This document shows positions 1 to 33,916 of a stretch of 33,916 nt of DNA, piece after piece. The position numbers were made by a program, and so were the translations under genes. Source of the DNA: Candidatus Brocadiaceae bacterium (lineage in GTDB: Bacteria > Planctomycetota > Brocadiia > SM23-32); contig PUMJ01000142.1 in assembly GCA_003551305.1 (NCBI GenBank), forward strand, positions 1 to 33,916. The letters run 5' to 3'. Positions within the stretch are counted from its first letter, which is position 1. Each line of letters opens with the position of its first letter. A model generated the notes under the pieces. That model saw only the letters and a program-made list of their open reading frames with translations, was not told the DNA's origin and searched no databases.

Positions 1-313
1 ATGCCCGCAGGTGGCCAGCCTTCGCTGGAGGCGAAGGTTGGAAGGTGGCGCTACGTGGGGAGCCGCGTTCGCGCCGTCGTTTGCAGCGCCGGCATCCCGC
101 CTGCTTCCACTGAAGCAGGGCCGGTCACGCGGGGGCATCCCTGCCCCTGCGAACCGCCGGTTCCAATACACTCTAAACAGGTACCGGGCGGCTGTGCCCC
201 GTGCGCACAGCCCCCGGCCCGTGCGCGGAACACCCCCGGTGATTATACTGTTCTTACGGGTCTGCCCCCGGGCGAGACCGATTTCTGGGAAGACGGGCGA
301 GGAGACTTGCGTT
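1..313. repeat. Noncoding region with three tandem perfect hairpins (REP-like)
   Basis: No credible gene lies before 314. Three perfect inverted repeats are visible: 19-37 (CCTTCGC, loop TGGAG, GCGAAGG), 100-119 (CCTGCTTC, loop CACT, GAAGCAGG) and 132-147 (GGGGCA, loop TCCC, TGCCCC). Closely spaced short hairpins between genes are typical of dispersed REP/BIME-type elements, but the window has no second copy to prove dispersal. A TATACT at 244-249 could be a -10 hexamer for the gene at 314, but no acceptable -35 lies 16-18 bp upstream. Open frames through the region are GC-driven and have no ribosome site. Confidence 0.45.
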
Positions 314-2251
314 ATGAGGCGGCTGGTGATCGGCGTGCTGGCAGGTGTTTTTCTGTTTTCGGCGGCTGCTCAGGGCGCCCAGCAGCGCCCGCAGGAACGA
401 CCCTACCTGTTCTTCTCCCGCCGGGACGTGCCGGCGCTCCGTGCGCGACTGGAGCAGGAACCTTTCAAGGACCGCTGGGAGCGCTTCATACGCCACGCCG
501 ACAACCTGCTGACCCGCGGCACGCCCGCCCCCCGCAGGGTCCGGCGCAACTCGCGGCAGTCCCTCGGCGTGGCCGGCACCACGGCCTTCGCCCACGTGAT
601 GACCGGCGACAGGCGCTACGGCGAGCGCGCCATCCAGGAGCTTGAGGCGCTGCTGGCCGCCCCTCGCTGGGACAACCCCGTCCACTGGAACCGCGGCAGC
701 GACCTGAGCACCGCGGAGCTGAGCGTCGCCGGCGCCCTCGTCTACGACTGGTGCCAGCACCTGATGACACCCGAACAGAGGCGGCGCATCGCTGAGGGCC
801 TGGTCGAGAAGGGCATCGAGCCTTACCTGGCCTCCGTCGAGGAGTACAACGACTGGTGGGTCACCAATGACGTGACCAACTGGGCCGGCGTCTGCCACGG
901 CGGCGGCGGGCTGCTGGGGCTGGCGCTCTACCACGAGTCGCCCCGCGCGCGCCGGGCCGCCGACGCCGCCCGGGAGCACCTGCAGCGCTACATGGGCCGG
1001 CTCATCCTCGAAGACGGCGGCCTGCACGAGGGTGTCATGTATGCGCGCTACGCCGTCACCTACGGCCTCTACATGACGGTCGCCGCAGAGCGCTTTTACG
1101 GCGACGACGGGGGACTGTTCGAGAAGTTCACCGACCGGCTGGCCGGCTACTGGGATGTCTACATGCTGGGTCCCGACCTGCGCTACGCCAACTTCAACAC
1201 CATGGGCCTGAACACGTATTCCGGTCTCTACGGGGGGCCGGAGCACCGGGCGGAGGGTGGCCCCAACGCCTGCGGGAACGCCTTCTTCGAGTCCCTGGTT
1301 CCCGGCGGCGACCCCCTGCTGCTCTGGGCGGCGGACAGGGGTTCGGACCGCTTCTACTGGCCCAGCACCTCGCCGTTCTACTTCATCTGGCGGCGGGACG
1401 CGCCCCCGGCCGGCCAGCGGCCCGAACTGCAGGACACAGTGTTGTTCCGCGGCTCAGGCCACGCCATACTCAGCTCCCCCCGCCTCTGGCTGGCCTATTC
1501 CGGGGGCTGGACCAGCAACCGCTCGCACCACCAGTGTAACCTCGGCTCGTTCGTCCTTGTGGTGGACGATGAGCGCTTTGTCTACGACCCGGGCTCCGGC
1601 TCCGGCGCGAGCGACACGGAGAACCACTCGACCATCCTGGTCAACGGCCAGGGGCAGCCCCGGAACGTCCGGGGCCGCTACCTGCGCTTCGGCGCGGCCG
1701 ACGGCTTCTCCTACTTCGCCTCCGACCTGTCCGAATGCTACCCGGACACGAACCTGGCCCGATTCGTGCGCCACGTAGTCATGGTGCGGGGCGAGTACCT
1801 GGTCATCCTGGACGACCTGGCCGCCGAGGGCGAGGCGGAGTTCGAGTGGCGCCTGCAGAGCCACCGGCCCGCGGCCGACAGGGCAGAACGCCGCGTGACC
1901 CTGCGGGGCGATAGCAACGACCTGCACGTCATCTCCGCATCGCCCCCGTACGCCGACATCGGGGTGAGCGCCAACCGCGGCCCATTCCGGTTCACCACGG
2001 TCACCGTCCGGCCCGGCGCCCCCCGGGCGGAGACAGTCCTGGTGACGGTACTCTACCCGGCCGAGCGGGGCGGGGCGGCGCCGGCCGTGCGCGTGGAGCG
2101 CGGCGGCGTGCTGCGCGTGCGCACCGGCGAGCGGGAGGACGTCATCGCCTTCGCCAGGGGCGGGGGCCGCATGGAACTGCGCTCCGTCAACGGCGAGGAC
2201 ACATCCGGCATCGGCACCGGCCAGGAGCGCACCCTGGTGCCCCTTCGCTGA
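314..2251 (+). CDS. Secreted heparinase II/III-family protein, copy 1
   Basis: The 645-aa product has an N-terminal signal peptide (MRRLVIGVLAGVFLFSAAA). An alpha/alpha-toroid-like region follows, with NWAGVCHGGGG and EGVMYARY, the kind of Asn/His/Tyr sites used by alginate and heparin lyases. From about residue 390 there is a beta-rich heparinase II/III-type domain (LWLAYSGGWTSNRSH, then a LGSFVLVVDDERF segment and NHSTILVNGQGQ). Family members cleave uronic-acid polysaccharides by beta-elimination in the periplasm or outside the cell; the substrate here is unknown. The ATG at 314 was chosen because the signal peptide begins there and GAGGAG lies about 9 nt upstream; the open frame runs back to 11 but reads as noncoding. 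The usual H-x-H-x-D metal motif at the start of the second domain reads HHQCN, so canonical metal binding is doubtful. The next gene is a tandem paralogue. Confidence 0.85.
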   Translation: MRRLVIGVLAGVFLFSAAAQGAQQRPQERPYLFFSRRDVPALRARLEQEPFKDRWERFIRHADNLLTRGTPAPRRVRRNSRQSLGVAGTTAFAHVMTGDRRYGERAIQELEALLAAPRWDNPVHWNRGSDLSTAELSVAGALVYDWCQHLMTPEQRRRIAEGLVEKGIEPYLASVEEYNDWWVTNDVTNWAGVCHGGGGLLGLALYHESPRARRAADAAREHLQRYMGRLILEDGGLHEGVMYARYAVTYGLYMTVAAERFYGDDGGLFEKFTDRLAGYWDVYMLGPDLRYANFNTMGLNTYSGLYGGPEHRAEGGPNACGNAFFESLVPGGDPLLLWAADRGSDRFYWPSTSPFYFIWRRDAPPAGQRPELQDTVLFRGSGHAILSSPRLWLAYSGGWTSNRSHHQCNLGSFVLVVDDERFVYDPGSGSGASDTENHSTILVNGQGQPRNVRGRYLRFGAADGFSYFASDLSECYPDTNLARFVRHVVMVRGEYLVILDDLAAEGEAEFEWRLQSHRPAADRAERRVTLRGDSNDLHVISASPPYADIGVSANRGPFRFTTVTVRPGAPRAETVLVTVLYPAERGGAAPAVRVERGGVLRVRTGEREDVIAFARGGGRMELRSVNGEDTSGIGTGQERTLVPLR

Positions 2252-2323
2252 GGGGGGCACGCTCCGGCCGGCACGGCCGGTCCGGGCGTCCGCAGAGCCC
2301 TGACACTTGCAGGAGACTTCAGG

Positions 2324-4267
2324 ATGCAACGTTTTCTGGTGAGCATGATAGCTGGTCTTGCACTGCTGCCGGCGGCGCTCGCCGACGGCGCCCCCGAGCG
2401 GGCGCATCAGCGGCCCTACCTGTTCTTCTCCCGGGAGGACGTGCCCGGCCTGCGCGAGCGGCTCCAGAGAGAACCTTTCAAGGACCGCTGGGAACGCTTC
2501 ATGGCGCACGCGGAGAACCTGCTGACGCGCGGCACGCCCGCCCCCGACCGGGTTGTGCAGAACTCGCGCCACTCCCTGGGCGTGGCGGGGACCACGGCGT
2601 TCGCCTACGTGATGACCGGTGAGGAGCGTTACGGCGAGCGCGCCATCCGGGAGCTCGAGGCTCTGCTGGAAGCACCGCGCTGGGACAACCCGAGGTACGG
2701 CTGGAACCGCGGCACCGACCTCGACGCCGCGGAGCTGAGCGTCGCCGGCGCCCTCGTCTATGACTGGTGTTATGACCTGATGACGCCCGAACAGAGGCGG
2801 CGCATCCGCGACGGCTTGCTGGAGAAGGGTATCGAACTCTACCTCATCTCGATCGGGGACCGACCCGACGGGTGGGTCCACAACCCCGTGAGCAACTGGG
2901 CCGGCGTCTGCCACGGCGGCGGGGGGCTGCTGGGGCTGGCGTTCTACCACGAGTCGTCCCGCGCGCGCCGGGCCGCCGACGCTGCCCGGGAGCACCTGCA
3001 GCGCCACCTGCGCGAGGTCGTCCTGGAAGACGGCGGGGGACACGAGGGCGTCATGTACTGGCGCTACGGCGTCAGCTACGGGCTCTACATGGCTGTAGCC
3101 GGCGCGCGCTTCCACGGCGACGACGAGGGCCTCTTCCAGGACCTCACCGACCGGCTGGCCGGCTACTGGGATATCTACATGCAGGGGCCGGACCTGCGCT
3201 ACGCCAACTTCAACACCATGGGTCCGAACGTGTTCGCCGGTCTCTACGGCGGCCCGGAGCACCGCTTCCAGGGCGGCCCGGCCGCAGCGGTGAACGCCTT
3301 CTTCGAATCGCAGGTGCCCGAGGGCGACCAGCTGCTGCTGTGGGGGGCCGACAGGGGTTCGGACCGCTTCTACTGGCCCAGCACCTCGCCGTTCTACTTC
3401 ATCTGGCGGCGCGACGTGCCCCCGGCCGGCCCGCGGCCCGAACTGCAGGACGCCGTCCTGTTCCGCGGCTCCGGCCACGCCATACTCCGCTCGCCCCGCC
3501 TCTGGCTGGCCTATTCCGGGGGCTGGACCAGCAACCGCTCGCACAGCGAGCGCAGCCTCGGCTCGTTCGTCCTCGTGGTGGACGATGAGCGCTTCGTCCA
3601 CAACCCCGGCTCCGGCTCCGGCTCCGGCGACACGGAGAACCACTCGACCATCCTGGTCAACGGCCAGGGGCAGCCCCGCGACGTGCGGGGCCGCTTCCTG
3701 CGCTTTGGGCAGGCGGAAGGCTACTCCTACCTGGCCTCGGACCTGTCCGAATGCTACCCGGACACGGGCCTGGCCCGCTTCGTGCGCCACGTGGTCATGG
3801 TGCGCGGCGAGTACCTGGTCATCCTGGACGACCTGGCCGCCGAGAGCGAGGCGGAGTTCGAGTGGCGCCTGCAGAGCTGGCGACCGGCCGCCGACCGCGG
3901 CGAACGGCGCGTGACACTGCGGGCCGAGCGCAACGACCTGCACGTCATCTCCGCATCGCCCCCGTACATGGACGTCGGCGTGACGCCCGACCACGGGCCG
4001 TTCGAGTTCACGATGATCACCGTCGGGCCGGACGGCCCCCGCCCGGAGACGACGCTCGTAACGGTCCTCTTCCCCACGGAGCGCGGCCGCGCAGCACCTG
4101 CGGCGCGCATGGACGATGACGGCGTCCTGCGGGTGAGTGCCGCGGATGAGGAAGACGTCATCACCTTCCGCCGGAACGACGCGAGGTGGGAACTGCACTC
4201 GGTCAACGGCGAGGACACATCCGGCATCGGCACCGGCCAGGAGCGCACCCTGGTGCCCTTCCGCTGA
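2324..4267 (+). CDS. Secreted heparinase II/III-family protein, copy 2
   Basis: The 647-aa product has a signal peptide (MQRFLVSMIAGLALLPAALA) and the same two-domain plan as the preceding gene. By eye about three quarters of residues are identical over the full length, so this is a tandem duplication. AGGAG precedes the ATG at a normal distance and the intergenic gap is 72 bp, consistent with co-transcription. NWAGVCHGGGG, EGVMYWRY and NHSTILVNGQGQ are retained. The motif equivalent to the canonical H-x-H-x-D reads HSERS, further from consensus than in copy 1, so the two copies may differ in substrate or activity. Several DNA stretches of more than 50 bp are identical between copies (for example the last 60 or so bases before the stop), suggesting recent duplication or gene conversion. 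A polysaccharide-lyase role is inferred from the fold only. Confidence 0.85.
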   Translation: MQRFLVSMIAGLALLPAALADGAPERAHQRPYLFFSREDVPGLRERLQREPFKDRWERFMAHAENLLTRGTPAPDRVVQNSRHSLGVAGTTAFAYVMTGEERYGERAIRELEALLEAPRWDNPRYGWNRGTDLDAAELSVAGALVYDWCYDLMTPEQRRRIRDGLLEKGIELYLISIGDRPDGWVHNPVSNWAGVCHGGGGLLGLAFYHESSRARRAADAAREHLQRHLREVVLEDGGGHEGVMYWRYGVSYGLYMAVAGARFHGDDEGLFQDLTDRLAGYWDIYMQGPDLRYANFNTMGPNVFAGLYGGPEHRFQGGPAAAVNAFFESQVPEGDQLLLWGADRGSDRFYWPSTSPFYFIWRRDVPPAGPRPELQDAVLFRGSGHAILRSPRLWLAYSGGWTSNRSHSERSLGSFVLVVDDERFVHNPGSGSGSGDTENHSTILVNGQGQPRDVRGRFLRFGQAEGYSYLASDLSECYPDTGLARFVRHVVMVRGEYLVILDDLAAESEAEFEWRLQSWRPAADRGERRVTLRAERNDLHVISASPPYMDVGVTPDHGPFEFTMITVGPDGPRPETTLVTVLFPTERGRAAPAARMDDDGVLRVSAADEEDVITFRRNDARWELHSVNGEDTSGIGTGQERTLVPFR

Positions 4268-4285
4268 GGGGGGGAGGCCGCGGGC

Positions 4286-4367
4286 GCGACCCCAACGAAC
4301 CCGCACGGTCAGCACTTCCCGGCGGGTAGGTGCCATGCCCTGGCAAAGCAACCTGGCCGGCTTGACA
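4286..4367 (+). repeat. 82-bp conserved upstream element, copy A
   Basis: This segment aligns without gaps to the reverse complement of 19263-19344 with 66 of 82 positions identical by hand count; most differences are C/T or A/G. Similarity stops at the last base of TTGACA (4362-4367), which serves as the -35 hexamer of the promoter for the gene at 4475. The best conserved core is GGTnCCATGnCCTGGCAAAG. Here it contains the short inverted repeat TGCCA-TGCCC-TGGCA. Because it lies just upstream of a -35 box, an activator-binding region or a promoter-carrying dispersed repeat is the simplest reading. Confidence 0.7.
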
Positions 4368-4390
4368 TACCGGCCCGCTCTGCCTATTGT
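4362..4390 (+). promoter_or_regulatory. Sigma-70-type promoter for the glycosidase gene
   Basis: A perfect TTGACA at 4362-4367 is followed after exactly 17 bp by TATTGT (4385-4390). Transcription would start near 4397, giving a leader of about 78 nt before the ATG at 4475. The -35 hexamer is the downstream edge of the conserved 82-bp element. Confidence 0.7.
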
Positions 4391-4474
4391 GGCTCATGGA
4401 GTTGGGCCGCACGTCGGCGGCCGACCCGGGAGCGCCGGCGAAGAGGCCGAACCGATACGACAGGGGATGTTGCC

Positions 4475-7400
4475 ATGAGGAAGTGCCTGGCCGTAGTGTT
4501 GTTGTGTTTGCTGTTCATGGGCGCCTCCGTCCGCGCGGACGAGGCCATCTGGATAGAGGGCGAGGAGCCCACCTCTCACACGTTCAACCGCCACAGGTGG
4601 TATTCCAGCGAAGGAGTGGACACCTCGGTGCTGAGCGGGGGTGACTGGCTGGCGCACTACCACGAGAGTCAGCCGGCGCAGGCTCACTACTTTTTCCAGG
4701 TCAGGCAGGGCGGCACCTACACCCTGTGGATCCGCTGCAACCCTTACCAGATCGAACACGAAATCTCCATCCGCAATCACCCGACCAGGACGCTGGACCC
4801 CGCTACGGCGCAGGACACCAGGCCCGTGCTCGAAGAGGGCGAGAGAGACATCCGCCGGATCGGTTGGTTCGAGGTGGGAGAGTATGACCTCGAACCCGGC
4901 CGCTATGTGCTGACCATAGGGGTGGAGGCCGGCGCGGGCGAATCCCACGCTGGCATTGACGCCATCGCCCTGGTGAACTTCCCATGGGTGCCGGAGGGCG
5001 CCGAGCGTCCTGAAGTCGGCCCCGCCGCCGGCGACAGCCCCACCGGGGCGCACGTGTGGATAGAAGGTCAGGACCCCGCGCGACATAACTTCAACGAGCA
5101 TGGCTGGTACAGCAGCACTGACGTCAACCGCGACTTGCTCAGCGGCGGAGACTGGCTGGCCCACTACAGCAGTGACCAGTCCGCCATGGCCGAGTACCAC
5201 TTCACCATCCCCGAGAGCGGCACCTACACGTGGTGGCTCCGCCTGAACCCGCGCAACAGGGAGCAGCGCTACTCCCTGGACGGCGGGCGGACCTGGGAGC
5301 GGATACCGCTCGACGACGTGCGCGAACGCAACAACCTCCTGACAGAGGGGATAGACATACGCTTCATCGGCTGGGTCAGGGTCGGCTCCTTTGACTTCGA
5401 AGCCGGCCGTCAGGCGGTCCTGCTGGAGGTGAGCCCGCGGAACGGCGAAGCCCACACGGGCATAGACTGCATGGCGTTCGTCAGCTTCCCGTGGGCGCCC
5501 AGCGGCCTGGCCCGGCCCGAACCGCCCGAGCCCGCAGCCCCCGACACGTGGTTCCCGTTCTTCCCCGCCGACGATGAGTTCTCCGAAGACTCCATCATAG
5601 ACATGACGTCTCTGATCGAGCGGACCACCGGCATCCCGGCCGGCGCGCACGGCTTCGTGCGCCGGGACCGGGACCGCTTCATCCTGAGCGATCGGCCCGA
5701 TGAGCCGGTCAAGTTCTGGGGCACCTGCGCCAGCCCCGCTCCAACCCCCGAACTGCAACACCAGCAGGCCCGCTTCTACGTCAAGCACGGCATTAACCTC
5801 GTGCGGCGCCACACCGTGCAGGCGGAGATCGGGCTGCTGCAGACCGACCCCGAAACCGGGGAGCGCCATTTCGACCCGGACCGGCTCGACCGGTTCGACA
5901 AGTGGTTCTCCATCCTGAAAGAACACGGCATCTACATGTGCTGGTCTTCCTTCTACCCGCACGTTATCACGCCGGAGGACGGCTATCCGCCCGAACTCTA
6001 CGAGGAATTGTCCGACCGCGGGGAGGGCAAGAGCACAACCGGGATGGTCAACTTCATGCCCGAACTGCAGGACGCCCAGTGGGAGTGGCTCAAGACGCTG
6101 CTGCAGCACAGGAATCCCTACACCGGCAACCGTTACATAGACGAACCGGCGCTGGCCATCGTCGAGACGCACAACGAGGACTGCATCTTCTTCCACAGCC
6201 CTCTGAACCAACTGGCCGAGGGGGACCGCATGCCCCGCCACACGGCCATCCTGCAGCGCAAGTGGGCCGAATGGCTGCAGGAGCGCTACGGCGACGACGA
6301 TGCCCTGCGCGAGGCGTGGGGGGACGGCATGCGGAGCGGGGACTCCATCCACAACGAGAGCATGGGCATCTACGGCGCCTGGCAGATGGGCCCCGAGGGC
6401 CCGATCATCGGCGAGACCGTGCGCGAGCGGGAACGGCAACGCGTGGGCGACTTCATCCGCTTCCTGGCCGAAACGCAGCGATCCTTCTACGAGAGGCGCG
6501 AGCGGCGCCTGCGGGACCTCGGCTTCAAGGCGACCACCATCTCGACGGCCTGGCGGGCCGGGGGGCCGGCCGCCGACCCGGCCAACATCTGGGCCGACGA
6601 TGCCCAGGAGGTCATCAGCCGGCACAACTACTTCGGCGGCGGCGCCGGAGGGCACGACATCCGCGTCGGCCACGTCAACAACGAGTCCCACATGCCCACT
6701 CCCGGAAGCCGCATCCTATCCACCGGCATGTACCAGGTCGAAGACAAGCCGTTCATGAAGACGGAATGGACGCAGTTGCCGCCGAACCAGTGGAAGGCGG
6801 AGGCGGCGCCGCTTTTCGCCTTCTACGGCATGGGCCTGCAGGGTTGGGACGCCTCTACCCACTTCGCCGGCAGCACGCCGCGCATGGGCAGCGGGTGGCC
6901 ACGCATGCGCTCCTACGTCACCGAGACCCCCCACTACCTGGGGCAGTTCCCGGCGCTCGCCTTCAGCATCCACAATAACCACGTCCGGGAGGCGCCCATC
7001 GCCGCCGCCCGGCGCCTGCAACTGGAGGACATCTTCCAGGGCATTGACGCCCTGAACCAGGACTTCACCGGCGGCGGCTATGACCAGAAAGAACTGGTCG
7101 GCAGCCTCGAGACGCCCAGGGAAGCGCTGGCCATCGGGCGCGTGACGGTCAAAGTCGATGAGGACGTTGACCCGCCCGAGAAGGTGGACTGGGACGACTA
7201 CTGGGACCGCAGCAGCCGGGTGGTCGAGAGCATAACCGGCGACCTGGTCTGGGACTACGCCAACGAGGTCGTCACCGTGCGCTCGGAGAAGACCCAGGGC
7301 ATCATCGGTTTTGCCGACGGGCAGAGTTTCGAGTTGCCCGCCCTGCAGGCCGAGGTCCGCACGCCGTTCGTGAGCCTCATCTTCACGCCGCTGGACAACC

Positions 7401-7684
7401 GGCCGCTGGTCGAGTCCGAGCACATCCTCATAACGGCCATGGCGCGGGACAAGCAGACGGGCGCCCGCTACAACGAAGACGGCACCGAGCTGCTGGAGGC
7501 CGGCGCCCCGCCGCTTCTGATGGAGCCCGTACAGGCGACCATCACGCTGGACGGCTCGCCCATCGAGTCCCTCCGCGTGGTGGACATCTTTGGCGTGCCC
7601 ACCGAGCGCGAGGTCCGACGCACGGGCAACACCTTCGACATAGACGGACGCTACGCCACCTACTACTACGAGATCAGACGGTAG
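4475..7684 (+). CDS. Secreted multidomain glycoside-hydrolase-like protein with duplicated N-terminal domain
   Basis: The 1069-aa product starts with a signal peptide (MRKCLAVVLLCLLFMGASVRA). Two homologous beta-sandwich-like repeats follow, at about residues 25-175 and 190-345. Each opens with WIEG, contains a LSGGDWLAHY block and ends in a FPW segment, and they resemble carbohydrate-binding or galactose-binding-like modules. The central region (about 355-820) looks like a clan GH-A TIM barrel. N567-E568 in ETHNED fits the Asn-Glu acid/base pair at the end of strand 4, and E764 in FMKTEW fits a nucleophile. The last 250 residues look beta-rich. The product probably acts on a polysaccharide outside the cytoplasm, in line with the two lyase-like genes upstream. 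It has its own strong promoter. The exact GH family cannot be set by eye, and the catalytic assignment is inference from motif position. Confidence 0.75.
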   Translation: MRKCLAVVLLCLLFMGASVRADEAIWIEGEEPTSHTFNRHRWYSSEGVDTSVLSGGDWLAHYHESQPAQAHYFFQVRQGGTYTLWIRCNPYQIEHEISIRNHPTRTLDPATAQDTRPVLEEGERDIRRIGWFEVGEYDLEPGRYVLTIGVEAGAGESHAGIDAIALVNFPWVPEGAERPEVGPAAGDSPTGAHVWIEGQDPARHNFNEHGWYSSTDVNRDLLSGGDWLAHYSSDQSAMAEYHFTIPESGTYTWWLRLNPRNREQRYSLDGGRTWERIPLDDVRERNNLLTEGIDIRFIGWVRVGSFDFEAGRQAVLLEVSPRNGEAHTGIDCMAFVSFPWAPSGLARPEPPEPAAPDTWFPFFPADDEFSEDSIIDMTSLIERTTGIPAGAHGFVRRDRDRFILSDRPDEPVKFWGTCASPAPTPELQHQQARFYVKHGINLVRRHTVQAEIGLLQTDPETGERHFDPDRLDRFDKWFSILKEHGIYMCWSSFYPHVITPEDGYPPELYEELSDRGEGKSTTGMVNFMPELQDAQWEWLKTLLQHRNPYTGNRYIDEPALAIVETHNEDCIFFHSPLNQLAEGDRMPRHTAILQRKWAEWLQERYGDDDALREAWGDGMRSGDSIHNESMGIYGAWQMGPEGPIIGETVRERERQRVGDFIRFLAETQRSFYERRERRLRDLGFKATTISTAWRAGGPAADPANIWADDAQEVISRHNYFGGGAGGHDIRVGHVNNESHMPTPGSRILSTGMYQVEDKPFMKTEWTQLPPNQWKAEAAPLFAFYGMGLQGWDASTHFAGSTPRMGSGWPRMRSYVTETPHYLGQFPALAFSIHNNHVREAPIAAARRLQLEDIFQGIDALNQDFTGGGYDQKELVGSLETPREALAIGRVTVKVDEDVDPPEKVDWDDYWDRSSRVVESITGDLVWDYANEVVTVRSEKTQGIIGFADGQSFELPALQAEVRTPFVSLIFTPLDNRPLVESEHILITAMARDKQTGARYNEDGTELLEAGAPPLLMEPVQATITLDGSPIESLRVVDIFGVPTEREVRRTGNTFDIDGRYATYYYEIRR

Positions 7685-8193
7685 CGACGGCGTCCGGCAG
7701 CTCAGCAGCCTGCAGAAGGCGTCGGAAGGCGCCGCGCACGGGCCCCATGCAAGATGCGCTGACGCAGGCGATACGCGGTGTTTCGTCTTCGTCGCGGAAG
7801 GGTCCCGCAGATTCTTGCGACGAAAACCCCCTTGCTGCCGGCCGTCCGGGTAAGCGGCAACGCACCGCCCGGGCTGGCCGCTTCTCAGAATTCCCGGAAC
7901 ATTCTCCGCCCTCGCGCCACACATATCGTAGGAGACATGAAGAGGCAACAGCGATAAGGGAAGGGAGTGTGGTTCGCATAGCGCACGCCATCGCCAGTTC
8001 GTGGTGTTGTCAGGGACGTAGCGACAGGAGTTTTCTCCAGATAGAGCCCGCAGGTAAGACGGTTCGCCTGCGAACAGTAACATGCGCAGAACAGATGCTC
8101 CCGACAGCGAGAGGCTGGGGGGGGCTATGGGCGGCGTTCCGCCGTCAGCCTGCACGGCTGTAAACTTGAACATGTGCTTCACAGGAGTGAGAG
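7685..8193. other. Hairpin-rich noncoding region, about 510 bp
   Basis: No credible gene: open frames here have no ribosome sites or family resemblance. Inverted repeats include TTCGTCGC (7788-7795) with GCGACGAA (7817-7824), enclosing a smaller GCGG/CCGC pair; the perfect GTTCGC-CT-GCGAAC at 8062-8075; and two adjacent hairpins just before the next gene (GGCGG-CGTT-CCGCC near 8130-8143 and CAGCC/GGCTG near 8146-8160). The last two could form a structured leader for the small lipoprotein gene at 8194. I see no tRNA and no strong promoter. Confidence 0.4.
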
Positions 8194-8430
8194 ATGCGAA
8201 GGCTGACAGCTTTGACAGTTGTTGTTGTGATGGGCCTTTTCGCCGGGTTGCTGGTGATGGGGGCCACGGTAGGATGCGAGCCCGAGCCGGAATTCACACC
8301 ACCGCCGGCCGAACAGCCACCCGAGGTGGACCCCTGGGAACCTGAACCTGAACCGGAACCGGAACCGCAAGAGTTCGAACCTCAGCCGGAACCGCAGGAA
8401 GAAGAACTCCCCCTGCCCTGGGAGGAGTAA
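8194..8430 (+). CDS. Small Glu/Pro-rich lipoprotein
   Basis: The 78-aa product has a hydrophobic signal sequence ending in a plausible lipobox (ATVGC, Cys28). The mature tail of about 50 residues is almost entirely Glu, Pro, Gln and a few Trp, including an EPEPEPEP run encoded by repeated CCGGAA-like units. AGGAGTGAGAG precedes the ATG. A strong terminator follows 10 bp after the stop, so the gene is probably monocistronic. The charged, unstructured tail may be a spacer, a cation binder or a peptidoglycan-interacting segment. I do not recognise a family and the function is unknown. Confidence 0.7.
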   Translation: MRRLTALTVVVVMGLFAGLLVMGATVGCEPEPEFTPPPAEQPPEVDPWEPEPEPEPEPQEFEPQPEPQEEELPLPWEE

Positions 8431-8440
8431 TTCAGTGCAG

Positions 8441-8476
8441 GCGGGCCTCTCAAGCCGAGAGGCCCGCTTTCTTGTT
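8441..8476 (+). terminator. Intrinsic terminator
   Basis: A perfect 11-bp stem (GCGGGCCTCTC at 8441-8451, GAGAGGCCCGC at 8457-8467) with a 5-nt loop is followed by TTTCTTGTT. It is placed directly after the small lipoprotein gene. Confidence 0.93.
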
Positions 8477-8504
8477 CGTCTAATCCATTATTTGGGAGTG
8501 TCTG

Positions 8505-8987
8505 ATGACCGTTCTTAGCAAGTGGTACAAGGTAGCCGTGGTGTTTGCCCTTCTGTTGGGGCTCAGCGCCGCGGTCAGTCACTACGCCGGCGCCCAGCAG
8601 GCCGAGGGCGAGGCGGCAGTGCGGGTGGGGACTTACGACCCCGAGGCCGTCTTCCAGCAGTATCCCGGCTACGCCGAACTGATGGAGGCCGTCCAGACCG
8701 CGCAGCAGGAGCTCGAGGGAGCGGACCAGCAGGCCATCATGCAGGCTCAGCAGCGGATACAGGAACTGCAGGCCGAAGTCATTCGCGATTTCCAGGCGGA
8801 TGTCGACAGGGCCCTGCCTGACGTGGCCCGCAACGCGGAACTCCAGCTGGTCGCCATCGAGGTCGCCTACGCGACCGACGGGATTGAGACGGTAGACATT
8901 ACGGCGCAACTCGCCGAGGCCGTCAGCGATGCGGAAGCCCCGGCCGAAGAACCGGCGCCGCCCGTCCCCGGATGGCCCGCCGAGTAA
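8505..8987 (+). CDS. OmpH/Skp-like periplasmic protein
   Basis: The 160-aa product has a signal peptide (MTVLSKWYKVAVVFALLLG, probable cleavage near AGA|QQ). A short beta segment (VGTYDPEAVFQQYPGY) leads into a Gln/Glu/Ala-rich helical region (about residues 60-115), and a closing VDIT segment precedes a Pro-rich tail. This order fits the Skp/OmpH chaperone family, whose members form trimeric periplasmic holdases for outer-membrane proteins. The helical part is shorter than in E. coli Skp, so a divergent relative is likely. GGGAG lies 8-9 nt before the ATG. It is bracketed by two intrinsic terminators, so it is probably transcribed alone. It is not next to bamA or lpxD as is usual for skp. 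Confidence 0.65.
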   Translation: MTVLSKWYKVAVVFALLLGLSAAVSHYAGAQQAEGEAAVRVGTYDPEAVFQQYPGYAELMEAVQTAQQELEGADQQAIMQAQQRIQELQAEVIRDFQADVDRALPDVARNAELQLVAIEVAYATDGIETVDITAQLAEAVSDAEAPAEEPAPPVPGWPAE

Positions 8988-9012
8988 CGTAGCTGAACAC
9001 CAAAACATTACC

Positions 9013-9055
9013 AGGCGCCGCCTACCGGTCCTGACCGACCGGGGCGGCGTCTTTC
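9013..9055 (+). terminator. Intrinsic terminator after the OmpH-like gene
   Basis: A long hairpin pairs GCCGCC with GGCGGC and CCGGTC (9025-9030) with GACCGG, with small internal mismatches. CTTTCC follows at 9051. It lies 26 bp after the stop at 8987. The T-tract is short, but the stem is strong. Confidence 0.75.
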
Positions 9056-9067
9056 CCTGTACGCGGC

Positions 9068-9101
9068 TGGCGCCCCCCAGCGCTTGCGCGGGGCGGCGCC
9101 A
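9068..9101. repeat. Large near-perfect palindrome
   Basis: TGGCGCC (9068-9074) pairs with GGCGCCA (9095-9101), CCCC (9075-9078) with GGGG (9090-9093), and GCG with CGC around a CTTG loop, giving a stem of about 14 bp with one bulge. It follows the terminator and precedes the dehydrogenase gene. It could be a second terminator-like stem, a leader hairpin or an operator. A TATTTT lies 11 bp further on, without a recognisable -35. Confidence 0.6.
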
Positions 9102-9233
9102 GGGGTTAGGGTATTTTCCTGCCGGTGTTCTCCGCATGGGCAAGCACCGGCCCCGGGGGCCTCGTTCCGGCGCACACGCGCCCCTCCCCCGGCAACAGGC
9201 AGAGTATGGCGACCCGCAACTCGGAGGTCCGAC

Positions 9234-10526
9234 ATGGCAGACTTGAAAAAGAAGGCACGTGATCTGATACGACAGTTCAAGGGTGACTCCTACGCGTTCG
9301 GGCCCGGCGCCATCGCCCGTGCGGGCGAGATGGCCGGCCGCCTCGGGCAGAGGTTTTTCGTGGTACGCGGCCGCTCCTGCGAGGAAAACGGCATGCTGGA
9401 GGGGCTGAAGTCGGCCTTCCAGGCCGCCGGGCTCAACATCGCGGGCGAATGTCTCGGTGCCGCCCCCAACTCCCCGGTCGAGGACGTCGAGCGCGTGCGC
9501 GACGAGATGCTGCGCGCCGAACCCGATGCCGTCGTCGGGCTCGGCGGCGGCAGCCTGATTGACGCCCTGAAGGGCTCGATAACACTGGCGACGCTCGGCG
9601 GCACCTGCGAGGACTACTACGGGGTGGACAAGGTCAGGCAGAAGCTGGAGGCGACCGGACTGGAACTGCTGCCGATGATGGCCGTGCAGACGGCCAGCGC
9701 CTCCGCCGCGCACCTGACCAAGTACGCCAACATCACGAACACGGCCACCATGCAGAAGAAGCTGTTCATAGACGAGGCCCTCGTCCCCCCCGTGGCGCTG
9801 TTCGACTACCTGGCGACCCTCACCATGCCGGAGAAGTTCACCAAGGTCGGCGCATTCGACGGCATATGCCACCTTCTGGAGGTCTACTTCGGCGTGCCCG
9901 AGACCCACCCCGGCGCGGACGCCGTCGCCCAAATCGGCCCCACGGGGCTCGAACTCATCATCGGCGCCCTGCCCCGCGCCGTGGAGAATCCCGATGACCA
10001 AGGCGCGCGCGAGGCCATCGGCCTCGGCACAGACCTGGGCGGCTATGCCATTATGGTCGGCAGCACCAACGGACCGCACCTGAACAGCTTCTCCCTGGTG
10101 GACGTGATGGACCACGGGCAGGCCACCGCCCTGCTGCTGCCCTACTACACGGCCTACTTCGCCCCCGCCATCCAGGACCGCCTGCTCGTGGTGGGCGACA
10201 TCTACCGCCGGCACGACTACCTGGACCGCGGCATCAAGCTGGAGGAACTACCCGGCTCCGAGCTGGGTTCAGCCGTCGGCCGGGCCATGGCGCGGCTGGC
10301 AGACGACGTGGGCTTCCCCACGAAGCTTGACGACGTCGAGGGCTTCGGCGATGAGCACGTGGAGCGGATGCTGACGGCCGCCAAAGACCCCTCCCTGGCC
10401 TCGAAGCTCCAGGGCATGCCCATACCCATGGAGCCCGAGGAGGTGGACCGCTACATGGGCTCGGTGCTGGAGGCCGCCCGCACCGGGGACTTCTCCCGCA
10501 TCGTCCCGCACGAGGACTACAGCTAA
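9234..10526 (+). CDS. Iron-containing alcohol dehydrogenase family protein
   Basis: The 430-aa product has the type III (iron-dependent) alcohol dehydrogenase fold. An N-terminal Rossmann-like NAD(P)-binding half carries VVGLGGGSLIDALKG. A helical C-terminal half carries the metal ligands: Asp and His in DGICHLLE, His in GPHLNSFS and His in DHGQATA. All four ligand positions appear to be filled. Members interconvert alcohols or diols and aldehydes with NAD(P); the substrate is unknown. GGAGG precedes the ATG at 9234; the longer open frame from 9084 covers the palindrome and is unlikely to be translated. The next gene encodes an enolase-superfamily sugar-acid-dehydratase-type enzyme 48 bp downstream, so the pair may serve sugar or sugar-acid catabolism, possibly of products made by the secreted polysaccharide enzymes upstream. 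Confidence 0.88.
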   Translation: MADLKKKARDLIRQFKGDSYAFGPGAIARAGEMAGRLGQRFFVVRGRSCEENGMLEGLKSAFQAAGLNIAGECLGAAPNSPVEDVERVRDEMLRAEPDAVVGLGGGSLIDALKGSITLATLGGTCEDYYGVDKVRQKLEATGLELLPMMAVQTASASAAHLTKYANITNTATMQKKLFIDEALVPPVALFDYLATLTMPEKFTKVGAFDGICHLLEVYFGVPETHPGADAVAQIGPTGLELIIGALPRAVENPDDQGAREAIGLGTDLGGYAIMVGSTNGPHLNSFSLVDVMDHGQATALLLPYYTAYFAPAIQDRLLVVGDIYRRHDYLDRGIKLEELPGSELGSAVGRAMARLADDVGFPTKLDDVEGFGDEHVERMLTAAKDPSLASKLQGMPIPMEPEEVDRYMGSVLEAARTGDFSRIVPHEDYS

Positions 10527-10574
10527 CGGCTGCCGCACGGCGGGGCCGCCTCTTGAGTGAAGGAACCTGACCCC

Positions 10575-11681
10575 ATGAAGATAGCGCGCATCGAGACTTT
10601 CCTGAAGAACGATGTGCCCGTCTGTCGCGTCACCACTGACACGGGTGAGGTCGGCACGGGCCAGTGCTCCACCTTCGGCGGGGCCGTGACCGTCAAGACG
10701 CTTCATGAGATGGTGGCGCCGCTGGTGCTGGGCCGTGACCCCCTCAAGATAGAGGCCCTCACCGACCGCGTCATAGACCGCACCATGAAGTTCCCCGGCA
10801 CGTTCGTGCGACGCGCCCTCAGCGGCATAGACACCGCCCTGTGGGACCTGAAAGGCAAGCTTTTCGGCCGGTCCGTGGCGCAGCTGCTCGGCGGGCCGGT
10901 CCGCGAGCGCGTACCCATGTACGCCTCCAGCATGCAGAGGCAAATCACCCCGGAGGACGAAGCGGCGCGGCTCAAGCGCCTGGTGCGGGAGCAGGGCTTC
11001 GGCGCGGTCAAGGTGCGCATAGGCGCCGGCCCCGGCGCGCCGATGGGCAGCGACAGCGACGCCTGGCCGGGGCGGACCGAGAGGCTGGTCGAGACCGTGC
11101 GGCGGGAACTGGGCGAAGAGGTGCGCATCAACGTGGACGCCAACAGCAGCTTCACCGCCGCGCGCGCCATCCGCGTGGGCCGCATGCTGGAGAGATTCAA
11201 CGTGTTCCACTTCGAGGAGCCCTGCCCCTACCCGGACATCGAGTCCACGCGCCGCGTCACCGAGGCGCTGGACGTCTACGTCGCCGGCGGTGAGCAGGAC
11301 AACATCATGTCCCAGTTCCGCCGGATGGTCGCCATGCGGGCTGTGGACATCGTGCAGCCGGACATCCTCTACCTGGGCGGCATCTGCCGCGCGCGGCGCG
11401 TGGCCATGCTGGCGCGGGAGTTCGGGCTGGTTTGCACCCCTCACGCCGCCAACCGCAGCATGGTGCAGCTCTTTACCCTGCACCTGGCCGCCGCCATGCC
11501 CAACTGCCTCTACGAGCAGGAGTGGACGATCGAGTCCACCGGGTGGACGGACGGGCTGCTGGAGCAGACGCTGCGCATCGAGGACGGCGCCGTGGCCGTG
11601 CCGGACGGGCCGGGCTGGGGCCTGGAGGTGAGCGCCGACTGGCTGGCCGACTGCGACCATCAGGTCAGCGAAGGGAAATGA
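10575..11681 (+). CDS. Mandelate racemase/muconate lactonizing enzyme family protein
   Basis: The 368-aa product belongs to the enolase superfamily. An N-terminal capping domain (about 1-110) is followed by a TIM barrel. Visible sites are KVRIG at the end of strand 2 (general base region), NVDANSSF, FEEP and GGEQ supplying the three metal-binding acids, DIVQPDILYLGGI, and PHAANRS supplying the His typical of the MR subgroup. Members use Mg2+ to abstract a proton next to a carboxylate; many dehydrate acid sugars. An ATG at 10575 gives the usual family N-terminus (MKIARIETF); a GTG at 10557 in frame is an alternative. The gene probably forms a unit with the dehydrogenase upstream. The exact substrate cannot be read from sequence alone. 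Confidence 0.88.
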   Translation: MKIARIETFLKNDVPVCRVTTDTGEVGTGQCSTFGGAVTVKTLHEMVAPLVLGRDPLKIEALTDRVIDRTMKFPGTFVRRALSGIDTALWDLKGKLFGRSVAQLLGGPVRERVPMYASSMQRQITPEDEAARLKRLVREQGFGAVKVRIGAGPGAPMGSDSDAWPGRTERLVETVRRELGEEVRINVDANSSFTAARAIRVGRMLERFNVFHFEEPCPYPDIESTRRVTEALDVYVAGGEQDNIMSQFRRMVAMRAVDIVQPDILYLGGICRARRVAMLAREFGLVCTPHAANRSMVQLFTLHLAAAMPNCLYEQEWTIESTGWTDGLLEQTLRIEDGAVAVPDGPGWGLEVSADWLADCDHQVSEGK

Positions 11682-11720
11682 GTCGGTCCGAGAATGAGCC
11701 CGGCGTGCCCCCCCGGGAGC

Positions 11721-11750
11721 CCGGGACGGCAGGTCCCTTGCCGGTCCCGG
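11721..11750. terminator. Stem-loop between convergent genes
   Basis: CCGGGAC (11721-11727) pairs with GTCCCGG (11744-11750) and GGCA with TGCC inside, with one bulged G and a 7-nt loop. It sits between the ends of the enolase-superfamily gene (+) and purE (-), where a shared terminator is expected. Neither strand has a clear T-tract, so intrinsic termination is uncertain. Confidence 0.45.
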
Positions 11751-11783
11751 AGCCCCTGGAAGGTGTGATTCGGTCGCAGAACC

Positions 11784-12305
11784 TCAGCCCTGTGCGCGCT
11801 CCTGCAGCCACTGCTGCACGCGGCCGTCGGCCTCGCTGACGCCTTCGCTGAGTTCCTTCTTGTAGTCGGCCAGTCGCTGGCGGAGGTCGGCGTCCCCGAC
11901 GGCCAGCATCTGAGCGGCCAGCACAGCGGCGTTGCGCGCACCCGAGCTGCCCAGCCCGACGCAGGCGACGGGCACGCCGGACGGCATCTGAACCGTTGAG
12001 AGCAACGAGTCCATTCCGCCCATGCGGCTGGGGGGGATGGGCAGCCCGACGATCGGCACCGTGGTGTTGGCGGCCAGCACACCGGCCAGGTGGGCGGCGC
12101 CCCCGGCGGCGGCGATGATGACTTCCAGCCCCCGCTGGCGCGCGGTGCGAGCGAACTCCTCGACGGCGTCCGGCGAGCGATGGGCGCTCATCACGCGCAG
12201 CTCGAACGCCACGCCGAGGGTCTCGAGGGTCTCCACGGTGTTTTCGACAACAGGTAGGTCGGAATCGCTGCCCATCAGGACGGCCACTCTCGGTTTGCCC
12301 GGCAT
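11784..12305 (-). CDS. purE: N5-carboxyaminoimidazole ribonucleotide mutase (PurE, class I)
   Basis: The 173-aa product matches PurE in length and motifs. GSDSD at the N-terminus and SAHRSP bind the substrate phosphate and ribose, and the Gly/Ala-rich segment AAAGGAAHLAGVLAA follows, as does PIVGLPI. PurE converts N5-CAIR to CAIR in de novo purine synthesis and works with PurK; purK is not in this window. GAGGAGG lies 5-6 nt before the ATG. It is downstream of the EF-G-like gene on the same strand across a 105-bp gap, with no convincing promoter in between. Confidence 0.96.
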   Translation of the reverse strand: MPGKPRVAVLMGSDSDLPVVENTVETLETLGVAFELRVMSAHRSPDAVEEFARTARQRGLEVIIAAAGGAAHLAGVLAANTTVPIVGLPIPPSRMGGMDSLLSTVQMPSGVPVACVGLGSSGARNAAVLAAQMLAVGDADLRQRLADYKKELSEGVSEADGRVQQWLQERAQG

Positions 12306-12410
12306 GTCAACCTCCTCTGTGCTGCAGGATACAGAAACGGTACCAGTTCAACATGTCTGGCAGCGGGCGGGGGTCTCAGTCCGCGGGCGCTTCGGCGCGC
12401 CGGACGCCGC

Positions 12411-14450
12411 TCAGTCCCCCTCTTTCTCCTGTTTCTTTCGGGTGATGATCTCGTCCTGGATGTGCGGAGGCACCACCTCGTAATGGGAGAACTCGAGCGT
12501 GAAGGTGCCCTCCCCGCCCGTCATGCTTTTCAGCTCCGTGCTGTAGCGGGCAACCTCCGCCATGGGTATGGTGGCCTGGATGACCTGCATACGGCCCTGT
12601 TGGTCCATGCCCTGGATGCGGCCCCGGTGGCCGGTCAGGTTGCCGGTCACGTCGCCCATGTACTCGGCCGGGATGGCCACCTCCATCCGCGCAATCGGCT
12701 CAAGCAGCACGGGGCGGGCCTGCTCGAAGGCCTCCTGGAAGGCGCGGGCGCCGGCGATCTTGAAAGCCGCCTCCGAGGAGTCCACGCTGTGGTGAGAGCC
12801 GTCGTAGGCGGCGGCCTTCAGGTCCACTATGGGGTAGCCGGCCAGCAGGCCGCGCTCCAGCTCCCCGCGGATGCCCTTCTCGACGGCGGGGATAAACTGG
12901 CGCGGGATGACACCGCCGACGACCTCGTCCAGGAACTCGAACCCCTCGCCGCGCTCGGCCGGCTCCAGCCGCAGGTAGACCTCGCCGTACTGGCCCCGAC
13001 CGCCCGTCTGCTTCTTGTGCCGGTAACGGGCGTCGGCGTTGCGCGTGATGGTCTCCCGGTAGGGCACCGAGGGGGGACGCGTCGAGACGGAGACGTCGTA
13101 GCGCCGTTTCAGCTTCGAGAGCATGACGTCCAGGTGGAGGTTGCTCATGCCGGTGATGACCAGTTCGCCGGTCTGCGCGTCGCGTTCTATCGTGAAGGTC
13201 GGGTCGCCGGCGGCCAGGTCCTGCAGGCCACCGCTTATCTTCTCCTCGTCTTCGCGGCTCTGCGGCTCCACGGCCAGGGACATCATCGGCTTCGGGTACT
13301 GCACCTGCGGCAGGGTGAGCCGGAGGTCCGTGTCGCACAGGGTGTCGCCGCGCTGCAGCTCCTCCACCTTCGTGACGCACAGGATGTCGCCGGGGGCGCC
13401 CTGGTCGGTCTCCTCCAGCTCCTGGCCCTGCACGGTGTAGATGTGGCCCAGGCGGATGTTGCGGCCGGTGCGGGCAAGCTGCACGCTCAGCTCGTCGGAG
13501 AGGGTGCCGTTGTAGATGCGGAAGAAGGTGAGCTGGCCCACGTGCACGTCCGTGGCCGTCTTGAAGACGCGCGCGCAGAAGGGGCCGTCCGGGTCAGCCG
13601 CAAGCTCGACCTCCGCGCCGTCTTCGTCCGTGGCAGCGCGGCTGACGCCCTCGGCGGGCGCGGGGGCGCAGGAGGCGATGAACCTGACGGTCTCCTTCAC
13701 GCCGACGTCTTTCTTGGCCGCGCAGCAGAGTATGGGCACAAGCATGCCCTCGGCGACGGCGCGGGTGAGCGTCTCAAGCAGTTCGGGCGTGCCGATGGCC
13801 TCCCCTTCCAGGTAGCGTTCCATCAGGGCGTCATCACATTCGATGATGGACTCACGCAGGCGCTCACGGGCGGCATCGAAGTCGCCCACCACGCCCTCGG
13901 GCGCCTGCTCGGCCTCCAGCAGGTTCGCAACGCCGCTGCAGTCGCCGCCCAGCCCGACGGGCAGAAAGGCCGGCTGGCACTCGCTGCCGAAGGCGTCCTG
14001 GATGTCGCCGACGACGTCCTCGAAGTTCACGTTATCGGCGTCGAGCCTGGTGATGAGCACCAGGCGGGCCAGCCCTTCCCGACCGGCGGCGTCCCACATG
14101 CGGCGCGTGTTGAGTTGCACGCCGTCATGGGCGCTCACGGTCACAACGGCCGTCTCCACCACGGGCAGCGCGCCCACGGCGGGGCCGCTGAAGTCGAGGT
14201 AGCCGGGCGTGTCAATCAGGTTGAAGGCCCTCTCATGGGCCTCGAACTGGAAGATGGCGCTGTTTATCGAGAACTGACGCTCCTTCTCGTCGGGGTCGTA
14301 GTCGCTCAGCGAGGTGCCGGCGTCCACGTCGCCCGCCCGCTTCGTGAAGCCGACCGCGCGCAGCGCATGGTCCACGAACGTGGTCTTGCCCGCCCCGCCG
14401 TGACCGACCATCGCTACGTTACAGATGTTGGATGCCGTTCTGCTGGCCAT
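12411..14450 (-). CDS. Elongation factor G-like GTPase
   Basis: The 679-aa product has EF-G architecture: a GTPase domain with GHGGAGKT (G1) and DTPGYLDF (G3), then domains II-V including a domain IV segment (HKKQTGGRGQYGEV) and domain V (EPIARMEVAIPAEYMGDV). The G4 motif, normally NKxD, reads TRLD. That change and the short linker regions place it with the EF-G-like/EF-G-2 paralogues rather than the canonical fusA product, which would normally sit with rpsL, rpsG and tuf. The ATG at 14450 (MASRTASNICNVAM) was chosen because GGAGG lies 7-8 nt upstream; the frame extends 18 codons further without such a site. The role may be translation under stress or ribosome recycling, and is unproven. Confidence 0.85.
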   Translation of the reverse strand: MASRTASNICNVAMVGHGGAGKTTFVDHALRAVGFTKRAGDVDAGTSLSDYDPDEKERQFSINSAIFQFEAHERAFNLIDTPGYLDFSGPAVGALPVVETAVVTVSAHDGVQLNTRRMWDAAGREGLARLVLITRLDADNVNFEDVVGDIQDAFGSECQPAFLPVGLGGDCSGVANLLEAEQAPEGVVGDFDAARERLRESIIECDDALMERYLEGEAIGTPELLETLTRAVAEGMLVPILCCAAKKDVGVKETVRFIASCAPAPAEGVSRAATDEDGAEVELAADPDGPFCARVFKTATDVHVGQLTFFRIYNGTLSDELSVQLARTGRNIRLGHIYTVQGQELEETDQGAPGDILCVTKVEELQRGDTLCDTDLRLTLPQVQYPKPMMSLAVEPQSREDEEKISGGLQDLAAGDPTFTIERDAQTGELVITGMSNLHLDVMLSKLKRRYDVSVSTRPPSVPYRETITRNADARYRHKKQTGGRGQYGEVYLRLEPAERGEGFEFLDEVVGGVIPRQFIPAVEKGIRGELERGLLAGYPIVDLKAAAYDGSHHSVDSSEAAFKIAGARAFQEAFEQARPVLLEPIARMEVAIPAEYMGDVTGNLTGHRGRIQGMDQQGRMQVIQATIPMAEVARYSTELKSMTGGEGTFTLEFSHYEVVPPHIQDEIITRKKQEKEGD

Positions 14451-14488
14451 TGCCTTTCCTCCAGCGGTGTTGTCCTTTGATTCGGTGT

Positions 14489-14514
14489 GACCCGGCAGTT
14501 CCACCAGCCGGGTC
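14489..14514. other. Perfect hairpin between hisA and the EF-G-like gene
   Basis: GACCCGGC (14489-14496) and GCCGGGTC (14507-14514) form an 8-bp perfect stem with a 10-nt loop. There is no T-tract, so it may attenuate or stabilise the transcript between hisA and the EF-G-like gene rather than end it. Confidence 0.5.
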
Positions 14515-14528
14515 GTACGCTTCGTATC

Positions 14529-15275
14529 TCATTTCTGCGGCGTCTCCTGCAGCCGCGAGGGGAACTGCGAGGCGACCTCGAGGACCTCGCTCAGCTCGAT
14601 GAGGCCCTCATAGAGGGCCTTGCCGATGACGACAGCGTCGGCGCCGCAGGTGCCCAAGCGCCGCACGTCCTGGACGGAGGCCACACCGCCCGACGCAATG
14701 ACGGGCACGTCCACCGCCTCCAGCAGCGCCTCGACCCCCTCGAAGTGGGGCCGGGTCAGCATGCCGTCTCGCGCCACGTCGGTGTAGAGGAAGGCCGCCG
14801 GGCGGCCTTCGGCCAGCCTCCTGGCCAGTTCCGTCGGACCGACCTCGGTTAGTTTCTGCCAGCCTTCCACGGCCACGCGCCCCTCGCGCGCGTCCACCGC
14901 GAAGACAACCCTGTCCGGCAGTTGGCGGCACAGCTCGACGGCCCAGTCGGGGTCGCGGGCGGCCCTGGTGCCGATGACGGCGCGGGCGGCGCCGGCCTGC
15001 AGCACCCGGCGCACGGCGGCGGCGCTGCGCAGCCCTCCGGCCACCTGGACGGGTATGCGCAGGGCGCCCAGTATCTGCTGCACGGCTCCGGGGTTGCTGT
15101 CCCGGGCGAGGGCGCCGTCCAGGTCCACCACGTGCAGTGCCCTGGCGCCGGCCTGCTGCCAGTGCAGGGCCGCGGCGGCGGGGCTGTCCCAGTAGACCGT
15201 CTCGTCCTGCGGTCTCCCCTGCAGCAACCGCACGCACCGCCCCTTCGCTATGTCCACGGCCGGGTAAACGAGCAT
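14529..15275 (-). CDS. hisA: Phosphoribosylformimino-5-aminoimidazole carboxamide ribotide isomerase (HisA)
   Basis: The 248-aa TIM barrel matches HisA. The N-terminus MLVYPAVDIA holds the first catalytic Asp, VVDLDGA the strand-2 phosphate-site region, VAGGLRS a phosphate loop, YTDVARDGML the second catalytic Asp and VIASGGV the last phosphate loop. HisA isomerises ProFAR to PRFAR in histidine synthesis. The ATG at 15275 gives the family N-terminus; the frame runs 43 codons further upstream but that part is Arg/Ala-rich leader sequence. AAGGAG lies about 12 nt before the ATG, slightly far. No other his genes are nearby. A strong promoter at 15462-15490 implies a leader of about 180 nt. Confidence 0.95.
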   Translation of the reverse strand: MLVYPAVDIAKGRCVRLLQGRPQDETVYWDSPAAAALHWQQAGARALHVVDLDGALARDSNPGAVQQILGALRIPVQVAGGLRSAAAVRRVLQAGAARAVIGTRAARDPDWAVELCRQLPDRVVFAVDAREGRVAVEGWQKLTEVGPTELARRLAEGRPAAFLYTDVARDGMLTRPHFEGVEALLEAVDVPVIASGGVASVQDVRRLGTCGADAVVIGKALYEGLIELSEVLEVASQFPSRLQETPQK

Positions 15276-15461
15276 GTGGCGCTGCGGTCTCCTTCGTCGG
15301 GAGCTGAGGCGCGGGCCCTCCGCGCCGCGCGTTACCGCGTGAGCGCTCAGGGCGTCAGGGGAACCGGGCCGGGCCGCCGCGAGGGCTCCCCAGGCCAGGG
15401 GCAACGCGGGCGGTCCTCAGCGTGCGAAGACCCGCGCGAGCACCCACCCGCGATGCAAAAA

Positions 15462-15490
15462 AGTATAGGTCGCAAGGGGCCGCCTGTCAA
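15462..15490 (-). promoter_or_regulatory. Sigma-70-type promoter for hisA
   Basis: On the minus strand TTGACA (15485-15490) and TATACT (15462-15467) are separated by exactly 17 bp. This is 11 of 12 consensus positions. Transcription would start near 15455, about 180 nt before the hisA ATG. Confidence 0.8.
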
Positions 15491-15555
15491 AGGGAAGCAA
15501 CGCCTCTTCGCGCGTCTCACCGCCCTCGCGCCTCCTCGACGACGGCGGGGGAGGA

Positions 15556-15589
15556 CCCGGGCGGTCCGGACGGCATGAGAGCGCCCGGG
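15556..15589 (-). terminator. Terminator-like hairpin after the PLP-enzyme gene
   Basis: CCCGGGCG (15556-15563) and CGCCCGGG (15582-15589) form a perfect 8-bp stem with an 18-nt loop, 53 bp downstream of the PLP-enzyme stop. There is no T-tract, so this is a weak candidate. Confidence 0.35.
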
Positions 15590-15641
15590 GCAAGACCCTT
15601 GCGGATTGGCACGACCGGTTGAGACACACGCCCCCCGTGCC

Positions 15642-17090
15642 TCACAGGGGCGAAAAGCGCCCGAAATCCGGCTGGTCGCCCTCGGGCACGTAGTCCAGGT
15701 GGTGGGGGTGCAGCCTGTAACCGCAGGCCGGCCCGTGGGTGACGATCGCGCGGAGGGCCTCGGCCACGTAGTCCACCTCATCCCGCGTGTTGTAGAGGCC
15801 GGGGCTAATACGCACAAGGCCCGGCACCCTGGTGTGGTCTCCGGCGGCCAGCCGGCGCACAATGGTGCTCATCTCCGCGGTGGGAATGCCCAGCAACTGC
15901 CGCACATAGGGCTGGGCGCAGAAGCAGCCGTTCCTGACGCCTATGCCCCACTCGTGACCGAGCGCGGCGGCCAGGAGCCCGTGCTCCAGTCCCTCCGCCT
16001 CGATGGCGAAGATGGGGTTGCGGTCAACGCCCACCCGGCGGTCACGGCGGCCGAATACGCGCAGCCCCTCGATGCTCAGGAACTGGTCGAGGCCGTAGGC
16101 GGCCATCTCCCGCTCATGGGCGGCCACCTCGTCCATGCCCATCTGCTGCAGCAATTGCGCGGCCCGGGCCAGTGTGACGGCGCCGTTGACGTTCGGCGTC
16201 CCGGCCTCTTCCTTCTCCGGCAAGTTGTTCCAGATGACTTCCCCGGGTGTGACCGCATGCACCGTGCCTCCGCCCGTCTCGTCGGGCGGCCCCTCACAAA
16301 AGACCTCGCGCCGGCCGACCAGCGCCCCCCCGCCGAAGGGAGCATACATCTTGTGGCCGCTGAACGCCAGGAAGTCAACACGCTCCGGGTCGTCAGGAGC
16401 CCCCATCTCCACCCGGCGATGGGCTACGAGCTGCGTGGCGTCCAGCACGAACCATGCCCCGGCCTCGTGCGCCAGCCGGGCCAGGCGTCTGATGGGCGGT
16501 ATCTCGCCGGTCACGTTGGAGGCGGCCGTCACCGCCACCACCCGGACGCGCGGCGCGTGCCGGCGCAACAGCGCCTCCAGGTGCTCCTCGTCCAGGCTGC
16601 CGTCCTGGGGGCGCACCCGCGCGAATACCGTCTCGCAGGGCTGCTGCCGCCAGGGCAGCATGTTGGAGTGGTGCTCCATCAGCGTGCTGACCACCACGTC
16701 CCCGGCGGTCAGAGACAGGCGACGGGCCAGTTTATTCAGCGCCTGCGTGGCATTCCGGGTGAAGACGACAACGTGGTGCTCGGCGTCGGCCCCGACGAAA
16801 CCCGCAACTATCCGCCGGGCCTGCTCGAAGACGTGCGTGGAGAGCAGCGATTTGAAACCCGTCCCCCGGTGGACGCTGGAGTAGTGACGCTGGAAGCGAT
16901 TCAAACAATCCAGGACTGGCACAAGAGACGGCGTCGTCGCCGCGTTGTCCATGTTGACATAGGGACGTTCCGCACCCCCATGGACGGGGACGCGGACATC
17001 CAGGCCGGCGACCAAGCGGTGGGCATCCTGAACCCGAAGCCCGCGCTGAGCCGTCCTCCGTTCCGTTTCGATGTCGAATGCCTGGAGCAT
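15642..17090 (-). CDS. Class V PLP-dependent aminotransferase, cysteine-desulfurase-like
   Basis: The 482-aa product has the class V aminotransferase fold shared by SufS/CsdA-type cysteine desulfurases. NMDNAATTPS is the usual N-terminal cofactor region, VVVSTLMEHHSN supplies the stacking His, and FSGHKMYAPFGGGAL holds the PLP lysine. RNGCFCAQPYV lies where SufS-type enzymes carry the catalytic cysteine (normally HHCAQP). Length exceeds SufS (about 406 aa) by an N-terminal extension of about 45 residues and a C-terminal tail ending in GRFSPL. It lies 12 bp downstream of a radical SAM gene, so it may mobilise sulfur for that enzyme or act on its product. It could also be a non-desulfurase lyase of the same fold. 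A clear Shine-Dalgarno site is not visible at the ATG. Confidence 0.8.
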   Translation of the reverse strand: MLQAFDIETERRTAQRGLRVQDAHRLVAGLDVRVPVHGGAERPYVNMDNAATTPSLVPVLDCLNRFQRHYSSVHRGTGFKSLLSTHVFEQARRIVAGFVGADAEHHVVVFTRNATQALNKLARRLSLTAGDVVVSTLMEHHSNMLPWRQQPCETVFARVRPQDGSLDEEHLEALLRRHAPRVRVVAVTAASNVTGEIPPIRRLARLAHEAGAWFVLDATQLVAHRRVEMGAPDDPERVDFLAFSGHKMYAPFGGGALVGRREVFCEGPPDETGGGTVHAVTPGEVIWNNLPEKEEAGTPNVNGAVTLARAAQLLQQMGMDEVAAHEREMAAYGLDQFLSIEGLRVFGRRDRRVGVDRNPIFAIEAEGLEHGLLAAALGHEWGIGVRNGCFCAQPYVRQLLGIPTAEMSTIVRRLAAGDHTRVPGLVRISPGLYNTRDEVDYVAEALRAIVTHGPACGYRLHPHHLDYVPEGDQPDFGRFSPL

Positions 17091-17102
17091 AGGGGCCGCC
17101 GT

Positions 17103-18632
17103 TCAGGAGGAAGGGACCGTCGCCGTTGCAGGTTCGCCCTCGTACTTGCGCGCGATGCGTCGCTGGATGTCTTTTTTGACCAGGGACCAGGCGCAGACGG
17201 GCACGAGCCCGAGCTGCTCGCTGTCGGGGTCCAGGTAGGCGAAGGCCGCCCGACAGTCGCGCAGCCTTTGGCTCTCCACCGAATGGTACTCTTCGAACGG
17301 CAACACCACCATGCGCAGAACCCTGCCGACACAGGTATAGGCGCGCAGGGCATCCTTCAGCTTGCGGCCACGCAGCAGCAGCCCCAGCACGCCGATGGGG
17401 CCGGCCACGGGGCGGCCCTTGAACAGCCGCCGCCAGTTAATGAACCCCAGAAGTGAGGGGCCAATCGCGCCGGCACACCGCAGAAAGCCGAGCGCCCGGT
17501 GGGCGGGCCGGTCGGGGTTCAACCGCGACAGGAAAGGCTCCAGTTCCAGGGCAGCGTCCACAAGGCCGGCCAGCAGCTCATCCAGAGGGCCGTTGGTGAA
17601 ATCGGAGATGGGACGGTATTGCTCGCCGTTGGAGAGCAGGTAGGTGCTGGACTCGCAGTTGGGATGCACACCCCCGAAGGTCAGCCCTGCACTGGTCGTG
17701 AAGTTGGCCACCCGCGCCAGCCGTCCCGGCAGCCCGGCCGGCCAGAACTCGACACGCCCGTCGTCGTAGGCGTTGTCCACGATGCGTTCGACGTCCTCGA
17801 TAGTCGTGGTGACATCCGCCTCGAACTCCCCCTCTTCCCACGTCTCGGTCAGCGGGATGAGGTGCATGGCGCGGAATGCCTCGCCGTGCTCATGGCAGAA
17901 ACGTATCAGCCGGCCCATGTGGTCCTCGTTGATCTGACGGGCCACGCAGACCATGAGGGTGTTGCGGCGCTTGCTGTACTTGACCACGTTCTCAAGCGCC
18001 CGCATCTTCTTCTCGAAAGCCCCGGGGTTTCGCCGCAACCTCTCATAGACGTCCGCGCTCAGGCCGTCCAGCGACAACAGAAGCGGCACTTTCAGAGCCG
18101 TGATCTTGCGGCAGTAGTCCTCGTCGGCCAATCGGAGCCCGTTGGTGACGATGCGGGGCCTGAGCCCGCAACGCCGGGCGGCCGCCAGGATCTCGGGCAG
18201 GTCGTCTCGCACGGTTGGTTCCCCGCCGAACAGGTTGACCCGCGGTCGCGGCTCCATCCGCGAGAGCGCCTCGAACACGGCCTCGAAGTAGCTGAGCGGC
18301 GGCTCGAACTGGAACCCCATTGCCGGGATGTTGGCAATACAGATGGGGCAGTTCATGTTGCACCGGTTCGTCACGTCCACGAAGACCATGGCGGGGTGGT
18401 GGGCGTGCCCGCACCCGGTGCAGATCAGGCTGCACGCGGGGCCTTCGTCCTCATCATACTGCCAGATGTCGCGTTTGCGTTGCCACGTGTCGGCGTCCGT
18501 GCTCACTACGGACTCGGACGGCCCGCACCCCGGGCACTCTTTACGCAGATAAACCCTGCCCCCACGGATGACGTGCCCGGCGGGAACCGGCATCCGGCAG
18601 ACAGAACATATGGCGAGATTTCCCCCGGACAT
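17103..18632 (-). CDS. Radical SAM protein with N-terminal cysteine clusters (Tes/MJ0619-like layout)
   Basis: The 509-aa product starts with a zinc-ribbon-like pair (C9, C12 and C33, C36) and a second Cys group (C67, C71, C74). The radical SAM motif RCNMNCPIC (C91, C95, C98) binds the [4Fe-4S] cluster that cleaves SAM. NLFGGEPT follows in the SAM-binding region, with RIVTNGLRL and LLLSLDGL after it. This N-terminal order (ribbon, Cys group, then VTNRCN) resembles the archaeal tetraether-lipid synthase (Tes) group and its bacterial relatives, and a hydrophobic segment near residues 390-440 suits membrane contact. A lipid role is inference only. The ATG at 18632 is preferred because AGAGGGGA lies just upstream; the frame extends to 18680. 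The gene sits between a lipoprotein gene and the PLP-enzyme gene in one likely operon. Confidence 0.78.
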   Translation of the reverse strand: MSGGNLAICSVCRMPVPAGHVIRGGRVYLRKECPGCGPSESVVSTDADTWQRKRDIWQYDEDEGPACSLICTGCGHAHHPAMVFVDVTNRCNMNCPICIANIPAMGFQFEPPLSYFEAVFEALSRMEPRPRVNLFGGEPTVRDDLPEILAAARRCGLRPRIVTNGLRLADEDYCRKITALKVPLLLSLDGLSADVYERLRRNPGAFEKKMRALENVVKYSKRRNTLMVCVARQINEDHMGRLIRFCHEHGEAFRAMHLIPLTETWEEGEFEADVTTTIEDVERIVDNAYDDGRVEFWPAGLPGRLARVANFTTSAGLTFGGVHPNCESSTYLLSNGEQYRPISDFTNGPLDELLAGLVDAALELEPFLSRLNPDRPAHRALGFLRCAGAIGPSLLGFINWRRLFKGRPVAGPIGVLGLLLRGRKLKDALRAYTCVGRVLRMVVLPFEEYHSVESQRLRDCRAAFAYLDPDSEQLGLVPVCAWSLVKKDIQRRIARKYEGEPATATVPSS

Positions 18633-18651
18633 GAGGTCCCCTCTTGCCACG

Positions 18652-19179
18652 CTAATGGACGTCGTCTCCCATGGGGTCAAGGGTGAACCAGCCGAGCAGG
18701 AAGTCGGCCAGTTCCCCGAACCGGCAGTTGAGCGTCAGACCCACGAAGCCCAGGTGCAGTATCTTGGGGCAGTTCAGCACCTGTCCCCGCGGCGGTCTCG
18801 GGCCTTCGGCCAGGCCCATCAGCCCCACCCGCCAGGCCTCGGGCTCGCCCCCGTTAGCAGGGCTAAATTCCCCGTAGGCGAACTGCTCGGTGCCCCAAAG
18901 AACCAGTCCGGTGGCGTGTTGGCGAGCGGGCATACCGCCCACGTTCCGATCCCCGATGCCCACCAGTGTGCCGTCAAAGTTTGAGTAACCGATGCTCAGC
19001 ACGTTCAGAAATCCGGCGTAGAGCCCGAACTGCGGTGTGGACGACCCGGTGACGCCGACATCGAATATGTCGAGAGCGTCGTTGCCACGGTTCGCCCAGT
19101 AAGCGGTGCTGCAACCGGAGAAGAAAAACAGCGAAACGCCCATCATGCCCAGCAGGCAAATCCTCAGAAGCTTTGACAT
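18652..19179 (-). CDS. Lipoprotein of unknown function
   Basis: The 175-aa product has a lipoprotein signal (MSKLLRICLLGMMGVSLFFF) with lipobox FSGC, so Cys23 would be lipidated. The mature part is Gly-rich with short beta-like blocks (DIFDVGVTGSS, FGLYAGFLNVLSIGYSNFDG, VGIGDRNVGG) and ends in HLGFVGLTLNCRFGELADFL. Strongly spaced Gly and Phe/Tyr residues suggest a small outer-membrane-associated beta protein. GGAGG lies 7 nt before the ATG. It is the first gene of the unit that continues into the radical SAM and PLP-enzyme genes (gap 19 bp), and is driven by the promoter carrying copy B of the conserved upstream element. I do not recognise a named family. Confidence 0.75.
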   Translation of the reverse strand: MSKLLRICLLGMMGVSLFFFSGCSTAYWANRGNDALDIFDVGVTGSSTPQFGLYAGFLNVLSIGYSNFDGTLVGIGDRNVGGMPARQHATGLVLWGTEQFAYGEFSPANGGEPEAWRVGLMGLAEGPRPPRGQVLNCPKILHLGFVGLTLNCRFGELADFLLGWFTLDPMGDDVH

Positions 19180-19238
19180 ATGTCAGCCTCCGCACTGATA
19201 GGTGCAATGTAAACGCCAGCAACCCGCCCCCGAGTAAA

Positions 19239-19268
19239 ACTCTACCTCAACTCCGCCACGCCTGTCAA
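19239..19268 (-). promoter_or_regulatory. Promoter for the lipoprotein/radical SAM/PLP unit
   Basis: On the minus strand a perfect TTGACA (19263-19268) is followed after 18 bp by TAGAGT (19239-19244). The start of transcription would be near 19232, about 50 nt before the ATG. The -35 hexamer is the edge of the conserved 82-bp element, exactly as at 4362. Confidence 0.6.
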
Positions 19269-19344
19269 GCCGCCCGGGTTACTTTGCCAGGACATGGTAC
19301 CCACCCACCGGGGTGTGCTGATCGTGTAGATTCAGTGGGGGCGC
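19263..19344 (-). repeat. 82-bp conserved upstream element, copy B
   Basis: On the minus strand this aligns without gaps to 4286-4367 (66 of 82 identical). It ends on TTGACA in the same position and has the same orientation relative to the gene it precedes. The core reads GGTACCATGTCCTGGCAAAG. The distal edge is a perfect GGGGGCGCCCCC palindrome that copy A lacks. Confidence 0.7.
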
Positions 19345-19520
19345 CCCCCTGGTGACAGGGAGGGCAAAAACCCGTGCAATCATCCGCGTTCTCGTCGTCG
19401 TGGTCGTGGTGTAACGCCATTCGCCTCAGGGCGAACGGGCAAGCGTCGCGGTTGCTCCGGTTTCTGCGCTCACAATCCCGGTCACCACGGCGAGGCACCT
19501 GAGAGGACCGAACGGCTGCT

Positions 19521-19558
19521 TTGACAGCGCCCTGGCTGCGGAACTAAAATGGCCAGGG
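19521..19558 (+). promoter_or_regulatory. Promoter with overlapping inverted repeat for the kinase-like gene
   Basis: TTGACA (19521-19526) and TAAAAT (19545-19550) are 18 bp apart, 11 of 12 consensus positions. A perfect 7-bp inverted repeat, CCCTGGC (19530-19536) and GCCAGGG (19552-19558), brackets the -10 hexamer and is well placed for a repressor site. The leader would be about 38 nt. Confidence 0.7.
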
Positions 19559-19595
19559 TTGGAAGATCGCCGGTTTCAGCAAAGAGGTAACGGCT

Positions 19596-21290
19596 GTGAA
19601 CACCGATGAGCAGAGGCCCCCGGCCGGCACCGGAGGTCTGACCGCCGGGGCCGAGCTTGCGGGAGTGGTCCTCAACGAGTTGCTGGCCGGTGACGAGTTC
19701 TGCTCGCTGTGGTTGACCGACCCCTACGAGGAAGGGCAGGCCGAAGCCTGTATGCGCGTCATCCCCGCCGCCCACCTGCAGACGGACGACGGGGTCGAGC
19801 GTTTCCAGCGGGAACTGAACTTCTGGGAGGAGCTCGACGCCGAGCACCTCCTCCACCTCTACCAACACGGCGAGCAGGACGGTTACTGCTTCGCGCTGAT
19901 GGAGTACGTCCGCAGCGGTTCCCTGGAGGATCAGGCACGTGCCGAAACGGTGGGCGACCTTGCGGAGCTGGCCGTGCACGCCGCTGACAGCCTCTGCAGG
20001 CTGCACGCCGGGCCGGGACCGCACGGCAACCTGAAACCGACCAACGTGTTCGCCGTTCCGGGAGGGGGAGTGCGCTTCAGTGACTTTCTGCTGCCGCTGT
20101 GGCTGGACGAGTTCGAGGCCGGGTGCCGGGCCCTGGGGCCGCGCCTGAGGCACCGCTACCGCGCCCCCGAGCAACGCGCCGACATGCGTGACTACGACCA
20201 GCGATCGGACATCTACTCCCTGGCCATGACGCTGCTGCGGTGCCTGACGGGCCGGGTGCCGGAGCCGGGCGCCGACGGGCGCAAGGCCGCCTGGCCCCCT
20301 GCCCTGGCGTCCGTTATGCATCGCTGCCTGAAGCCGGACCCGGCTGACCGGTTCGCCGACGCCCAGGAACTCTACGACGCCTTGGGCGAGGACCGCGAAC
20401 CCACAACTCACTTCGTGCAACTGCTGGTGGACGACGACCTGGACGAGCCCGCCCCAGAGAACGAATCGCCCGACGAGGTGGGCGGGGGCGCCCTGCAGGA
20501 GATCCTCGGCCAGGCGGAGGGCTGCCTCGAACAGGGGCGCCTGGAGGACGCCGTGGACATGCTGGAGTCCATACCCGCCGAAGAGCCCCGCGTGCAGGAG
20601 TTGCTGGACCGGATCGTGCAGCAGCAGGAGGCCAGCGAGCGGCTGGCCCAGGAAGCTGTCCGACTGGCCGAGATGGGACATGAAGACGCGGCGCAGGAAA
20701 CACTGGCCGAGGCGGAGGGACTGTGGCAGAGCAACTCGACCGTCTCCGCCGTTAAAGAGGAACTCGCGCTGACCGGCGGCGGCCCCGCTGACCAGGAAAG
20801 AGGTGTGCCCCGCCCGCTGCTGGCCGCGCTGGAGAATGAACGCTACGCCGCCGCCCGCCCTTTGCTGGAGACGCTCGTGGGCGAAAAGCCGATGAGCGAG
20901 GAGATTCGCCAGGTGGTCGAACGCTTCAAGCGGGGGCGGGCGCGACACGCCTTCCTGGACAACGTGCGCATGGCGCGGCGGCTCTACCTGGCCGGTGAGC
21001 ACCAGGAGGCCCGGAGCCACTGGCTGGAGGCGGCGCGCTGGCTGCCTCGTGGGCCGCACAGGGAGAGGCTGCGCCGCATTGCGGCGGCGGCCGCCAGCGG
21101 GGCCCTGGTGCTCGAACCGGAGCAACTCGGCCTCAACGGAGACGAACCCGACGCCGCCGAAGAACCGGATTTCGAGCTTGCCCACGGGCAGCCGCGCCCC
21201 GCGGGTCTGCACAAGGCGCCGATAGTGCTGGCGGCCATCGCGCTGCTGGCGGCCATACTGGCGGTCGTCGCCGTCCTTATCCTTACCTGA
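19596..21290 (+). CDS. Membrane-anchored serine/threonine-kinase-like protein, probable pseudokinase
   Basis: The 564-aa product has a kinase-like N-terminal domain (about 20-265), a long Glu/Ala-rich helical region with TPR-like repeats (about 285-515) and a single C-terminal membrane segment (VLAAIALLAAILAVVAVLIL). The kinase fold is recognisable from EYVRSGSLED, HGNLKPTN, YRAPEQ and DQRSDIYSLAMTLLRCLTG. Three key residues differ from active kinases: the VAIK lysine position is Arg54 (EACMRVI), the HRD aspartate is Asn145 (HGN) and DFG is DFL (163-165). A Gly-rich loop is also not evident. It is therefore more likely a scaffold or regulator than an active kinase. The start is a GTG with AGAGG about 9 nt upstream; the nearby ATG is out of frame. 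The tail position of the membrane segment implies a cytoplasmic body. Confidence 0.82.
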   Translation: MNTDEQRPPAGTGGLTAGAELAGVVLNELLAGDEFCSLWLTDPYEEGQAEACMRVIPAAHLQTDDGVERFQRELNFWEELDAEHLLHLYQHGEQDGYCFALMEYVRSGSLEDQARAETVGDLAELAVHAADSLCRLHAGPGPHGNLKPTNVFAVPGGGVRFSDFLLPLWLDEFEAGCRALGPRLRHRYRAPEQRADMRDYDQRSDIYSLAMTLLRCLTGRVPEPGADGRKAAWPPALASVMHRCLKPDPADRFADAQELYDALGEDREPTTHFVQLLVDDDLDEPAPENESPDEVGGGALQEILGQAEGCLEQGRLEDAVDMLESIPAEEPRVQELLDRIVQQQEASERLAQEAVRLAEMGHEDAAQETLAEAEGLWQSNSTVSAVKEELALTGGGPADQERGVPRPLLAALENERYAAARPLLETLVGEKPMSEEIRQVVERFKRGRARHAFLDNVRMARRLYLAGEHQEARSHWLEAARWLPRGPHRERLRRIAAAAASGALVLEPEQLGLNGDEPDAAEEPDFELAHGQPRPAGLHKAPIVLAAIALLAAILAVVAVLILT

Positions 21291-21365
21291 CGCGCCCTCT
21301 GCCGCAGTTCGCCGGGGGCGTCCGGGTCACGCCGCAGTCAGGCCGCCACCAGGAACAGAGGTCCG

Positions 21366-22649
21366 ATGACCGAGGTCGCGCAGACAAAGGTCTCAGCCCC
21401 GGGGGGCGTCCCCGTCCGGATGCTCTGGGGGCGCGCGATGGGCTGGGCCCTTTACGACTTCGCCAACACCATATACTCGGCCCTCGTAGTCTCCTACGCC
21501 ATCGCCCTGCACGTGCGCGAGTTCACCGGCGTGGAGCGGTGGACCTTCCTGACGCTGGGGCTTTCCCTGGCCACCAGCGGCATCTTCTTGCCGGTGGCGG
21601 GAGAGGTGGTTGACCGGACCGGACACGCCAAGCGTTACCTGATCATACTGACCGTGGTGAGCTGTCTCTGCTGTGTGGCCATCACGTTCGCCGGCTCGGC
21701 GTGGTTGATCCTGCTGCTTTTCTTCGTGGCCAACTTCTGCTACCACTCCTCTCTGCCGTTTTGCGACAGCCTGATGCCGGTGTTGGCGCCGCGGGAGCGG
21801 CTGGGCATGCTGAGCGGGCTGGGCGTGGCGATGGGCTACGTGGGGGTGGCCTTCGCCCTGCCGCTGGGGTGGCTGACCGTGAACCTCTACATGCGCACCG
21901 AGCCGGCCCACCCTCGCACGCCCCTTTTCGCCCTGGCCGGGGTGCTCTACTTCCTGTTCAGCCTGCCTCTCATGCTTTTCGTGCCGGAGCGACCGGCCAG
22001 CAAGCCGGTGCGCCCCGGCACGCGCCTGGTGCGGCTGGCCTACCGGCGTGTGATGGTCACGCTCAGGCTGCTGCCCCGGCACAAGGCGGTGCTGCTCTTT
22101 CTGCTGGGCAACTTCTTCCTGGTGGACTCGCTCAACACGGGCATCGTCGCGGCCACGCCCTACATGGTGCACGTGTTCGGGCTGGATGAGCAGCAGGCGA
22201 TGCTCTGGCTCATCCCTTTCAGCCTCGGAGCGGGGCTGCTGGGAGTGACGGGCGGACGGCTGACCGACGCGGTCGGGCCGCGCCGCATGCTGCTGGCGGC
22301 GGGCGGCTGCGTGGCGGTCGCCATCACGGTGGCAGGCCTGACGAGGAGCTTTGCGCTTTTCATGACGGTGTTCGTGATCCTGGGCGGCTTCGGCCTGGCC
22401 AACATCTGGGTGGCGGGGCGCAAGCTCCTGCTGGAACTCGCCCCGCCCGGGCAGGTGGGCAAGTACTTCGGCCTCTACAACGTCGGGCACAAGCTGTCCA
22501 TGATCGGGGCGGTCACGTTCGGGCTGCTGGCCGACATAAGGGTGCCCGGCGTGCCGGCCGGGGGATACCGGCTGGGGCTGCTGTTCCAGCTCGTGCTGCT
22601 CTCTGTCGGCATGGTGTGCATCTACAAGGTGAGGCCGGCTGATGCTTGA
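21366..22649 (+). CDS. MFS transporter, UMF1/Atg22-like
   Basis: The 427-aa protein has about 12 hydrophobic segments in two halves, typical of the major facilitator superfamily. The opening WALYDFANTIYSALVVSYAI resembles the UMF1 (Atg22-like) subgroup, whose members carry a W-x-x-YDxAN signature in the first helix. A loop GEVVDRTGHAKRY after helix 2 matches the MFS motif-A position, and GGRLTDAVGPRRM is its repeat in the second half. The substrate is unknown; eukaryotic Atg22 exports amino acids. AGAGG precedes the ATG. The stop overlaps the start of the acyltransferase gene by 8 nt, so the two are translationally coupled. Confidence 0.85.
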   Translation: MTEVAQTKVSAPGGVPVRMLWGRAMGWALYDFANTIYSALVVSYAIALHVREFTGVERWTFLTLGLSLATSGIFLPVAGEVVDRTGHAKRYLIILTVVSCLCCVAITFAGSAWLILLLFFVANFCYHSSLPFCDSLMPVLAPRERLGMLSGLGVAMGYVGVAFALPLGWLTVNLYMRTEPAHPRTPLFALAGVLYFLFSLPLMLFVPERPASKPVRPGTRLVRLAYRRVMVTLRLLPRHKAVLLFLLGNFFLVDSLNTGIVAATPYMVHVFGLDEQQAMLWLIPFSLGAGLLGVTGGRLTDAVGPRRMLLAAGGCVAVAITVAGLTRSFALFMTVFVILGGFGLANIWVAGRKLLLELAPPGQVGKYFGLYNVGHKLSMIGAVTFGLLADIRVPGVPAGGYRLGLLFQLVLLSVGMVCIYKVRPADA

Positions 22650-23322
22650 GGCAGTGGAGGGCGGCTGGCCGGAGAAGCTGGGCACGCTGCTCCTGCACCC
22701 CTACTTCGCCACATTCCACCGGTTGTGCTGGTCGGGCACCGAGGAGCTGCCCCCGAGGGGGCCGGCCATTCTGGCGGCCAACCATCAGAGCTACTTCGAC
22801 CCGGTGGCCATCGGGCTGGCCGCGCGCAGGCGCATCAACTACCTGGCGCTGGAGGCATACTACCGGGCGCCTGTGCTGGGGCGGTGCATGCGCCTTTTCG
22901 ATACGGTGCCGGTCAGCGAACACGAGCCCTCCCCCGGCGCGCTGGGCCGCATGCTGGCCGCCCTGGAAGCGGGCGGCTTCGTGGGCATATTCCCCGAGGG
23001 CGGCCGCACCCCGGACGGACTGATCACCAAGCCTCGCGAGGGCGTGGCCGTGCTGGCGCTGCGCACGCGGGCGCCGGTGGTGCCGGTGACCATCAGCGGC
23101 GCATGGGCCGCCTGGCCCAAGGGCCGCATGCTGCCCCGCCCGGCGCCCATCGCGCTGCATTTCGGCCGGCCGATGCGCTTCGGCGGCCGGTCCACACAGC
23201 AGCGCCGCCGGGAAGTGACCTACCGGGTGATGCTGGCCGTGGCCGAGGGGTTCCGGCGGCTCGGCCGGCCGGAGCTGGCCGCGCGCTCCGAGCAGCGCCT
23301 CCGCCGCTGGCGGGAAGGCTGA
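22642..23322 (+). CDS. 1-acyl-sn-glycerol-3-phosphate acyltransferase family protein (PlsC-like)
   Basis: The 226-aa product carries the acyltransferase HX4D motif as NHQSYFD (His48, Asp53) and the substrate-binding motif as FPEGGRT (Glu119), with VVPVTISG as the later conserved block. PlsC-family enzymes transfer an acyl chain to lysophosphatidate or related lysolipids at the inner face of the membrane. Length is close to compact bacterial PlsC proteins. The ATG lies within the end of the MFS gene. Since several PlsC homologues act on other acceptors, the acceptor here is not certain. Confidence 0.88.
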   Translation: MLEAVEGGWPEKLGTLLLHPYFATFHRLCWSGTEELPPRGPAILAANHQSYFDPVAIGLAARRRINYLALEAYYRAPVLGRCMRLFDTVPVSEHEPSPGALGRMLAALEAGGFVGIFPEGGRTPDGLITKPREGVAVLALRTRAPVVPVTISGAWAAWPKGRMLPRPAPIALHFGRPMRFGGRSTQQRRREVTYRVMLAVAEGFRRLGRPELAARSEQRLRRWREG

Positions 23323-23406
23323 GCGGCGCCCCCGCCGGGGACGGGTGCGCCGGCGCATGACGGCAAGTATCCGCAGCGGGGCGGACGCCACAGAAGCCGC
23401 CGGGGC

Positions 23407-23459
23407 TTGACGAGCCGGACGGAATGCGAGAATATGTGAGTGGATAATCACGAACTCAC
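23407..23459 (+). promoter_or_regulatory. Promoter and candidate operator for the first arsR
   Basis: TTGACG (23407-23412) and GAATAT (23430-23435) are 17 bp apart. Just downstream lies a perfect inverted repeat, GTGAGT (23436-23441) and ACTCAC (23454-23459), with a 12-bp spacer. This size and position fit an ArsR-family site covering the transcription start, so self-repression is likely. Binding is inferred. Confidence 0.6.
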
Positions 23460-23480
23460 GGAATGTGGAGGCCGCCGGCG

Positions 23481-23807
23481 ATGGACGCGCAAGAGCGGAA
23501 GCTGTACGAGATGCAGGCCGAGGTGCTGAAGGCGCTGGCCCACCCCCTGCGGCTCGCCATCGCCGACTACCTGCGCGGCGGGGAGCAGTGTGTCTGCGGC
23601 ATCGCCGAGCACGTCGGTGCCGAGCGCTCCAACGTCTCCCGCCACCTCGGCCTGATGCAGGACGCCGGCGTGCTTGAGTCCCGCAAGGACGGTGTCCTGG
23701 TCTTCTACAGCCTGCGCACCCCCTGCGTGCTGAACTTCTTCTCCTGCGTGGGCAACGTCCTGCGCGAGCGGCTGGAGGCCGAGACGGAGGTTCTCGACCG
23801 GCTCTGA
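23481..23807 (+). CDS. ArsR-family metalloregulatory repressor 1
   Basis: The 108-aa winged-helix protein has the ArsR helix-turn-helix (CGIAEHVGAERSNVSRHLGLM) followed by the beta wing (ESRKDGVLVFYSL). EQCVCG (Cys37, Cys39) matches the CxC As(III)/Sb(III) site of classical ArsR, and two further cysteines near the C-terminus (TPCVLNFFSC) could add ligands. Binding of trivalent arsenic would release the repressor from DNA. The ATG at 23481 has GGAGG 9 nt upstream; an ATG at 23463 in frame lacks such a site. It opens the arsenic island and probably controls itself and the permease, Fe-S and thioredoxin genes that follow. Confidence 0.9.
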   Translation: MDAQERKLYEMQAEVLKALAHPLRLAIADYLRGGEQCVCGIAEHVGAERSNVSRHLGLMQDAGVLESRKDGVLVFYSLRTPCVLNFFSCVGNVLRERLEAETEVLDRL

Positions 23808-23850
23808 GCCTTCCAGCGGCGGTTTCGCTTTTTACCTTATCCGTGATCAA

Positions 23851-23863
23851 ATGCGCATATACT
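23851..23863 (+). promoter_or_regulatory. Possible -10 and palindrome before the permease gene
   Basis: The perfect palindrome ATGCGCAT (23851-23858) runs into TATACT (23858-23863), a good -10 hexamer about 20 bp before the permease ATG. No convincing -35 is visible, so this could be an extra regulated start or chance. Confidence 0.3.
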
Positions 23864-23882
23864 CAATGATGCAGCCGCCGCA

Positions 23883-25175
23883 ATGAAGGGCGAGTGGAAA
23901 AAACTGCTGCTCCTTGTGGGGGCGTTCCTGGTGGCGTTCTGGCTACCGGTCGGGCGGCCCCGCTTCCAGGCCGCCGTGATGGAGGCGCTGCACCTGGTCC
24001 GATGGTATGCGCGCGAACACGTGGTGCTCTGCCTGGTGCCAGCCTTCTTTATCGCCGGGGCCATCGCGGTCTTCGTCAGCCAGGCATCGGTGATGAAGTA
24101 CCTGGGCGCCGGGGCCAACAAGGTCCTGGCCTACGGAGTGGCCTCGGTGTCGGGCACCATCCTGGCGGTCTGTTCGTGCACGGTGCTGCCGCTGTTTGCG
24201 GGCATCCACCGGATGGGGGCGGGGTTGGGGCCGGCGACCGCCTTCCTCTACAGCGGGCCGGCCATCAACGTGCTGGCCATCGTGCTGACGGCGCGCGTGC
24301 TGGGGCTGGAGCTCGGCGCCGCCCGCGCCATAGGCGCCGTCATCTTCAGCATCGTCATCGGGCTGCTGATGCACCTGATATTCATGAAGGAGGAGGTCGA
24401 GAAGGCCAACGGGCAGATGGCGATGCCGGAGCCGGAAATCAAACGGCCCCTGTGGCAGAACGTGCTGTATTTCGCCTCGATGGTCGGGGTTCTGGTGTTC
24501 GCCAACTGGGGGGCGCCCGCCGAACCCAGGGGCCTTTGGGCGGCCGTCCACGGGGCGAAGTGGTGGCTGGCGTCGGCCTGCGCGGTGGCCCTCGCGGCCA
24601 TACTGGTCCGATGGTTCGGCCAGCCGTGGTGGAAGCTGCTGGCCGGGGCGGCGGCCGTGGCGCTGGTAGCCGTACTGGCTCCCGGCGAGCCGATGGTCCC
24701 CTTCGCTGTCGGCGCCGTCGCCCTGTCGGTGGTGCTCGCCACGGGCGCAGGCGCCGGCCGGGACTGGCTTGACCAGACCTGGGGCTTCACCAAGCAGATA
24801 CTGCCCCTGCTGCTGCTGGGCGTGCTGATTGCGGGCGCCCTGCTGGGCCGGCCGGGCCACGAAGGGCTGATACCGTCCGGCTGGGTGGCGTCGGCCGTCG
24901 GCGGCAACAGCCTGCGGGCGAACCTCTTCGCCAGCATTGCAGGCGCGTTCATGTACTTCGCCACGCTGACGGAAGTGCCCATCCTGGAAGGGCTTATCGG
25001 CGCGGGCATGGGCAAGGGGCCGGCGCTGGCGCTGCTGCTGGCCGGCCCGGCGCTCAGCCTGCCGAACATGCTGGTGATCCGCAGCGTCATCGGCACGAAG
25101 AAAACCCTCGTTTTCGTCGCCCTGGTGGTCGTCATGGCCACGGCCAGCGGCATGCTCTACGGGACGTTTTTCTGA
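23883..25175 (+). CDS. arsP: ArsP/DUF318-type permease
   Basis: The 430-aa membrane protein contains two homologous halves, each with the permease signature of the ArsP_1 (DUF318) family. The first is AVCSCTVLPLFAGIHRMGAG followed by SGPAINVLAIVL; the second is FATLTEVPILEGLIGAGMG followed by AGPALSLPNMLVI. About 10 hydrophobic segments are visible with a cytoplasmic loop near 165-200. ArsP proteins of this family export trivalent organoarsenicals such as methylarsenite, and other members have unknown substrates. Position between arsR and an arsM-containing segment supports an organoarsenical role, but the exported species is inferred. No clear Shine-Dalgarno site precedes the ATG. Confidence 0.8.
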   Translation: MKGEWKKLLLLVGAFLVAFWLPVGRPRFQAAVMEALHLVRWYAREHVVLCLVPAFFIAGAIAVFVSQASVMKYLGAGANKVLAYGVASVSGTILAVCSCTVLPLFAGIHRMGAGLGPATAFLYSGPAINVLAIVLTARVLGLELGAARAIGAVIFSIVIGLLMHLIFMKEEVEKANGQMAMPEPEIKRPLWQNVLYFASMVGVLVFANWGAPAEPRGLWAAVHGAKWWLASACAVALAAILVRWFGQPWWKLLAGAAAVALVAVLAPGEPMVPFAVGAVALSVVLATGAGAGRDWLDQTWGFTKQILPLLLLGVLIAGALLGRPGHEGLIPSGWVASAVGGNSLRANLFASIAGAFMYFATLTEVPILEGLIGAGMGKGPALALLLAGPALSLPNMLVIRSVIGTKKTLVFVALVVVMATASGMLYGTFF

Positions 25176-25185
25176 TGGGAGCGGG

Positions 25186-25983
25186 ATGAGACGCCTGATC
25201 ACGACATTCGCCGAGGAGGCGGCCTGCCGGGCGGCCCGCCGCGCCCTGGACGAACCGGGGATACCTCATAAGTTCGTCCCGGCGGCGCCGGGCTACGCCC
25301 GCGTCGGGGCCGGGGCGCTCGTCATCGAGGAACAGGCGCGCCGCGACCTGGCGGCCGCCACCGGCGCCGACCTGCTATGCTCCGGATGGGTCGAGCACCG
25401 CCCGGCGCGTATCGAGGTGCCGCAGACGGCTCCGCCGGAGTTCGAGGAAGACGTTTTCGGCCGGGCGGCCGTCATGGTGCTGGGCGCGTGCACGACGGAC
25501 GGGGCCCGCATACGCATAGTCGCCCACATATCGGGCGACCTGACGGAGGTCCTGCCCTACCTGAATGCCCGGATGCCGGCCGCCTGCTACAACCCCGACG
25601 GGCCGACGCTCACGTACATGGACGCTTACAGGATGGTGTCGGTCTACGCCCGGCGCATCGCCGTGGCGAAGGCGGACGAGATAGTGGACGCCTGGCGCGT
25701 GCTGGAGCAGGTGCGCCGCCGGGCCAACGAGGTCTGGGCCCGGCGCTCGCACATCGAGCCGTGCCACCAGCGGCGCGCACGCCCGCCGGCCCTGGAGATA
25801 TTCAGGCGCCTTCCAGGGACGAACTGCGGTGAGTGCGGTGAAGCGACCTGCCTGGCCTTCGCGGTGAAGGTACACGGCGGACACCTGCCCGCATCGCGGT
25901 GTCACCCCGTCTTTGGCGGCGCATACGGGCACATGAGAGAAGCCCTGGAGCAGGTCTGCTCAGCCCTCGGAGTGACCATTTGA
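25186..25983 (+). CDS. Fe-S cluster protein in the arsenic island
   Basis: The 265-aa product ends with a four-cysteine Fe-S domain, LPGTNCGECGEATCLAFAVK and a later SRC, giving C-x2-C-x4-C-x16-C as in the [4Fe-4S] domain of corrinoid/CODH-associated proteins. The middle part contains ISGDLTEVLPYLN and YNPDGPTLTYMDAYRMVSVY, a conserved-looking block of unknown role. The N-terminal 70 residues look like a small ferredoxin-like fold, weakly similar in layout to DUF3343-type putative sulfur/selenium carriers. It begins 10 bp after the permease and is followed by a small thioredoxin, so a redox or thiol-transfer role linked to arsenic is plausible. That role is inference; I know of no established function. 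Confidence 0.65.
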   Translation: MRRLITTFAEEAACRAARRALDEPGIPHKFVPAAPGYARVGAGALVIEEQARRDLAAATGADLLCSGWVEHRPARIEVPQTAPPEFEEDVFGRAAVMVLGACTTDGARIRIVAHISGDLTEVLPYLNARMPAACYNPDGPTLTYMDAYRMVSVYARRIAVAKADEIVDAWRVLEQVRRRANEVWARRSHIEPCHQRRARPPALEIFRRLPGTNCGECGEATCLAFAVKVHGGHLPASRCHPVFGGAYGHMREALEQVCSALGVTI

Positions 25984-26012
25984 CCCTGTTCTTCCGCATG
26001 AGGAGGTCGGTC

Positions 26013-26243
26013 ATGAAAGTGCAGATACTGGGCACCGGATGTCCGAAATGCAAGAAGCTGGCGACCAACGCCGAAGCGGCCGCCCGCGAACTCGAACTGG
26101 ACTGCGAACTGGAGAAGGTCACAGACGTCAACGAGATCATGAAGTTCGGCGTCATGATGACGCCCGCGCTGGCCGTGGACGGCGAGGTGAAACTGGCCGG
26201 CAAGGTGCCCCCCGTCGCAGAGATCAAGAAACTCCTCCAGTAG
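26013..26243 (+). CDS. Small thioredoxin-fold protein (TM0996-like)
   Basis: The 76-aa product is a minimal thioredoxin/glutaredoxin fold. GTGCPKC holds the redox pair Cys10 and Cys13, MMTPALAVDG supplies the cis-Pro loop, and KVPPVAEIKKLL is the final helix. Proteins of this type are repeatedly found beside DUF318-type permeases and ArsR regulators. It probably passes reducing equivalents or binds trivalent arsenic through its dithiol. GAGGAGG is 6-7 nt before the ATG. It closes the first transcription unit of the island. Confidence 0.9.
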   Translation: MKVQILGTGCPKCKKLATNAEAAARELELDCELEKVTDVNEIMKFGVMMTPALAVDGEVKLAGKVPPVAEIKKLLQ

Positions 26244-26377
26244 CGGGACGGGCTGGAAGCGGTCAGTCCCTGCGGGTGCGTGGTCCTGACAGGCCCGGCA
26301 GAACCGCGCGATGGTCACAGCCAGGGTGCCGGAGGCCCGGCCGGTCCCAGCAACCCCTCGATGCCAGTCGTCTGTTC

Positions 26378-26415
26378 TTGACAGTGGGTCCGGGACCGGA
26401 TATATTTCGATATAT
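26378..26415 (+). promoter_or_regulatory. Promoter and operator of the second arsR (likely leaderless)
   Basis: TTGACA (26378-26383) and TATATT (26401-26406) are exactly 17 bp apart. A perfect inverted repeat ATATAT-TTCG-ATATAT (26400-26415) overlaps the -10 hexamer and the first two bases of the ATG (26414-26416). The expected transcription start near 26413 leaves almost no leader and no Shine-Dalgarno site. The A/T-rich palindrome is the kind bound by ArsR/SmtB proteins, and stands out in this GC-rich DNA. Confidence 0.75.
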
Positions 26416-26800
26416 GGCGAAACATGCATACATAGAGATCGACGATGTCCAAAGGGTGGCGCGAGCCCTGGCCGACCCCACGCGCCTGCGGGTGCTGAAC
26501 GCCCTGCGGGACGGCGAGTTGTGCGTCTGCCAGGTCACCGAGCTGGTCGAGCTGGCCCCTTCGACTGTCTCGCGCCACATGTCCCTGCTCGGCGAAGCGG
26601 GGCTGGTGGAGGCTCGCAAGGACGGGCGCTGGGTCTATTACCGGCTGGCGGCGCGTGACGCTACGCCGGCCGGCCGCGCCCTGAGCTGGGCACTGGAGGC
26701 CCTGGAGGAGACCGGGCAGGCCCGCAGGGACCGCGAACGGCTGGAAAGAATCGTGGCCTGCGAGCCGGAGGAACTCTGCCGGCGGCAGAGGACGGGCTGA
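26414..26800 (+). CDS. arsR: ArsR-family metalloregulatory repressor 2
   Basis: The 128-aa winged-helix repressor has GELCVCQV (Cys37, Cys39), the classical As(III)/Sb(III)-binding CxC in the DNA-recognition helix region, the helix-turn-helix LVELAPSTVSRHMSLL and the wing VEARKDGRWVYYRL. A C-terminal Arg/Glu-rich helix follows. The ATG at 26414 is chosen because it gives the usual family N-terminus and lies directly after a very good promoter. The frame extends to 26039 through the thioredoxin gene and must not be used. It probably represses itself, arsM, acr3 and arsC through the palindrome at 26400-26415. It is clearly divergent from the first ArsR, so the two may respond to different arsenicals. 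Confidence 0.95.
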   Translation: MAKHAYIEIDDVQRVARALADPTRLRVLNALRDGELCVCQVTELVELAPSTVSRHMSLLGEAGLVEARKDGRWVYYRLAARDATPAGRALSWALEALEETGQARRDRERLERIVACEPEELCRRQRTG

Positions 26801-26847
26801 GGGGTCGCTCCACGGTTTCCGCCTGAACCGATACGGAGGATGCACCG

Positions 26848-27699
26848 ATGGGCTGCTGTGACGCAGAAGGACGGAAAGAGGACGTGCGGACGACGGTCCG
26901 GCGCGGCTGCGCCCGGATAGCCGATGGGGGCGGCTCCTGCTGCGGGGAGGACTCTTGCTGCAGCCCGGCGCCCGGGCCGGAAGCCCTCGCGCGGAAGGTC
27001 GGCTACCGAGAAGAAGAGCTGGCCGGCCTGCCCGAAGGCGCCAACATGGGGCTCTCCTGCGGCAACCCGACCGCTATGGCGTCCCTGGAACCCGGCGAGA
27101 CGGTGCTCGACCTCGGCTCGGGGGGCGGCTTCGACGTCTTCATCGCTGCCCGCAGGGTCGGGCCGCAGGGACGCGCCATCGGCGTGGACATGACGCCCGA
27201 GATGGTCTCGAAAGCACGGCACAACCTGGAAGCGTTCCGCGCCTCCGGCGGGCCGGACAACGTCGAGTTCCGCCTCGGGGAGATAGAGCACCTGCCCCTC
27301 GCCGACAGGTCCGTGGACTGCGTTATCTCCAACTGCGTCATCAACCTGTCGCCGGACAAGCCACAGGTCTGGCGGGAGGTAGCGCGGGTGCTGAGGCCCG
27401 GTGGGCGCGTGGCCGTCTCCGACCTCGCCCTGCTCCGGGAGCTGCCGGAGGCCGTGCGGGAGTCCGCCGAGGCCCTGGTCAGTTGCATCGCCGGGGCAGC
27501 CCTCGTCGGAGATACCGAACGCATGGCGCGGGAAGCGGGGCTAACGGACGTGACAACGGAGACCCGCCCCGTCTTCGGCGACGAAGGCGCGTACGGGTCG
27601 TTTGCCGAACTGCTGCCCAAGGGGACCACGCTGAGCGACTACATCGTGAGCATGGACCTGCGCGCCCGCCGGCCGAGCGCGGCGCGGGCGACAACCTGA
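26848..27699 (+). CDS. arsM: Arsenite S-adenosylmethionine methyltransferase (ArsM)
   Basis: The 283-aa product is a class I SAM methyltransferase with [15 protein letters not shown] (SAM-binding motif I) and the acidic VDMTPEM. The arsenic-binding cysteines of ArsM are present: Cys71 in GLSCGNP, Cys163 in SNCVINLS and Cys213 in VSCIAGA. N-terminal Cys pairs (Cys31-32 and 37-38) lie where the fourth, disulfide-forming cysteine of algal ArsM is found. The enzyme methylates As(III) to mono- and dimethylated species. ATACGGAGG precedes the ATG at normal spacing. It is 47 bp after arsR and 32 bp before acr3, so it is in the same operon. A methylated trivalent product would be a substrate for an ArsP-type exporter. 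Confidence 0.95.
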
Positions 27700-27731
27700 C
27701 ACGGCAAACCCCATACGGAGCAAAGAGAAAG

Positions 27732-28883
27732 ATGACAGCCAGAGAGCAAGGCAAGCACGAAACAGGGAAAGGCCCCCCGAGTGCTCCTCACGAGCACGCC
27801 GTTGAGCGGGATGGGCGAGGGCTTGGCTTCTTCGAGAAGTACCTGACGGTCTGGGTCGGGCTCTGCATCCTCCTGGGGCTGGCGCTGGGACAGGTCTTCC
27901 CCCAGCTGACGGGGGTCTTCGAAGCCTTCGAGGTTTTCGGCTATCCTGTGCCGGTGGCCATCGTTCTGTTCCTGATGATATATCCCATCATGGTACAGAC
28001 GGACTTTCAGGAGATCATCAAGGCCGGCAAGTCCGCCAGACCCATCACGGCCACCCTGGTTCTGAACTGGGCGGTCAAGCCGTTCACGATGGCCTTCATC
28101 GCGTGGCTGTTTTTCCGGGTCATCTGGGCGCCGCTGCTGGACGACTACGAGCTGGCCGGCGAGTTGATGGCCGGGATGATTCTGCTCGGGGTCGCCCCCT
28201 GCACGGCGATGGTGCTGGTCTGGGGCTACCTGTCCAAGGCCAACATGGGCCACGTGGTGGTCATGGTGGCCATCAACTCGCTGTCCATGGTCGTGCTCTA
28301 CGGGCCGCTTGCGGTGCTGCTGCTGCCCGTGGCGGACGTGCCCGTGCCGATGGCCCGGGTGGCGTTCGGCGTGCTGGCCTACGTGGGGCTGCCGCTGGTG
28401 GCCGGCTACTTCACCAGGAAGATACTGCTGGAGAGGAAGGGCAGGGAGTGGTTCGAGGCGTTCACCGAGAAGCTCCACTACGTGTCGGTGACGGCGCTGC
28501 TGGTGACCATCGTCGTGATCGTGACGCCGCAGTCGGGCGTGGTTCTGGCCAACCCGACGCTCGTCTTCTTCGTGCTGGTGGCGTTGAGCATCCAGATTCT
28601 CGCGATCTTCGCTATCGGCTACGGGGTTTCAAAGAAGATCGGCCTCTCCTACGAGGACGCCGCGCCGACAGCCCAGATAGCGGCCAGCAACCACTTCGAG
28701 GTGGCCATAGCGATGGCGATCACTCTGTTCGGGTTCGAGTCCGGGGCCACCCTGGCGGCCGTGACGGGCATGCTGATAGAGGTGCCCATCATGCTGCTGC
28801 TGGTGCAGATATGCCTGCGGACCCGCCACTGGTTCCGGCCCGCCGGAGCGGGACTCGAAGCCGAGCTGCCCGGCACGGACTGA
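27732..28883 (+). CDS. acr3: Arsenite efflux transporter Acr3
   Basis: The 383-aa product has about 10 membrane helices. The Acr3 signature [19 protein letters not shown] includes the essential helix-4 cysteine. [20 protein letters not shown] and [19 protein letters not shown] are other conserved Acr3 blocks. It exports As(OH)3 driven by the proton gradient. A hydrophilic N-terminal extension of about 35 residues, rich in His, Glu and Lys, is somewhat longer than usual. The ATG at 27732 was chosen as the first in-frame ATG after arsM with an AAAGAGAAAG stretch upstream. The frame also runs through arsM but is not coding there. Confidence 0.96.
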
Positions 28884-28916
28884 GCGCCTTCTCCCCCCCC
28901 GGGAGGTACAGAAGAC

Positions 28917-29366
<450 letters not shown>

Positions 29367-29440
29367 AGCCCGAGGGGATGGAGAGGTCCGGCGGCATCGT
29401 CCGCGTTCTCGTCGTCGTCCTCGATGGTCCGGCTCGACCC

Positions 29441-30229
29441 TCAGCGGACGTGGTGGCGCACGCGACGCAGGGACTTGCTGAGCTGCCGGCGCTGCAGGTA
29501 TTTCCACATCCGCAGTTCCCTGTCCAGCAGCCAGCGCATGTGGAAGCGCACGATGGTGCTGAGGGCGACCACGCGGCGCGGGGCGAGGGGCTCCGGTTCG
29601 GCGCCGGAGGCCAGCCGGTGCAGCGCCTGCAGGTAGTCCGCCCGCACGGGCAGGGTGCGGCCGCGTTCGGGCGCTTCGCAGCAGGGGCAGAGCGGCCCGC
29701 CGTCGGGGGGGCTGAAGGTGACCGGCCCGCGCCCGGGCAGCTCTCCGCCGCATTCGATGCAGTGGTCGAAGGCGGGGCAGGCGCCGTGCTCCTGCAGGAC
29801 ACCCAGCTCCAGCACCAGGACGTTCATGCCGAGGAACTGCCCCGCGGCGAACCGGCGCAGCGCCTCGGTCATCAGCCGGTAGAGGCCGGGGCAGGGGTAG
29901 CCCTCGATGGTGAAGTTCAGGGCCAGCTCGGCCGCGTAGTAGCCGCACAGGATGCTGCGGAGGCTGTGCCGGATGCCGTGGAAGTCCTCCCGCAGCCACT
30001 GGTAAGTGAGGTTCTGCAGCGCGCCGGGCCGCCGGGGGGTGTAGAGTATCTCGTAGCGGCCCAGCAGGTCGAAGCCGGTGCGGATGCCTTTTTTCGGGGC
30101 GCGGGTGACGCCCTTGGCCATGAAGGAGAGGCGCCCGGAGTCCGGAGTCAGGAAGGAGGCCACCTGGCTGGTGTTGCTGTAGGCCAACCGGCGCAGGCAG
30201 ATGCCCTCTGTGCGGAGGTAGTTTGCCAC
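29441..30229 (-). CDS. recO: DNA repair protein RecO
   Basis: The 262-aa product matches RecO in length. The N-terminal OB fold (TEGICLRRLAYSNTSQVASF) leads into a helical core (CGYYAAELALNFTIEGYPCP) and a zinc-finger-like cluster (CIECGGEL and CPCCEAP). RecO works with RecF and RecR to load RecA at gaps. The GTG start has GGGAG about 11 nt upstream. It is the last gene of a leftward cluster with a CorC-like gene, ybeY and an HD phosphohydrolase, a common bacterial arrangement. It converges on arsC with a 74-bp gap. Confidence 0.9.
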   Translation of the reverse strand: MANYLRTEGICLRRLAYSNTSQVASFLTPDSGRLSFMAKGVTRAPKKGIRTGFDLLGRYEILYTPRRPGALQNLTYQWLREDFHGIRHSLRSILCGYYAAELALNFTIEGYPCPGLYRLMTEALRRFAAGQFLGMNVLVLELGVLQEHGACPAFDHCIECGGELPGRGPVTFSPPDGGPLCPCCEAPERGRTLPVRADYLQALHRLASGAEPEPLAPRRVVALSTIVRFHMRWLLDRELRMWKYLQRRQLSKSLRRVRHHVR

Positions 30230-30260
30230 GGGGCTTGTCTCTCCCGGTCCGGGGAACGGC

Positions 30261-31502
30261 TCAGCCGGCCTGCTCGTCTTCCTCGAAGCGTTTGATGAAG
30301 ATGCGCTGCACGCGGCGGGTGTCGCTCTGCAGGACGCGGATCAGCAGGCCGTCGGTGCGGAACTCCTCCCCCGGCTCGGGCACGCGGGCGAAGACGCTGG
30401 TGACGTAGCCGCCGATGGTGTCGTAGCCCTCGTCCTCGGGCAGGTCGAGTCCGAACTCCTCGTTCAGCTCGTCTATGCGCACGCGCGCGCCGGCGACGAT
30501 GCCGCCGCTGGAGCGCAGGCGGATGCCGCTCGCCCCGTCCTCGGGGTCGTATTCGTCTTCTATCTCGCCGACGATCTCCTCCATGATATCTTCCACGCTG
30601 ACGACGCCGCTGACGCCGCCGTACTCGTCCAGGACGACGGCTATCTGGACGCGCTCGGCCTGGAAGTGCTGCAAGAGGGGTCCGAGGGTGCGCGTCTCGG
30701 GTGTGAAGACCGGCTCCCGCATCACGTCCCGCAGGGTCTTGCCCTCGTTGTCGGCCTCCCGGATGGCTGCCAGCAGGTCTTTCACGTAGACAATGCCCAC
30801 CACGTTGTCCAGGGTTCCCTCGTAGACCGGGATGCGGCTGTGGTGAAACCGTTTGAGCTCATCGATGGCCTCAGGGAGGGGTGTTTCGGCTTCCAGGCTC
30901 TCGATGTCGGTGCGGGGGGTCATGACCTGGGCGACGTCGACCTGGCGGAACTTGAGGATGCCCTCGATCATCTCTTTCTGTTCCGCCTGCAAGGCGCCTT
31001 CGGTGGCGCCGTCTTCGATGGCGACCCGGATCTCCTCCTCGGCGGCCTCGACGACGCCCGGCTCCGGTTCAGGCGGCTGCTCGGCGTCTCGACCGGCGGG
31101 CCACAGCAGGCGCACCGGCAGCACGGCCACGTAGAGGACCGGCAGGCAGGCGCCGAGGAGGGCCGCCGACCAACGGCGCCCCGCGTAACGAGCGGCCAGC
31201 TCCGCCAGAAGGATGACGGCCCCGGCCCCCAGCATTGAAGGCAACGCCGGCCCCGGCTCCTCGGCAGCCGCGGCGGCTATGAACGCCACCATCGTCACCA
31301 CCGCCGCCACCCGCAGCACGACGCAGAGGGCGGACATCGAACGGGTATAGTGCAGGTAGCGGGCGTAGCGCTCCCGCGCGGTGCGCCCCTCCAGTTCATC
31401 CTCGAGGCGCGACCAGGAAAGATAGGTGATGGCCGACTCGGCCAGAGCCGCCAGAAACACCAGCGCCCACAGAACGGGCAACTCAGCGCCGGCAAGTAAC
31501 AA
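30261..31502 (-). CDS. CNNM/CBS/CorC-type membrane protein (HlyC/CorC family)
   Basis: The 413-aa product has an N-terminal membrane region of about four hydrophobic segments (CNNM-like, 1-140). An acidic linker and a conserved helix EGALQAEQKEMIEGIL follow, then a CBS pair beginning with VAQVMTPRTDIESL and the second CBS LDEYGGVSGVVSVEDIMEEI. A C-terminal CorC/HlyC domain carries RIDELNEEFGLDLPE. The family is implicated in divalent-cation (Mg2+/Co2+) export. The assigned start is a TTG with GGAGG about 8 nt upstream; a start further upstream inside the end of ybeY would lengthen the first hydrophobic segment and cannot be excluded. It follows ybeY by 23 bp. Confidence 0.88.
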   Translation of the reverse strand: MLLAGAELPVLWALVFLAALAESAITYLSWSRLEDELEGRTARERYARYLHYTRSMSALCVVLRVAAVVTMVAFIAAAAAEEPGPALPSMLGAGAVILLAELAARYAGRRWSAALLGACLPVLYVAVLPVRLLWPAGRDAEQPPEPEPGVVEAAEEEIRVAIEDGATEGALQAEQKEMIEGILKFRQVDVAQVMTPRTDIESLEAETPLPEAIDELKRFHHSRIPVYEGTLDNVVGIVYVKDLLAAIREADNEGKTLRDVMREPVFTPETRTLGPLLQHFQAERVQIAVVLDEYGGVSGVVSVEDIMEEIVGEIEDEYDPEDGASGIRLRSSGGIVAGARVRIDELNEEFGLDLPEDEGYDTIGGYVTSVFARVPEPGEEFRTDGLLIRVLQSDTRRVQRIFIKRFEEDEQAG

Positions 31503-31525
31503 GGCGATGCCCTCCGCAAATAAGA

Positions 31526-31954
31526 TCAGTAGTGCGCCTGGAAGCCGGCGGCGTTCAGCACCTGCTGCTCGCGTCGGCGCATCCGGCGGGTCTGTTCGGG
31601 GTCATGGTCATCGTAGCCCAGTATGTGCAGCAGCCCGTGGGCCACGTAGAGCAGCAGTTCCTCCCGGGGGCCATGCTTGCGCCCCTCGGCTTCCCGGACG
31701 GCCAGCTCGGCATTGACGACGATCTCCCCTTCGACCTTCGGCCCGGCGCTCTCGTAGGGGAAGGCCAGCACGTCCGTGACGCCCTCTCGCCCCAGGAACT
31801 GCCGGTTCAGCCGGGCCATGCCCTCATCGTCCACCAGGGCGATGCTCAGTTCCGCGTGGCACCTCTCCAGGCGCAGTGCGGCCTGCACGACGCGGCGTAT
31901 GCCGTCGGTCGGGCACTCTACGCTATTCTGCTTGTTGCAGATCGCCAGTTTCAT
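31526..31954 (-). CDS. ybeY: Endoribonuclease YbeY
   Basis: The 142-aa product has the zinc-binding H-x3-H-x5-H motif in HGLLHILGYDDH, and the YbeY signature LNRQFLGREGVTDVLAFPY. YbeY takes part in 16S rRNA 3'-end maturation and ribosome quality control. Its start overlaps the end of the HD phosphohydrolase gene by 32 nt, indicating translational coupling. Order HD protein, ybeY, CorC-like, recO is a standard bacterial neighbourhood. Confidence 0.96.
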   Translation of the reverse strand: MKLAICNKQNSVECPTDGIRRVVQAALRLERCHAELSIALVDDEGMARLNRQFLGREGVTDVLAFPYESAGPKVEGEIVVNAELAVREAEGRKHGPREELLLYVAHGLLHILGYDDHDPEQTRRMRRREQQVLNAAGFQAHY

Positions 31955-33916
31955 CGTGCTGTTGTGGCTGTCCGGAACCGGCCTGCGCGGCAGCGGCTTC
32001 GACCTCGTCCTGTCCGGGATAGCGGATGCGGTTGTGGTATATGGCCATGACGCCGTGCACGAGGCTGTCCTGCAGCCGCTTCAGGTCGGTTAAGGACAGA
32101 CCGGACTCGTCCAGCTGCCCGTCGTGGAGCCTGTCGAAGATGATTTTGGTGACAAGCGAGCGGATCTGCCCGGGGTCGGGGGAGTCCAGCGACCGGGTGG
32201 CGCTTTCGACGGCGTCGCAGAGCATGACGATGGCGGCCTCTTTGGAGCGGGGCTTGGGCAGACGGTAGCGGAAGTCGTGCTTTTTGGCCGGGACGCCGCG
32301 CTCGTCTCGCTCCCGGGCCTTGTCCCAGAAGTACTTCAGCACGCTGGAGCCGTGGGACTGGAGGATGATGTCGCGCACCTCGCGGGGCAGGCCGTACTGC
32401 TCGGCCATCTGCGCGCCGTCCTTGGGGTGGGCGGTGATGATGAGGCTGCTCATCGTGGGTGTCAGCTCCTGGTGGGGGTTCTTCTCGTTTTCGGGGATGT
32501 TCTCGCTGAAGTATTCGGGCTTTTTCAACTTGCCGACATCGTGAAAGTAGGCGCTGACACGGGCCAGCAGGGGGTTGGCGCCGATGGCCTCGGCGGCGTC
32601 GGCGGCCAGGCTGCCCACCAGCATGCTGTGGTGGTAGGAGCCGGGGGCGTCCAGCAGCAGCCGCTGCAGCAGGGGCTGATTCGGGTCGCTCCATTCGAGC
32701 AGACGGATGTCGGTGGTCACCCCGAAGAGACGCTCGACGGCGGGCAGCGCCCCGCTGACGATGAACCCGCTGAGAAAGCCGTTGGCCAGCGCGATCAGGG
32801 AGTCGGCCAGCAGGGGGGAGCGCCAGAACTGCAGCGGCACCTCAACGCCCTGCGGGGCGCCCACCAGCCCCAGCCCCCAGACGCCGACAAGCTGGGCGAT
32901 ACCCGCCAGCAACCCGGCCTTCACCAGGGCGCCGCGGGTGCGCACCTGTCCGGTCAGCAGGGCCGTCAGCACTCCCCCCAGCAGCAGCACCGCGAACGGC
33001 ACGTCCGCCTCCGGGCTGACCAGCCGCACCAACAGGGCGAAAAAAACGGCCGTGCCCAACCCGAAAGGCTGCCCGTAGGCCAGGCACATGACCATGACCA
33101 TCATCGGCACCGGCACCCACAGCAGCGTCAGGCCCTGCACCACGCAGAGGCGGGCCAGGGCCAATAGCAGCACGGTGATAAGCAGGAACAGAACCATCTG
33201 CACGCGGTTGCCGGTTAGGTCCGGTTTGTAGCGACGCACGTATATCAGCCCGGTCACGGCCAGGATCACCACCAGAAGGCCCACGCCCAGCAGCCTCTGG
33301 ATCATAACCGCCCGCCCGGCGGGGCTGGCCCAGTATTCGGCCCTCTCCTGCCGCAGGTCCTCGATGTGCTGTCGGCGCACCTCCGTGCCCTGCGACAGGA
33401 CCATGCGGTCGGCCTCGACCGTCTTCAGGTGCAGCGGCACTGCTGCGGCCGCCTGCTGGGCGGCGTCGCGACTCAACTCCACCTCCAGGGCCAGCGGAGG
33501 GGTCAGCAACGCCGCCAGCACCTGCCGGGCCAGTGCCGCCCGCTCCGGCCGCATCCCCTCCAGGGCCGGCTCCAGCACGTCCCGCACGGGCACGGCATCG
33601 GCCGCAAACGGCCTGATCTCGGAGAGCCGGACCTGCCGCTGCTCGTCCGTGGCCGTTATGATCTTCGCCCGGGGCGTGGTCTTGTCCGCAACGAGGGGAT
33701 CTTCCAGGGCCTCGGGCGAGACCAGGTATGCGCCGCAGAGGTCCAGCAGGGCCTGCTCGACGGCCTCAGCGCGGGCTTGAAGCTCAGCCACAACCTCGGA
33801 CAGCTCCTCCGGCTCAAGCTCGGCGCGGACCGCCCCGGGCAGGGCCTGCGGCCCCTGCCCGATGGAGGCCGCCGCCAGTTCGGCGCTGTCGCGGCAGGCG
33901 GACCGGCGCTGCCGGA
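31923..33916 (-). CDS. 7TM-HD family phosphohydrolase (PgpH-like), 5' end cut by window
   Basis: The open frame continues without a stop to the window edge, so the N-terminus is missing; the GTG at 33791 is internal in my reading. The visible part has the extracellular 7TMR-HDED domain (to about 33350), then about seven membrane helices (33300-32730), then a cytoplasmic HD domain. HD-domain motifs are SYHHSMLVG, YFHDVGKLKKPEYFSEN and the later IITAHPKDG and SHGSSVL. PgpH of Listeria, of the same build, hydrolyses cyclic di-AMP, so a cyclic di-AMP phosphodiesterase is the likely role. The cluster with ybeY is typical. No cyclic di-AMP synthase lies in the window. Confidence 0.93.
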   Translation of the reverse strand, partial: RQRRSACRDSAELAAASIGQGPQALPGAVRAELEPEELSEVVAELQARAEAVEQALLDLCGAYLVSPEALEDPLVADKTTPRAKIITATDEQRQVRLSEIRPFAADAVPVRDVLEPALEGMRPERAALARQVLAALLTPPLALEVELSRDAAQQAAAAVPLHLKTVEADRMVLSQGTEVRRQHIEDLRQERAEYWASPAGRAVMIQRLLGVGLLVVILAVTGLIYVRRYKPDLTGNRVQMVLFLLITVLLLALARLCVVQGLTLLWVPVPMMVMVMCLAYGQPFGLGTAVFFALLVRLVSPEADVPFAVLLLGGVLTALLTGQVRTRGALVKAGLLAGIAQLVGVWGLGLVGAPQGVEVPLQFWRSPLLADSLIALANGFLSGFIVSGALPAVERLFGVTTDIRLLEWSDPNQPLLQRLLLDAPGSYHHSMLVGSLAADAAEAIGANPLLARVSAYFHDVGKLKKPEYFSENIPENEKNPHQELTPTMSSLIITAHPKDGAQMAEQYGLPREVRDIILQSHGSSVLKYFWDKARERDERGVPAKKHDFRYRLPKPRSKEAAIVMLCDAVESATRSLDSPDPGQIRSLVTKIIFDRLHDGQLDESGLSLTDLKRLQDSLVHGVMAIYHNRIRYPGQDEVEAAAAQAGSGQPQQHDETGDLQQAE

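Follow-up and report, generated by a model that had tools for sequence, protein, structure and literature searches.

A 68-bp sequence block repeated at a near-constant distance upstream of the -35 boxes of diverse promoters in a Candidatus Brocadiaceae genome

The window analysed here, the whole 33,916-nucleotide stretch of contig PUMJ01000142.1 of a Candidatus Brocadiaceae bacterium, contains two copies of a 68-bp block, each placed ahead of a promoter. Copy A (4286-4353, forward strand) agrees with the commonest sequence of the block at 57 of 68 positions; the part of it that is common to related genera (the core, 4320-4353) falls within a profile match at 4320-4366 (E-value 7.8e-10). It is followed by an 8-bp spacer (4354-4361), which is unconserved between copies and belongs to the host promoter, by the -35 hexamer TTGACA (4362-4367), by the -10 hexamer TATTGT (4385-4390) at a spacing of 17 bp, and by a forward-strand gene (4475-7684) for a secreted-looking protein with a weak match to GH42. 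A paralog of this gene on another contig of the same genome (C76) is likewise preceded by a copy of the element, albeit a weak and diverged one, which suggests that the gene and the element may have been duplicated together. Copy B (19277-19344, reverse strand; 62/68) sits between divergent genes and is followed on its own strand by an 8-bp spacer (19269-19276), TTGACA (19263-19268), the -10-like hexamer TAGAGT (19239-19244) at a spacing of 18 bp, a gene for a lipoprotein-like product without a Pfam match (18652-19179) and, as the next gene on this strand, one for a radical SAM protein (17103-18680). Both copies rank among the more diverged members of the family.

An earlier note on this DNA had reported that segment 4286-4367 and the reverse complement of 19263-19344 align without gaps at 66 of 82 positions and that both run into TTGACA with a -10-like hexamer beyond it. 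Both observations were reproduced, the runner-up place in the window reaching only 40/82. The accompanying statement that the similarity ends exactly at TTGACA requires correction: copies A and B do agree in part of the 8-bp spacer, but the spacer is not conserved family-wide, and the conserved block stops 8 bp before the hexamer, at positions 4353 and 19277.

The two copies are part of a much larger family. In the source genome, a fragmented draft of an uncultured planctomycete (3.89 Mb, 298 contigs), a BLAST search with copy A returned 16 further places at E<=2.2e-7, and the whole-genome profile scan that the note had proposed, carried out with a profile made from the sequences of 20 copies alone, returned 33 clear places at E<=1.2e-7, with a weaker tail that brings the total to about 40. 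The commonest sequence, GCGACCCCACTGAACCCACACGATCAGAACCTCCCGGTGGGTGGGTACCATGTCCTGGCAAAGTAACC, is followed by 8 variable bases, TTGAC(A) and, 16-18 bp further on, a TATAAT-like hexamer. Averaged over 16 near-identical copies, identity reaches 0.95 within the block, drops to 0.33 across the 8-bp spacer, rises to 0.73 at the -35 box and amounts to 0.29 over the following 28 bp; position by position, the pairwise identity is 0.88-1.0 late in the core and 0.23-0.50 over the 8 bp that come next, and it does not return before the -35 box. The right edge of the block, at core position 68, is thus sharp, whereas the left edge is less so, with some copies running into CGCCCGCCCCGGGGCGGGC and others beginning at GCGACC or no more than a few bases from it. 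Since the identity drops 8 bp before the -35 box, the copied unit does not include the promoter; the spacer, the -35 box and the -10 box are a property of each host promoter.

The position of the block relative to the promoter was examined with a search pattern that contains no -35 box (GGNYNCCATGTCCNNGCAAANNNAC) and thereby avoids circularity. Among the distinct matches with 0-1 mismatch in the source genome and its relatives, TTG occurs at the identical offset in 30 of 32; the share of the source genome is 19 of 20, the exception being the tRNA-Leu copy, a 67/68 match that lies 2 bp closer, 6 bp from the -35 box instead of 8. In the profile set the distance from the block to the -35 box is 8 bp in 25 of the 33 copies. 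This constancy, set against a -35 to -10 spacing that ranges from 16 to 19 bp, indicates that the block is phased to the -35 box and not to the -10 box. Every strong copy points toward the downstream gene, tRNA genes among them, so that the common orientation first noticed for the window pair holds throughout the strong copies, and none of these shows the location within genes or the random orientation that the note had named as grounds for abandoning its view. The source genome has no strong copy away from a promoter; in the related genome G008, a few weaker matches (on contigs C324, C411 and C392) have no -35 box in place.

Three copies are identical across all 68 bp and others are only 1-3 positions apart, while their spacers and downstream sequences are unrelated. 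In addition, the copies on contigs C286, C32, C41 and C184 form a subfamily with one variant in common, and copy B and the copy on C163, with a single mismatch across their shared stretch, each deviate from the commonest sequence at 5-6 positions. Near-identical copies with unrelated flanks, together with shared subfamily variants, show descent by copying rather than convergence. They speak against an ordinary transcription-factor regulon, in which mutation and selection would have produced the sites separately at each promoter; identical copies and linked variants at unrelated promoters would not be expected from such a process. We regard this explanation as improbable, even though it would account for the diverged copies that keep mostly the promoter-proximal core, for the graded series of weaker, partial but correctly positioned sites, and for the frequency of tRNA genes described below. 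Assembly artefact or contamination might be suspected in a fragmented draft, in which several copies lie at contig ends; however, the copies are distributed over about 30 contigs with differing flanks, and the element occurs independently in the assemblies CSMAG_2731 and B1Sed10_209R1, which leaves this possibility negligible.

Comparison with related genomes suggests how the block came to its present places. For about nine copy-bearing genes in total, the orthologs in relatives keep the -35 and -10 boxes and have no block. The orthologs of the C41 gene in G004, G005, G006 and G008 have promoters of the type TTGAC(A/G) plus TATAAT without it, and the same bare state is seen for the Rrf2 gene of C286 (in G005 and G008), the Rrf2 gene of C43 (G001, G004, G006), the C163 gene (G001, G004), SmpB (G004, G008), the phosphoesterase gene of C196 (G004, G005, G006) and the genes for tRNA-Leu, tRNA-Pro(cgg) and tRNA-Ser. 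For tRNA-Leu(gag), GTAACC followed by CGCGGCTTGACAGG in the source genome corresponds to GGCC followed by TGCGGCTTGACAGG in G001, with homology resuming at the right edge of the block. The block was therefore probably gained at pre-existing promoters. Two sites, at the tRNA-Pro(ggg) gene, whose promoter is bare in G001, and at a small-protein gene (C36/C337, 45% protein identity), are common to the source genome and G005, which implies that the block is old in the family. Parsimony over these few, incomplete draft genomes suggests that, most simply, the majority of the present copies would have been gained in the lineage of the source genome.

A second profile, restricted to the core, was run on the relatives and on the class. 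It finds the element in the source genome, G005, G008 and G006, with one plausible site in G002, all from the same family, and at E<=0.001 it matches no genome of the class outside this Brocadiaceae-like family; the idea of a general planctomycete motif was rejected on this account. When 84,980 species of bacteria and archaea were scanned for the exact pattern, only two other assemblies contained it, the above-mentioned CSMAG_2731 and B1Sed10_209R1, both named Candidatus Brocadiaceae bacterium. Viral contigs contain no match to the pattern, so that a viral origin was likewise dismissed. Between genera only the promoter-proximal core (approximately positions 35-68) is common, the distal half being lineage-specific. 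In G005, G008 and G006, which represent other genera, the core and its docking to the -35 box are kept, mostly at non-orthologous promoters.

The genes behind the copies are diverse. In the source genome they include those for tRNA-Pro(ggg), tRNA-Pro(cgg), tRNA-Leu(gag), tRNA-Ser(cga) and tRNA-His, as well as for SmpB, an NFACT-domain protein, an electron-transfer flavoprotein, H+-pyrophosphatase, PEPCK, two Rrf2 regulators, an HTH protein, an HMGL-like (LeuA-type) enzyme, MreD, peptidase S13 and several secreted or unknown proteins (the sites at tRNA-Pro(cgg), tRNA-His and the HMGL-like gene being weak). In G005 the element precedes four tRNA genes and genes for a class II tRNA synthetase, a PlsX-type protein, a PAPS reductase and an FHA protein, and in G006 a gene for chorismate mutase/prephenate dehydratase. 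No common pathway or clear regulon stands out among the genes behind the copies, and the specific co-control of a glycosidase and a lipoprotein operon, proposed when only the window pair was in view, finds no counterpart in this assortment. Genes for tRNA are apparently over-represented (5 of about 44 in the source genome and 4 of 16 in G005), given the assumption that about 3% of promoters serve tRNAs.

A role in RNA, as a structured element, a terminator or a leader of the upstream gene, might be suggested by a GC-rich palindrome just upstream of some copies. However, the block is located upstream of the promoter and hence outside that promoter's transcript, the palindrome is missing in most copies, and copy B lies between divergent genes. 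The one copy that was folded showed no structure above shuffled sequences (z +1.09), the covariation test that had been recommended for deciding between a DNA site and an RNA yielded no consensus pairs and hence no signal of RNA structure, and the Rfam search gave no match at curated thresholds and otherwise only matches at chance level. The RNA reading was rejected on these grounds, and we consider it very improbable. The idea that a hairpin upstream regularly belongs to the element was also discarded, since the hairpin is strong in only a few copies (mean z -0.6).

We propose, as the probable explanation, that the block is an upstream regulatory DNA element to which a putative factor binds beside RNA polymerase, and which has spread by being copied to promoters. 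It would act as double-stranded DNA, over roughly -111 to -44 relative to the transcription start, and would add regulation to ordinary sigma70-type promoters. The putative DNA-binding factor would recognize mainly the promoter-proximal core GGGTGGGTACCATGTCC-N-GGCAAAGTAAC and, its position being fixed relative to the -35 box, could contact RNA polymerase through the alpha C-terminal domain or sigma region 4. The conserved core and its fixed register are most simply read as the site of a factor that would reach RNA polymerase from around -75 to -44, and we infer protein binding, with activation rather than repression. The 68-bp version, or a longer one, would have been copied onto many pre-existing promoters in the lineage of the source genome, after which the copies diverged unequally. 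What counts against a pure binding site is that near-complete identity across 68 bp exceeds the usual needs of such a site; this excess, together with the restriction of positions 1-34 to individual lineages, suggests that the block may include some passenger sequence.

Class I activator sites, such as that of CRP near -61.5, lie upstream of the -35 box of a sigma70 promoter at a fixed position. The block resembles them in its position upstream of the -35 box, its fixed register, its single orientation and its canonical sigma70 promoters, but it has an asymmetric core of about 30 bp within 68 nearly identical bp, and its copies are related by descent. UP elements are found directly upstream of the -35 box, often at stable-RNA promoters, and are A+T-rich and degenerate. 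The block also lies near the -35 box and is found at tRNA promoters among others, but it is G+C-rich and sequence-specific.

The earlier note had left open whether the window pair represents an activator site or a dispersed repeat that delivers promoters. The element indeed proves to be a dispersed, copied repeat, and it is placed like an activator site, 8 bp from the -35 box and in one orientation; the delivery of promoters has to be abandoned, as these are older and lie outside the unit. Putative mobile promoters are short repeats before unrelated genes, for which a spread inside genomes has been proposed (Matus-Garcia et al. 2012; van Passel et al. 2014, as outlined in PMC8049555). As outlined there, they share with our element the near-identical short repeats ahead of unrelated genes, but their repeat is taken to be the promoter itself, whereas here it stops 8 bp before a native, older promoter.

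We infer that the copying proceeded either by ectopic gene conversion or by a promoter-directed insertion resembling transposition. Conversion among partial sites of older date would give the register without special machinery, while promoter-guided insertion would explain copies at places where the orthologs show no older site. It is conceivable, though doubtful, that the element multiplies by inserting a set distance upstream of an existing -35 box, guided by the promoter or the bound RNA polymerase, and thereby places many unrelated genes, those for tRNAs among them, under one regulator. A related explanation, which we hold to be unlikely, is that of a small mobile and possibly selfish element, whose insertion machinery would be aimed at promoters (e.g. 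at RNA polymerase or sigma bound to the -35 box) at a fixed distance, with regulation being secondary. Near-identical, sharp-edged copies that are absent from orthologous promoters, the lack of strong off-promoter copies in the source genome, and the tRNA-Leu copy, which looks like a slightly shifted insertion, all fit such an element. So does an 18-bp perfect palindrome, GCCCGCCCCGGGGCGGGC, which occurs five times in the source genome (C23, C56, C88, C167, C220) and twice in G008 (C79, C392), thus in two different genera, every time directly beside a copy of the element and nowhere else in the genomes searched, with some contigs ending at or in it; it is absent from G001, G004 and G005. This palindrome accompanies only some copies and is missing in most, and thus is not the core of the repeat. 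On the other hand, no transposase linked to the element was found, no target-site duplications or terminal inverted repeats were seen by eye at the copies inspected, and the preservation of the core and its docking across genus-level divergence suggests function.

Among the known short dispersed extragenic repeats, REP/REPIN sequences, some of which contain palindromes, are associated with RAYT transposases (PMC3116915, PMC3733652). They resemble the element in being short, dispersed and extragenic, with a palindrome at some copies, but they have no known tie to -35 boxes, and RAYT-type genes do not follow the element here: Y1_Tnp matches number one in the source genome, none in G005, which has the element, and five in G001, which does not. 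Mobilization of the REP/RAYT type was rejected for this reason. The yeast Ty3 element is a eukaryotic retrotransposon that inserts at a fixed distance from the promoters of Pol III genes, including tRNA genes. The fixed distance from the promoter and the tRNA genes among the targets are shared with our block, but no integrase was found here. We know of no Ty3-like promoter-targeted integration in bacteria, and a limited literature search on bacterial insertion aimed at promoters, or on bacterial repeats dispersed upstream of genes, returned nothing relevant.

The common view of regulons is that they expand slowly, by mutation of one site at a time. In the present case an entire upstream module has apparently been copied to dozens of promoters that already existed, in register with the -35 box, and the same promoters in relatives are bare. 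If confirmed, this would be a direct example of a bacterial regulatory network growing by copying and docking, and it raises the testable question of how the -35 register is achieved. The element is moreover a marker for a predictable group of promoters in an uncultured lineage of planctomycetes.

Other repeats are found in the same genomes. A second dispersed repeat of at least 120 bp occurs on seven contigs of the source genome (C289, C274, C254, C225, C285, C86 and C30), at contig ends. It ends in GGGTGGGGAGGATGTCCTGGCAAAGTACA, and its last 27 bp are 89% like the core of the block (E 0.005) and stop at nearly the same base; a promoter follows in three copies, with the -35 box 24-27 bp beyond AAAGT as compared to 12 bp for the 68-bp block. 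No transposase was recognized in its open frame. Judging by this resemblance, the second repeat may be a relative or a donor of the block, or the likeness may be due to chance. In G004 (contigs C22, C35, C64, C62, C3 and others), an 89-bp repeat that ends in TTGACA lies upstream of two tRNA genes as well as at many contig ends, and is also found in the source genome (C296:1923-1975). It was considered as a parallel case and rejected, having 24 matches, many of them at contig ends; it is probably the end of an insertion sequence with an outward -35 box. Finally, in G008, about 150 bp upstream of the element (AACCAGCCCCGCAAGGGGCGAAACAAAATCC...) are also repeated between contigs C273 and C392, as a separate dispersed repeat.
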